A program made the position numbers and the translations under genes. A DNA stretch of 64,000 nucleotides from an uncultured Eubacterium sp. Its GTDB lineage: Bacteria; Bacillota; Clostridia; Lachnospirales; Lachnospiraceae. Positions 1-64,000 of the stretch are shown here, piece by piece. The DNA is taken from positions 1-64,000 of the forward strand of contig CAMDYG010000006.1 of assembly GCA_945910225.1 (NCBI GenBank), in the 5' to 3' direction. Below the pieces are notes generated by a model. The model worked only from the letters and a program-made list of their open reading frames with translations, was not told the origin of the DNA and made no database searches. Each line of letters starts with the position of its first letter. Position 1 is the first letter of the stretch.

Positions 1-385
1 AGCAGCGCCAGTGGTAGAAGAACCAACATTCAGCTACAAGGAAGAACCAGCAGCAGCACCAGTGGAAGAGGAGCCAAAGGAAGAAACTGCACCAGAAGTA
101 GAGGCTGCGCCAGTGGTAGAAGAACCAACATTCAGCTACAAGGAAGAACCAGCAGCACCAGTGGAAGAGGAGCCAAAGGAAGAAACTGCACCAGAAGTAG
201 AAGCAACTCCAGTAGTTGAAGAGCCAATTGCTAAGGAAACAGAGGCAGTAAATATGCCGGAGACAGCAACACCTGTTGAAGAAGCATCACCGGTAGTAGA
301 AGAATCTGTAGCAGAGCCAGTAGCTGAGACAATTGTAGAGAAAGTTAAACCTTCTGTAAGAATACTTGGAAGAATACATAAATAA
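1..385 (+). CDS. C-terminal part of an E/P/V-rich repeat protein, 5' truncated by window edge
   Basis: Open frame from the window start; PVVEEPTFSYKEEPAAxPVEEEPKEETAPEVEA repeated. Confidence 0.6.
   Translation, partial: AAPVVEEPTFSYKEEPAAAPVEEEPKEETAPEVEAAPVVEEPTFSYKEEPAAPVEEEPKEETAPEVEATPVVEEPIAKETEAVNMPETATPVEEASPVVEESVAEPVAETIVEKVKPSVRILGRIHK
11..215 (+). repeat. Tandem in-frame repeat, ~34-aa unit (102-nt offset between copies 1 and 2)
   Basis: ccagtggtagaagaaccaacattcagctacaaggaagaacc recurs at about 9 and 111; a third, diverged start near 208. Confidence 0.8.
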
Positions 386-404
386 GAAGGAGGGAGTGAA
401 GATT

Positions 405-989
405 ATGTTTAGTGTTAATATTGATAAACTTGTTGGAATGACAATTAACGAAGAAAAAAGTTACAATGATTTGGTTGGAACTATTAAGTCTGAACTTGGA
501 AGTAAAAAGTGCCTGGCTGTTACTAAAAATGCAATGTCTACATTTAAGTTAGCATATTCATTTACTAAGGCAGGCGAGAAAGTCCTTTTTATTGATGGCG
601 ATATTGTGTCAGATGTATTTCTCGGAAAATATAAGCTTGGAAAGAACATGAAAGGCGTAGCGGATTTCTTGAAGAAGACAGATGGGGGCGCTAATCTTAT
701 ATGTAAGACTAATAACCCTGATATGGATATTATATTTACAGGTGTCCTTGAAGATGGGGTAGTGACAGATGACGAGGAAGAAATGATGAGAAAGCTTATA
801 GCAAAATTTCTTCCTAATTATGACAGAATAGTTATAAGTGCTGATGAGGAAGGCAGAATTGCTAAATATTGTGATGGAACAGTTATTATGTACGATGAAA
901 GCGAGTTTGGAGAGATAGCTGCACAGAATTATACATCAGAACTTGAGGACAAGAATTGTAATGTTCTGGGTGTTGTAATAAATGAGTAA
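405..989 (+). CDS. MinD/BY-kinase-like fold protein lacking a recognisable Walker A
   Basis: KVLFIDGDIVSD and DRIVISAD motifs resemble CpsD/MinD proteins; SD aaggaggga upstream of ATG 405. Confidence 0.5.
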   Translation: MFSVNIDKLVGMTINEEKSYNDLVGTIKSELGSKKCLAVTKNAMSTFKLAYSFTKAGEKVLFIDGDIVSDVFLGKYKLGKNMKGVADFLKKTDGGANLICKTNNPDMDIIFTGVLEDGVVTDDEEEMMRKLIAKFLPNYDRIVISADEEGRIAKYCDGTVIMYDESEFGEIAAQNYTSELEDKNCNVLGVVINE

Positions 990-1701
990 TATAGATGAAT
1001 TTGTAAAATGGATTGATGAGTGTGATAATATAGTGTTTTTTGGCGGAGCAGGGGTATCTACAGAGAGTGGAATTCCTGATTTCAGAAGTCCGGATGGATT
1101 ATATAATCAGAAATATAAGTATCCGCCAGAAACAATAATCAGTCATTCGTTCTATCAGAGAAATCCGGAAGAGTTTTATAGATTTTATAAGGATAAAATG
1201 CTTTACCCGGATGCCAGACCGGGAGTGACACATAAGGCACTGGCTAATCTGGAAAAGCAGGGAAAGTTAAAGGCTGTAATTACACAGAATATTGATGGAT
1301 TGCATCAGATGGCAGGAAGTAATAATGTAATAGAACTGCATGGCTCTGTTTTAAGAAATTACTGTGAAAAATGTCATAAATTTTATGATCTTAATTATAT
1401 TGTTGCGTCAGAAGGAATTCCGTATTGTGAATGTGGTGGAAGAATAAAACCAGATGTAGTTCTATATGAAGAAGGACTGGACGAGAATAATATTTCTGAG
1501 GCGATAAGATATATTAAAAATGCGCAGATGCTTATTGTTGGAGGAACTTCATTGGGAGTGTATCCGGCGGCTGGGCTTATAGATTATTACAGAGGAGATA
1601 AGCTGGTACTGATAAATAAGTCTGCAACACCATATGATGGACAGGCTGATTTATTGATAAATGAGCCGTTAGCTAATGTGTTTGAACGTTTTAGTAAATA
1701 G
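982..1701 (+). CDS. cobB: Sir2-family NAD-dependent protein deacylase
   Basis: GGAGVSTESGIPDFRS, TQNIDGLH, CxxC...CxC zinc site, GTSLGVYPA. Confidence 0.92.
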   Translation: MSNIDEFVKWIDECDNIVFFGGAGVSTESGIPDFRSPDGLYNQKYKYPPETIISHSFYQRNPEEFYRFYKDKMLYPDARPGVTHKALANLEKQGKLKAVITQNIDGLHQMAGSNNVIELHGSVLRNYCEKCHKFYDLNYIVASEGIPYCECGGRIKPDVVLYEEGLDENNISEAIRYIKNAQMLIVGGTSLGVYPAAGLIDYYRGDKLVLINKSATPYDGQADLLINEPLANVFERFSK

Positions 1702-1729
1702 ACATGCAATAATGATGAGGAGTGTTTAT

Positions 1730-1927
1730 ATGGCAGGAATTATTCCATATGAGTCAGGCGACATTGTTGAAATGAAAAAGAAACATCCATGCGGAAGCTA
1801 CAAATGGGAGCTTCTTAAGGTAGGCGCTGATATTAAAATGCGATGTCTTGGATGTAATCATGAGGTTATTTTAAAAAGATCATTAGTACAAAAAAACACA
1901 AAAAAAGTAAAAAAGACTTGTAATTAA
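1730..1927 (+). CDS. DUF951 domain protein
   Basis: GDIVEMKKKHPCGSYKWELLKVGADIKMRCLGCNHEV typical of DUF951. Confidence 0.85.
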   Translation: MAGIIPYESGDIVEMKKKHPCGSYKWELLKVGADIKMRCLGCNHEVILKRSLVQKNTKKVKKTCN

Positions 1928-2042
1928 ACTTTTTATATGATAAGATTTTGTCTTGTGATATATTTTAATCCTTGTTCCTTCGTTTACATTTATATGTATA
2001 AGGAAAGAAGGGACCAAAAGACCAGAAGGAGGTGCGACGTAG

Positions 2043-2330
2043 ATGAATAAGTATGAATTAGCATTAGTTGTTAGCGCAAACGTCGAGGATGAAGTAAGAA
2101 CAGCTACTATCGAGAAGGTTAATGAGTTAATCACTCGTTTCGGTGGTACTATTACAGATCCAGGCACAAGCGAGAAGAAGAAGCTTGCATACGATATCCA
2201 GCATATGAGCGAGGGATTCTATAGCTTCATCAAGTTTGAGGCAGAAGCTACTGCTCCAGCAGAGATCGAAAGCAGAATTCGTATCATGGATAACGTTTTA
2301 AGATTCTTAATCGTTAAAGATGGAGAGTAA
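2043..2330 (+). CDS. rpsF: 30S ribosomal protein S6
   Basis: MNKYELALVV...; synteny with ssb-rpsR. Confidence 0.95.
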   Translation: MNKYELALVVSANVEDEVRTATIEKVNELITRFGGTITDPGTSEKKKLAYDIQHMSEGFYSFIKFEAEATAPAEIESRIRIMDNVLRFLIVKDGE

Positions 2331-2397
2331 TTTACAAAGTCCCGTTTGTAGATGAGACGTTTGACTTACAACTCTTTTATAGAAGAGGAGATTAAGT

Positions 2398-2859
2398 ATG
2401 AACAAAGTTATTTTAATGGGCAGACTGACAAGAGAACCAGATATCAGATATTCACAGAATGCAGAAGGTTCAATGGCAGTTGCAAGATATACATTGGCTG
2501 TAGACAGAAGACGTGGAAGAAACAGTGATGGAAATGAGCAGACAGCAGATTTTATCAGCTGTGTTGCTTTTGGAAGAAATGGTGAGTTTGCTGAGAAGTA
2601 TCTTCATCAGGGAACTAAGATTGCCATTACTGGTAGAATCCAGACTGGTAGTTATACTAACAAAGATGGTCAGAGAGTTTATACAACCGATGTAGTTGTT
2701 GAAGAACAGGAATTTGCAGAAAGCAAATCCGCAGCAGCTAATTCAGATTCTAATTATGCTGCATACACACCATCAAGACCAGAGCCAAGTCAGGCAGCTG
2801 GTGACGGATTTATGAATATTCCGGATGGAGTAGATGATGAGGGTTTGCCTTTCAACTAA
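2398..2859 (+). CDS. ssb: Single-stranded DNA-binding protein
   Basis: MNKVILMGRLTREPDIRY OB fold; acidic C-terminal tail ending DDEGLPFN. Confidence 0.95.
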   Translation: MNKVILMGRLTREPDIRYSQNAEGSMAVARYTLAVDRRRGRNSDGNEQTADFISCVAFGRNGEFAEKYLHQGTKIAITGRIQTGSYTNKDGQRVYTTDVVVEEQEFAESKSAAANSDSNYAAYTPSRPEPSQAAGDGFMNIPDGVDDEGLPFN

Positions 2860-2876
2860 GATAGGAGGTAAAAACC

Positions 2877-3140
2877 ATGCCAGATAAGAAGGCTGAGAGA
2901 CCAGAGGGTCAGATGAGAAGAAGACCAATGCGCAGAAGAAAGAAAGTTTGTGCATTTTGTGCAGATGCCAACAAGGTATTAGATTATAAGGATGTTGCTA
3001 CACTTAAGCATTATGTTTCTGAAAGAGGTAAGATTCTTCCTAGAAGAATTACAGGAAACTGTGCTAAGCACCAGAGAGCGCTTACAGTAGCAGTTAAGAG
3101 AGCAAGACATGTAGCTCTTCTTCCATATTCAGTAGATTAA
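2877..3140 (+). CDS. rpsR: 30S ribosomal protein S18
   Basis: [45 protein letters not shown]. Confidence 0.96.
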
Positions 3141-3155
3141 TATTGAAGCTTTATT

Positions 3156-3187
3156 AAGCCACAGTGGATTGTCACTGTGGCTTTTTT
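3156..3187 (+). terminator. Rho-independent terminator after rpsR
   Basis: aagccacagtg-gattgt-cactgtggcttttttg. Confidence 0.85.
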
Positions 3188-3248
3188 GCTTGTAGTGGAA
3201 AGGGTTTGATGCTATAATTATCCTAATTCGATTATGGAGAATAATGAT

Positions 3249-5309
3249 ATGTCAGATAATAAGAGAGGGAAAGCATTTAAATATAGCGGGTTATTAAGAT
3301 CATTTTTTGCATGGCCTTTGTATATAGGTGCAATTCTGCTTGTAATATGTGCAGTTATGTTCTGCATTAATATTACGGCAGCAACTGTTATAAGTATATT
3401 TATGCTTATTTATCTGTTGGCATGTGGTCTTATGTATTTTTACTTAAGACCAAGGATTATGAGCGGCATAGTTGAATTTGCAATGAATTATTCGCAGATA
3501 CAGAAGCAGCTCCTGTATAATCTTAGTGTGCCGTATAGTCTGCTTGACAATAATGGCAATGTGTTATGGACTAATAAGTCTATGCAGGAATGTCTTGGGG
3601 TAAGAAAGGATTTCAGAAAGAATATTAATACAATTCTTCCTGAAGTAACATCAAATATATTTCCAGATAATGAAACTGGTTATAAAGAAATAAGATTAAG
3701 TTATCAGGAAAGAGATTATAAAGCAGAGATTAGAAGTATAGATGCAGATTCACTTGCAGACGGAGTTGATATAATTGAGCATAGCAGAAATTCATTAATG
3801 TATGCTATGTATCTGTTTGATGAAACAGACATTAACACATATATACAGAAGTTAAAGGATGAAAGATTCGTTGTAGCGCTTGTTTATGTGGATAATTATG
3901 AAGAGGCTCTGGATAGTACAGATGATGTAAGAAAGTCATTATTGGCTGGTCTTATAGATAAGAGAATTAATAAATATTTTTCACCTGGTTCGGCAATTAT
4001 AAGTAAACTGGAGAAAGATAAATATATAATTGTCTTCAGATACAGCTATCTTGAAAAGTTAATTCATGATAGATTCAGTATTCTTGAAGAAATCAAGAGT
4101 ATCAAGATAGGTAATGAAATGACTCTCACACTGAGTATGGGAATAGGAACCGGATCTCAGGATTATTCAAAAAATTATGATGTTGCTAAGGCAGCAATGG
4201 ATCTTGCTCTTGGACGAGGTGGAGATCAGGCTGTTATAAAAGATGGCGATAAGATATTATATTATGGTGGCAAGAGCCAGCAGATGGAAAAGAATACCAG
4301 GGTAAAGGTAAGAGTTAAGGCTCATGCTTTAAGACAGATACTGGATAATAACAGCAGAGTACTTGTTATGGGACATAGTCTGGCTGATATAGATGCATTT
4401 GGTTCAGCTCTTGGAATATATATTATTGCAAGAAAGCTGGGAAAGGATGCACATATTGTACTTGGGGAAGTAACAAGCAGTGTCAGACCATTTGTTAACA
4501 GATTCATCGGAAAAGAAGAGTATCCTGATGATATGTTTGTAAAACCAGAAGATGCTGTAGGAATGATAACGGCATCTACAGTTGTTATTGTTGTAGATGT
4601 AAACAGGCCAAAGAGAACAGAGTGCCCTGAACTTCTTGAAAAATGCAAGACAGTAGTTGTATTTGACCATCATAGAAGACAGAGTGATACAATTACAGGT
4701 GCAGTATTGTCGTATGTTGATCCATATGCGTCTTCAGCAAGCGAAATGATTACTGAAATGATACAGTATGTAGATGATGGAATTAAATTAAAGGCATTTG
4801 AAGCGGATGCATTATATGCCGGAATCAATATAGATACAGATGGATTTAATAGTAAATCTGGTCCAAGAACATTTGAAGCAGCAGCTTTCCTTAGAAGGCA
4901 TGGGGCAGATGTTACCCGTGTAAGAAAAATGCTGCGAAGCAACATGAGCGAATATACTGCTATAGCTAAGGCTGTCAGCAGGGCAGAAGTATATAAAGAC
5001 ACATTTGCAATAACTGTTTTTAATGGAGATGGAATAGATACTCCGACAGTTGGTGGAGCTAAAGCTGCCAATGAACTTCTTGATATATCAGGAATAAAGG
5101 CTTCATTTGTGATAACTCCATATGAGAACAAGCTGTTTCTGAGTGCAAGATCTATTGATGAGGTTAATGTGCAGCTTATTATGGAAAAGCTTGGCGGAGG
5201 CGGACATATGAGTATTGCGGGAGCACAGCTCACGGACTGTACAGTGGATCAGGCTATTAATACAATTAAGCTTACATTGGATAATATGATTAAGGATGGT
5301 GAAATATAA
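3249..5309 (+). CDS. gdpP: GdpP/YybT-type cyclic-di-AMP phosphodiesterase (TM, degenerate GGDEF, DHH-DHHA1)
   Basis: N-terminal TM segments; [38 protein letters not shown]; next to rplI. ATG 3249 has a better-placed GGAG than 3234. Confidence 0.92.
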
Positions 5310-5755
5310 TGGATGTTATTTTATTAGAGGATGTTAAGACATTAGGAAAAAAGGGTCAGATTGTTAAGATTAATGATGGATATGCAAGAAATTATGTATT
5401 GCCTAAAAAGCTTGGAATTGAAGCAACAGCAAAGAATCTTAATGATTTAAAGTTACAGAAGAAACGAGAGGAAAAGGAAGCTGCAGAGGAGCTTGCAGCA
5501 GCTAAAGAACTTGCGGCTAAGATTGAAGAATGTACAGTGACAGTTTCTATGAAGACAGGAGAGGGTGGAAGAACATTTGGAACTGTTTCTACAAAGGAAG
5601 TTGCAGAGGAAGCAAAGAAACAGCTTGGATTGGATATTGATAAGAAGAAAATGAAACTTGATGAGCCAATAAAGTCTCTTGGAACATATATTATATTAGT
5701 CAAGCTTCACAAGGATGTTTCAGCAAAGCTTACAGTACGCGTAGTAGAAAAGTAA
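5309..5755 (+). CDS. rplI: 50S ribosomal protein L9
   Basis: [36 protein letters not shown]. Confidence 0.96.
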
Positions 5756-5792
5756 TTACTATTAAGATATATTTACATGAAAGGAAATAACT

Positions 5793-7139
5793 ATGGACGA
5801 GTCAGTGGTAACACGGGTGATGCCTAATAGCCTTGAAGCAGAGCAATCTGTGGTTGGTTCTATGATTCTTGACAGACAGGCTATAATATCTGCGGCTGAA
5901 ATATTAAGACAGGAAGATTTCTACTATAGACAGTATGGAATAATGTTTCAGACAATGGTTGATATGAATAATGAGGGTAAGCCAGTAGACATAGTAACTT
6001 TACAGGAAAGATTGAAAGAAACAGATGTACCATCTGAGGTTTATAGTATTGAATTTGCAAGGGAACTTTTATCAGCCGTGCCTACATCTGCCAATATAAG
6101 GCATTATGCCAATATTGTAAAGGATAAGTCTGTGCTGAGAAATATTATCCGTGTTAATGATGAAATAGCCAACCAGTGCTATGCAGGTAAGGATAAAACA
6201 GAAGATATTCTTGAGGATACGGAAAAGAAGATATTTGAACTTGTTAAAAGCAAGGGCGGTAAGGAATATATGCCTATTGACAAGGTAGTTCTTGAAGCTC
6301 TTGACAGAATATCGGCAGCAGCAAAGACAAAGGGCGCTGTTACGGGGGTACCTACGGGATTTAAGGATCTTGATACTTATCTTTCAGGGTTACAGCCATC
6401 AGATTTTATTCTTGTTGCAGCGAGACCTTCTATGGGAAAGACAGCATTTGTTTTAAATGTTGCTGAAAATGTTGCCATTAAACAGGGTATTACGACAGTT
6501 GTTTTCAGTCTGGAAATGTCTAATGTCCAGCTTGTAAACAGAATGCTTTCACTGGAGTCAACAGTTGATGCTGATAAGATCAGGAAAGGTCATCTGGATT
6601 CTAATGATTGGGGAAAGCTTATAGAGGGTGCGGACAGTATTGCAAAATCAAGACTTATAATAGATGACACTCCGGGTATATCAATTGCTGAATTAAGAAG
6701 CAAATGCAGAAAATATAAAATGGAGAATAATCTTGGACTTATAATTATCGATTACCTTCAGCTGATGAGTGGAAGTGGAAGCGGCCGCTCAGAGGGAAGA
6801 CAGCAGGAGGTATCAGATATATCGAGAGCATTGAAGGCACTTGCAAGAGAACTGGATGTTCCTGTTGTAACACTTTCACAGCTGAGTCGAGCAGTTGAGC
6901 AGAGACCAGATCACAGGCCAATGCTTTCTGACTTGAGAGAGTCAGGGGCTATTGAGCAGGATGCCGATGTTGTTATGTTTTTGTACAGAGATGATTATTA
7001 TAATAAAGATACAGAACAAAAGGGCATTGCTGAGATTATTATTGCCAAGCAGCGTAATGGTCCTATAGGAACTGTAAAGATGGCTTGGCTGCCCGAACAG
7101 ACAAGATTTGCAGATCTGTCAAGAGATTTAAGACAATAA
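5793..7139 (+). CDS. dnaB: Replicative DNA helicase
   Basis: ARPSMGKTAF Walker A, IIIDYLQLM, SQLSRAVEQRPDHRPMLSDLRESGAIEQDADVV. Confidence 0.96.
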   Translation: MDESVVTRVMPNSLEAEQSVVGSMILDRQAIISAAEILRQEDFYYRQYGIMFQTMVDMNNEGKPVDIVTLQERLKETDVPSEVYSIEFARELLSAVPTSANIRHYANIVKDKSVLRNIIRVNDEIANQCYAGKDKTEDILEDTEKKIFELVKSKGGKEYMPIDKVVLEALDRISAAAKTKGAVTGVPTGFKDLDTYLSGLQPSDFILVAARPSMGKTAFVLNVAENVAIKQGITTVVFSLEMSNVQLVNRMLSLESTVDADKIRKGHLDSNDWGKLIEGADSIAKSRLIIDDTPGISIAELRSKCRKYKMENNLGLIIIDYLQLMSGSGSGRSEGRQQEVSDISRALKALARELDVPVVTLSQLSRAVEQRPDHRPMLSDLRESGAIEQDADVVMFLYRDDYYNKDTEQKGIAEIIIAKQRNGPIGTVKMAWLPEQTRFADLSRDLRQ

Positions 7140-7150
7140 ATAATAAAAAT

Positions 7151-7180
7151 ACCCCCGGTTCATTGAACCGGGGGTTTATT
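7151..7180 (+). terminator. Terminator after dnaB
   Basis: acccccggtt-cattg-aaccgggggtttatt. Confidence 0.75.
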
Positions 7181-7218
7181 CGTTATGTATACGAATATGT
7201 AATCAGGTTAATATCTGA

Positions 7219-7389
7219 CTACTGTGGGTTTGGAGCACCAACTGGACATGTTCCAGCACAAGCACCACAATCAACACAAATATCAGCGTTGATTTCGTAA
7301 TGAGCAGCACCCTCGCTGATAGCCTCTACAGGACATCCAGCAGCGCAAGCACCACAACTGATACAATCATCATTAATTACATATGCCAT
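7219..7389 (-). CDS. 2[4Fe-4S] ferredoxin, 56 aa
   Basis: MAYVINDDCISCGACAAGCPVEAI...CVDCGACAGTCPVGA. Confidence 0.93.
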   Translation of the reverse strand: MAYVINDDCISCGACAAGCPVEAISEGAAHYEINADICVDCGACAGTCPVGAPNPQ

Positions 7390-7643
7390 AGTATAAATCC
7401 TCCTTAATAATCTCATAGTAAACTGCTATAGCAGTTGTTTTAATGTATTATACGATACAGAGGGGTAAAATTCAATATGAATTTTTATCAATAAAATATA
7501 GAGTTATGGTTAGATATAACTAACTGATGCACATATAAAAAGTAAATATTATGTATTATTGACATTTAAATGGGGCAATATTATAGTAGATACGTTGAAC
7601 AGTATCGAAAGATAGCTGGATAAATACGTAATAGGAGGTCAGT

Positions 7644-7850
7644 ATGGCAAGAATTACTAAGGACACTACAATCGGAGAGGCTCTTCAGATAGATGCTGGA
7701 ATAATTCCAATATTAATGGGAATAGGAATGCATTGTGTAGGATGCCCATCATCAGCAGGAGAGACATTGGAAGAGGCTGCTATGGTTCATGGAATTGATC
7801 CAGATATGTTAGTTGAAGAAATTCAGAATTATCTTCAGTCAATAGGATAA
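7644..7850 (+). CDS. DUF1858 domain protein
   Basis: TIGEALQIDAGIIPILMGIGMHCVGCPSSAGETLEEAAMVHGID. Confidence 0.88.
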   Translation: MARITKDTTIGEALQIDAGIIPILMGIGMHCVGCPSSAGETLEEAAMVHGIDPDMLVEEIQNYLQSIG

Positions 7851-7854
7851 AATA

Positions 7855-7917
7855 AAGGCGGAACTGTCAGAATAGAGAGTGTATAGAATTCACTATTCTG
7901 ACAGTTCCGCTTTTTTA
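7855..7917. terminator. Long perfect hairpin between convergent genes; bidirectional terminator
   Basis: aaggcggaactgtcagaatag ... ctattctgacagttccgctttttt. Confidence 0.88.
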
Positions 7918-7923
7918 ATGTTA

Positions 7924-8823
7924 TCATAATGTTTTGAGTATATGAAGTGCATGCTTTTTGATAAGGCAGTCACAATGTTCAGAAAGATACCCAAGATAAC
8001 TGTCACCTGCTGGCTCTTTTCTTCCGTATTCCGATAAAATATTGCATATTTTATTGAAATTAACAGAACTGACAGATTCCTTTGTTATAACAAGGTAATA
8101 TCGGCTATCTGAATTCTTCTTAAATAACATGTTGGTATCATGATATATAGAATCAATGATTCTTGCAGCATCACAAATGTTATCTAATGATTCAAAAGAA
8201 AAAACTCTTATTTGTGAAGACTTGGAGTTATCTGTTGTTTCGTTAGCATGACGTTTGTCTGTACCTGATGGCGAAGCCTGATGTGATGAGACAGACGGCT
8301 TGTCCTTAATCTTGTGATCAGATGATGAATTGTCAAGATTCTTGTTAAAATAATCTTTAACTCTGTTAAAAATATTCATAAGACTTTCATCTGATATATC
8401 ACTTTCTTCTGATGATGCTGCTTCATCTGATGAAAGTTCTTCATTCGCTGTAGGAAGATCTGAAAGAGTAGAAAAACCATCAGATTCAATAGTTTCCATA
8501 TCGTCAAAGTCAAACTGGTCATCAGGATCAATATCAGAAGGTGAAAAACGTGAAAAACGGGTGTCAAGTTCTTCCGGATTATCGACTTTAGTAACTATAA
8601 GCACAATACATTCAGCGGAAACAGGAATAGCCTCAATCATAACTGGTGAATCCTCTGCTTCAAATCCAAGTTCATAAGAAGCCTGCTGCATCATGTCACG
8701 GAAAAGTTCCTTTGCCTTGTCGCTGCCATAGGCAAGCTCATTAATCTTCAATTGTCTAGATACGAGATCAGACTTGTTAAGCGTGCAACGAATCTGATTC
8801 TCGTTTAGTCGTTCTATCTTCAT
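7924..8823 (-). CDS. mecA: Adaptor protein MecA
   Basis: MKIERLNENQIRCTLNKSDLVSRQLKINELAYGSDKAKELFRDMM; acidic linker; C-terminal adaptor domain. Confidence 0.88.
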   Translation of the reverse strand: MKIERLNENQIRCTLNKSDLVSRQLKINELAYGSDKAKELFRDMMQQASYELGFEAEDSPVMIEAIPVSAECIVLIVTKVDNPEELDTRFSRFSPSDIDPDDQFDFDDMETIESDGFSTLSDLPTANEELSSDEAASSEESDISDESLMNIFNRVKDYFNKNLDNSSSDHKIKDKPSVSSHQASPSGTDKRHANETTDNSKSSQIRVFSFESLDNICDAARIIDSIYHDTNMLFKKNSDSRYYLVITKESVSSVNFNKICNILSEYGRKEPAGDSYLGYLSEHCDCLIKKHALHILKTL

Positions 8824-9010
8824 AAGCCACCTCGGACGCAATAATTCTAGTGTTTAAATAATAATACCCATTTTTAATGGATATGTAAAGACAGGCAAAT
8901 AAGACAGAAATAAAATTAATATAAAAATTATTCAAAAATATATTGAAAATTTATAATATATAGTGTAATATAACAACAGGAGATGTTCTTTGGTATCGTC
9001 GTAGAGGGAG

Positions 9011-10489
9011 GTGGGAGACCAGAATTTTTACGACAGATATGAAGTTATAAGGGAACTGGCAAGTTCCAGACATTCTAAAGTATATCTTGTGCGGCATCGT
9101 ATTCTTGATGTGAACCGGGTTGCCAAGATATTCAATGGAGCAGGAGAAGGGGCGGAACGCCTCATTCAGGAAGCTCATCTTATTAAGAATCTAAGGCATC
9201 CCCATATCCCTGTTATTTATGATATTGAACAGAATATTGGAGAAGATAATGTTAGTGTCTGCATTATCGAAGAATATATTGATGGAAAATCCTTGCGGGA
9301 ATACATTCAGGAATGTTTTTTGAAAAATAATTATCTGAATGTTAATGAAATATGCAGAATAAGTATTGAATTATGCAATATTCTGGAATATCTGCATGAT
9401 GCCGGTCAGGGAATTTTGCATATGGATATTAAGCCAGACAATATTATGATTGACAGAGAAGGGAAAGTTAAACTGATAGATTTTGACAATGCGGTAATGC
9501 AGGAGTCTGACAATAGTGTTGTTCACGGCAGTGTATTTTTTGCTGCACCAGAACAATATTCGGGAGACCAGGCAAGGCGACAGTCAGATATATACAGTTT
9601 GGGGATGATAATCTTATTCATGGCATCACGAGGACAGATTAGTGCAGATGATTGTCATGACTTATCGGGAATAAGTAAAAGATATTCCCAATTATACCAC
9701 GTTATAAAGAAGTCAATTCATCATGAGTGGAATCTACGATATGACAGGATTGAGGATTTACGAAAAGAATTACAGATAATAATTAATAGCGGCGGTACGG
9801 ATAAGAAGATCTCTTATATAATACAGGTTGCAGGAATAAGACCAGGAGTTGGAACAACTAACAGTATTATAAGCATGGCATATTTTTTTAGGAAGAATGG
9901 ATATAGCTGTCTTATTATGGATGAATCAGGTAATAACAGATTGCTTGATGAGGCATTAAAGGGGGAATGCCAGTCAGATGGAACATATATGTATAATGGG
10001 ATAAGCTTTCTGCCGGATTATCATGGAACGATAGAAGTTAAACCGGATAAGCCAGAGATTATTCTGGTAGATAATGGCTGCTGCTATAAGAATATAAGCC
10101 AGATTATTACGGATAACCCAGATTGGGAATTAGATGATAATTCGGTTATAAGGGTACTGGTTACGGAGAAGTATATTTCAAAAGAAGAAAGGAAGATTCT
10201 GGATATAATAGATAATCATGTTATTATGATTAATCTTGTAAGTTCCAAGACCTTCTATTATTTAACAAGAACGGAATATAAAGGAAAGAAATGTTATAGA
10301 TTGCCATGTATATATAATTGCTATGAGGATAATCCTATTTTTGACGAAACCATGTATGATTTCATGCAGGATAATCTGTCTGCTATGTGGACGGAGTGTC
10401 AGAGCAGGATATCTGGTAATTTCATTGTCAAAGGATATGAAAGGATTAAGCATGCTGTTTATGAATTTTTTGAAAAGAGTAAGAGGTAA
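9011..10489 (+). CDS. Ser/Thr protein kinase fused to a MinD/ParA-like domain
   Basis: VAKIF lysine, HMDIKPDNIMI, LIDFDNAV, FAAPEQ, DIYSLG; then IIQVAGIRPGVGTTNSIISMAYFFRKNGYSCLIMDES. GTG start. Confidence 0.8.
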   Translation: MGDQNFYDRYEVIRELASSRHSKVYLVRHRILDVNRVAKIFNGAGEGAERLIQEAHLIKNLRHPHIPVIYDIEQNIGEDNVSVCIIEEYIDGKSLREYIQECFLKNNYLNVNEICRISIELCNILEYLHDAGQGILHMDIKPDNIMIDREGKVKLIDFDNAVMQESDNSVVHGSVFFAAPEQYSGDQARRQSDIYSLGMIILFMASRGQISADDCHDLSGISKRYSQLYHVIKKSIHHEWNLRYDRIEDLRKELQIIINSGGTDKKISYIIQVAGIRPGVGTTNSIISMAYFFRKNGYSCLIMDESGNNRLLDEALKGECQSDGTYMYNGISFLPDYHGTIEVKPDKPEIILVDNGCCYKNISQIITDNPDWELDDNSVIRVLVTEKYISKEERKILDIIDNHVIMINLVSSKTFYYLTRTEYKGKKCYRLPCIYNCYEDNPIFDETMYDFMQDNLSAMWTECQSRISGNFIVKGYERIKHAVYEFFEKSKR

Positions 10490-11105
10490 CAGAGATACAA
10501 CTGCATTAAATTATAAAACTGTCGGACTGATTGGACTATGCAATGGTGCCGGAACAACGCAGTTAGGTATAATGCTTGCTAATTACTTTTCAAATGGCCT
10601 TCATTTAAGAACTGCTGTGGTAAGTGTTGGAGAGGACGACGCATTTGACCGGATCAGGGAAGAAGTCCAGACTACCAGAGTAAGAACTTATGATGGAAGC
10701 AGACGCGGATTTTCATATAAGGGGATAGATTTTTTTGGCAGTGTAAGGGATGGTTTCGTACATGTCATTACACCTTACTATGATGTAGTGATAGTTGAGG
10801 TCAATCTTGCAAATATGAAAGACAGGCTGGCAGAAAGCCTCAGAGATGTTATGTCATGCGAATGCCGGATTCTTGTTGGATCTATGGTGCCATGGAAATA
10901 TGGAGAATGTATCAAAAGACTGCAGAGAATTAACAGAATCTATAGTGTAAGATATATGCCAATTGTTTCTGTGACATGGCAGGAACGTCTGGCAAAATGC
11001 ATGGAACGTGAATTTGACGTCAGGGCGTATCAGGCACCAATGGAGCCTGACCCTTTCAGAATGAAAGGAAGCGCAATAGAGAAACTTAAGCAGCTGGTAA
11101 CATAG
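10452..11105 (+). CDS. MinD/ParA-like P-loop protein, overlapping the upstream kinase gene
   Basis: VGLIGLCNGAGTTQLGIMLANYFSNGLHLRTAVVSV; VVIVEVN; start inside the 3' end of the kinase ORF. Confidence 0.65.
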   Translation: MLFMNFLKRVRGNRDTTALNYKTVGLIGLCNGAGTTQLGIMLANYFSNGLHLRTAVVSVGEDDAFDRIREEVQTTRVRTYDGSRRGFSYKGIDFFGSVRDGFVHVITPYYDVVIVEVNLANMKDRLAESLRDVMSCECRILVGSMVPWKYGECIKRLQRINRIYSVRYMPIVSVTWQERLAKCMEREFDVRAYQAPMEPDPFRMKGSAIEKLKQLVT

Positions 11106-11182
11106 AAACTTTCATTTATGTAAAATTGCATCATAATATATCACAAGAACAGGTCATGGAAATTCTCTTTGTGTATGACCGG

Positions 11183-11226
11183 GCATATCGGAGTACTTTT
11201 ATTAAGAAGTATTCCGGTATGCTTTT
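11183..11226 (+). terminator. Terminator after kinase/ParA pair
   Basis: gcatatcggagtactt-ttatt-aagaagtattccggtatgcttttt. Confidence 0.75.
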
Positions 11227-11308
11227 TACTTTATGGATATTATTGCAAGTATATGTTGCGGAGTGGTACAATACATATTAATAGCATGATAAAAGGAAAG
11301 GCAACGTA

Positions 11309-12997
11309 ATGAATAATAAAAAACAAAAGTTAAGAGCAGGCATAGTTATTATAGCTATATTAGTTCTTGTAGTTGTTATGGCTGTAATGTTTCTTATAGT
11401 CAGATACACTCCAACAAAAGAAAAGATGGATGGTTATCAATATTTTGAGATAGAAAAGCAGTCACAGAAGGTGCTTGTAATTGTTGATGGAGAAAGGTAT
11501 CCGGATACTGGTGAATATATAGACGGAAGACTTTATATACCTATAAGCTTTGTTGAAGATAATATTAACACACGTTTTTATTATGACAAGGAATCAGAAG
11601 GAGTAATGTATTCCGATCAGTCACATGTATATTTGTTTAGTCCTTCAGAGAACAAATATACGGATGATGCTGGTAAAAGTTATGATATAGATTATCCTGT
11701 AGTAGAGAAATCTGGAGATGAGTGCCTTGTTGAATGGGAATATATTGCAGATCATACGGAATGTATATATGAGTATGGAAGCGAACCTTCAAGAGTTAAT
11801 ATTACACTGGCAGCAGATACAGAGCAGTGTGTTACGGCTACAAAGAAACTGGCGGTAAGATATAAGGGCGGCATTAAGAGTCCGGTTCTTGAGACAGTTT
11901 CTAAGGGAACAAGACTTGTATGGGAAGATGATCTGGATGACTGGGTAAAGGTTACAACCCCAAGCGGAATGACAGGATATGTTAAGAAATCGGACGTTTC
12001 AGAGCAGTTTGAATATATTCCTGAGGGAAATTATACTGAAGAAAGCAGAAATGTTGATAATAATGGAAAGATAACTTTAGGATGGTTTCAAGTTGCATCT
12101 GCAGCTGGAAATGCATATGTTGACGATTATACAGGAAGCGCATCCGGATTAAATGTAATATCACCGACATGGTATAGTATTTCAAATGCAACTGGAGAAG
12201 TTACAAGTTATGCATCAGAAGCAATGGTAAGTAAACTGCATGCGCAGGGGATTAAGGTATGGCCGCTTGTTAATGACTTTGACAAGAATATAGATTATGA
12301 AGCACTTTTTTCAAGCAGGACGGCAAGAAAAAAACTGACAGATACACTAATATTAGATGCTGTCAAGAATGGATATGATGGGATTAATCTTGACTTTGAG
12401 AATGTAAAAAGTTCTTATGCAAAAGATTTTCTGCAATTTGTAAGAGAACTTTCTGTACAGTGTACCAAAGCAGGACTTGTACTTTCAACAGATAATTATA
12501 AGCCAGAAGCATATAATAAATGCTATAATCTGGCAGAACAGTCAGCATTTGTAGATTATATAATAATTATGGCATATGATGAGCATTATGCAGGGTCTGA
12601 TGCAGGTTCTGTTGCATCTCTTCCATTTGTGAAAGAAGCCATTGAAGACACACTTAAAGATGTTCCTTCAGCACAGTTGATAGTTGGAATACCATTTTAT
12701 ACAAGAATATGGACAACAAGTGGCGGACAGACAACAAGTAAGGCTGTTTCAATGCAGGCAGCAATGGATCAGCTTAACAGTGACGGGCAGACAGCTTTAT
12801 GGAATGATGATTGTGGACAATATGTAGCATCATATGCAGTAGGAAATTCTACAAGACAGATATGGTTTGAGGAAGAGAAATCAATAGAGGGTAAGATGCA
12901 GGTTATTCAGGACAATAACACTGCAGGAGTTGCATGCTGGAAACTTGGACTGGAAAAGACAACAGTATGGCCGGTAATTAATAAGTACAATAAGTAA
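11309..12997 (+). CDS. GH18-family glycoside hydrolase with N-terminal stalk and SH3 domains
   Basis: TM anchor; SH3-like GTRLVWEDDLDDWVKVTTPSGMTGYVKKSDV; DGINLDFENV; YDEHYAGSDAGSVA. Confidence 0.88.
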   Translation: MNNKKQKLRAGIVIIAILVLVVVMAVMFLIVRYTPTKEKMDGYQYFEIEKQSQKVLVIVDGERYPDTGEYIDGRLYIPISFVEDNINTRFYYDKESEGVMYSDQSHVYLFSPSENKYTDDAGKSYDIDYPVVEKSGDECLVEWEYIADHTECIYEYGSEPSRVNITLAADTEQCVTATKKLAVRYKGGIKSPVLETVSKGTRLVWEDDLDDWVKVTTPSGMTGYVKKSDVSEQFEYIPEGNYTEESRNVDNNGKITLGWFQVASAAGNAYVDDYTGSASGLNVISPTWYSISNATGEVTSYASEAMVSKLHAQGIKVWPLVNDFDKNIDYEALFSSRTARKKLTDTLILDAVKNGYDGINLDFENVKSSYAKDFLQFVRELSVQCTKAGLVLSTDNYKPEAYNKCYNLAEQSAFVDYIIIMAYDEHYAGSDAGSVASLPFVKEAIEDTLKDVPSAQLIVGIPFYTRIWTTSGGQTTSKAVSMQAAMDQLNSDGQTALWNDDCGQYVASYAVGNSTRQIWFEEEKSIEGKMQVIQDNNTAGVACWKLGLEKTTVWPVINKYNK

Positions 12998-13008
12998 TAT
13001 TGGGGTAA

Positions 13009-13064
13009 TACAATCCGGTTTCATGTAATAGAATATTAAAGAATTACATGTTCCGGTGATTGTA
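13009..13064 (+). promoter_or_regulatory. Imperfect hairpin covering the cwlD SD
   Basis: TACAATC..CATGTAAT ... ATTACATG..GGTGATTGTA reaching the ATG. Confidence 0.5.
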
Positions 13065-13843
13065 TGTTTAACATAAAAAATATTAACAGGGTTGTATTGA
13101 TACCATTAATGTCAGTAATACTACTAATTGCGGTTTATCTGTCAGCCAATGTGCTTCTTCCATTAAGGTCTGGACTACATGGTAATGACCATGCAGATGA
13201 GGGACAACAACAGGCAGGAGAACATGATAGTGGCGGTTATGTTGATATGAATGTAGACTTTTCAAAAATGTGTGTTGTTGTTGACAGCGGACATGGAGGA
13301 GCAGATCCGGGAAAAGTTGGTGAGGGAGATATTCTTGAAAAAGATATTAATCTCGCAATTGCTCTGAAATTAAAAGATAAGCTTGAAAGTGTGCAGATAA
13401 AGGTTATATTGACAAGGGATTCGGATCAGGATCTGAGTGAGGAATCTGATAAGAATAAAAAGGTTGCAGATTTAACAAGAAGATGTGATATAATAAATAA
13501 CAGCGGTGCAGATATGGTAATAAGCATTCATCAGAATAGTTATGTGACACCGAAAGCAGTAGGAGCCCAGATGTTTTATTATAAAAAGTCTGAACAGGGA
13601 AAGGTTATTGCTCAGGGAATGCAGCAAATACTGGCGGAGAAGCTTGGAACAACGAGACAGATTAAATCAGATGTGAATTATTATATTCTGCTTCATTCCA
13701 ATCTGCCAACAGTTATTGCGGAATGTGGATTCCTATCTAATGCACAGGAGGCGCAGATGCTTTGTACAGATGAATATCAGGAAAAGGTTGCAGATGCATT
13801 GTATTGTGGAATAATAGAGTATCTTATTACAAAAATGGAATAA
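13064..13843 (+). CDS. cwlD: N-acetylmuramoyl-L-alanine amidase
   Basis: VVVDSGHGGADPGKVG, ISIHQNS, VIAECGFLSNAQEA. Confidence 0.9.
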   Translation: MFNIKNINRVVLIPLMSVILLIAVYLSANVLLPLRSGLHGNDHADEGQQQAGEHDSGGYVDMNVDFSKMCVVVDSGHGGADPGKVGEGDILEKDINLAIALKLKDKLESVQIKVILTRDSDQDLSEESDKNKKVADLTRRCDIINNSGADMVISIHQNSYVTPKAVGAQMFYYKKSEQGKVIAQGMQQILAEKLGTTRQIKSDVNYYILLHSNLPTVIAECGFLSNAQEAQMLCTDEYQEKVADALYCGIIEYLITKME

Positions 13844-13882
13844 GGTATGAGGATAAGACATAAGGAAGCTGGCGTAATATAT

Positions 13883-14938
13883 ATGGAAACAATAGTAAGA
13901 AAGATAACGAATACTGAAAAAGATAGAGAGATATACGAAAAGGCAGGAGAAATATTAAGAAAAGGTGGTCTGGTTGCATTTCCAACAGAGACAGTATATG
14001 GATTGGGGGCAGATGCTCTGGATGCGGAAGCATCTTCTAAGATATATGCTGCAAAGGGAAGACCATCAGATAATCCGCTTATTGTTCATATAGCTGATGT
14101 AAATGCTTTGTATGATCTGGCATCAGAAGTACCTGATAAGGCAATCAGGCTTGCTGAAAAGTTCTGGCCAGGTCCATTGACAATGATACTTAAGAAGCAG
14201 GATAAAGTGCCGGATTCTATTACTGGAGGACTTGGAACGGTTGCAGTAAGAATGCCTAGTCATCCAGTTGCATCCGAACTTATCAGAAGTTCAGGAGTAT
14301 ATATTGCTGCACCTAGTGCTAATACGTCGGGCAAGCCAAGTCCTACAAGGGCAGAGCATGTAATTAATGATCTTTCAGGTAAGATAGATATGATAATACA
14401 GGACGATACAGTTGATATAGGAGTTGAGTCTACAATAATAGATCTCAGTGAGGAAGTACCAACTATCTTAAGACCTGGATATATTACTAAAGAAATGTTT
14501 GAAGAGGTTATTGGAACAACAATAATAGATCCGGCAATTATGGGAAGCCTGAAAGAAGGGGTTGTTCCCAAAGCACCTGGAATGAAGTATAAACATTATG
14601 CACCTAATGCAGATGTTACGATCATTGAAGGCCCACATGATAAGGTTGTCAATTATATTAATGATGCTGTAGCCAGAAAAGAAGCACAGGGACATAGGTG
14701 TGCAGTTATGGCAACAGATGAGACAAAAGGTAAATATGTTTGCAAGGATATTGTTTCAGCGGGACATAAAGATGATGAGTTAAGCGTGGCAAGAAATCTG
14801 TATGCTATTTTAAGAGATTTCGACAAGCAGAATATTGAGTATGTATATTCAGAGAGTTTTGAAACAAAAAATGTAGGACAGGCTGTTATGAACAGATTGA
14901 TTAAAGCAGCAGGCCATAAGGTCATAAAGCTGGACTAA
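13883..14938 (+). CDS. ywlC: L-threonylcarbamoyladenylate synthase, Sua5/YwlC type
   Basis: GGLVAFPTETVYGLGADA, KGRPSDNPLIVHI, APSANTSGKPSPT, C-terminal Sua5 domain. Confidence 0.93.
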   Translation: METIVRKITNTEKDREIYEKAGEILRKGGLVAFPTETVYGLGADALDAEASSKIYAAKGRPSDNPLIVHIADVNALYDLASEVPDKAIRLAEKFWPGPLTMILKKQDKVPDSITGGLGTVAVRMPSHPVASELIRSSGVYIAAPSANTSGKPSPTRAEHVINDLSGKIDMIIQDDTVDIGVESTIIDLSEEVPTILRPGYITKEMFEEVIGTTIIDPAIMGSLKEGVVPKAPGMKYKHYAPNADVTIIEGPHDKVVNYINDAVARKEAQGHRCAVMATDETKGKYVCKDIVSAGHKDDELSVARNLYAILRDFDKQNIEYVYSESFETKNVGQAVMNRLIKAAGHKVIKLD

Positions 14939-14963
14939 ATTATATTAATGGTGAGGGCTTCAT

Positions 14964-15443
14964 ATGAATACATTTGATAAAGTAATATTCGTATGTAATG
15001 GGAATACCTGCAGAAGTCCTATGGCTGCAACTGTCATGGCCAATCTTAAGCAGGATATAATTGCAGAATCAAGAGGAATGGTAGTGCTTTTTCCGGAACC
15101 ATACAATCCTAAAGCGGTTGCGGTAGCTGCAAAGCATAATATGATTATTCCTAATAATTCGGCTAAACAGTTATTGAATGAAGATTTCGGAAATGATACA
15201 CTTGTACTGGCTATGGAGCCATCTATGAAACAGAAGATATATGACGAGTATACAGAGGCAATTAATGTATATACGCTTAGTGAGTATGCCGGAGAACCAG
15301 AACAGGAAATAAAAGATCCATATGGTAAAGGTATTGAAGAGTATAATGCATGCTTTGAACTTATATACAGGCTTGTATCTAATGTTGCAGAATATATGAA
15401 TAAGTCAGAACAGGAAAAAGAAGATAAAGGAGAAGAACAATGA
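14964..15443 (+). CDS. Low-molecular-weight protein tyrosine phosphatase
   Basis: VIFVCNGNTCRSPMA; IKDPYGKG. Confidence 0.88.
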   Translation: MNTFDKVIFVCNGNTCRSPMAATVMANLKQDIIAESRGMVVLFPEPYNPKAVAVAAKHNMIIPNNSAKQLLNEDFGNDTLVLAMEPSMKQKIYDEYTEAINVYTLSEYAGEPEQEIKDPYGKGIEEYNACFELIYRLVSNVAEYMNKSEQEKEDKGEEQ

Positions 15444-15868
15444 TAGCTATTGGATGTGATCATGGAGCATTAGAATTAAAGGAGCAGCTTATTGAGCATT
15501 TAAAGAAAAGAGGAATTGAATGTAAGGATTATGGAACATACACAAAGGATTCCTGCGATTATCCTGTATATGCCAAAAAAGTTGCAGAGGCTGTTCTTTC
15601 TGGAGAATGTGAGGAAGGAATTCTTCTTTGTGGAACAGGTATTGGAATGAGCATGGCAGCCAATAAGATTAAGGGAATAAGAGCAGCACTTTGTAGCGAT
15701 TGTTTTAGTGCACAAGCAACAAAGGAACATAATAATGCTAATGTTTTATGCATGGGAGCAAGAGTTATTGGACCAGAACTTGCATTCAGGATAGCAGATA
15801 CATTTTTGGATTCAAAATTCTCCAATGATGAGAGACATATAAGAAGAATCAGCATGTTAGAAGATTAA
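15440..15868 (+). CDS. rpiB: Ribose-5-phosphate isomerase B
   Basis: IAIGCDHGALELKEQL, GILLCGTGIGMSMAANK, EHNNANVLCMGARV. Confidence 0.95.
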   Translation: MIAIGCDHGALELKEQLIEHLKKRGIECKDYGTYTKDSCDYPVYAKKVAEAVLSGECEEGILLCGTGIGMSMAANKIKGIRAALCSDCFSAQATKEHNNANVLCMGARVIGPELAFRIADTFLDSKFSNDERHIRRISMLED

Positions 15869-15891
15869 TCGGAGTAGGAAAGGATTAATTA

Positions 15892-16371
15892 ATGGGCGAA
15901 AAGAGAAAAGATTATATATCATGGGATGAGTATTTCATGGGGATTGCGACGCTTTCAGGAATGAGATCGAAGGACCCTAATACCCAGGTTGGTGCATGTA
16001 TTGTGAGCCAGGATAACAAAATATTGTCAATGGGTTATAATGGACTGCCAAGAGGCTGCTCGGATGATGAATTTCCATGGAACAGAGATGGAGATGACAA
16101 CAAATATTTTTACACTACACACAGTGAATTGAATGCCATTCTTAATTATAGAGGAGGAAGTCTTGATAACGCCAAGTTATATGTGACACTTTTTCCGTGT
16201 AATGAATGTGCAAAGGCAATTATACAGGCTGGCATCAAAACAGTTGTATATGACTGTGATAAATATGCGGATACGGCAGCAGTTATAGCATCTAAAAGAA
16301 TGCTTAACGCAGCAGGAGTAAGATATTATAAATACGAGCGTACAGGAAGAGTAGTAAGCATAGAACTATAG
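15892..16371 (+). CDS. dCMP deaminase-family protein
   Basis: HSELNAILN, PCNECAKAIIQAG, DPNTQVGACIV. Confidence 0.9.
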   Translation: MGEKRKDYISWDEYFMGIATLSGMRSKDPNTQVGACIVSQDNKILSMGYNGLPRGCSDDEFPWNRDGDDNKYFYTTHSELNAILNYRGGSLDNAKLYVTLFPCNECAKAIIQAGIKTVVYDCDKYADTAAVIASKRMLNAAGVRYYKYERTGRVVSIEL

Positions 16372-16373
16372 AA

Positions 16374-16414
16374 AAAAGGCTTAAGAACAAAGGTGCAATG
16401 TTCTTAAGCCTTTT
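16374..16414. terminator. Terminator between convergent genes
   Basis: aaaaggcttaagaaca...tgttcttaagcctttt. Confidence 0.85.
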
Positions 16415-16885
16415 CTATTCGTGAGATTCAAGAAAATCAATATATTGCTGAAATGAACCATCATATATGTGTGTAAGCAGATTGTTAAGCTTGTGCAGTG
16501 CATCGGACATTAATTGCTGGCTTATAACGCCAGATGTGAGAGCATCACCAAGCTCATCAAGATCTACAACCTTTACACGACCATTGTTTTCTATTATTAC
16601 ATCAGCAAGAAGGTCGGTAAATGTATAAGTGTCAGCATTATTATCATAACATGTATCTATTATGTCACAGTAAATATATGCAGGGGTATTGTCAGAACGA
16701 TAGAATTTACTGATCTTGAAACCCTCATTGATAACGTAATATGAAATTCCATGAGAAAATTCTGCTTTCGGACGGAAAGTTTTCCAGCTGGTTATAATAC
16801 ATTCATTATTGAGTAAAATAATGTTATCATCTTTGAGATTCACACATTCATCAGGAATGAGCCTTTTTCTATACAGTGTTGGCAT
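16415..16885 (-). CDS. DUF402-like protein
   Basis: YIYCDIID...YTFTDLLADVIIENNGRVKVVDLDEL. Confidence 0.7.
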   Translation of the reverse strand: MPTLYRKRLIPDECVNLKDDNIILLNNECIITSWKTFRPKAEFSHGISYYVINEGFKISKFYRSDNTPAYIYCDIIDTCYDNNADTYTFTDLLADVIIENNGRVKVVDLDELGDALTSGVISQQLMSDALHKLNNLLTHIYDGSFQQYIDFLESHE

Positions 16886-17080
16886 AAAGATTCCTCCTTG
16901 CTTTATGGAGTGAAATTAAACATACAAATAATAATGAGAAAATTATACCAGTACATTTATTAAAATTCAATAAAAACACCCCAAAAATGTGCTAATTAAT
17001 TGTATCTATATAAAAACCTTTTATAGACTTTTTTGAGTGTTTTTGGTAAAATTAAAACAGACTTTTGTGAGGAACATGAT

Positions 17081-17389
17081 ATGAAGAATGAGAACCAGGC
17101 ATTGCGAAACATTGTGTTGATATCCCAGCTGGCAATATGTGTCATGGTGCCGACATTTTTATGTCTGGCATTTGGAATATGGCTTGATAAGAAGTTTGGA
17201 ACATGGTTTACAGTTCCATTGCTTTTTATTGGCATAGCAGCAGGGGCAAGGAATGCTTACGTTATGGCAATGAACACTGTAAGACAGGATAAAGCTAAGA
17301 AAGAAAAAGCTGATCAGGCCGAGATAGAGAGAAAGGTAGAAGAATACAGGAAGAGGCAGGAAAAAGATTCCAGTGAAATTAAGAGGTGA
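17081..17389 (+). CDS. atpZ: AtpZ/AtpI-family membrane protein
   Basis: Two TM helices, WLDKKFGTWFTVPLLFIGIAAGARNAYVMA; first gene of the atp operon. Confidence 0.75.
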   Translation: MKNENQALRNIVLISQLAICVMVPTFLCLAFGIWLDKKFGTWFTVPLLFIGIAAGARNAYVMAMNTVRQDKAKKEKADQAEIERKVEEYRKRQEKDSSEIKR

Positions 17390-17392
17390 TTT

Positions 17393-17842
17393 ATGTTAAA
17401 AAGAATTAAAGATATTAATGAAGCTCTTCCGGGAATGCTGCTTATAGAATGCATTTATCTTGTCATTGCACAGATAATAATATTTGTTGTTGTTCCGAAT
17501 AAGCGAATGTGTGCAGTAGGATTGTTTGTGGGAGTTTTATATGCCATATTCAGTTCGTTTCATTTAAGCTTTACTATACGAAAGGTTGTGTATGGAGGAC
17601 ATAAACAGTCATCAACACTTGTACTTGGGTATATAGTAAGATTTCTTGTAATGATATTACTGCTTGCATTATTGTATGTCTTTAAAGCAGGAGATCTGTT
17701 ATGTGCAATTATAGGCATGTTTTCAGAGAAGATAGCAGCATATCTGTCTCCGTTGCTTGACAGAAAGAAATCCACAAAAGGGGAAAACAGTACTGGGATA
17801 TCCCAGACTGATAAAAATATAATAGAAAAGGAGAGTGAGTAG
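17393..17842 (+). CDS. atpI: ATP synthase subunit I-like membrane protein
   Basis: Four predicted TM helices between atpZ and atpB. Confidence 0.65.
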   Translation: MLKRIKDINEALPGMLLIECIYLVIAQIIIFVVVPNKRMCAVGLFVGVLYAIFSSFHLSFTIRKVVYGGHKQSSTLVLGYIVRFLVMILLLALLYVFKAGDLLCAIIGMFSEKIAAYLSPLLDRKKSTKGENSTGISQTDKNIIEKESE

Positions 17843-18565
17843 GTGGGAAGCGTAAGTTTGACTACGATGGTGGCCGGAGATTCGAGTTTTATGATTAAGA
17901 CGCTGTATACATTCAAGATAAATGGCGTTTCATTGAACATTGACACAACACATGTGGCTCTGCTGCTGGTATCAGTCTTCATTCTTGTTATGGCTATAAT
18001 AGCAAGAGTTAAGATTAATAAAGTCGATGCTTCGGATACACCGGGAATGTTCCAGAATGCCATAGAGATCATTGTTGAGATGTTAGGCACTATGGTTGAT
18101 GGTATTATGGGTAAGAATGCCAACAGGTTTGTGAATTATATATCCACATTGTTCCTGTTTATAATAATTTCTAACATATCCGGTTTGTTTGGGTTAAGAC
18201 CACCAACGGCTGATTATGGTGTTACATTGTGTCTTGGTCTGATAACATTTGTGCTGGTTCAGTTCAATGGTATCAAGAAGAACAAAGTTAAACACTTTAC
18301 AGCATTATTCCAACCAATATGGTTTTTATTCCCGATTAATCTTATTGGTGAATTTGCAGTTCCATTATCATTATCATTACGTCTTTTTGGTAATGTAATG
18401 TCAGGAACAGTTCTTATGGGATTGATATATGATTTGCTCAGTCCATTCACAGTTGCGTACCCGGCAGTTCTGCATGCATACTTTGATCTGTTTTCAGGAT
18501 GTATTCAGGCGTACGTATTCTGTATGTTAACAATGGTATATGTTAACGACAAGATAGCCGATTAA
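17843..18565 (+). CDS. atpB: F-type ATP synthase subunit a
   Basis: PINLIGEFAVPLSLSLRLFGNVMSGTVLMGLIYDL; GTG start. Confidence 0.95.
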   Translation: MGSVSLTTMVAGDSSFMIKTLYTFKINGVSLNIDTTHVALLLVSVFILVMAIIARVKINKVDASDTPGMFQNAIEIIVEMLGTMVDGIMGKNANRFVNYISTLFLFIIISNISGLFGLRPPTADYGVTLCLGLITFVLVQFNGIKKNKVKHFTALFQPIWFLFPINLIGEFAVPLSLSLRLFGNVMSGTVLMGLIYDLLSPFTVAYPAVLHAYFDLFSGCIQAYVFCMLTMVYVNDKIAD

Positions 18566-18599
18566 TGGCAAATATTTTTATTAGACGGAGGATTTTTAA

Positions 18600-18857
<258 letters not shown>

Positions 18858-18893
18858 GAAGAGGTGCGAAGATAATAGAAAGGAGGCCTACAA

Positions 18894-19448
18894 TTGAATT
18901 TGTCAGGAAATACATTTGTTGCCCTCGCAGCTGATGGACGATTATTTGGACTGGATCCGCAGCTCCTTTTTGATGCAGCAGTAACTGCAGTCAATGTATT
19001 TATACTGTTTCTTTTACTTACATTTATTCTTTTCAATCCTGTAAGAAATATGTTAAAGAAGAGACAGGACAAGATAACCAGTGACAGGGAAAACGCTGAA
19101 AGCGATAAGAAAGAGGCGAGTGCCCTTAAAGCAGAGTATGAAGCAAAGTTAAAGGATGCTCACAAGGAAGCAGAACAGATCCTTAGTGAAGCAAGAAAGA
19201 CAGCCATGCACAATGAAACTAAAATCATTGATGAAGCAAAGGCTGAGGCAGCAAGAATCATAGAAAGAGCTAATGTTGAAGCTGAACTTGAGAAGCAGAA
19301 GGTTGCTGATGAGGTTAAACAGCAGATTGTAACTGTAGCAGCTGTTATGGCATCTAAGTTAGTTGCCAGATCTATTGATGAGAAAGACAGTGATGCTCTT
19401 ATTGAAGAGACTTTGAATGAAATGGGTGAGAAAACATGGCTAAGCTAA
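18894..19448 (+). CDS. atpF: ATP synthase subunit b (TTG start)
   Basis: N-terminal TM plus long helical stalk; operon position. Confidence 0.9.
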   Translation: MNLSGNTFVALAADGRLFGLDPQLLFDAAVTAVNVFILFLLLTFILFNPVRNMLKKRQDKITSDRENAESDKKEASALKAEYEAKLKDAHKEAEQILSEARKTAMHNETKIIDEAKAEAARIIERANVEAELEKQKVADEVKQQIVTVAAVMASKLVARSIDEKDSDALIEETLNEMGEKTWLS

Positions 19449-19981
19449 TTGAAGCAACATACGGTGATGGTTTATTTGAGCTTGCCGTAGAAGAATCCAG
19501 AGTGGATGCTTTGTATGATGAGGCCACAGCTGTTATAGGAGCGTTTAATGACAATCCTGAGCTTGGCAAACTGCTGAATCATCCAGAAGTTGAAAAGGGA
19601 GAAAAAGAAGAACTTATTAATAATATTTTCTCTCAGTTTGTTTCAGGAGATATGACAGGTTTGCTGATAACCATGGTCTCAAAGGACAGACAGAAAAAGA
19701 TTGTTGATACACTTGAGTACTTTCAGAAGAAGGTTCTCGAATACAAAAAAATAGGAATTGCTTATGTAACAACAGCCAGACCACTTACAGATGTACAGAA
19801 GAAGGCGGTTGCCACGAAACTGTTAGAAACTACAGAATATGTAGATTTCCAGATGAATTACGCAGTAGATGAAAGTCTTATTGGAGGAATGGTAATAAGA
19901 ATTGGGGATCGTGTAGTAGACAGTAGTATTAAGCATAAAATAAACGAACTTTCCAAGGATCTGATGAAGATACGGTTATAG
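19436..19981 (+). CDS. atpH: ATP synthase subunit delta
   Basis: VTTARPLTDVQKKAV; GGMVIRIGDRVVDSSIKHKINEL. Confidence 0.93.
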   Translation: MAKLIEATYGDGLFELAVEESRVDALYDEATAVIGAFNDNPELGKLLNHPEVEKGEKEELINNIFSQFVSGDMTGLLITMVSKDRQKKIVDTLEYFQKKVLEYKKIGIAYVTTARPLTDVQKKAVATKLLETTEYVDFQMNYAVDESLIGGMVIRIGDRVVDSSIKHKINELSKDLMKIRL

Positions 19982-20009
19982 ATTTGTCAGATGGAATTAG
20001 TTTAATTAA

Positions 20010-21542
<1,533 letters not shown>

Positions 21543-21568
21543 ATGTTTTGGAATGGAGGTAATAGTTT

Positions 21569-23844
<2,276 letters not shown>

Positions 23845-23857
23845 AAAAGAGGTTGTA

Positions 23858-24262
23858 ATGGCAGATTCACAGACAATAAAGCTTCTGGTTAATACGCCGG
23901 ACAGAGTTTTCTACCATGATGACACTACATTTGTTGAGCTTTCTACCAGCGAAGGAGATATAGGTGTTTATCCGGGACATATTCCGCTTACAGCAGTTGT
24001 TGTTCCTTGTGTTCTTACTATACACAATGGTAATGATGTTAAGAAGGCAGCAGTGCATGGTGGAATAGTTGAAATTCTTAAGGATAAAATAACTATTCTT
24101 GCTGAAGTGGCAGAATGGTCAGATGAGATCGATGTAGAAAGAGCTAACGAGGCGAGACTGAGAGCTGAAAAGAGACTTGCCAGTCATGATGATAATCTGG
24201 ATATGGTAAGAGCAGAGGCAGCACTTAAGAGATCTCTTGCGAGAATTAAGGCTGTTAATTAA
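23858..24262 (+). CDS. atpC: ATP synthase subunit epsilon
   Basis: GDIGVYPGHIPLTAVV; VHGGIVEI; operon position. Confidence 0.95.
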   Translation: MADSQTIKLLVNTPDRVFYHDDTTFVELSTSEGDIGVYPGHIPLTAVVVPCVLTIHNGNDVKKAAVHGGIVEILKDKITILAEVAEWSDEIDVERANEARLRAEKRLASHDDNLDMVRAEAALKRSLARIKAVN

Positions 24263-24273
24263 ATAATATGTAT

Positions 24274-24320
24274 AAACCTTCCATTATCTGGGAATATTTC
24301 AGGTGATGGGAGGTTTTTTA
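24274..24320 (+). terminator. Terminator-like hairpin after atpC
   Basis: aaaccttccatta...gatgggaggtttttta. Confidence 0.7.
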
Positions 24321-24321
24321 T

Positions 24322-25047
24322 ATGGTAAAAATATATCGTTTTCAAAGATTAATGATTATAGCAGCTGTTATTATATGGGCAGTATTTGCAACAAAAATTA
24401 TTGTAGACGGAATAAATGGAGAAAAGGGAAATGTTGTGGATACATTTTGCGACAATGTATATTATGACCTGAGCGCATGCATTTCTGCGAATGGGAAGAT
24501 TACTAAAAATATGACTGCTGCTACACAGAAACTTCTGCTTGTGGAGATGGCTGAGAAGCTTGGAATTAACAGATATAATATTACAGAGGATGATAAGGGC
24601 ATGAATTTAAGCCAGAATTCTGTAAATGGTGCTGTGCAGATAGATATTGTAAATACAGATTCTGGAAATTATTTAAAAACAGAGGTTATATTGTATAAAG
24701 GGTTTGAGAGTGTTGAAAGTTATCAGAAAATATTAAGTGACGGATTCGATAATCTTGGAATTGATACACAGGTTACGATAAGCATGAAGGGAAGCGTTTT
24801 AGGGGACATGCAGGTTCATGACAGAAATGAAATGGCTGCCAGGATGCTTAATATGTTAGGAGCCAAAGAGGTTGCATCTGGAAATATTCAGGATTCATAT
24901 GTTGTGTATGCATATTCTAAGGCTGTGGGGGATTCAGTAAAAATCGGAAAGAAGAAGATAAATATTAATATAACTATGAATTATGATGAAATAAACAATA
25001 TAACCAATATACAGCTTGCGACTCCTGTATATAACGAGGATTTCTGA
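24322..25047 (+). CDS. YwmB-like protein
   Basis: Single N-terminal TM, YwmB-like length and pattern, position downstream of atpC as in Bacillus. Confidence 0.55.
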   Translation: MVKIYRFQRLMIIAAVIIWAVFATKIIVDGINGEKGNVVDTFCDNVYYDLSACISANGKITKNMTAATQKLLLVEMAEKLGINRYNITEDDKGMNLSQNSVNGAVQIDIVNTDSGNYLKTEVILYKGFESVESYQKILSDGFDNLGIDTQVTISMKGSVLGDMQVHDRNEMAARMLNMLGAKEVASGNIQDSYVVYAYSKAVGDSVKIGKKKININITMNYDEINNITNIQLATPVYNEDF

Positions 25048-25130
25048 TTAAACTTGCCTATTGAGGTTTTTGGTTAAAGATATTAAAATATCTTTATATA
25101 TGCAGACAAAAATAATTAATGGGGAATAAT

Positions 25131-26273
25131 ATGGAACTAAAAGAACTTTTAGATAAATGTATTAATGATAAGCTTATAGATCTTACAATAAGTGGACAAA
25201 AGAATAAGAATGAGGAAATGGCGGTAAGAGTTAAAATACGTCCAGTGCAGCTTAAGGAAGACCTGATGTATCAGGCATCGGAATTTGTAGGGAAAAAGGT
25301 GCTGCATACTAATTATACCAGCGAGCAGATAAAAGACAAAATCGAAGAGTATATGAAAAATGATTTCAAACAGGCACAGTTTTGCATGGTGGATGCTACA
25401 ATATTAAGTTCAAAGAGCGGAACTTTAACTTGTAAATACAAAAGGCTTAGCCAGATAAAAAGCCAGAAAGATCTTTCACATAACAGATCCAAAGAGTATA
25501 TTCTGAAAGAAGGAATTAAAGTGGATTTCCTTGTAGAACTTGGGGTTATGACGAAAGATGGAGCCATAGTAAGAACTAAATACGATAAATTCAGACAGAT
25601 TAACAGATTTCTTGAATTTATAGAGGATATTCTTCCACAGCTGGACAGGCAGAAAGAACAGACTATTATAGATTTTGGCTGTGGTAAATCATATCTTACA
25701 TTTGCAATGTATTATTATCTTAAAGTGCTTAAAGGTTATAATATCAGGATTATAGGACTGGATTTGAAAAAAGATGTCATTGATCATTGCAATGAACTGC
25801 GGACAAAATATGGATATGATAAGCTCGACTTTTATGAAGGCGATATTGCTTCATACAAGGGAGTTCAATCTGTTGATATGGTAGTAACACTTCATGCATG
25901 TGATACAGCCACAGATTATGCATTAGCCAAAGCGGTTGCATGGGGAGCCAGGGTTATATTGTCAGTTCCATGCTGTCAGCATGAAGCAAACAGGACAATT
26001 AATAATGAAGTTCTTGCTCCAGTTATGGACTATGGCATATTAAAGGAAAGATTTGCGGCTATAGCAACAGATGGCGTAAGGGCAAAGCTGCTTGAATCAA
26101 AAGGATACCAGACACAGATATTAGAATTTATAGATATGGAACACACGCCAAAGAATCTGCTTATAAGGGCTGTAAAGACGGGAAAATGTGACAGAAAAGC
26201 TTTTGAAGAAGTTGTCAGGATGAAAGATGCACTTAATATTGATTTGACATTGATGAAGCTTTTGGAGGATTAA
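25131..26273 (+). CDS. SAM-dependent methyltransferase
   Basis: TIIDFGCGKSYLTFAMYYYL; VVTLHACDTATDYALA; SVPCCQHE. Confidence 0.8.
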   Translation: MELKELLDKCINDKLIDLTISGQKNKNEEMAVRVKIRPVQLKEDLMYQASEFVGKKVLHTNYTSEQIKDKIEEYMKNDFKQAQFCMVDATILSSKSGTLTCKYKRLSQIKSQKDLSHNRSKEYILKEGIKVDFLVELGVMTKDGAIVRTKYDKFRQINRFLEFIEDILPQLDRQKEQTIIDFGCGKSYLTFAMYYYLKVLKGYNIRIIGLDLKKDVIDHCNELRTKYGYDKLDFYEGDIASYKGVQSVDMVVTLHACDTATDYALAKAVAWGARVILSVPCCQHEANRTINNEVLAPVMDYGILKERFAAIATDGVRAKLLESKGYQTQILEFIDMEHTPKNLLIRAVKTGKCDRKAFEEVVRMKDALNIDLTLMKLLED

Positions 26274-26274
26274 A

Positions 26275-28812
26275 TTGAAAAATATCAGAAATTATAGCAT
26301 ATCAGGAACAAAGTATTTTGTATTGACTGTTATATTCATAGTTACTGTTGCGGTTACATTTATATCAATGAAGTTTGAACAGATAATTCCATCAGCAACA
26401 ACTATGTCAGATGCGAGTATACCTACAGTTTCAATGAAGACAGAAGAGGGCACAGAATTCAATGTGCTGCATGGTTATACTATGGATATAGATCCCACAT
26501 TGTTTTATGGAAATATTACACCGGTATCAAAGGACAGAAAGCTTCCAATAAGTATTAATACATATGGAGAAGAGATAAAAGAGATATCATACCGGATAAG
26601 ATCTATAGATGATAAGTCTCTTATAGAGAATACTAAGGTTGAGGAATATACACAGAATGGCAATACTGTAAATGCCACATTGAATATTAAGAATCTAATT
26701 GATGCAGGAAAAGAGTATGCGCTTGAAGTTGTATTAAAAACAGGAAAATATGATGACATATATTATTATACAAGAATAATGTATGGAGGGGATTATGATA
26801 TCCAGAAGAAAATTGATTTTGTTCTGGATTTCAATTCGTGTACATTTGACAAAGACAGACTGAAGGATATAGCGGGGTATCTTGAAACATCAGGATTAGG
26901 AGATAACACTAATTATGGAAAGGTTAATATTAATTGTTCATTAAGTCAGGTTGGATGGGGAGATTTAGAGCCATTCGTTGAAAGTGATATTGTACCGGAA
27001 GTAATATCAATAACGGATGATGTTGCAATAATAAGACTTGATTACAGGATAGGTGCTGCTAATGACTATGATTCTAATGATTCATACAAGGTTAGTGAAT
27101 ATTATAGAATAAGACAGACTAATACTGGTTTTTACCTTCTTAATTATGAGAGAGAAGCTAATCAGATATTTGATGCAAAGAATGATCTTACTTCATCATC
27201 AAAGATTAATCTTGGAATAAATGCATCAACGGATGTTACATTTGATTCTGATGAAAAGGGCGAGTATACCTATTTTGTAAATCAGGGATCATTATGGTGC
27301 TTTAATAGTAGTTCGCATACATTTACAAGGGTATTTTCTTTTGAAGGCGAGGAGACGGACTCAGTAAGAGAAGGATATAATGCACACACTATTAAGATAA
27401 TAAGCGTTAATGACAATGGTAACAGCACTTTTCTGGTATCAGGATACATGAACAGAGGAGAGCATGAAGGTCAGGTAGGAGTTTCGCTGTGTGATTACTC
27501 ATACTCTGATAATAATGTAACGGAAAGATTGTTTATACCACTTGCCATACCATATAATATTCTTTCAGAGAATGTTGGCGGAGTGGCGTATGTATCAGGT
27601 GATAAGTTTTATATTCTTATTGATGAGACATTATATTCTGTTGATCTTGACAGTAAAGAAGTCATGACAGAGATTGACGGATTAAAAGAGGGAACTTATT
27701 CTGTATCAGAATATGGTGACGCTATTGCATATAGTGTATCAGGCGACATCAATAATACAGATGTGATAAGAATCCTTAACATGAATAATGATACCGATTA
27801 TGAGTTGACAGCGCCAGAAGGTGACACATTAAAACCACTTGGATATATACAGTCAGATTTTATATATGGAACAGCACATAAGTCTGATATACTTGCAAAG
27901 CAGGATGGCAGCAGCGTACTTGCAATGTATAAAGTTGGAATAATGGATGTTGATTACAATTATATAAAAGAGTATGAACAGCCTGGTATATATGTGTCGG
28001 ATGCAGAAGTTGAGGGCATGAGAATAACATTGTCAAGAATGGTCAGGTCAGAAGATGGCTATACATCAACAAGCATAGACCAGCTTATTAATAAAGATGA
28101 AAATGTTTCTGATAACAGTGTAGAAACAGAAGTAATAAGTACAGATGCAAGAAAACAGGAATTATATCTGGATCTTCTTACCAAGGTAACAGATATATCT
28201 GTATCATACCGGACCGCAGGGGAGATTGTTTTTAAGGACAATACGCAGCTTGAGCTGGACAGTGATTTTAAATGGGACGGAAAGTATTATGTATATGGAT
28301 ACGGCGTATTTAAAGGCAGCAGAATAAAGCTCGAATCGGCAGTTACACTTGCGTATGACACATATGGAACTGTGACAGATAGCAGCTGCAGGCTTGTATG
28401 GCAGAGATATAGGAATACGCAGGCTTCTATAGATGGCATTACTCCTGTTGTAACAGGTGATTCGCTGACTAGTTCAGTACAGATGCTGTGTAATTATCTG
28501 GGTAGTGACATCAATGCAGCTTCTTATATGGGACAGGGACATAATGCGGTTGAAACCCTTAGTAGTATCAGTGGTGTTACAGGAATTAATCTTACAGGAA
28601 TAACATATGAGAAAGTTCTTAGCTATGTATCAAATGGGTGCCCTGTAATATCAAGAACAGAATCAGATGAATATATTGTTATTATCGCATATAATTCGAG
28701 TGAGATTGCATATATTGATTCATCAACAGGTGAAGTTGAGACTGTATCAATGACATATGCAGGAAAGATGTTCTCTAAGGGTGGAAATGTATTTGTAACA
28801 TATTTTAAGTGA
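26275..28812 (+). CDS. Large membrane-anchored extracytoplasmic protein, possible C39-like C-terminal domain (TTG start)
   Basis: N-terminal TM; C-terminal SVQMLCNYLG...VLSYVSNGCPVISRTESDEYIVIIAYNSSEIAYIDSSTG. Confidence 0.5.
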   Translation: MKNIRNYSISGTKYFVLTVIFIVTVAVTFISMKFEQIIPSATTMSDASIPTVSMKTEEGTEFNVLHGYTMDIDPTLFYGNITPVSKDRKLPISINTYGEEIKEISYRIRSIDDKSLIENTKVEEYTQNGNTVNATLNIKNLIDAGKEYALEVVLKTGKYDDIYYYTRIMYGGDYDIQKKIDFVLDFNSCTFDKDRLKDIAGYLETSGLGDNTNYGKVNINCSLSQVGWGDLEPFVESDIVPEVISITDDVAIIRLDYRIGAANDYDSNDSYKVSEYYRIRQTNTGFYLLNYEREANQIFDAKNDLTSSSKINLGINASTDVTFDSDEKGEYTYFVNQGSLWCFNSSSHTFTRVFSFEGEETDSVREGYNAHTIKIISVNDNGNSTFLVSGYMNRGEHEGQVGVSLCDYSYSDNNVTERLFIPLAIPYNILSENVGGVAYVSGDKFYILIDETLYSVDLDSKEVMTEIDGLKEGTYSVSEYGDAIAYSVSGDINNTDVIRILNMNNDTDYELTAPEGDTLKPLGYIQSDFIYGTAHKSDILAKQDGSSVLAMYKVGIMDVDYNYIKEYEQPGIYVSDAEVEGMRITLSRMVRSEDGYTSTSIDQLINKDENVSDNSVETEVISTDARKQELYLDLLTKVTDISVSYRTAGEIVFKDNTQLELDSDFKWDGKYYVYGYGVFKGSRIKLESAVTLAYDTYGTVTDSSCRLVWQRYRNTQASIDGITPVVTGDSLTSSVQMLCNYLGSDINAASYMGQGHNAVETLSSISGVTGINLTGITYEKVLSYVSNGCPVISRTESDEYIVIIAYNSSEIAYIDSSTGEVETVSMTYAGKMFSKGGNVFVTYFK

Positions 28813-28836
28813 TTCTTATATAGTTGATGAGGTAAA

Positions 28837-31065
28837 ATGGCAAAAAAGAAGTTATCTAAAAAGAAAAGAAGGCGGAGAATTATAAGAAGAATAATATTAT
28901 TAGTTATTCTTCTTGCGTTTGCTACAGGTCTTATATTGTTTGCACCAAAGATAATAAAAGTTGCAGCTCTTGCAAAAGATGCCAAAAAGCTTGTTGGACA
29001 GAGTGATGTTGGAACATTTATGGATTCTGGGACGACTGTCATATATGATGCATCTGGCAACGAGTTGTGTACAATGAAAGATTCAAAGGATATGTATTAT
29101 GTGGATATTGCAGATATTCCTGATACGCTTGCGGAATCATTTGTTGTTATGGAAGATAAAGATTTCTATAAGCACAAAGGTATAGACTACAAGGCAATTA
29201 TCAGGGCAATTATTGCTAACACGGAGAATGATGAAATTGTTCAGGGTGCGAGCACGATTACCCAGCAGCTTGCAAAAAACATTTTTCTTAGCCAGGAAGT
29301 TACATGGGAGCGAAAAGTTGAGGAAATGTTTGTTGCAAGAGAACTTGAAAAGAAGTACTCAAAAGACCAGATCCTTGAGTTCTATCTTAATAATATATAT
29401 TTTGGAAATGGTTATTATGGTGTGGGAGCAGCGGCTAAAGGATATTTTGGAAAGGATGTAAACGAACTTTCATTGGCTGAGCAGACATTTATAGCAGCTA
29501 TACCTAATAATCCTACAAGATATAATCCGCTTACTAATTATGATAATACAGTTGGAAGAAGAGATATGATACTTGCAAGGCTGTATGATGAGGATTTTAT
29601 CAACTCAATGAATTATTATACAGCGCTGGATACCCAGGTCGAATTATCACAGCAGCCGGCTGCATCAAAGAATAATTCTGTTGAAACATATGCAAGACAT
29701 TGTGCAACAGAGGGAATGATGCAGGCAAATGGATTTATATTCAGAACTAATTTTGCAGATGAAGACGATTACAACCAGTATAAGCAATTATATGAGGACA
29801 GCTATACATTATTTCAACAAAGATTGTTTTCTGGTGGATATAATGTATATACAAGTATAGATATGCAGCTTCAGGAAGAATTGCAGAGTGCGGTTGATGA
29901 TAATATGGAATCGTATACATCGCAGAAAGATGGCGTTTATGAAATGCAGGCAGCAGCTACATGTATAGATAATTCAACTGGAAATGTTGTAGCTATAGTT
30001 GGTTCGCGCAGCCAGGATCTGGAAGGGTATACGTTAAATCGCGCATACCAGAGTTACAGACAGCCTGGAAGTTCAATTAAACCAATAATAGATTATATTC
30101 CATATCTTCAGATGGGAAATACACCGGATACAATTGTAAAGGATGAATATATACAGGATGGTCCTAAAAATGCAGATGGAACCTATATGGGAGATATAAC
30201 ATTAAGGACAGCGGTTAATCTTTCACGAAATACAGTTGCATGGAATATATTGAAGGAAATTACACCTAAGACGGGCAGCTCATATCTGCTAAACCAGGGA
30301 TTTCATAAGGTGTGGATGGACAAAAACTATAATGCAATAGCAATAGGTGGATTCACATATGGTGTATCAACAGAAGAAATGGCAGGAGCATATGCAACTA
30401 TCGTAAATGACGGCCAGTACAGAAGAGTAACATGTATCAGTTCTATAACTGATGCCAGGGGAAAAGTGATTCTTGACACTGCAGGCAGAGAGGAACAGAT
30501 ATATGATAAAGAATCATGCAGAATGATGACAGATATGTTGAAAACTGTTATTACAGATGGAACGGGAAAGGGAGCTTCGCCTGATAATGCAATAGTAGCA
30601 GGAAAGACAGGAACAACTAATTCTAACTATGATTCGTGGTTCTGCGGATATAGCCAGTATTATACACTGGCAGTATGGCAGGGATATGATTATCCTGCAT
30701 CAATACCACAAAATGTTACTAAACAGATATTCAGGCAGTTTATGCAGGAAGCACATAATGACCTGACAAAAAAGGATTTTCCAAAGTATAAGAATTCAAA
30801 TACGACGGATGAAACAACAAGCCAGGCAGAAACAGAGACGGAAACAGCGAGTGAAACACAGACAGAGACACAGTCTGTTATGGAGACAGAGTCCGCAACG
30901 CAGACACAGAAGAGCAGTCAGGCAGTGTCATCAAGCCAGATGGAGACTGGAGTGATCAGGGATAATGATGAAACAGTAAGTGTTAAACAGGAAAGTACTG
31001 CAGGTGCAGGTAATGCGGATACTGATAAACCAGCAGAGACAAAGAATGATAATCTGGTATATTGA
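28837..31065 (+). CDS. Class A penicillin-binding protein, PBP1a family
   Basis: VVMEDKDFYKHKGIDYKAIIRA; GASTITQQLAKN; GSSIKP; AGKTGTT; T/E/Q-rich tail. Confidence 0.95.
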   Translation: MAKKKLSKKKRRRRIIRRIILLVILLAFATGLILFAPKIIKVAALAKDAKKLVGQSDVGTFMDSGTTVIYDASGNELCTMKDSKDMYYVDIADIPDTLAESFVVMEDKDFYKHKGIDYKAIIRAIIANTENDEIVQGASTITQQLAKNIFLSQEVTWERKVEEMFVARELEKKYSKDQILEFYLNNIYFGNGYYGVGAAAKGYFGKDVNELSLAEQTFIAAIPNNPTRYNPLTNYDNTVGRRDMILARLYDEDFINSMNYYTALDTQVELSQQPAASKNNSVETYARHCATEGMMQANGFIFRTNFADEDDYNQYKQLYEDSYTLFQQRLFSGGYNVYTSIDMQLQEELQSAVDDNMESYTSQKDGVYEMQAAATCIDNSTGNVVAIVGSRSQDLEGYTLNRAYQSYRQPGSSIKPIIDYIPYLQMGNTPDTIVKDEYIQDGPKNADGTYMGDITLRTAVNLSRNTVAWNILKEITPKTGSSYLLNQGFHKVWMDKNYNAIAIGGFTYGVSTEEMAGAYATIVNDGQYRRVTCISSITDARGKVILDTAGREEQIYDKESCRMMTDMLKTVITDGTGKGASPDNAIVAGKTGTTNSNYDSWFCGYSQYYTLAVWQGYDYPASIPQNVTKQIFRQFMQEAHNDLTKKDFPKYKNSNTTDETTSQAETETETASETQTETQSVMETESATQTQKSSQAVSSSQMETGVIRDNDETVSVKQESTAGAGNADTDKPAETKNDNLVY

Positions 31066-31081
31066 TTGCAAAAGAATTAAA

Positions 31082-31113
31082 AAAGGAACCCGGCTTATGC
31101 TGGGTTCCTTTTT
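31082..31113. terminator. Terminator between convergent genes
   Basis: aaaggaacccggcttatgctgggttccttttt. Confidence 0.85.
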
Positions 31114-31123
31114 GATATTATAA

Positions 31124-32308
31124 TTACTTGCCATAATGACGTTCGTTATATTCTTTAACTCTCTGCTGAATTCTTTCAACAGGACTTAAGAGGTTGCTGA
31201 TTGAAGAATCATGATTGAGTGTATCAATAAGAAGAGCCATATACTTGCTCATATCAACATTGATATACCATGGCTTAGAAAGGAGTTCTTCTGGCTGATA
31301 TACAAGGTTAGTTGTAAGAATTCTGTCAATAACACCATTCTCATAAGCTTCATCAAATTTCTTGAATCCATTAGTGAAAAGACCAAATGTAGTAGCACAG
31401 AATACTCTGCTGGCACCACGTTTCTTAAGCTCAGAAGCAACATCAATCATACTCTCACCAGAAGAAATCATATCATCGATGATAATTACATCTTTGCCTT
31501 CAACATTAGTTCCAAGGAATTCATGTGCAACAATAGGGTTACGACCATTTACAATTTTAGTGTAATCTCTTCTCTTGTAGAACATACCCATATCAAGTCC
31601 GAGAACGTTGGCAAAGTAAACAGCACGTCCCATACCACCTTCATCAGGGCTGATAACCATCATATGGTCACTGTCAATGTGAAGGTCGTCCACATTAAGA
31701 AGAAGATACTTGATAAACTGATATGTGCACGAAACAGATTCAAATCCCTTAAGAGGAATAGCATTGTGTACTCTAGGGTCATGTGCATCAAAAGTGATGA
31801 TATTCTCAACACCCATATCTGTAAGTTCCTGAAGCATAAGTGCACAATCAAGAGATTCTCTTCCAGTTCTCTTATGCTGTCTTGATTCATAAAGGAAAGG
31901 CATGATTACATTAATTCTTCTTGCCTTACCACCAGCAGCAGCAATTACTCTCTTAAGATCAGCATAGTGATCATCAGGAGACATATGGTTCTTGAAACCG
32001 CAAACAGTATATTCAAGGCTGTAGTTGCAGACATCAAGCATAATATATAAGTCATGACCACGGACAGAATCTACAAGAACGCCCTTTCCTTCTCCTGAGC
32101 CGAATCTAGGAGTCTTAGCATTAACAATATAACTGTCTCTCTTATATCCTGCAAAATTAAGGGTAGAAGTATTCTCGTTCTGACGCTGCTCTCTCCACTT
32201 TACAAGGTACTCGTCAACTTTCTTTCCCATCTGTGTGCAGCTTGCTAATGGGATAATACCTAAAGTTCCGTAAGGAATAGTTTCTGTGTGTCTTTCATCA
32301 CGTGGCAT
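31124..32308 (-). CDS. prs: Ribose-phosphate pyrophosphokinase, N-terminally extended type
   Basis: ESRQHKRTGRESLDCALMLQELTDMGVENIITFDAHDP; VIIIDDMISSGESMIDVASELKKRGA. Confidence 0.9.
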   Translation of the reverse strand: MPRDERHTETIPYGTLGIIPLASCTQMGKKVDEYLVKWREQRQNENTSTLNFAGYKRDSYIVNAKTPRFGSGEGKGVLVDSVRGHDLYIMLDVCNYSLEYTVCGFKNHMSPDDHYADLKRVIAAAGGKARRINVIMPFLYESRQHKRTGRESLDCALMLQELTDMGVENIITFDAHDPRVHNAIPLKGFESVSCTYQFIKYLLLNVDDLHIDSDHMMVISPDEGGMGRAVYFANVLGLDMGMFYKRRDYTKIVNGRNPIVAHEFLGTNVEGKDVIIIDDMISSGESMIDVASELKKRGASRVFCATTFGLFTNGFKKFDEAYENGVIDRILTTNLVYQPEELLSKPWYINVDMSKYMALLIDTLNHDSSISNLLSPVERIQQRVKEYNERHYGK

Positions 32309-32413
32309 AATAAATAATCCTCCATAAAGTATAATAATTAAACATACATATAAAAATATAAACATTGACGGGTAATAAGTCAATGATATATTCACATAAA
32401 AATAACCGGCAGT

Positions 32414-33406
32414 CTATCTTGGAGATAAACGTTTCATACATCTTATATCATCTCCAAAAAGCCGCAGAATAGAGTAGGCACTGACTAATCTGGAAAAAAT
32501 GCGCTGGGAATAACGTGATTCTATATCTGGCATTTCAAGATTAGAAGATATAATGACACTCTTGCGTCTTAACATTCTTTCATTGATTACATAGAACAGA
32601 TTAGAGAAATTATAGCTTGACCCATTCTCAGTTCCGAGATCATCAATTATAAGAAGATCACATTCAAGAAAGAACGATGTGTCAAATCTGGATTCGCCAT
32701 AATCTTTGTAGTCACCGCTCTTAAAAGCATCAAAGAATTCACCTGCAGTAAGATATATAATGCTGTGGCATGAATCCATGAGTGCTTTGGCTATGCAGTT
32801 GGATAAAAATGTTTTACCAACACCTGTCTGACCTATAAACAAAAGATTAGAAAAAGTGTTGTCAAAATTGTCAACGAATTCGTGACATACATTAAGAACC
32901 TTTTGCATATTATTATAAGGTGTGAGCCCTGTGGCGGGATCAACATCAGTGTTGTTGTACCATTTAAGAGAGAATGTATCGAAATTCTCATTATTGGTTA
33001 TATTCTTGAGATTGGAATCCTTATATATCAGGTCAATTGCTTTCTTATTAAAGCATATGCATCTATTGCCATTAACATACCCTGAATCTTTACAGTAAGG
33101 ACAAGTATATATATCATCAAGATAATCTGCAGGCTTACCAATCGAAGCCAGAGCAGATGCCCGTTTTAAGCGTAGTGTCTGAAGCGCAGAGTCTAATTCA
33201 TCAGCAGTCGAGTCAGATGAATCTGAACTTATGCGTGCTCTGGCGTTTGCCATAGATATATCTATAATTGAGGAATCAATATCTGCTATCTGTGGGCATA
33301 ATGATATAACTTCATCATAACGCTCCTGCTGGATATGACGATTAGCTGTTCTGATATCATCGTAAATTCTCATTATAGACTCATGTTGGGTATTACTTAA
33401 AGGCAT
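32414..33406 (-). CDS. DnaC/DnaI-like helicase loader ATPase
   Basis: LLFIGQTGVGKTFLSNCIAKAL; CDLLIIDDLGTE; N-terminal Cys motif CPYCKDSGYVNGNRCICF. Confidence 0.88.
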   Translation of the reverse strand: MPLSNTQHESIMRIYDDIRTANRHIQQERYDEVISLCPQIADIDSSIIDISMANARARISSDSSDSTADELDSALQTLRLKRASALASIGKPADYLDDIYTCPYCKDSGYVNGNRCICFNKKAIDLIYKDSNLKNITNNENFDTFSLKWYNNTDVDPATGLTPYNNMQKVLNVCHEFVDNFDNTFSNLLFIGQTGVGKTFLSNCIAKALMDSCHSIIYLTAGEFFDAFKSGDYKDYGESRFDTSFFLECDLLIIDDLGTENGSSYNFSNLFYVINERMLRRKSVIISSNLEMPDIESRYSQRIFSRLVSAYSILRLFGDDIRCMKRLSPR

Positions 33407-33426
33407 CGTGTTCCTCCTGTTACGGA

Positions 33427-34590
33427 TTAATTATTATTACTTAGCAAAGAATTATACCAGTCATCAGACTTTTTAGGACGCTGCTGGTAGTTGTTAAAGC
33501 GGTTAGCGTTCTGCTTGATAACATTACCAGACTTGGTACTCTTGGAAGCTTTAGAGGCTTCATACTGGGCATCAGCTTTTTTAATATCATCGGAATTTCT
33601 TATATTAGATGAATTCCATTTTGTGAGAATTGAATCAGCGTATTCAAAGCTTGGCTGATGAGTAGCTTTAAGAGTTCTGTTACAGGCTTCAACAATCATA
33701 TCTGTATCAAAGCAGAATACATCAGTCCATTTAGAAATAAGCTGTTTCTCAGTCTGTCCTGGCTCTCTGTTATTAAGTCCGAACGCACGCATTACACTAT
33801 ATACAGCTTCATTATGAGATGATACTTCATCACGTGCAGCTTCTACAGTGTTGATGCCTTCTTCAGCCCATGATAAGGCAATCTTTTCAATATATCTTAA
33901 AGCAGTCTTACCTTTTGATACACAATACTCAAAGAGATATTCAATAAGATCTGCAGGGAAGTGAAGTGTATCATAAAAATATACGATGGCGTTAACTTCT
34001 GAGTCAGATAAAGTCTTTCCAAGATAAGTCTGGACTACAAAAAGGAGCATTGAAAAATCATCATTGGATGAAAGCTCATTAAGCTTCTCTGCCGGAGCTG
34101 TAATCTTAGAAGGTTCAATATCATTAAAGCTTATGCTGCTGTTGATTCTGCTTATTGGTACAACATTAGCGCTTGAATCAGGCGTTCCAGAGTATCCTGC
34201 AACATTGCGCTGTGATGAGTAATTGTCTTCAATTTCAGATAAATCTGTATGTACAGGCGCTTTGGTATTGTCAGGCTTAGGACTGTTATCAGTAGATACA
34301 GCTTTAAATGTTATACCGCATAACTGCTTGTTATTGTCGTATGACAAAGATAAAAGACCAAGCTTGTCCCAATATCTTAACGCACGCATTATATCATTCT
34401 CTGTCTGATTAAAAGTATCAGCAATATGAGAGATGCTTAAATTATTACTGCTTCGGGAAAGCAAGCGTAACAGATACAGATATACCTTAACAAAGTCTCC
34501 GTTAGCGGATGGAACGTATTGGTCTATAAAAATATCAGAAACTGCGGTGTAACCAGAAGCAGTCTCTGAAGATAAATTCAGATTATTCAT
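33427..34590 (-). CDS. DnaD-domain replication initiation protein
   Basis: Winged-helix N-terminus; YLGKTLSDSEVNAIVYFYDTLHFPADLIEYLFEYCVSKGKTALRYIEKIALSWAEEGINT. Confidence 0.88.
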   Translation of the reverse strand: MNNLNLSSETASGYTAVSDIFIDQYVPSANGDFVKVYLYLLRLLSRSSNNLSISHIADTFNQTENDIMRALRYWDKLGLLSLSYDNNKQLCGITFKAVSTDNSPKPDNTKAPVHTDLSEIEDNYSSQRNVAGYSGTPDSSANVVPISRINSSISFNDIEPSKITAPAEKLNELSSNDDFSMLLFVVQTYLGKTLSDSEVNAIVYFYDTLHFPADLIEYLFEYCVSKGKTALRYIEKIALSWAEEGINTVEAARDEVSSHNEAVYSVMRAFGLNNREPGQTEKQLISKWTDVFCFDTDMIVEACNRTLKATHQPSFEYADSILTKWNSSNIRNSDDIKKADAQYEASKASKSTKSGNVIKQNANRFNNYQQRPKKSDDWYNSLLSNNN

Positions 34591-34674
34591 GGTATCATTC
34601 TCCCCAAATGTTATGAGCAGATTATACCACTGAAAAAAATAAATGCAAAGCGCACCAGGTGCGGAAAGGAGGTT

Positions 34675-34820
34675 TGTGGAAAATGTGGATAATGTGGATA
34701 AATGATAAGGGAACTTAACAAAGGTGCATAAAACAGGAATTTAAAAATTTACAAAATAAAAAATTATCCACAACTTTTATTCACAAATAAGTGGCAAAAA
34801 ATTGTGGATAATGTGGATAA
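34675..34820. promoter_or_regulatory. DnaA-box cluster
   Basis: TGTGGAAAA 34675, TGTGGATAA 34684 and 34693, TTATCCACA 34764, TTATTCACA 34777, TGTGGATAA 34803 and 34812. Confidence 0.85.
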
Positions 34821-34855
34821 CTTTGTTGAAAAAGTTCAGATTGGTTGAAAACTTA

Positions 34856-36235
34856 CTATTTAAGCAAGTCTTCACCTATTTTGTAAACATCACCAGCGCC
34901 CATAGTTATTAACAAGTCACCGTTGATACAATTTTTTAATAAATATTTTTCAATGTCCTCAAAATTATCAATGTATACACATTCTTTTCCGAGAGACTTG
35001 ATCTTTTCACATAAATCAGCCGAACTGATTCCGAGAGTATCAGTCTCTCTTGCTGCATATATTTTTGCGAGGACAACCTTATCAGCGTGGCTTAATGCAT
35101 CAGCAAATTCATTGAATAATAGCTTTGTGCGTGAATATGTATGAGGCTGAAAAACGACCCATATATGATTGTGAGGATAGTGGGCAGCAGAACTTAATGT
35201 TGCACGTATTTCATCCGGATGGTGAGCATAGTCATCAATGACAGTCACACCATTAAAAGTTCCTTTTTTCTCAAATCTTCGGTTAGTGCCTTTAAAGTTG
35301 GCAAGACCGGCTTTGATGTGATCCATATCAACATACAGCTTTTTTGCAGCAGCAATAGCGGCAAGAGAGTTATATACATTATGGAGACCAGGAACGCCAA
35401 GAGTTATGGAGTCAGCCTTCTTGTTATTAATAAGAAGAGAATAGGTGCATCTGCCAAAATCATCATAAGTGATGTCACATGCACTATACATGCTGATTTC
35501 TGGATCAGAACCAAAAGTAATGACTTCACAGTCGGTATCCTTATAAAAATAGTCATAATTATCAATGTCGGTATTAATTATAAGTGTTCCGTCTGATGGA
35601 AGCTTTTCAGTAAAAAGCTTAAATGAATGACGGATATCATTAATGTCTTTAAAGAAGTCAAGATGATCTTCTTTAACATTGAGAATTATGTTCATGGTTG
35701 GATTAAATGATAAAAAACTGTTGGTGTATTCGCATGCTTCTGCTACAAAATATTTGTCACCACCAACTCTGGTGTTGCCACCGATACTGTTAAGTATGCC
35801 GCCTACAGAAATAGTGGGGTCCATATTGGCAGAAAGCAGAATTTCAGAAATCATGGATGTAGTAGTTGTTTTTCCGTGAGTTCCGGCTATATTAATGGCA
35901 TTATCATATATTGTCATTATCTGACCGAGAAGTTCGGCACGTGTAAGCATTGGAATTCCTGCGGTTCTGGCTGCTACAAATTCTGGATTGTCTGGGTGGA
36001 TTGCTGCTGTATATACAACAAGATCTATATCATTAGTAATATTACCGGCGCTTTGAGGGATGGAAATTAAACATCCATCACCAGTAAGTTCGTCGGTAAG
36101 CGCTGATGAGTTAGAATCGGAACCTGAAATAGTAAAACCTTTAGATAAAAGAATTTTGGCAAGTCCGCTCATACTGATACCACCTATGCCAATGAAGTGT
36201 ATATGGATAGGGTTGTTGAAATCAATCTTGTACAT
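34856..36235 (-). CDS. murC: UDP-N-acetylmuramate--L-alanine ligase
   Basis: HFIGIGGISMSGLAKILL; GTHGKTTTTSMI; DDYAHHPDEI; FQPHTYSRT. Confidence 0.97.
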   Translation of the reverse strand: MYKIDFNNPIHIHFIGIGGISMSGLAKILLSKGFTISGSDSNSSALTDELTGDGCLISIPQSAGNITNDIDLVVYTAAIHPDNPEFVAARTAGIPMLTRAELLGQIMTIYDNAINIAGTHGKTTTTSMISEILLSANMDPTISVGGILNSIGGNTRVGGDKYFVAEACEYTNSFLSFNPTMNIILNVKEDHLDFFKDINDIRHSFKLFTEKLPSDGTLIINTDIDNYDYFYKDTDCEVITFGSDPEISMYSACDITYDDFGRCTYSLLINNKKADSITLGVPGLHNVYNSLAAIAAAKKLYVDMDHIKAGLANFKGTNRRFEKKGTFNGVTVIDDYAHHPDEIRATLSSAAHYPHNHIWVVFQPHTYSRTKLLFNEFADALSHADKVVLAKIYAARETDTLGISSADLCEKIKSLGKECVYIDNFEDIEKYLLKNCINGDLLITMGAGDVYKIGEDLLK

Positions 36236-36442
36236 GATATTTTCCTTCCTTGAAATTAGTGTTTAATATATTGTATGACTTATTGAGCCATTTTTCAAAT
36301 CTTTCTTTATTATATAGTGTATGAAATAGAAATTGTTCAAAATTATGTACAAAAACATTAAAAACATTTTTACTTAGAGATAGTAATATGGTATAATCAA
36401 TATATCTTATAGCAGTTAAAATTTAACATCAGAGGTGATAGC

Positions 36443-37714
36443 ATGATTAAAAAAGAAATGATTGCAATGTTACTTGCTGGAGGTCAGGGAAGCCGATTGG
36501 GTGTTCTTACATCTAAAGTGGCAAAGCCGGCAGTAGCATTTGGCGGAAAGTACAGAATAATAGACTTTCCTCTCAGTAACTGTATTAATTCGGGTATAGA
36601 TACAGTCGGAGTATTGACACAGTATCAGCCACTTCGTCTTAATACTCATATAGGAATAGGCATTCCTTGGGATCTGGATCGTAATGTTGGAGGCGTCTCA
36701 GTCCTTCCACCATATGAGAAGAGTCAGAATAGTGAATGGTATACAGGGACAGCTAATGCCATTTATCAGAATCTTGAATATATGGAACAGTATCATCCGG
36801 AGTATGTTCTTATTCTGTCAGGTGACCATATATATAAGATGGATTACAAGATAATGCTTGATTATCACAAGGCTAATAATGCAGATATTACAATTGCAGC
36901 TATGCCAGTTCCAATGGAGGAAGCAAGCAGATTCGGAGTAGTTGTTACTGATCAGGATAACAAGATAACAGAATTTGAGGAGAAGCCAGAGCATCCAAAG
37001 AGCAATCTTGCTTCAATGGGTATATACATATTCAGCTGGAAGGTGCTTAAAGAAGCACTTGTTAAGCTTAAAGACCAGCAGGAGTGTGATTTTGGAAAGC
37101 ATGTAATTCCATATTGCTTTAACAATAATAAGAGAATATTTGCCTATGAGTATAATGGATATTGGAAAGATGTAGGAACATTAAGCTCATATTGGGAAGC
37201 TAACATGGAACTTATTGATATTATTCCGGTATTTAATCTGTACGAGGAGTTCTGGAAGATATATACGAAGACAGATACTATTCCACCACAGTACATAGCT
37301 AAAGATGCTTATATTGAGAAGAGTATTATTGGTGATGGAACAGAGGTATATGGAAGAGTATTTAACTCTGTAATAGGTTCTGGTGTAGTTATTGAAGAAG
37401 GCTGTGTAATCAGAGATTCAATAATTATGAATAATTCCCATATTAAGAAAAATACAACAATTACTAAGTCAATTATTGCAGAAGATGTAACAATTGGAGA
37501 GAATGTAGAACTTGGCGTTGGAGAAGAAGCAGAAAATGTTAAGTTCCCTAAGATATACAATTCCGGACTTGTTACTATTGGAGAATGGTCAGTTGTTCCA
37601 GACAATGTAAAAGTTGGAAAGAATACAGCTATATCGGGAGAGACAACATTGCAGGATTACCCTAATGGTGAATTACCAGGTGGAGGCATAATAATTAAGG
37701 CAGGTGATAATTAA
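36443..37714 (+). CDS. glgC: Glucose-1-phosphate adenylyltransferase
   Basis: [39 protein letters not shown]. Confidence 0.96.
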
Positions 37715-38829
37715 TGAAAGCAATAGGTATTATTTTAGCAGGCGGTAATAACAGAATGATGCGAGAGCTTTCTAATAAGAGAGCAATAGCAGCTATGCCG
37801 ATTGCAGGTAGTTATCGCGCCATAGACTTTGCATTAAGCAACATGAGTAATTCAAGGATACAGAAGGTCGCTGTTATAACACAGTATAATGCCAGATCAC
37901 TTAATGAACATCTGAGTTCATCTAAGTGGTGGGATTTTGGTAGAAAGCAGGGAGGTTTGTTTGTATTTACTCCTACAATTACAGCAGAGAGCAGTAACTG
38001 GTACAGAGGAACAGCAGATTCTTTATACCAGAATATGCAGTTTTTAAAACAGAGCCATGAGCCATATGTTGTTATAGCGTCAGGTGATGGAATTTATAAG
38101 CTTGACTATAATAAGGTGCTCCAGTATCACATTGAGAAGAAAGCAGATATAACAGTTGTCGTTAAGAAGATGGAAGACAGGTCTGAGATAGGACGTTATG
38201 GTGTCGTAGCCATGACAGAAGAAGGCAGGATAACTGATATAGATGAGAAGCCGCTTGAGACTAATCTGTCAACAGTATCAACAGGTATATATGTTGTAAG
38301 AAGAAGGCTTCTTATAGAACTGCTTGAGAAAGCTGCGGAGGAGGACAGACATGAATTTGTAAGAGATATTCTTGTCAGATATAAGAATATTAAGAAGATA
38401 TATGGCTACAACCTTGATGCATACTGGAGCAATATATCTACAGTTAATTCATACTATAAGACTAACATGGATTTTCTTGAGAAGGGGGTAAGGGATTATT
38501 TCTTTAACCAGTATCCGGATGTATATTCTAAGGTAGAAGATTTACCACCTGCTAAGTACAATTTTGGTGCTAATGTGAGAAACAGTCTTGTTTCAAGTGG
38601 TTGTATAATCAATGGTACAGTTGAGAATTCTGTTCTGTTTAAGAAAATATATGTTGGAAATAACAGTGTAATTAAGAATTCAATTATTCTTAATAATGCA
38701 TACATTGGAGACAATGCATATATTGAGAATTGCATAGTTGAAAGTAATAGTACGATTAAGGCTAATTCAAGATATGTAGGAGAGAATGATGTGAGGATTG
38801 TTGTGGAGAATAGTCCTTTATATTATTAG
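37714..38829 (+). CDS. glgD: Glucose-1-phosphate adenylyltransferase subunit GlgD
   Basis: IILAGGNNRMMRELSNKRAIAAMPIAGSYRAIDFALSN; overlaps glgC. Confidence 0.93.
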   Translation: MKAIGIILAGGNNRMMRELSNKRAIAAMPIAGSYRAIDFALSNMSNSRIQKVAVITQYNARSLNEHLSSSKWWDFGRKQGGLFVFTPTITAESSNWYRGTADSLYQNMQFLKQSHEPYVVIASGDGIYKLDYNKVLQYHIEKKADITVVVKKMEDRSEIGRYGVVAMTEEGRITDIDEKPLETNLSTVSTGIYVVRRRLLIELLEKAAEEDRHEFVRDILVRYKNIKKIYGYNLDAYWSNISTVNSYYKTNMDFLEKGVRDYFFNQYPDVYSKVEDLPPAKYNFGANVRNSLVSSGCIINGTVENSVLFKKIYVGNNSVIKNSIILNNAYIGDNAYIENCIVESNSTIKANSRYVGENDVRIVVENSPLYY

Positions 38830-38899
38830 ATATAACTGTGCAATTGAAGGTGTTTTGACTAAAGTATAATAGGCCGGAGAGTCTAAGAAGGGGTGCGTT

Positions 38900-39166
38900 A
38901 TGAATATTACAGATGTAAGGGTTAGAAAGATTGCTAAAGAGGGAAAGATGAGAGCAGTTGTGTCAATTACAATTGATGACGAATTCGTAGTTCATGATAT
39001 TAAAGTTATTGAGGGTGAGAAAGGGTTGTTTATAGCAATGCCTAGCAGAAAATCATCTGATGGAGAGTATCGAGATATTGCTCATCCAATTAATACACAG
39101 ACAAGAGACAAGCTTCAGAAATTAGTGCTGGAAGCATATGAAAAGGCTGAGGATGTCGAAGAGTAG
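38900..39166 (+). CDS. spoVG: SpoVG family protein
   Basis: [51 protein letters not shown]. Confidence 0.96.
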
Positions 39167-39191
39167 CAATCATATATGTTAAGATTTTATT

Positions 39192-39224
39192 AACCAGCTG
39201 GTGTTTGTACCGGCTGGTTTTTTG
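39192..39224 (+). terminator. Terminator after spoVG
   Basis: aaccagctggtgtttgtaccggctggttttttg. Confidence 0.8.
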
Positions 39225-39373
39225 ATGTGATGTAATTGTGTTATGTGTTATAAAAAGAATAAGAAATATTTAAAAATATAGTCAAAATTACTAAAACACT
39301 TAATACATATAAGTTCATAATCATATTGATTATAAATACTGCTAAGGGGGATACAACAGAGAAGAATATATCA

Positions 39374-39483
39374 AAAGTACTATATATACGTTATTAAAGT
39401 AATATAAAAATAATACAAGGATATATAAAATGAGGTGTACTAAAGTAATAGATAACAATAAGATAAAAAGTACCAAAGTACTA
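39374..39483 (+). repeat. Five AAAGTA(A/C)(T/C)A direct repeats upstream of the PL9 gene
   Basis: Copies at 39374, 39396, 39442, 39467, 39475. Confidence 0.6.
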
Positions 39484-39555
39484 TAATATGACATATATGT
39501 CAAAATACACATAAAATATACGACTTTTTTGGTTAAAATTGCACAATGGGTTGCA

Positions 39556-39585
39556 TTGACAAAAAAAGAATCTCTTGGCTATAAT
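39556..39585 (+). promoter_or_regulatory. Sigma-A-type promoter of the PL9 gene
   Basis: TTGACA (39556) - 18 nt - TATAAT (39580). Confidence 0.75.
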
Positions 39586-39690
39586 GACACTCGTCAGGGG
39601 CAATTGTAACATATTTGTAATAAATGTGTTTGAATTATTAAACCTGACATATGGAGTTTAATGACTTTATAGAACTGGGAGGAGAGCCTT

Positions 39691-42600
39691 ATGAAAACAA
39701 AAAAGGGCAAAAGAATAGGCGCCATAGTTATGGCAGTTCTAATGATCGCTGGTATTATGCCAACTGATTGGGCAGCAAAGAAAATTAGTGCTGCAACGAA
39801 AATTAATACGTATGTGCTTGATGCGGCAGATTTAGAGACAAAGGCAGCAGGCGCTTTCGGTGATGGTGATGAAGTTAAAGCCGGAACAGATAATTTCTTC
39901 ACTATTATTAATAGCAAGAAAACAAAATATGATACATCATCAAAATCATTTGATGATGGCTATGAAGGAACAAAGAGAATAAATTTCGGAGAAGGAACAA
40001 CAATAGATAAGGATTCCATAAAGTTCACAACAGAAGGAACAGCAAAAGTAAAAGTGTGGTGGGTAGAAGGTGGAGAAGACAACCGCCAGCTTACAATACT
40101 TAAGGCAGATGGAACAACAGCACAGGTAACAAGTGGAACATATACAAAGAATAGTATGTATATCACAGAGTTTGAGCTTGCAGAGGCAGGAACATATTAC
40201 CTTGGCTCAACACCAAAGTGCAACTATATATTTAAGGTTAAGGTAGACGATGAAGTTGCTGTAACACCAACATATGTAGAAAAGGTTACAACACTTGATG
40301 CGGCAGATTTAGAAACAAAGGCAGCAGGCGCTTTCGGTGATGGTGATGAAGTTAAAGCCGGAACAGATAATTTCTTCACTATTATTAATAGCAAGAAAAC
40401 AAAATATGATACATCATCAAAATCATTTGATGATGGCTATGAAGGAACAAAGAGAATAAATTTCGGAGAAGGAACAACAATAGATAAGGATTCCATAAAG
40501 TTCACAACAGAAGGAACAGCAAAAGTAAAAGTGTGGTGGGTAGAAGGTGGAGAAGACAACCGCCAGCTTACAATACTTAAGGCAGATGGAACAACAGCAC
40601 AGGTAACAAGTGGAACATATACAAAGAATAGTATGTATATCACAGAGTTTGAGCTTGCAGAAGCAGGAACATATTACCTTGGATCAACACCAAAATGCAA
40701 TTATATATTTAAGGTTCAGGTTACACAGACAGTTGAATCAGATGGTGGTAATGTTAAGCCAGAAAGAGCAGCATGGGATACAGTAGCAGCACCAGTTATT
40801 ACATCTGTTACAGATAATAATGATGGTACAGTAAAAGTCAGCTATGATTGTGTTGTAGGATATGATGGAGCAGACAGAGTAGAAGTAACAATGAATGGTA
40901 CTGAAGTTAAAAAGTCTTCAAAAGAAGGAACAAGCGGTTCAGTAACATTTACACCAGCATCAACAGGTGAGTACTCATTCACAATTAAAGCAGTAAGAGA
41001 GAATGAGACAGACAAAGCTGGTAATTCAATGAATGGAAATTTCGTTCTTCCACTTGCAACACCATCTGTTACAAGTGCAACAAGCGCAGGTAATGGTGCA
41101 GTTGATATTACAATTGGTACAGTTAAAGAAGCAACATCATACAATGTGTATGTTAATGGATCACTTGTAGGATCTACAACAGAGAGTTCATACAGAATAA
41201 CAGGATTAACAGTTGGAGAAAGATGCTCTATTACAGTAGAAGCTGTAAGAAGTAATCCGGCTGCAGTATCATCTAAGTCAGCAGCCGCAGAGGTTACTGT
41301 AACAGCAGATGCTAAGATGGTATGGTCAAAGGCAACATATGGTTCATCAGTAGATACTAAGAATAATGGAGTTTCAGGAAGCATAAATGATGGTTCAGTA
41401 ACAATCTACTCAGAGAGTGGAAAGGGTAAACTTGTTCCAGCCTCAAAGGATGGTCTTACATTTAACTATGTAACAGTTCCAGCTGATAAGTCATTTGCTA
41501 TATCAGGAAAGATCCATGTAGATAAGTGGACGCTTTCTAATGGACAGGAAGGTTTCGGACTTATGGTTTCTGATAGAGTTGGTCAGGATGGAGACGGTTC
41601 TGATTTCTGGACAAACTCAGTTCAGGCAGTTGCCAGCAAGGTAGAATACTACTATGATGGTACATCAGTAACAACAGATAATACTCAGGCTAAAATATCA
41701 ATGAAGCTTGGTGTTGGTGTATATGCAAGAACAGGAATAACAGCACAGGATCTCTCAGATCTTACTAATGGAAAGATTCAGGCTCCTGTATCAGCTAACG
41801 ATAAGACAAAGTTCTTCCAGAGAACACTTGAGACATCTAAGGCTGCTGAGGGCGCAGGAGTATACAACATAATTGGTAATGGTACTAAGGGAGAAACTGG
41901 TATAACAGATATGTATTTCTCTATGGAAGAGATTAAGACAGACGGAGAAATAGGTTATATCGTTACATACATGGATGAAAACAAGAATGTTATCGGACAG
42001 GATACAGTAATGGGCGATATGACATTACTTGATACAGATAACAAGTATGTTGGTTTCTTTGCAGCAAGAAATGCAAGAATCACAGTAACAGATGTTAATT
42101 TTGAATTAAGAGATTCAGTTAAGGAAGTTGTTGTAGAAGACAGAGTGGTAGTACCTAACTACAATGTAACATCAGCAGCTAATGCTAACTCTGAGAATTA
42201 TGTATTAACATATAAGTCAGATGTTAATGGAACAGTAACAATTACAGCAGCAGATGGAACAGTAGTTGCAGATAATGTTGCAGTAGAAGCTTATAAGACA
42301 TATAAGTTCAATACAACACTTAAGATGGGATCTAACAAGTTTACAGTAGTATCTTCACCAGAAGCAGGCTACAGACCATCAAAACATGAAGTATTAAGCT
42401 CATATGAAACAGTAACACAGGAATTCACAGTAACATTAAATGGTTTCGATGGAACAGTAATTTATGTTGGACCTAATGGTTCATCAGGAGCAACAGGTTC
42501 TAAGGAAAATCCAGTAGATATCTACTCAGCAGTTAAATTTGTTAAGGCTGGACAGAAGATATTACTTCTTGAAGGAACATATAATTTAGAGTCAACAGTA

Positions 42601-43878
42601 AAGGTTGCTAGAGGAATTGATGGAACAGCAGATAATATGATTTATATGATTGCTGATCCTGATGCAACAGAAAGACCAGTACTTGATTTCGGTAAGAATT
42701 GTGAAGGTATGGTTCTTGGTGGAAATTACTGGTACTTTGCAGGATTTGATGTAACTAATTCAGCAGATGCTAAAGATGGAGCACGTCTTTGCGGTAACTA
42801 TAATGTAGTAGATAACTGTAACTTCTACAACAATGGTAATACAGGTCTTCAGATAAGTGCATATAACAATTCTAATGATGCAAGAGAAGACTGGCCATCA
42901 TATAACTTGGTTCTTAACTGCTCATCATTCTCTAATGCAGATAAGGGTTATGAAGATGCAGATGGATTTGCAGCTAAGTTAACAGTTGGCGATGGAAACG
43001 TATTTGATGGATGTATTTCATACAATAATGCAGATGATGGATGGGATCTTTTCGCAAAGACTCAGACAGGAAATATCGGATCAGTAACAATTAAGAACTG
43101 TGTTGCATATGGCAATGGATACCTTGCAGATGGTACAGATGCTGGTAATGGTAACGGATTCAAGATGGGTGGAGACAGCCTTACAGGATATCATAAGCTT
43201 ATCAATTGTGTAGCATTTAATAACAAGGCAAAGGGTATTGATTCTAACTCTTGTCCTGATATCCAGATTGAGAATTGTATTTCATTTAATAATGAATCAT
43301 ACAACGTAGCACTTTATACTAACTCAGCTGTTAATACAGATTTCTCAGCTAAGGGAATTATTTCATTCAGAACTAACAACACAGATATTAATGAGCAGTT
43401 CAAGTTCAAGGGAACACAGGATGAAACAAAGGTATATAATGCAACTAACTATTTCTGGAATTGTACAGAGAAGGGCACTAACAATGCAAACGGATTAGTA
43501 GTAGCAGACTGGTTCAAGTCAGTTGATACAACATATAATCCAGAAACACATGTATTTGCACAGAGAGTAGTAACAAGAAATGCAGATGGAACAGTTAATA
43601 TGAACGGCTTACTTACACTTACAGATGCTAAGATTGCTGAACTTGGTTTTGCAGCAGGAATTGGGGAAGGAAAAGCATCTATTAAGTTAGGAGAAGTTCT
43701 TTCAGATGAGGATGTTGTAACAACAGGACTTATCATCAAGACCAAGACAGCAGAGGTTGCTGCAGATGAAACAAAGACAGGTGATGCAAGCAATATGCTT
43801 ATCTACATTATATTAATGGCAGCAGCACTTGGATTGGCTGGATTTGGATATGCGCAGAAGAGGAAGAATGTTCTTTAA
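39691..43878 (+). CDS. Secreted multidomain PL9-type pectate lyase with C-terminal surface anchor
   Basis: N-terminal signal; C-terminal beta-helix with YEDADGFAAKL, NADDGWDLFAK, GNGFKMGG, NKAKGIDSNSCPD; DETKTGD plus hydrophobic segment plus QKRKN. Confidence 0.88.
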   Translation: MKTKKGKRIGAIVMAVLMIAGIMPTDWAAKKISAATKINTYVLDAADLETKAAGAFGDGDEVKAGTDNFFTIINSKKTKYDTSSKSFDDGYEGTKRINFGEGTTIDKDSIKFTTEGTAKVKVWWVEGGEDNRQLTILKADGTTAQVTSGTYTKNSMYITEFELAEAGTYYLGSTPKCNYIFKVKVDDEVAVTPTYVEKVTTLDAADLETKAAGAFGDGDEVKAGTDNFFTIINSKKTKYDTSSKSFDDGYEGTKRINFGEGTTIDKDSIKFTTEGTAKVKVWWVEGGEDNRQLTILKADGTTAQVTSGTYTKNSMYITEFELAEAGTYYLGSTPKCNYIFKVQVTQTVESDGGNVKPERAAWDTVAAPVITSVTDNNDGTVKVSYDCVVGYDGADRVEVTMNGTEVKKSSKEGTSGSVTFTPASTGEYSFTIKAVRENETDKAGNSMNGNFVLPLATPSVTSATSAGNGAVDITIGTVKEATSYNVYVNGSLVGSTTESSYRITGLTVGERCSITVEAVRSNPAAVSSKSAAAEVTVTADAKMVWSKATYGSSVDTKNNGVSGSINDGSVTIYSESGKGKLVPASKDGLTFNYVTVPADKSFAISGKIHVDKWTLSNGQEGFGLMVSDRVGQDGDGSDFWTNSVQAVASKVEYYYDGTSVTTDNTQAKISMKLGVGVYARTGITAQDLSDLTNGKIQAPVSANDKTKFFQRTLETSKAAEGAGVYNIIGNGTKGETGITDMYFSMEEIKTDGEIGYIVTYMDENKNVIGQDTVMGDMTLLDTDNKYVGFFAARNARITVTDVNFELRDSVKEVVVEDRVVVPNYNVTSAANANSENYVLTYKSDVNGTVTITAADGTVVADNVAVEAYKTYKFNTTLKMGSNKFTVVSSPEAGYRPSKHEVLSSYETVTQEFTVTLNGFDGTVIYVGPNGSSGATGSKENPVDIYSAVKFVKAGQKILLLEGTYNLESTVKVARGIDGTADNMIYMIADPDATERPVLDFGKNCEGMVLGGNYWYFAGFDVTNSADAKDGARLCGNYNVVDNCNFYNNGNTGLQISAYNNSNDAREDWPSYNLVLNCSSFSNADKGYEDADGFAAKLTVGDGNVFDGCISYNNADDGWDLFAKTQTGNIGSVTIKNCVAYGNGYLADGTDAGNGNGFKMGGDSLTGYHKLINCVAFNNKAKGIDSNSCPDIQIENCISFNNESYNVALYTNSAVNTDFSAKGIISFRTNNTDINEQFKFKGTQDETKVYNATNYFWNCTEKGTNNANGLVVADWFKSVDTTYNPETHVFAQRVVTRNADGTVNMNGLLTLTDAKIAELGFAAGIGEGKASIKLGEVLSDEDVVTTGLIIKTKTAEVAADETKTGDASNMLIYIILMAAALGLAGFGYAQKRKNVL
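39817..40716 (+). repeat. Two near-identical ~423-bp direct repeats (39817-40239 and 40294-40716, 477-bp offset)
   Basis: Both encode LDAADLETKAAGAFGDGDEVKAGTDNFF...CNYIFKV. Confidence 0.93.
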
Positions 43879-43918
43879 TAAAATTTCATAAGTAACAGAT
43901 AAGTTATGACAAATTAAT

Positions 43919-43958
43919 AGGGTTTTCATCTTTAAGATGGAAACCCTGTTGTATTTTT
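43919..43958 (+). terminator. Terminator-like hairpin after the PL9 gene
   Basis: agggttttcatctttaagatggaaaccctgttgtattttt. Confidence 0.65.
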
Positions 43959-43988
43959 AGAAGGTATTAATATGGGAGGTTTATTGCA

Positions 43989-46900
43989 ATGAGTAAGAAC
44001 AGAAAAAAGGTTAAAGCAAAAGCTATTAAAACGGCGTCAGTTATGGGAGCATTAGTATTAGCGGCATCACCGGTGATTCCTTATGTTGGACAGGTATTCC
44101 AGCCTATTCAGGTAAGCGCTGCATATTCTAATGAGGCAGTAACTACAGACTGGAGTTTTCAATATAAAGATGTAGAAGGTGCATTTGCAAGTAAATATGA
44201 AGGTGTAAAGGGTGAGGTTTCTGATGTAACCGGAAATGCTGAATCATTGGTTGTTGATGCTACTAATGGAAAGCTCGCCGCCGGCAATAATGGTAAGGGA
44301 TATGCACAGATTAACAAAGGAACTGTTATATATATTCCTGTATCTGGAAAAGGAACAGTTATAGTAACAGCATATCCGGGACAGGCAAAGTGGACTATTG
44401 CTGGAGTTGCCGCTACTACAGATGTTTCATCTGCAGATTATAATGTTCAGGAAGGAACAGGCATTGTCCAGGTGGATGGAAACAATTATGTTAAGTTGGA
44501 AGCAACAGATAATGGATATATATATTCAATCCAGAAATCTGAATATTCATATGTAGAAGATCCAGAACCAGAATTAAAGACATATGAGGACAGCAAAGTT
44601 GATGTATGGGATTTTGGTGCAGAAGTACTTGATTCTGATAAATATAATAATAATCTGACAGTAGATGTGATTAATGGTGCATATGCAGGAGTTGCAGCAG
44701 GTACAGCCAATAAGACTATTGGAGGATTTACAGCAGGAGACTTAACATTTACAACAGAAAAGACTAATAACAGATTAAGAACATCTAATACAGCATTGAC
44801 AAGGTATGATGCAAACGGAGTGGCTGTAATTGGCGGCGTATCTCTTACAGGATGTCTGTATTTTAATGGTTCAGCAGGAACCAGGCAGGGAACTATATCT
44901 ATGAATCTCGACGCAGGAGATGCAGTTACTATGTATGCCAAGATGGACAATGCAGAGGATGTGATCCAGGTGTCTAAAGATGGAACAGTCCTTACAGAAA
45001 TGCCTGTATCTACAAATGGTTCAGTTGTTACATATGTTGCAGCATCTGATGGAACATATACATTTAATGATTCAGATGCAACAGGTAAATTAAGACTTTA
45101 CAGAGTTGAAAGAGAGCATCAGTCTGTAACACAGGTAACAGGAAAGATTACTGTTCCAGATGGAATGCCATCTAATTACAAGCTGGTATTTACAAGCAAA
45201 GCTACTGGTACATCATATAAGGCAGTGATTAGTTCAGATGGAACATATACAGTAAAGGTTCCAACTAATTCAAAGATTTCAGATTATCAGTTATCACTTC
45301 TTAACGCAGAAGAATATGTAATTTCTTCGGAGACAGCGCTTACTTTGGGAACAGAAAATGTAGTAACATCTGATGTAACAGTGGAGAAAGTACCGATGAC
45401 TAAGGTTACTGGTTCGATAACAGGTCTTTCAGCAGATGAGTTAAGTAAGCTGAATATTTCATTTGATGCAGATGGCGAGGTGTATAAGCCAGTTGTATCA
45501 ATTGACACAGCTGCAGGAACATATTCTGTTAATCTTGCAAAGGGAGTTACATATAATGTAACAGCTGAAGGAGTTAATGATTATTCAATAAACATGACAT
45601 CATATACTGCGCCAGCAGATGATGCTGATGTTGACATCGCATTTGTTAAGAAGCCTGTATATAACATTAATTTAACATATGAAGGTTTAACAGAGAGTCA
45701 GGCAGCCAATGCAGTAGTTACATTTACTAATCTTAATGAAGATGGATACTCATATACATTTACAGGAACAGATAATATTGCTTTAAGAGATGGAACTTAC
45801 TCTGTTAAAGTTGTAGGAGCAAAAGCCCAGAGAGTTACATCTAACCTTGTTGTTTCAGGCAGTAATGTTTCTAAGACTGTTGCATTTAAGGATGCAACTG
45901 ACTGGACATTTACATCAGCTGACTTCAAGACAGCAATTACTGCAGGATATTATAATGGACTTGCATTATCAACAGGTATTTCACAGAATAATAGTAAATA
46001 TCTGCTTGGAAAGAGTGGAGCAACAGTCCAGATTCCGGTTGACGGAGCCTGTCAGGTAAAAGTGTCATATTGCTATACAGCCGATGCAACACTTGGTGTC
46101 GGTGATGACACAGTAGAAGTAAAGACAGAAAGCAAATCTACGGGAAATATAGAAACAGCAACATATAACTATACAGGAACAACTCCTGGAAATGTTACAC
46201 TCACATTTGGAGGAGACAACTACAGCTCATATATCACACAGATTCAGGTTATAAAGAGCATAGAGTATAAGCCGGTTCTGACAGTTGGAGCAGAAAACTG
46301 TGATTATACATCAGTAGCAGAGGCTGTAAAAGCTGCTGAATCAATGGATCGTGTAGATGAAAATGGAGATGTAAAGAGAGTTACAATACAGATACAGCCA
46401 GGCAATTATGAAGAGATGGTTGTAATCAACGGAAAGAATATAACATTAAAGAATGCCAGTGAAAATGTATCAACAGACCTTATTAATAAGGGCGTGGATA
46501 TTGCAGATAATGCTGTAAGAATTACATGGTATTATGGTCATGGATATTCATATTACAGTATGGGAGATGACTGCAAATATGATGAGGATACATTAAAGGC
46601 TAATACTGAGAATGGTTATTATTCATATAAGAATCCAGGTTCAGGAACAACCAATGGTTCATACTGGAATGCAACAGTCGTAGTGTATGGCTCAGGATTT
46701 GAGGCTGATGGAATTATATTTGAAAATTCATTTAACCAGTACCAGTCAGAAGCGGCTGCAAAAGATACAATTGTTAAAAATTCTGATGCTAAGGAAGGCA
46801 GCGTAACAAGAAATGACATAGAGGCCGGAAGTACCAAGGTACAGGAAAAGGCATATGTAGAAAGAGCGGCAGCACTTGCAATGACATCATCAGCAACAGA

Positions 46901-47855
46901 TGTTGTATTTGACAACTGCAGATTTGTTGGAAGACAGGATACTCTGTATGGAGCAGTGGGAGCAACAGTTGCATTTAACAAGTGTCAGATTATGGGAGCA
47001 ACAGATTTCATATTTGGCGGAATGACATCAGTATTTTACAAATGTGATCTTGTAATGAACACATCAGAGAATAAGAACGATGTGGCATATATTACAGCAG
47101 CACAGACGGCAGAAGGTTCTAAGGGATATCTTATGTATGAGTGTAATGTAGTGTCAACAACACCAGGAGTTGATACAGCATCATCACTTACATCTAAGCC
47201 AGGATATTTTGGAAGACCATGGGCAGGAACTGCAAATGTTGTATTCTATAACACTAATGTAGGAACAACAACAACTAATGATGATGGAACAGAAGGAACT
47301 GAAGTGCGTTCATTAATTAATCCGCTTGGATGGAACGATTCACTTTCTGGTAAATCTTCATTGTGCTCAGAATACGGAACGATAGAGCAGGCCGGAGTTG
47401 ATAATTCGCAGGAAAGAGCGACATGGGCAACAATGCTGACTAAAGAGCAGGCAGCAGATGAAACAATGGAAGCATTCCTTGGAGCGTCAAGAGTAGCACA
47501 GCTTCAGGCAAATGGAATTCTTACCGAGAAGGATAATTCTGATAAAGGCAATTCTGGGGAGGAGAGCGGTTCAGAAGATAAAAATGAAGAATCATCTAAG
47601 TCTGATAATTCATCAACAGGAGAGGTTGCTGGAAACGAGGAAACAGTAACTGGAGATGCTGATAAAGTTACGGATGCTGGCAATGAGGCAGCAGAAGCGG
47701 TAGACAAGAAGGCAGAAGTTGCAGCAGACGAGACTAAGACTGGAGACACATCAAGAACCGGATTATATGCAGTACTTGCAGGAATCTCAGCATTTTTAGC
47801 AGCGGGAGCATCTGCTTTTCTCGGAAAGAAGAAATCCCTGAAAGATGAGAAATAA
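43989..47855 (+). CDS. Secreted multidomain CE8 pectin methylesterase with C-terminal surface anchor
   Basis: VGRQDTLYG, MGATDFIFGG, YFGRPWAGTANVVFYNT; N-terminal signal; DETKTGDTS plus TM plus KKK tail. Confidence 0.92.
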   Translation: MSKNRKKVKAKAIKTASVMGALVLAASPVIPYVGQVFQPIQVSAAYSNEAVTTDWSFQYKDVEGAFASKYEGVKGEVSDVTGNAESLVVDATNGKLAAGNNGKGYAQINKGTVIYIPVSGKGTVIVTAYPGQAKWTIAGVAATTDVSSADYNVQEGTGIVQVDGNNYVKLEATDNGYIYSIQKSEYSYVEDPEPELKTYEDSKVDVWDFGAEVLDSDKYNNNLTVDVINGAYAGVAAGTANKTIGGFTAGDLTFTTEKTNNRLRTSNTALTRYDANGVAVIGGVSLTGCLYFNGSAGTRQGTISMNLDAGDAVTMYAKMDNAEDVIQVSKDGTVLTEMPVSTNGSVVTYVAASDGTYTFNDSDATGKLRLYRVEREHQSVTQVTGKITVPDGMPSNYKLVFTSKATGTSYKAVISSDGTYTVKVPTNSKISDYQLSLLNAEEYVISSETALTLGTENVVTSDVTVEKVPMTKVTGSITGLSADELSKLNISFDADGEVYKPVVSIDTAAGTYSVNLAKGVTYNVTAEGVNDYSINMTSYTAPADDADVDIAFVKKPVYNINLTYEGLTESQAANAVVTFTNLNEDGYSYTFTGTDNIALRDGTYSVKVVGAKAQRVTSNLVVSGSNVSKTVAFKDATDWTFTSADFKTAITAGYYNGLALSTGISQNNSKYLLGKSGATVQIPVDGACQVKVSYCYTADATLGVGDDTVEVKTESKSTGNIETATYNYTGTTPGNVTLTFGGDNYSSYITQIQVIKSIEYKPVLTVGAENCDYTSVAEAVKAAESMDRVDENGDVKRVTIQIQPGNYEEMVVINGKNITLKNASENVSTDLINKGVDIADNAVRITWYYGHGYSYYSMGDDCKYDEDTLKANTENGYYSYKNPGSGTTNGSYWNATVVVYGSGFEADGIIFENSFNQYQSEAAAKDTIVKNSDAKEGSVTRNDIEAGSTKVQEKAYVERAAALAMTSSATDVVFDNCRFVGRQDTLYGAVGATVAFNKCQIMGATDFIFGGMTSVFYKCDLVMNTSENKNDVAYITAAQTAEGSKGYLMYECNVVSTTPGVDTASSLTSKPGYFGRPWAGTANVVFYNTNVGTTTTNDDGTEGTEVRSLINPLGWNDSLSGKSSLCSEYGTIEQAGVDNSQERATWATMLTKEQAADETMEAFLGASRVAQLQANGILTEKDNSDKGNSGEESGSEDKNEESSKSDNSSTGEVAGNEETVTGDADKVTDAGNEAAEAVDKKAEVAADETKTGDTSRTGLYAVLAGISAFLAAGASAFLGKKKSLKDEK

Positions 47856-47884
47856 TAAAAAGTTATATTAATATTAAACTCCTG

Positions 47885-47921
47885 AGAGAGCTGTTCTGAC
47901 ATTTGTCAGAGCGGCTCTTTT
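47885..47921 (+). terminator. Terminator after the CE8 gene
   Basis: gagagctgttctgacatttgtcagagcggctctttt. Confidence 0.7.
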
Positions 47922-47986
47922 GCTTGCGAAACAGAAGATGTCGTGATAAAGTGTTCACATAAAACAGATTTAGTGAGGAAATAGAT

Positions 47987-48547
47987 ATGTATATTATTGC
48001 AGGACTGGGAAATCCAGGTAAAGAATATATGGGAACCAGACATAACGCAGGATTTTCAGTAATAGACGAGCTTGCGGATAAATATAATATAAGTGTGGAT
48101 ACAGCAAAGCACAAAGGTCTTATTGGAAAAGGTGTAATAGCAGGACAGAAAGTAATTCTTGTTAAGCCTATGACATATATGAATAATTCAGGTGAGTGTA
48201 TAAGAGAAGTAATGGATTATTACAAATGTGACATAGATGATTTTCTTGTTATATTCGATGACATAAGTCTTGATGTAGGAAAGTTAAGACTTCGTGCCAA
48301 GGGAAGTGCCGGAGGGCACAATGGAATCAAGAGTATAATAGCTCATCTTGGAAGTGATAGATTCAAGAGAATAAAGTTCGGGGTTGGGGACAAGCCTAAG
48401 AACTGGGATCTTGCAGACTGGGTGCTTGGAAAGTTTCCTACAGAGGAATATGAAACATTAAGAGAGGCCAATAAGAAAGCCTGTGAAGCTGTAGAGTGCA
48501 TACTTTCAGAAGGAATTGAAAGTGGTATGAATAAGTATAACGGATAA
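47987..48547 (+). CDS. pth: Peptidyl-tRNA hydrolase
   Basis: MYIIAGLGNPGKEYMGTRHNAGF; KPMTYMNNSGE; KGSAGGHNGIKSI. Confidence 0.96.
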   Translation: MYIIAGLGNPGKEYMGTRHNAGFSVIDELADKYNISVDTAKHKGLIGKGVIAGQKVILVKPMTYMNNSGECIREVMDYYKCDIDDFLVIFDDISLDVGKLRLRAKGSAGGHNGIKSIIAHLGSDRFKRIKFGVGDKPKNWDLADWVLGKFPTEEYETLREANKKACEAVECILSEGIESGMNKYNG

Positions 48548-48560
48548 CTGGTGGTATAAT

Positions 48561-51500
48561 ATGAAAGCAATATTTGAGCCGGTGTATAATACAGCCGGGG
48601 TTGAACAACTTAATAAAGAGCTTGCTAAAGATGGTGGCAGAACAGTAATGGTAAGTGGCTGTATTGACACGCAGAAACTGCATTTTTCAAGTGCTATAGC
48701 CAGCAATTATAACTTCCAGCTTGTTATAACCAGTGATGAGAGCAAAGCAAGGGATATGGCTGAGGATGCCAGATTCTTTAATGGTGGTAATGTAATGTAC
48801 TATCCTGCAAAGGATGTAATATTCTATAATGCAGATGTTCAGGGACGACAGATTGCCGGAGAGCGAATCCGATGTATAGCAGCCATAATTGACAGATTGA
48901 AAGAATCGGACATTGGAGATAAGGTGGACGTGGCTGCTGGGAATGTAGCAGACGGACCACTTACGATAGTGACTACCATTGACGGAATATCGGATATGCT
49001 TCTGCCAATTGACAGATTTAAGAAGGCAGTTATTAATCTTAAGAATGGTGATATTCTTGATGTAGAGGATATGGCAAAGAAGCTGACAGCCATGGGATTT
49101 GAGAGATTCGGAATGGTTGAAGCAAAAGGCCAGTTTGCAATAAGAGGCGGAATAATAGATATATTCTCATATACAGATGAAGCTCCTGTGAGAATTGAGT
49201 TGTGGGACGATGAGATAGATTCGATAAGGGCATTTGACGTAGACAGCCAGCGTTCAATAGAGAACTATAAGAGTTATACAGTATTTCCTGCAACAGAGTT
49301 TCTTTTCACAGAGGATGAGATAGAGCAGGGAATTGAAAAAATCAGACATGAAAAAGATGAACAGATGAAGCTGTTCGGGGTAGATAAAAGAAAGCGTACC
49401 AAGGAACAGATAGAGGCAGGCAATCATCTTAACAGAATGTTTGATGATGCATTAAGGACAGGAGATTACAGCAAATTCATATATACATTTGCAGACAGAG
49501 TGAGTAGTCTGGCAGAGTATTTCCCAAAGGGAGATACTCTTATTGTCGTGGATGAACCGGCAAGACTTAAGGAACACAGCGACATGACTTTCTATGAGTA
49601 TAGTGAGAGTATGAAGAACAGATTAGAAAGCGGATATGTGCTTCCAAGCCAGACACATATGTTTATGGATATGGAGACGGCCGTTCTTTCCATGAACGGA
49701 CATAAGCAGCTTGTGCTGACAACGCTTGATTATACACCTGAATTCTTTGGGATAGATTATTCAATGCATATTGAGGCGAGAAGCATAAGTTCATATAACA
49801 ACAGTTTTGAATATCTTTCAGATGATATAAGAAAGTACAAACGAAACAAATATGCAGTTCTTCTTGTATGCAGCTCAAGAACGAGAGCGAACAGAATTGT
49901 TGATGACCTTGGAAGACTTGGAATAGAGAGCTTTTATACAGAGGACAGCAACAAGTCTATGGCAGACGGTCTTGTAATGGTTACTTACGGAAGTCTTCAC
50001 AGGGGATTTGAGTATCCGCTGCAGGGATTTGTGTGCATTGCCGAGAATGATATATTTACGGAAAAGAAGCGTAAGAGAGTCAAGAAGAAGGAGTATGACG
50101 GCAAGAATATAGCCGGCTTTAATGAACTTAATATTGGCGATTATGTTGTTCATGAGAATTATGGTATAGGTCAGTACAAAGGTATTGAAAAGATTACTGT
50201 TGAAGGTGTTGAGAAGGATTATATCAAGATATCTTACGCTGATAACAGCAACCTGTATGTGCTTGCAACACAGCTTGATCGTCTGCAGAAGTTTGCAGGT
50301 TCCGATGTAGAGAAGAAGCCTAAGCTTAACAAGCTTGGCGGTACAGAGTGGGGCAAGACTAAGTCAAAGGTTCACTCAGCTGTTGAGGAGGTGGCTAAGG
50401 ACCTTGTCGAGCTGTATGCTACAAGACAGAGGATTGAAGGGTACCAGTTTGGTCCTGATACAGTATGGCAGCAGGAATTTGAGGAAATGTTTCCTTATGA
50501 GGAGACAACCGACCAGTTAAATGCGATAGAAGATACCAAGCACGACATGGAAAGTCGCAGGGTAATGGACAGACTTATATGCGGAGATGTTGGATATGGT
50601 AAGACAGAGGTTGCGATAAGAGCAGCATTTAAGGCGGTTCAGGAAGGAAAGCAGGTTGCATATCTTGTGCCAACGACAGTACTTGCAAGCCAGCATTTTA
50701 CCACATTTGAACAGAGAATGAAGGACTTCCCGGTTACAGTAGCCCAGTTGTCAAGCTTCAGAACTTCGGCACAGAATAAAGAGACAGTCGAGGAACTCAA
50801 GAAGGGCATGGTTGATATTGTAATAGGTACACATAGGCTCCTTTCTAAGGATGTGGTGTTTAAGGATCTGGGACTTCTTATTATTGATGAGGAACAGCGT
50901 TTTGGAGTTACACACAAGGAGAAGATTAAGAAGTTAAAGAACAATGTTGATGTGCTTACGCTGAGCGCTACGCCTATTCCAAGGACTCTTCACATGAGTC
51001 TGGCAGGAATCAGGGATATGAGCGTTCTTGAAGAACCACCGGTTGACCGGGTTCCGATACAGACTTTCGTTACAGAGCATAATGACGAGATGATAAGAGA
51101 GGCAATCACAAGGGAGCTTGCCAGAAATGGCCAGGTCTACTATGTATATAACCGGGTAAGAAGTATAGACGAGGCTGCAGCGCATATTCAGGAACTTGTT
51201 CCAGATGCAAATGTGGCATATGCTCATGGTCAGATGGACAAACGCGAACTTGAGAAGATAATGTGTGAGTTTGTCAATGGTGAGATAGATGTGTTGGTAT
51301 CAACGACTATAATAGAAACAGGTATGGATATATCTAACTGTAACACAATGATAATTGAAGATGCAGACAGATTCGGACTTTCTCAGCTTTATCAGCTCAG
51401 AGGAAGAGTTGGCAGAAGTTCAAGGACAGCGTATGCATTTTTATTGTATAGAAGAGATAAGGTGCTGACAGAGGTAGCGGAGAAGCGACTCAGTGCAATC

Positions 51501-52184
51501 AGAGAATTTGCTGATTTTGGTTCGGGATTCAAGATTGCCATGAAAGACCTGGAAATCCGTGGAGCAGGTAATGTACTTGGAAACAGCCAGCATGGACACA
51601 TGGCAGCTGTCGGATATGATCTCTACTGCAAAATGCTTAATCAGGCGGTTAATAATCTTAAGGGAATTAAGAACGAGTATGAGTTCGAGACAACAATAGA
51701 TGTTGATGTAGATGCATATATTCCGGCAACATATATCAAGAGCGAGTACCAGAAACTTGATATATATAAGAGAATTGCAGCCCTTGAGAATATGGATGAA
51801 TTGTCAGATATGAAAGACGAGTTGTCAGACAGATATGGAAGTGTACCATCATGCGCCGATAACCTGCTTATGATTGCACTTATTAAGTCTAAGGCACATA
51901 AACTTGGACTCATAGAGATTAAAGGCGGTGTGGTGCATCAGGAATCTGGTGCTGCGGTATGGCGCACAGTAATGACAGTGTATCCTAAGGCTGAGTTGGA
52001 CCCGGATGCGCTTAAACAGCTTATCAAGGACTATGGTGGTTCACTACAGATGAGGATGAATGCCAATCCAGCGATAATATGGACTGTGACCAAGAAAAAA
52101 TTCACTAATGCGAAAGAGTATCTTAAGGGGCTTAATGCGTTGATGGATGTATTTACGGAAAAGCTGATTTCAAATAATAAATGA
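48561..52184 (+). CDS. mfd: Transcription-repair coupling factor
   Basis: RIELWDDEIDSIRAFD; GDYVVHENYGIGQYKGIE; LICGDVGYGKTEVAIRAAFKA; RGRVGRSSRTAYAFLLY. Confidence 0.97.
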   Translation: MKAIFEPVYNTAGVEQLNKELAKDGGRTVMVSGCIDTQKLHFSSAIASNYNFQLVITSDESKARDMAEDARFFNGGNVMYYPAKDVIFYNADVQGRQIAGERIRCIAAIIDRLKESDIGDKVDVAAGNVADGPLTIVTTIDGISDMLLPIDRFKKAVINLKNGDILDVEDMAKKLTAMGFERFGMVEAKGQFAIRGGIIDIFSYTDEAPVRIELWDDEIDSIRAFDVDSQRSIENYKSYTVFPATEFLFTEDEIEQGIEKIRHEKDEQMKLFGVDKRKRTKEQIEAGNHLNRMFDDALRTGDYSKFIYTFADRVSSLAEYFPKGDTLIVVDEPARLKEHSDMTFYEYSESMKNRLESGYVLPSQTHMFMDMETAVLSMNGHKQLVLTTLDYTPEFFGIDYSMHIEARSISSYNNSFEYLSDDIRKYKRNKYAVLLVCSSRTRANRIVDDLGRLGIESFYTEDSNKSMADGLVMVTYGSLHRGFEYPLQGFVCIAENDIFTEKKRKRVKKKEYDGKNIAGFNELNIGDYVVHENYGIGQYKGIEKITVEGVEKDYIKISYADNSNLYVLATQLDRLQKFAGSDVEKKPKLNKLGGTEWGKTKSKVHSAVEEVAKDLVELYATRQRIEGYQFGPDTVWQQEFEEMFPYEETTDQLNAIEDTKHDMESRRVMDRLICGDVGYGKTEVAIRAAFKAVQEGKQVAYLVPTTVLASQHFTTFEQRMKDFPVTVAQLSSFRTSAQNKETVEELKKGMVDIVIGTHRLLSKDVVFKDLGLLIIDEEQRFGVTHKEKIKKLKNNVDVLTLSATPIPRTLHMSLAGIRDMSVLEEPPVDRVPIQTFVTEHNDEMIREAITRELARNGQVYYVYNRVRSIDEAAAHIQELVPDANVAYAHGQMDKRELEKIMCEFVNGEIDVLVSTTIIETGMDISNCNTMIIEDADRFGLSQLYQLRGRVGRSSRTAYAFLLYRRDKVLTEVAEKRLSAIREFADFGSGFKIAMKDLEIRGAGNVLGNSQHGHMAAVGYDLYCKMLNQAVNNLKGIKNEYEFETTIDVDVDAYIPATYIKSEYQKLDIYKRIAALENMDELSDMKDELSDRYGSVPSCADNLLMIALIKSKAHKLGLIEIKGGVVHQESGAAVWRTVMTVYPKAELDPDALKQLIKDYGGSLQMRMNANPAIIWTVTKKKFTNAKEYLKGLNALMDVFTEKLISNNK

Positions 52185-52322
52185 AGCATTGTGTCATATT
52201 ATCTAATCAGGTAAAAGAAAACTGATTAGTAGGCAAACAGGGGCTTGACGGGGATATTATTTAATAGTGGGGTAAAATTTTTTAGATAGAACAGAAGATG
52301 AATAAAAAACTCATATCAACAG

Positions 52323-52350
52323 TTGACAACCTCGGCAGATGTGTTATAAT
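52323..52350 (+). promoter_or_regulatory. Sigma-A-type promoter of the aldolase gene
   Basis: TTGACA (52323) - 16 nt - TATAAT (52345). Confidence 0.75.
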
Positions 52351-52366
52351 TCAAAACAGTTTAGCA

Positions 52367-52389
52367 CTTTAAAGCGTTACGCTTTAAAG
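52367..52389 (+). promoter_or_regulatory. Perfect 10-bp inverted repeat with 3-nt spacer in the aldolase leader
   Basis: CTTTAAAGCG-TTA-CGCTTTAAAG. Confidence 0.7.
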
Positions 52390-52416
52390 CATGTTATTAT
52401 TAGGAGGAAACAGGTT

Positions 52417-53397
52417 ATGGCAGAAAACAGGGGTAATTTGACATCATACAGACCAGACATCAAGGTTATGGACTGTACATTAAGAGATGGAGGTCTTGTA
52501 AATAATTTTGAATTCACGGATGAGTTCGTTAAAGACCTTTACGAAGCTAATGTGGCAGCAGGCGTTGATTATATGGAATTCGGATATAAGGCTGATAAAG
52601 ATATATTTGATGAGAAAGAGTTTGGAAAGTGGAAGTTCTGTAAAGAAGAAGATATCAGGGCTATCGTTGGAGAGAATGATACACCGCTTAAGATATCAGT
52701 TATGGCAGATGTCGGAAGAACTAATATTAAGAGAGATATTCCACCTAAGTCAGAGTCAGTTGTCGACATGGTAAGAGTTGCTACCTATATTAATACAATT
52801 CCAGCTGCTATTGAGATGGCTAACTACTGTTCAGACATGGGATATGAGGTTACAGTCAATATCATGGCAATATCAACAGCAGGGGAGAATGAATTAGATC
52901 TTGCATTAGAGCTTCTTGCTTCGCAGAGCAAGGCACAGTATATATATCTTGTTGACAGCTATGGTTCATTATATCCAGAACAGATAAGAAGACTTGCTGA
53001 CAAATATATCAAGATTGCGGAAAAGTATGGAAAGAGCGTTGGTATTCATGCGCATAACAACCAGCAGCTTGCATTTGCCAATACAATTGAGGCATGTTCG
53101 ATTGGTGTAAGCCTTCTTGATGCAACTGTAAGCGGAATGGGAAGAGGAGCAGGCAACTGTTATTCAGAATTGTTGTTAGGTTTCTTAAGAAATCCTAAGT
53201 TCAATATAGTTCCAGTACTTAAGTTCATTGAGAAGCACATGGTTCCACTTAAGGCATCAGGTGTTGTATGGGGATGTGATGTACAGTACATGCTTACTGG
53301 CCAGACTAACCAGCATCCAAGAACAGCAATTGCATTTACTAAGGCAGAAAGAACCGATTATGCTAAATATTACACAGAAATTACTGGAGATGAGTAA
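52417..53397 (+). CDS. HMGL-like aldolase-domain protein
   Basis: IKVMDCTLRDGGLVNNFEF; GIHAHNNQQLAFANTIEA; DATVSGMGRGAGNCYSE. Confidence 0.88.
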   Translation: MAENRGNLTSYRPDIKVMDCTLRDGGLVNNFEFTDEFVKDLYEANVAAGVDYMEFGYKADKDIFDEKEFGKWKFCKEEDIRAIVGENDTPLKISVMADVGRTNIKRDIPPKSESVVDMVRVATYINTIPAAIEMANYCSDMGYEVTVNIMAISTAGENELDLALELLASQSKAQYIYLVDSYGSLYPEQIRRLADKYIKIAEKYGKSVGIHAHNNQQLAFANTIEACSIGVSLLDATVSGMGRGAGNCYSELLLGFLRNPKFNIVPVLKFIEKHMVPLKASGVVWGCDVQYMLTGQTNQHPRTAIAFTKAERTDYAKYYTEITGDE

Positions 53398-53495
53398 TGA
53401 AATGTTGACATGGCATTTTTAAGAGCGTAAAATATTTTCAAAATCGTGTAAAGCATTTTTACATCGGTATCTTTAGATGAAAGGAAGTACTAACA

Positions 53496-54521
53496 ATGGA
53501 AAAGAAGAATATTGATTGGTCAAGCCTTGGCTTTGGTTATGTTAAGACTGACAAGAGATTCGTAGCCAACTATAAAGATGGCGCATGGGATAACGGAACA
53601 CTTACAGAGGATGACAAGGTTGTCATTAACGAGTGCGCAGGTGTCCTTCAGTATGCACAGACATGTTTTGAAGGTCTTAAAGCTTATACAACAGAGGATG
53701 GTCACATTGTTATGTTCCGCCCAGATCTGAATGCAGCAAGAATGAAAGATTCATGTGAGAGACTTGAGATGCCAGTTTACCCAGAAGATAAGTGGGTAGA
53801 GGCAGTTGCTAAGACAGTAGAAGCTAATGCAGCATGGGTACCACCTTTTGGTTCAGGTGCTACACTTTATGTCCGTCCATATATGTTCGGAAGCAACCCT
53901 GTTATCGGAGTTAAGCCTGCTGATGAATATCAGTTCAGAATACTTACAACTCCAGTAGGTCCTTATTTCAAGGGGGGCGCTAAGCCTATTACTATCAAGG
54001 TTTCAGATTTTGATAGAGCAGCACCACACGGAACAGGACATATCAAGGCTGGACTTAACTATGCGATGAGTTTACATGCAATTATGACAGCACATGAAGA
54101 AGGATTTGCAGAGAATATGTACCTTGACCCAGCAACAAGAACTAAGGTTGAGGAGACAGGTGGCGCTAACTTCATTTTCATCACTAAAGATGGTAAGTTC
54201 GTAACACCAAAGTCTAATTCAATTCTTCCATCAATCACACGCCGTTCATTAATGGTTGTTGCTAAGGAATACCTTGGATTAGAGGTTGAGGAAAGAGAAG
54301 TCCTCTTCGATGAAGTTAAGGATTTTGCAGAGTGTGGTCTTTGCGGTACAGCTGCAGTTATCTCACCAGTTGGTAAGATTAACGACCATGGCAAGGAAAT
54401 CTGCTTCCCAAGCGGAATGGAAAAGATGGGACCAACAATCCAGAAGCTCTATGATACATTAACAGGTATCCAGATGGGTAAGATTGAAGCTCCTAAGGGT
54501 TGGATTTATACAATCGCCTAA
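53496..54521 (+). CDS. ilvE: Branched-chain-amino-acid aminotransferase
   Basis: LQYAQTCFEGLKAY; FRPDLNAARM; TGHIKAGLNYAMSL; EETGGANFIFI; CGTAAVISPVG. Confidence 0.95.
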   Translation: MEKKNIDWSSLGFGYVKTDKRFVANYKDGAWDNGTLTEDDKVVINECAGVLQYAQTCFEGLKAYTTEDGHIVMFRPDLNAARMKDSCERLEMPVYPEDKWVEAVAKTVEANAAWVPPFGSGATLYVRPYMFGSNPVIGVKPADEYQFRILTTPVGPYFKGGAKPITIKVSDFDRAAPHGTGHIKAGLNYAMSLHAIMTAHEEGFAENMYLDPATRTKVEETGGANFIFITKDGKFVTPKSNSILPSITRRSLMVVAKEYLGLEVEEREVLFDEVKDFAECGLCGTAAVISPVGKINDHGKEICFPSGMEKMGPTIQKLYDTLTGIQMGKIEAPKGWIYTIA

Positions 54522-54540
54522 TTTAATTATAAAGACACAG

Positions 54541-54580
54541 CTCGGTCTGGTGATTAAGCCAGACCGATTTTTTAATTTTG
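54541..54580 (+). terminator. Terminator after ilvE
   Basis: ctcggtctggtgattaagccagaccgattttttaatttt. Confidence 0.85.
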
Positions 54581-54651
54581 TAAAGTGGATTTTTAGGTAA
54601 AAATGTGTTAATATACTGACAAAACAGACGTTAGTAAAGAGGTGCAGCAAT

Positions 54652-54885
54652 ATGTCAGAAATCGGAACTAATGAACGTTTATTGCGTTCTGATGTAACAT
54701 TGGAAGAAAGCAGAAAGATAGAGAGAATACTCAGAAGAAATAATATATCGTATTTTGAAAAATGGAACTTCCATACAGGATTTTTTAAGTTCCTTAATAA
54801 TAGTAAGAATTCAAAATGTGATATTTATATACATATGGATTCATTTGACAAGGCAAAAGAAGTTCTTGAAGATATTAATAATTAA
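54652..54885 (+). CDS. Small hypothetical protein, 77 aa
   Basis: SD aaagaggtg; flanked by terminators; no family recognised. Confidence 0.7.
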   Translation: MSEIGTNERLLRSDVTLEESRKIERILRRNNISYFEKWNFHTGFFKFLNNSKNSKCDIYIHMDSFDKAKEVLEDINN

Positions 54886-54910
54886 TGATAAAGAATATTA
54901 TATGTCTATT

Positions 54911-54947
54911 AAAAAAGGTTGAAGTGATTTACTTTAACCTTTTTTTG
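54911..54947 (+). terminator. Terminator
   Basis: aaaaaaggttgaagtgatttactttaaccttttttt. Confidence 0.8.
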
Positions 54948-54990
54948 TGTTAAAATCTCATTTACTTTGGTACGAAAGGAATTAATAAAA

Positions 54991-56073
54991 GTGCAGGAAG
55001 ATGATTTAGAATTAGATTTGGAATTTCTGGATGATGATATCGACGAGCCAGCATCCGGAGACAATAAGAATAAAGGTACCATAAGCACTAAGAGGCGTAT
55101 AGGAAGAATATTTGCAAGAATAGGAATATGTCTTGGTACAACAATAGTACTGCTTCTTATAGGTTTACTTGGTGTTGTTCATATAGTAGAATTCGGTCCA
55201 TCCAAGACGGCAAGGAATCTGTTTGTTAATTCAGCTATGGAATCAAGTGCTGGTGGAATTCTCGTTACTCTGTTCTTTTCAGATGAGGAGATAGCACAGA
55301 TCAGGGCACTTAATTCTGTACAGAAGACAGATGAGGTCACAGATTCATCGCTCATATCAGATACATCTGAACTTACAGATGAAGAGAAGAATCTTATAGA
55401 GATTGTAGATATAGAGAAGGGCACATACAGAGGAAAGATGATGATAGTCAGGGATCCTTCAAGAGTGCTTGTAGGAATAAGCGGCGAATATGGCAGGGAC
55501 TGCAAGGGTCGTAAGGTTTCTGAGATAGCTGACAGTTATGGAGCAATTGCAGCGACTAATGCAGGAGGCTTTTATGATGCCGGAGGAGTTGGAACAGGAG
55601 GCGAACCTGATGGACTGGTAATATCAGAAGGTGAACTGAAATGGGGTGATCCTGGTACAACTTATGAGGTTATAGGAATTGATAATAACAACGTACTTGT
55701 TGTTGGAAATATGACTGCACAGGCGGCACTTGACAGAGGAGTAAGAGATGCAGTCAGCTTTGGACCAGTGCTTATTGTTAATGAAGAACCGGTCGAAGTT
55801 AATGGACGTGGAAGCGGACTTAATCCAAGAACTGCGATTGGGCAGAGAGAGGATGGAGCAATATTGCTTGCTGTAATAGATGGACGACAGGTAAACAGTC
55901 CAGGAGCTTCTTATTCAGATATAATAGATCTTATGCTTGAGTACGGAGCTGTCAATGCAGCTAATCTTGATGGTGGTTCATCATCACTTATGTATTACAA
56001 GGGTGAGTATATCAATAATTGTTCATCAATGTATGGACCAAGAGATTTACCAACAACAATAATTGTTAAATAA
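54991..56073 (+). CDS. Phosphodiester glycosidase (NAGPA)-domain membrane protein
   Basis: N-terminal TM; AATNAGGFYDAGG, NPRTAIGQREDGAILLAVIDGRQ, NAANLDGGSSSLMYYKG. GTG 54991 with SD gaaagga. Confidence 0.88.
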   Translation: MQEDDLELDLEFLDDDIDEPASGDNKNKGTISTKRRIGRIFARIGICLGTTIVLLLIGLLGVVHIVEFGPSKTARNLFVNSAMESSAGGILVTLFFSDEEIAQIRALNSVQKTDEVTDSSLISDTSELTDEEKNLIEIVDIEKGTYRGKMMIVRDPSRVLVGISGEYGRDCKGRKVSEIADSYGAIAATNAGGFYDAGGVGTGGEPDGLVISEGELKWGDPGTTYEVIGIDNNNVLVVGNMTAQAALDRGVRDAVSFGPVLIVNEEPVEVNGRGSGLNPRTAIGQREDGAILLAVIDGRQVNSPGASYSDIIDLMLEYGAVNAANLDGGSSSLMYYKGEYINNCSSMYGPRDLPTTIIVK

Positions 56074-56111
56074 AGTGCTAGGATATAGTCCATGGTGGAC
56101 ATGGAGGAGTA

Positions 56112-57203
56112 ATGATAGATAAGATTAAGAAGCTTCCTTTATTCTGGAAGATATACTGGATAGTTATAGCGGTTGTGATGACAGGATTCATTGTATTATG
56201 GGTATGGATGTGGAGTTCACTCACAACATATGAGAATACAAGACCAGAGCATGCAATTAAGAATTTTATTAAGCAGATAGAGTCAGAGAAGACAGATTCT
56301 TTGTTGGAGTATACTAAAACATCAGATACGCCATATGAGTCAGAAGATGAGAAGAATGAAGCTGTTAAGGCTTATCTGAAAGAATATTTCAGCAATGCTG
56401 AATGGACATATACTAAGAAGTCTGGTGATTACACAGATGCAAGACCTGCTTATCAGTTAAAGAAGGATGGAGAGAAGACAGGAATAGTTGTTTTCTTTGA
56501 AAAAGATCCAGAAAAGAAAAATAAGCAATGGAAGATAGAGTCAATAGATGGTCTTGAATGTATGGGAACTGATTATGAGATAACAGTGCCTAAGGATTCA
56601 GTAGTAACAATAGATGGAACAACGCTTGGCAGTGAATATATTACAAAGACAGAGGAAGCAAAGGGACTTACTAATGTGTCAAAATATATCAATGCACCAC
56701 AGGCTACAACATATACAATTAATTCAGTTTATAAAGAACATGATATTAAAGCCAAAGGTCCTTTATATGGCAGTGAACTTACGTTGATCAGTAATGAAGA
56801 TGGAAAGATGGATTTTGGCTTTGAGGTTAATAATGGAATAGTAACAGACAATGAAAGCCGCATAAAAGATATTACTAAAGCGTATGGTAACTATATAGTT
56901 AATTATGGTAAGTTTTCAGATTTGTCTCCATATGTTCTCTCTGGAACATATGCATATTCGTATCTTTCAAAAATATCAACTACTAACATATGGTTTAGTA
57001 TTAATCAGGAACCAGAATACTTCGATATGAAAGTATTTAATTATCAGTCATATACTAAAGATTGTTTCTCATGTGAAGTTTCATTTAATGAGAAAGTAAC
57101 TTATGATAATGACAATACAATCGAGTATCCGACACATATTCAGTACATATTTGTAAAGAGAAGTGATAAATGGTATGTTGCCGATCTTACAATTATGAAA
57201 TAG
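56112..57203 (+). CDS. Hypothetical single-TM extracytoplasmic protein
   Basis: N-terminal TM (IYWIVIAVVMTGFIVLWVWMW), soluble remainder; 38 bp after the NAGPA gene. Confidence 0.75.
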   Translation: MIDKIKKLPLFWKIYWIVIAVVMTGFIVLWVWMWSSLTTYENTRPEHAIKNFIKQIESEKTDSLLEYTKTSDTPYESEDEKNEAVKAYLKEYFSNAEWTYTKKSGDYTDARPAYQLKKDGEKTGIVVFFEKDPEKKNKQWKIESIDGLECMGTDYEITVPKDSVVTIDGTTLGSEYITKTEEAKGLTNVSKYINAPQATTYTINSVYKEHDIKAKGPLYGSELTLISNEDGKMDFGFEVNNGIVTDNESRIKDITKAYGNYIVNYGKFSDLSPYVLSGTYAYSYLSKISTTNIWFSINQEPEYFDMKVFNYQSYTKDCFSCEVSFNEKVTYDNDNTIEYPTHIQYIFVKRSDKWYVADLTIMK

Positions 57204-57220
57204 AGAAGGTTAATATATAG

Positions 57221-57266
57221 AAAAAGGGATGTCGCACACCAAAAATTAGTGCGATATCCCTTTTTT
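57221..57266. terminator. Terminator between convergent genes
   Basis: aaaaagggatgtcgcacaccaaaaattagtgcgatatccctttttt. Confidence 0.85.
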
Positions 57267-57267
57267 G

Positions 57268-58503
57268 TCAGTCGCTATCTTTAGGAAGAGACTGCATATA
57301 CTGATGCATTGATTCTGCAACAATTTTACTGTGTGCAACAGCTTCTACTACTGTTCTTGCACCATTGACAACATCACCTGATGCAAATATACCAGGACGG
57401 CTTGTGTGTCCGGTCTCATCAGCATCAAGAAGACCTCTTGCAGTAGCTTTAAGACCTGTTGTAGTGTTGACAATACGGTTCTGCGGTCCCTGACTGATAG
57501 AGATAATGACACTGTCAGAGTGATGAAGGGTATCGGTTCCTTCTATATCGGTAAAAGTTCCATCTTCGTTCTCGATAATATCACGGAATATAACACCATC
57601 ATCCTTAATCTCAACAGGGCGTTTATTGTATTCAAATGTAATTCCTTCAAGCTGTGCATAGCTGAATTCATATTTGCTGGCTGCAACTTCTTTAGTGATA
57701 GAGAAACAGATAACATTGCGGGAACCTTTTCTTTTGGCAGTTCTTGCAACATCCATGGCAGCGTTACCTGCACCGATAACGATAACAGTTTCACCGAGAT
57801 GGTAGCTGTCAGGGTTATTGAGGTAATTGATTCCAAAGTGGACATTACCGAAAGTCTCTCCTTTTATATGAAGTGAATTAGGCTTCCATACACCGGTACC
57901 AATGAATATAGATTTGTAACCATCACGGAACAGATCATCAATACCGATTGCACCACCGATAGTTGTGTTAGGACGAATCTTAATTCCTTTTAAGGCAAGA
58001 TGTCTGTACTCGATATCGTCAAGAACAGTCTTAGGAAGTCTGAACTCAGGAATACCATATCTTAATACGCCACCAATCTTGTCCTTTCCTTCAAATATAG
58101 TAACCTGATATCCATATCTTGCGAGGATAATCGCAATTGTGATACCTGCAGGACCGGAACCAATAATAGCAACTCTCATGCCATTAGAGGGTTTAGGACC
58201 TTCCGTCATCTGGTTGGCATATGTACTTGAAATATAGTTCTCAATAGTAGAAAAATGTACGGGAGCACCTTTTCTTCCGAGTACGCAGTGTCCCTCACAC
58301 TGGTTTTCATGATTGCAGATAAGACTACACACTGTAGTAAGCGGGTTGTTCTCGAAAAGCATTTTACCAGCTTCGTTAAGCTTGTTCTCTTTAAGTAAGC
58401 GGATTGCCATAGGAATATTAGTACCAATAGGACATCCTTTCTGACACTGTGGCACTTTACACTGTAAACAGCGGTTGGCCTCATCCATAACATGTAATGC
58501 CAT
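57268..58503 (-). CDS. GltD-like NAD(P)-dependent oxidoreductase
   Basis: ANRCLQCKVPQCQKGCPIGTNIP; AIIGSGPAGITIAIILARYGYQVTIFEG; VVIGAGNAAMDVART. Confidence 0.92.
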   Translation of the reverse strand: MALHVMDEANRCLQCKVPQCQKGCPIGTNIPMAIRLLKENKLNEAGKMLFENNPLTTVCSLICNHENQCEGHCVLGRKGAPVHFSTIENYISSTYANQMTEGPKPSNGMRVAIIGSGPAGITIAIILARYGYQVTIFEGKDKIGGVLRYGIPEFRLPKTVLDDIEYRHLALKGIKIRPNTTIGGAIGIDDLFRDGYKSIFIGTGVWKPNSLHIKGETFGNVHFGINYLNNPDSYHLGETVIVIGAGNAAMDVARTAKRKGSRNVICFSITKEVAASKYEFSYAQLEGITFEYNKRPVEIKDDGVIFRDIIENEDGTFTDIEGTDTLHHSDSVIISISQGPQNRIVNTTTGLKATARGLLDADETGHTSRPGIFASGDVVNGARTVVEAVAHSKIVAESMHQYMQSLPKDSD

Positions 58504-58534
58504 AATATATCCCCCTTTAAAGATATTATATTGT

Positions 58535-58698
58535 GAATTGTGCGTCTGGTAGGCCTGCTGTCCGGTGTCTGTCTGTGGCGCTGAAATTCAGTTTTCCTCG
58601 CTTAGCAGGAGTAAGAAGCTGCTGTCTGCAGAGTTTGTCACAATTCATTCCAGCACCACAGACAGACACCAGACAGCAGGATACACACGCGCAACTCA
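58535..58698. repeat. Long imperfect inverted repeat, possible structured RNA or MITE-like element
   Basis: cctgctgtccggtgtctgtctgtggcgctg (58554) matches the reverse complement of cagcaccacagacagacaccagacagcagg (ends 58680) at 28/30; weaker extension outward. Confidence 0.85.
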
Positions 58699-58859
58699 AC
58701 TAACTAAATCATAGCATTTTTTAATGTGGAATTAAAGGGGAAGTTTGACGAAAGCGTGGTTGAAAGGCGGGCTGTTTTGTGGATTTTTTTGGTAAAATAT
58801 AGTATGATATAATTTAATGAAATTGTATGCTGTGGGGTGCAGCAGGGAAGGAATTTAAG

Positions 58860-60494
58860 ATGCCAGTTACAGAGTACTTAGAGCGTAATGCGAGAGAATA
58901 TCCAGATGAGGTCGCATTGGTAGAACTTAATCCAGATGAGAAGGATACCAGGAGAATGACATGGAAGGAGTTCGGTCTGATTGAGCCAACAACTTACTCA
59001 CCATATCGAAGAGAGATTACATGGAGTGTATTTAACGAGAAAGCAAACAGATTCGCCAATATGCTTATTGGCAGAGGAATTAAGAAGGGCGACAAGGTTG
59101 CTATTATTATGTATAACTGCCTTGAGTGGCTGCCTATATATTTCGGAGTATTAAAGACAGGTGCGATAGCAGTACCATTTAACTTCAGATATGATTCAGA
59201 TGAAATCTATTACTGTGCGGAACTTGCAGAAGTAGATGTTATTGTATTTGGACCACAGTTTATAGGACGAATTGAAGTAAATGCAGAGAGATTATCAAAG
59301 GGAAGACTCCTTATCTATGTTGGAGATAACTGTCCAAGCTTTGCAGAAAGTTATCGTGAGCTGGTTGCAGACTGTTCAAGTAAAGCACCTGATGTAACTA
59401 TAACAGAGGATGATTATGGGGCAATATATTTTTCATCAGGAACAACAGGATTTCCTAAAGCTATTCTTCATAAGCACAGAAGTCTTACACAGGCGGCTGA
59501 GATGGAGCAGAAGCATCATGGAACAGGAAGATATGACACATTTTTATGTATACCACCACTTTACCACACAGGAGCGAAGTTCCACTGGATGGGAAGCCTT
59601 GTGGCAGGAAGCAAAGCCGTACTTCTTAAGGGAACCAAGCCAGAGACAATTCTTAAGGCGGTATCAGATGAAGAATGTACAATCGTGTGGCTGTTAGTGC
59701 CTTGGGCTCAGGATATATTAGATGCACTAGACAGAGGAGACATCAAGTTATCAGATTACAGGCTTGACCAGTGGAGACTTATGCATATAGGCGCACAGCC
59801 AGTTCCCCCTTCACTTATCAAGAGATGGAAGGAATACTTCCCTAAGCACCAGTACGATACCAACTATGGACTTTCAGAATCAACAGGTCCAGGTTGCGTA
59901 CATCTTGGTGTTGAGAATATCAATAAAGTTGGTGCTATCGGAATTCCAGGATACAGATGGGAATGTAAGATAGTTGATGAAGACGGCAATGAAGTTAAGC
60001 AGGGCGATGTCGGAGAACTCTGTGTTAAAGGACCGGGTGTCATGACATGCTATTACCGCAACGAGGAAGCTACTAAGGAAGTTCTTAAGGACGGCTGGTT
60101 ATATACAGGTGATATGGCTATGCAGGACGAGGATGGTTTCTACTTCCTTGTAGACAGAAAGAAGGATGTTATCGTAAGCGGTGGAGAAAACATTTATCCG
60201 GTTCAGATAGAGGACTTCATCAGAAGATTTAATAAGGTTAAAGATGTAGCAGTTATCGGACTTCCAGATCACAGACTTGGTGAAAAGACAGCGGCTATCA
60301 TAGAAGTTAAGGACGGCGTTACATGTACTAAGGAAGAGATAGAGAATTTCTGTATGGAACTTCCAAGATACAAGCGTCCGAAAGAGATTATATTTGCAGA
60401 TATTCCGCGTAATGCTACAGGAAAGATTGAGAAGCCAAAGCTTCGTAAGATGTATGGCGCAGACAGACTTGTAGAGCAGGAAAATAAAGGCTGA
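58860..60494 (+). CDS. AMP-forming acyl-CoA synthetase
   Basis: YFSSGTTGFPKAILHKH; YGLSESTGPG; GWLYTGDMAMQDEDGFYFLVDRKKDVIVSGGENIYP; NATGKIEKPKLR. Confidence 0.92.
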   Translation: MPVTEYLERNAREYPDEVALVELNPDEKDTRRMTWKEFGLIEPTTYSPYRREITWSVFNEKANRFANMLIGRGIKKGDKVAIIMYNCLEWLPIYFGVLKTGAIAVPFNFRYDSDEIYYCAELAEVDVIVFGPQFIGRIEVNAERLSKGRLLIYVGDNCPSFAESYRELVADCSSKAPDVTITEDDYGAIYFSSGTTGFPKAILHKHRSLTQAAEMEQKHHGTGRYDTFLCIPPLYHTGAKFHWMGSLVAGSKAVLLKGTKPETILKAVSDEECTIVWLLVPWAQDILDALDRGDIKLSDYRLDQWRLMHIGAQPVPPSLIKRWKEYFPKHQYDTNYGLSESTGPGCVHLGVENINKVGAIGIPGYRWECKIVDEDGNEVKQGDVGELCVKGPGVMTCYYRNEEATKEVLKDGWLYTGDMAMQDEDGFYFLVDRKKDVIVSGGENIYPVQIEDFIRRFNKVKDVAVIGLPDHRLGEKTAAIIEVKDGVTCTKEEIENFCMELPRYKRPKEIIFADIPRNATGKIEKPKLRKMYGADRLVEQENKG

Positions 60495-60520
60495 TAAGAA
60501 TACATAGAATGGAGATTGTT

Positions 60521-62266
60521 ATGAAAGAATTAATGCTGGGCAATAAGGCAGTTGCAAGAGGAATGTATGAAGCAGGCTGTAAGGTAATATCAAGTTATCC
60601 GGGAACACCAAGTACAGAGATAACAGAAGAAGCAGCCAAATATGATGAAATATACTGCGAATGGGCGCCTAATGAAAAAGTTGCATTAGAGGCAGCACAC
60701 GGAGCAACACTCGGTGGAGTAAGAGCAGCATGTGCAATGAAGCATGTTGGTTTAAATGTGGCAGCAGACCCATTATTTACAATATCATATCAGGGACTTA
60801 ACGCAGGACTTGTAATCTGTGTAGCAGATGATCCGGGAATGCATTCATCACAGAACGAACAGGATTCAAGACATTATGCATTTGCAGCTAAAGTGCCTAT
60901 GCTTGAGCCAGCAGATTCAGAAGAATCAAGACTTTTCGTTAAGGAAGCATATGAGATATCAGAGAAGTACAATACACCAGTATTTATCAAAATGTGTACA
61001 AGAGTTGCACATTCACAGAGCGTTGTATGTCCAGAGGAAAGAGTAGAGCCTGCACAGGTTCCATATGTAAAAGACCCAACTAAGGTCATGATGACTAAGA
61101 ATTCAAGGGATGCACATGTAAGAGTTGAGCAGAGAACGCTTGATCTTATTCAGTACGCAGAGACAAGTGGAATTAACAGAATTGAAGAGTGTGCCGAGGG
61201 AAGTCTTGTCAATGGCAAGAAGATAGGTGTTATCACATCTTCAACATCATACCAGTATACGAAGGAAGTATTTGGAGATAAAGTAAGCGTACTTAAGCTT
61301 GGTATGGTATATCCACTTCCAGAGAAGCTTATAAAAGATTTCGCAGATGGCAAGGATGAAATCTATGTAATAGAGGAGCTTGATCCAATTATTGAGAACC
61401 ACTGCAAACAGTTAGGAATACAGGTTCATGGTAAAGATACATTTCCAATATGTGGAGAATTCTCACAGAATCTTATTAAGAAATGTATGGGAATGGAAGA
61501 ACCTGAATACTCAACAATAGATGCACAGATTCCGGGCAGACCACCTGTTATGTGTGCCGGCTGTCCACACAGAGGAATATTCTACATTCTTCACAAGAAG
61601 AAGATTATGGTATACGGAGATATTGGATGTTATACATTGGGTGCTGTTGCACCGCTTAATGCAATGGATCTTAATGTCTGTATGGGAGCGTCATGCTCAG
61701 GACTTCATGGCTTTAACAAGGCTATGGGAGAAGCAGGAGAGAGCAACAGCGTAGGTGTTATCGGAGATTCAACATTTATGCATTCAGGAATGACTGGAAT
61801 TACAGACATATCTTACAACATGAGTAATTCAACAGTAATCATTCTTGATAACTCAATCACAGGTATGACAGGACATCAGCAGAATCCTACAACTGGTAAG
61901 AACTTAAGAGGCGAGCCGGCAGGAAAGGTTGACCTTGAAGCATTATGCAGGGCGTTAGGCTTTAACAGAGTAAGAGTTGTTGACCCATACGACCTCGCAG
62001 CCGTTGAGACAGCAGTAACAGAGGAGCTTGCAGCTAAAGAGCCATCTATAATCATAAGCAGAAGACCATGTGTAATGATTAAGGGAACTGTCCATAAGCC
62101 TGCAATCGCAATTAATCAGGACAAATGTAAGGGCTGTAAGGCATGTATGCAGATTGGCTGTCCTGCTATATCATTCAAGGATAAGAAAGCACATATTGAC
62201 CCAACATTATGTATCGGATGTGAAGTGTGCAAGCAGATGTGCAGATTCGATGCAATAGGAATGTAG
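60521..62266 (+). CDS. iorA: Indolepyruvate ferredoxin oxidoreductase, alpha subunit
   Basis: GNKAVARGMYEAGCKVISSYPGTPSTEI; PPVMCAGCPHRGIFY; GDSTFMHSGMTGI; two C-terminal 4Fe-4S motifs. Confidence 0.96.
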   Translation: MKELMLGNKAVARGMYEAGCKVISSYPGTPSTEITEEAAKYDEIYCEWAPNEKVALEAAHGATLGGVRAACAMKHVGLNVAADPLFTISYQGLNAGLVICVADDPGMHSSQNEQDSRHYAFAAKVPMLEPADSEESRLFVKEAYEISEKYNTPVFIKMCTRVAHSQSVVCPEERVEPAQVPYVKDPTKVMMTKNSRDAHVRVEQRTLDLIQYAETSGINRIEECAEGSLVNGKKIGVITSSTSYQYTKEVFGDKVSVLKLGMVYPLPEKLIKDFADGKDEIYVIEELDPIIENHCKQLGIQVHGKDTFPICGEFSQNLIKKCMGMEEPEYSTIDAQIPGRPPVMCAGCPHRGIFYILHKKKIMVYGDIGCYTLGAVAPLNAMDLNVCMGASCSGLHGFNKAMGEAGESNSVGVIGDSTFMHSGMTGITDISYNMSNSTVIILDNSITGMTGHQQNPTTGKNLRGEPAGKVDLEALCRALGFNRVRVVDPYDLAAVETAVTEELAAKEPSIIISRRPCVMIKGTVHKPAIAINQDKCKGCKACMQIGCPAISFKDKKAHIDPTLCIGCEVCKQMCRFDAIGM

Positions 62267-62296
62267 TTTAGACAGGTAACTGAAGGGAGATTCAAT

Positions 62297-62869
62297 ATGA
62301 CAAAGAATATTATGATAGTTGGTGTTGGCGGACAGGGAACTCTTCTTGCCAGCAAGATGTTAGGATATGTATTATTAAAGCAGGGATATGATGTTAAGGT
62401 TTCAGAGGTACACGGAATGAGCCAGAGAGGCGGTTCTGTTGTAACTTATGTAAGATATGGTGAAAAGGTATATTCACCGGTAATCGATAAAGGTGAGGCT
62501 GATGTTATCATTTCATTTGAGCAGTTAGAGGCTGCAAGATGGGTTGAATTCTTAAAGAAGGACGGCGTTATCATCACTAATACACAGAAGATGGAACCAA
62601 TGCCTGTAATTACAGGGGCAGCAGAGTATCCGGAAGGACTTATTGAGAAGCTTACAGCAGCAGGAGCTAAGGTAGATGCGAAGGATTTCCTTGCACTCGC
62701 TGAGGAGGCAGGTTCTTCTAAGGCTGTTAATATAGCACTTATGGGAAGATTTTCAACATACTTCCCTGATATTACAGACGAGCAGTGGCAGGATGCCATA
62801 GAAAAAAATGTTCCAGCTAAATTCCTTGAGCTTAACAGAAAAGCATTTGAACTGGGAAGAAATGCTTAA
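62297..62869 (+). CDS. iorB: Indolepyruvate ferredoxin oxidoreductase, beta subunit
   Basis: NIMIVGVGGQGTLLASKMLG; VHGMSQRGGSVVTYVRYG. Confidence 0.95.
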   Translation: MTKNIMIVGVGGQGTLLASKMLGYVLLKQGYDVKVSEVHGMSQRGGSVVTYVRYGEKVYSPVIDKGEADVIISFEQLEAARWVEFLKKDGVIITNTQKMEPMPVITGAAEYPEGLIEKLTAAGAKVDAKDFLALAEEAGSSKAVNIALMGRFSTYFPDITDEQWQDAIEKNVPAKFLELNRKAFELGRNA

Positions 62870-62886
62870 ATAATGTTTAATAATAA

Positions 62887-62926
62887 ATGGAGCAGGTGGA
62901 TTAAATTCCATCTGCTCCATTGGTTT
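62887..62926 (+). terminator. Terminator after iorB
   Basis: atggagcaggtggattaaattccatctgctccattggttt. Confidence 0.75.
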
Positions 62927-62949
62927 ATATTGTAGTATTAGATTATTAT

Positions 62950-63444
62950 TTAGTTATTGTCACCGAATATTACATGTCTTACTGGTGTAAGTGCATATAA
63001 AAGGATCATTCCGATAATTCCGCACACTATTATCTCTCCAGCACCAACTGTAACAAAGAACATTGCAAACATTCCCTCTGAACCATAGGCAAATTTAAGT
63101 ACAAATGGTACGATGATTGTGTTAGCAACAATTGGTGGAACAGGGGCAAGCCATTTGTTCTTTCTTAACAGATATGTTCCGATTGCACCAATAAGTGTCG
63201 CAATGCTTCCAAATACCACATCCCATACAATTGCACCACCAAGAATGTTGGCGATTATACATCCAACGAATAATCCCGGGATTGCTGCCGGTGTAAAGTA
63301 AGGCAGAATTGTGAGTGCCTCGGCAATTCTAAACTGGATTGGTCCAAAACTTATGTAGTTAAAGATTACTACAAGTACTACATAGATTGCTGCAATAACA
63401 GCGGCCTGTGTGATGAATTTCACACTCATTCCTTTTTTCTTCAT
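62950..63444 (-). CDS. queT: QueT-family ECF transporter S component
   Basis: YISFGPIQFRIAEALTILPYFTPAAIPGLFVGCIIANILGGAIVWDVVFGSIATLIGA. Confidence 0.9.
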   Translation of the reverse strand: MKKKGMSVKFITQAAVIAAIYVVLVVIFNYISFGPIQFRIAEALTILPYFTPAAIPGLFVGCIIANILGGAIVWDVVFGSIATLIGAIGTYLLRKNKWLAPVPPIVANTIIVPFVLKFAYGSEGMFAMFFVTVGAGEIIVCGIIGMILLYALTPVRHVIFGDNN

Positions 63445-63454
63445 ATTCAATTAT

Positions 63455-63497
63455 CTCCTTTAGTTTTGTTTTACGTGTGGAAGGTCTCGAACACACG
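63455..63497 (-). ncRNA. preQ1-I riboswitch candidate
   Basis: Minus-strand CGTGTG-TTCGAGACCTTC-CACACG-TAAAACAAAACTAAAGGAG: P1 hairpin, A-rich tail, loop CCTT able to pair with AAGG of the SD. Confidence 0.78.
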
Positions 63498-63627
63498 ATT
63501 TATTGCTGGACTATAACACAGCTTGTGTAGTTTAGCAGATTATTGAATGGTTGGCAAGTGCATTTTATGATATAATGAGCGTTAGAAGGGAGACGCATTA
63601 AGATACGGAAAATGCGTTTAAACATAA

Positions 63628-63909
63628 GTGATGATTAAGATTATTGTAATATATTTACTGATTATTAATATAGTAACATTTGCTTTGTATGGAATCGATA
63701 AATGGAAAGCAATACATAACAAATGGCGCATAAGGGAAGCAACACTTCTTATTACAGCATTTATTGGCGGTTCTTTGGGAGCTTTTATAGCAATGCAGAC
63801 GTTCAGACATAAAACGAGGAAATGGTACTTTAAATACACGATTCCTGTTATGCTTGTTGTGCATGCGATAGTGCTGATCTTACTAGTAGTGAAACTACAT
63901 AATATGTAG
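63628..63909 (+). CDS. DUF1294 family membrane protein
   Basis: GIDKWKAIHNKWRIREATLLITAFIGGSLGAFIAMQTFRHKTRKWYFKYTIPV. Confidence 0.9.
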   Translation: MMIKIIVIYLLIINIVTFALYGIDKWKAIHNKWRIREATLLITAFIGGSLGAFIAMQTFRHKTRKWYFKYTIPVMLVVHAIVLILLVVKLHNM

Positions 63910-63923
63910 TTATAGTGAAAAAA

Positions 63924-63966
63924 TTAACGCAGGCTGTTATTATTAATAATAGCCTGCGTTAATTTT
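63924..63966 (+). terminator. Terminator
   Basis: ttaacgcaggctgttattattaataatagcctgcgttaatttt. Confidence 0.85.
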
Positions 63967-64000
63967 ATACGTTATAATTTAAGGATGTCAGCTGCATTTT

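Follow-up and report, generated by a model that had tools for sequence, protein, structure and literature searches.

Helically phased arrays of abutting DnaA boxes upstream of dnaD suggest DnaA-dependent control of a helicase-loader operon in Lachnospiraceae

Why does a short gap between murC and two helicase-loader genes carry a dense cluster of DnaA boxes? The gap (34591-34855, 265 bp) lies in a 64,000-nucleotide stretch of DNA from an uncultured Eubacterium sp., the whole of which we call the window. All genes around it are on the minus strand, in the order murC (34856..36235; Pfam Mur_ligase domains), which lies upstream and whose end bears the first box pair in relatives, dnaD (33427..34590; a DnaD/DnaB_2 primosomal protein of 387 aa, Pfam DnaB_2 5e-40) and a dnaC/dnaI-like helicase-loader ATPase gene (32414..33406; 330 aa, Pfam IstB_IS21 and Bac_DnaA ATPase domain), followed by a PRPP-synthetase-like gene. 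The nearest named relative found for dnaD was that of Eubacterium sp. AF22-9 (73% identity), and other named relatives were mostly Lachnospiraceae, from which we take the family name. Elsewhere in the window, 39691-43878 encodes a predicted surface protein of 1395 aa, whose N-terminal tandem of two near-identical ~150-aa domain copies looks like a recent internal duplication.

The initial annotation had read seven DnaA-box-like 9-mers in the gap, five of them exact; all seven were recovered at the same positions, and five of the seven are perfect TTATCCACA. Pair 1 (34803..34820, minus strand) consists of two exact abutting TTATCCACA in dnaD sense, which read in the window as TGTGGATAA at 34803-34811 and 34812-34820. 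Array 2 (34675..34701, minus strand) comprises two exact abutting TTATCCACA (34684-34701) and then TTTTCCACA (34675-34683), so that three boxes abut; in window letters these are TGTGGAAAA at 34675-34683 and TGTGGATAA at 34684-34692 and 34693-34701. A single exact TTATCCACA on the plus strand (34764..34772) is antisense to the other exact boxes, and a one-mismatch box, TTATTCACA (34777..34785, plus strand), follows it. The 64-kb window has seven TTATNCACA sites, six of them packed into 137 bp; shuffling the whole window gives 4.9 per 64 kb. As exact TTATCCACA occurs 54 times in the 2.41-Mb genome (100 contigs), ~0.003 would be expected in 137 bp against the five observed; the clustering is far above chance, and the gap is the densest exact-box cluster found in its own genome. 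Five exact boxes in 137 bp thus form a high-affinity cluster outside oriC, as a DnaA-titration site would. The genome has a single dnaA copy that we could find, with the box-binding domain intact. At 34646-34690 (plus strand), AAAGGAGG then GTGGAAAATGTGG resemble a ribosome-site-like start, opening a tiny reading frame across the array 2 boxes; this is probably a coincidence.

Boxes at this density raise the question of a replication origin. Origins in Firmicutes usually lie where dnaA, rpmH and dnaN adjoin one another. None of these genes neighbours the murC-dnaD gap; all three sit side by side on contig C26, where GC skew passes from about -0.25 to +0.2 at dnaA. Across the 64-kb window the skew does not change sign, staying positive and dipping only around minus-strand genes. 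The skew switch, which had been proposed as a check on an origin, is thus at dnaA and not in the window. The same holds for a relative (G138) in which the switch in sampled skew falls between 1.46 and 1.61 Mb, with dnaA at 1.53 Mb and dnaD at 2.20 Mb. In two single-contig relatives dnaA lies at ~1100 and dnaD at 519 kb (G085) or 287 kb (G046), and in G085 the boxes change their strand bias close to dnaA and again half a genome further on. Box spacing also differs from that of the family's oriC, being 0 bp within pairs here and mostly 2-3 bp near dnaA. Skew and dnaA position together reject the gap as oriC or as a secondary origin, and the secondary origin element that the initial annotation had kept open found no support.

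Two features of the gap had gone unmentioned in that annotation: inverted pairing between the box at 34764 and that at 34803-34811, and promoter-like sequence between the boxes and dnaD. The first belongs to a predicted intrinsic terminator of murC (34755..34812, minus strand), a hairpin ATTATCCACAA...TTGTGGATAAT with perfect 11-bp arms (34812-34802 and 34773-34763), followed by a T-run, whose RNA fold is predicted at -22.7 kcal/mol (z -7.3). Its 5' arm overlaps the box at 34803-34811, its 3' arm holds the inverted box 34764-34772 and its loop region contains TTATTCACA. The hairpin and T-run indicate that the inverted box and much of the A/T-rich run are parts of the terminator. The A/T-rich stretch described between the box groups is thus present, partly as the U-tract of this predicted terminator; as an unwinding element it was rejected, being mostly predicted U-tract and spacer. 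Of 172 loci, 125 have pair 1 as the 5' arm of a hairpin resembling a terminator, against 2.1 expected after shuffling. Pair 1 starts only a few bases from the murC stop codon at most loci, and 35 bp past the stop in the window.

The second feature is a predicted sigma-A-type dnaD promoter (34621..34649, minus strand), in which TTTGCA (34649-34644) and TATAAT (34626-34621) are separated by 17 bp and a TG precedes the -10. By a simple scan, the promoter-like match in the window is no rarer than in shuffles; its weight comes from recurrence across loci. Equivalent promoters were predicted at 148 loci, 106 of which have TATAAT as -10, and the commonest -35 is TTCTCT or TTCTCA, that is, a weak TTCTC[TA] with an extended TATAAT -10. 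Array 2 lies 119 bp from pair 1 and 75 bp from the predicted -10 in the window, and across loci the second pair is mostly 75-97 bp upstream of the predicted -10. The boxes overlap neither the predicted -35 and -10 nor the start site. Consensus boxes here stand in a fixed relation to a predicted promoter, as at DnaA-regulated promoters. The scan also flagged a 5-pair hairpin at 34663-34651. The motif TTTACATAA, conserved in the spacer, was considered as an extra element and dropped, only 23 of 78 gaps having it.

Whether boxes are kept upstream of orthologous dnaD genes had been named as a further check, and they are, family-wide. Of 150 genomes of the family, almost every one from a different genus, 148 yielded dnaD and 89 contain the exact abutting pair TTATCCACATTATCCACA, with no occurrence of the reversed control pattern. 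Among 150 TTATCCACATTATCCACA sites listed, 80 (in 56 genomes) were directly upstream of dnaD. All 78 loci with murC adjacent, comprising the named loci and the window, have at least two boxes (at most one mismatch), and 64 have an abutting pair. At genus level, with pairs called at up to three mismatches over 18 positions, an abutting (0-bp) pair occurs in 101 of 109 murC-dnaD gaps versus none of 545 shuffled gaps. Exact boxes in these gaps are overwhelmingly in dnaD sense (461 versus 13 antisense). Two box groups are found in 70 of the 109; as some genera retain one array only, not all genera could form a loop. A sample across the class, with other families making up most of it, has the exact 0-bp pair in 46 of 292 genomes, and none of the loci retrieved from other families has it between murC and dnaD. 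In one other family of the class (L159-L165), 0-bp pairs separate the 3' end of dnaB, the replicative helicase gene, from a FAD-dehydrogenase-like gene.

The distance between pair 1 and pair 2 ranges from 86 to 189 bp and falls into classes near 87, 99, 109, 120, 132, 142, 155, 165 and 176 bp. The idea of phasing came from the named set; the test set was the genus-level one, which overlaps it only partly. Over 64 genera the spacing has a period of 11.1 bp (R 0.64), an R that none of 2000 smoothed null sets reached. To lessen the influence of kinship, neighbours on the MurC tree were joined into 60 independent sister pairs, whose spacing differences were 0-2 bp in 30, 3-8 bp in 3, 9-13 bp in 10, 14-19 bp in 2 and 20-24 bp in 5. 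With 9-bp differences left out, a possible product of the box register, the signal at 11-11.1 bp had p 0.0001-0.0008. No periodicity was seen in three control distances: -10 to start codon, murC stop to dnaD start, and pair 2 to dnaD start. We thus reject an artefact as the source of inter-array phasing, since the 11-bp signal persists with strict pairs, with sister pairs, with 9-bp differences dropped and against the control distances. Pair 2 is also phased with the predicted -10 (period ~10.2 bp, R 0.82); after sister pairing this has p ~0.002 at 10.5 bp and is partly confounded by the 9-bp box register.

Under phylogenetic and distance controls, the inter-array spacing is thus limited to whole helical turns (11.1 bp), as expected of loop-forming site pairs. 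In vivo, looping by lac repressor is favoured every 11 bp, with best spacings of 133 and 144 bp (PMC8501960), and the ~11.1-bp quantum of the murC-dnaD arrays is the helical repeat that DNA loops have inside bacteria. In both systems the two sites stand 90-190 bp apart and prefer spacings at 11-bp intervals. In contrast to the lac loops (PMC8501960), the murC-dnaD pattern comes from evolution rather than construction, the presumed binder is DnaA, and both sites are upstream of the promoter. The dozens of genera amount to a natural helical-phasing experiment in which the distance between the arrays has changed mostly in steps of a whole turn.

Successive same-sense boxes in murC-dnaD gaps are 0 bp apart in 293 cases, 3 bp in 70 and 2 bp in 11. 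Exact pairs with gaps of 1-8 bp (mostly 2-3 bp) occur in 27 genomes whose dnaA is mapped, and in 20 of these they are no more than 2.5 kb from dnaA. Of 24 0-bp pairs that lie elsewhere than at dnaD in genomes with a mapped dnaA, none comes within 10 kb of that gene. At the genome's own oriC (L105, 13958-13998), boxes are paired with 2-3-bp gaps, for example TTATCCACAAGTTATCCACA. Origin and regulatory DnaA sites thus seem, from their sequences, to use different box spacing, and the contrast is a candidate sequence rule separating the two in these genomes. DnaA of E. coli favours pairs 2-3 bp apart (PMC11317965), and the literature examined held no documentation of DnaA binding to 0-bp pairs.

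Pairs with 0-bp spacing recur upstream of hpf, encoding a ribosome hibernation factor and often beside secA, where they are in hpf sense and 230-420 bp from the start (L108 5023-5137, L172, L175, L183 and ~20 further loci). The genome under study has a degenerate pair upstream of hpf on contig C22 (L366 / L031). In some genomes hpf has two pairs, 75-76 or 97 bp apart, a difference of about two helical turns. Smaller groups of 0-bp pairs occur close to trmB and to a small DUF1858-like gene (the latter named by eye), and the other large flank cluster of 0-bp sites is a mixture of different proteins.

We consider it probable, on the sequence evidence, that the arrays serve DnaA-dependent control of the helicase-loader operon dnaD-dnaC. 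DnaA would bind both groups of abutting high-affinity boxes: array 1, where murC ends and its terminator is predicted, and array 2, immediately upstream of the predicted dnaD promoter; DnaA on array 1 would contact DnaA on array 2 across a loop of ~90-190 bp and would be held on a fixed helix face relative to RNA polymerase. Transcription of dnaD-dnaC would then track active DnaA, with titration of DnaA as a by-product. The constant orientation and place of the boxes, the whole-turn distances from array to array and from array to promoter, and the weak -35 suggest that DnaA acts on the dnaD-dnaC promoter in a complex that is looped or stacked; a loop is the probable form of the DnaA-bound element. 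What the sequence itself shows is a set of conserved boxes, their overlap with a predicted terminator, a promoter-like motif that is likewise conserved, both phasings and no origin signals; DnaA as the binder, the loop and the sign of control are what we infer. The preference of the initial annotation for DnaA regulation of the helicase-loader genes or titration over oriC is supported by the outcome of its checks on box conservation and the skew switch, with regulation as the conditional part. E. coli DnaA-regulated promoters with double boxes, such as purH, likewise have paired same-sense boxes upstream of a gene, where DnaA is thought to bind as a dimer (PMC11317965). However, pairs there are 2-3 bp apart, whereas here they are 0 bp apart, in two helically phased arrays and before helicase-loader genes.

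As to the sign, the weak -35, together with boxes placed upstream of the promoter and not over it, slightly favours activation over repression. The opposite sign, a variant within DnaA-dependent control rather than an addition to it, is possible but doubtful: the DnaA loop would repress dnaD-dnaC and DnaD would relieve the repression as feedback. Paired looped sites are classical for repression, and DnaD of B. subtilis is reported to inhibit cooperative DnaA binding (PMC5295017), which by analogy suggests a possible feedback. However, the typically weak -35 and boxes clear of the -35, -10 and start site, with array 2 mostly beginning 75-97 bp upstream of the -10, argue against it.

An unlikely alternative is that the arrays, like datA or the Bacillus DnaA-box clusters, mainly absorb DnaA or promote ATP hydrolysis, the neighbouring gene being incidental. 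The box density, highest in the genome as far as found, fits such a sink, and in B. subtilis removing six extra-oriC clusters advances initiation (PMC5295017). These clusters (Okumura 2012, via PMC5295017 and PMC13220808) are similarly dense non-oriC boxes that may lower free DnaA; term searches of the two reviews gave no link of them to dnaD, phasing or terminator overlap. E. coli datA and DARS also resemble the gap in having few high-affinity boxes at a non-coding site away from oriC (PMC5295017). However, datA needs IHF, which B. subtilis is without (PMC13220808), whereas here array 2 is tied to a predicted promoter. A sink would need neither a fixed gene context and orientation across 100 genera nor promoter phasing, and the boxes per site are few.

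It is more improbable still that a different, unknown regulator reads TTATCCACATTATCCACA as an 18-bp direct repeat, its resemblance to DnaA boxes being only partly relevant. The 0-bp spacing, unlike the 2-3 bp near oriC in the same genomes and a departure from the E. coli rule (PMC11317965), would fit such a protein, but each half of TTATCCACATTATCCACA is a perfect DnaA consensus and third boxes occur at 3-bp spacing in the same gaps (70 cases). A secondary or dormant origin is scarcely credible, for although DnaA boxes adjoin an A/T-rich stretch and helicase-loader genes, the window is without a skew switch, the flip occurs at dnaA in this genome and at dnaA rather than dnaD in G138, and the A/T run is mostly terminator tract and spacer.

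DnaA-regulated promoters and extra-oriC clusters are already known kinds of site; new here are the family-wide arrangement of two phased arrays, the overlap with the terminator and the 0-bp grammar. Our search of the open literature found no report of DnaA boxes upstream of dnaD or linked to dnaD regulation. Beyond DnaA-dependent control of this operon, we tentatively envisage a family-wide DnaA loop switch in which abutting-box dimers whole turns apart would set helicase-loader supply. The 0-bp code would be distinct from the 2-3-bp code of oriC, one initiator reading both, and the same code at hpf might tie replication capacity to ribosome hibernation. The finding bears on an apparently open link in Firmicute replication control, namely whether the initiator DnaA governs the supply of its own helicase loader, and a DnaA loop at the helicase-loader operon would be directly testable in a family of abundant gut bacteria.
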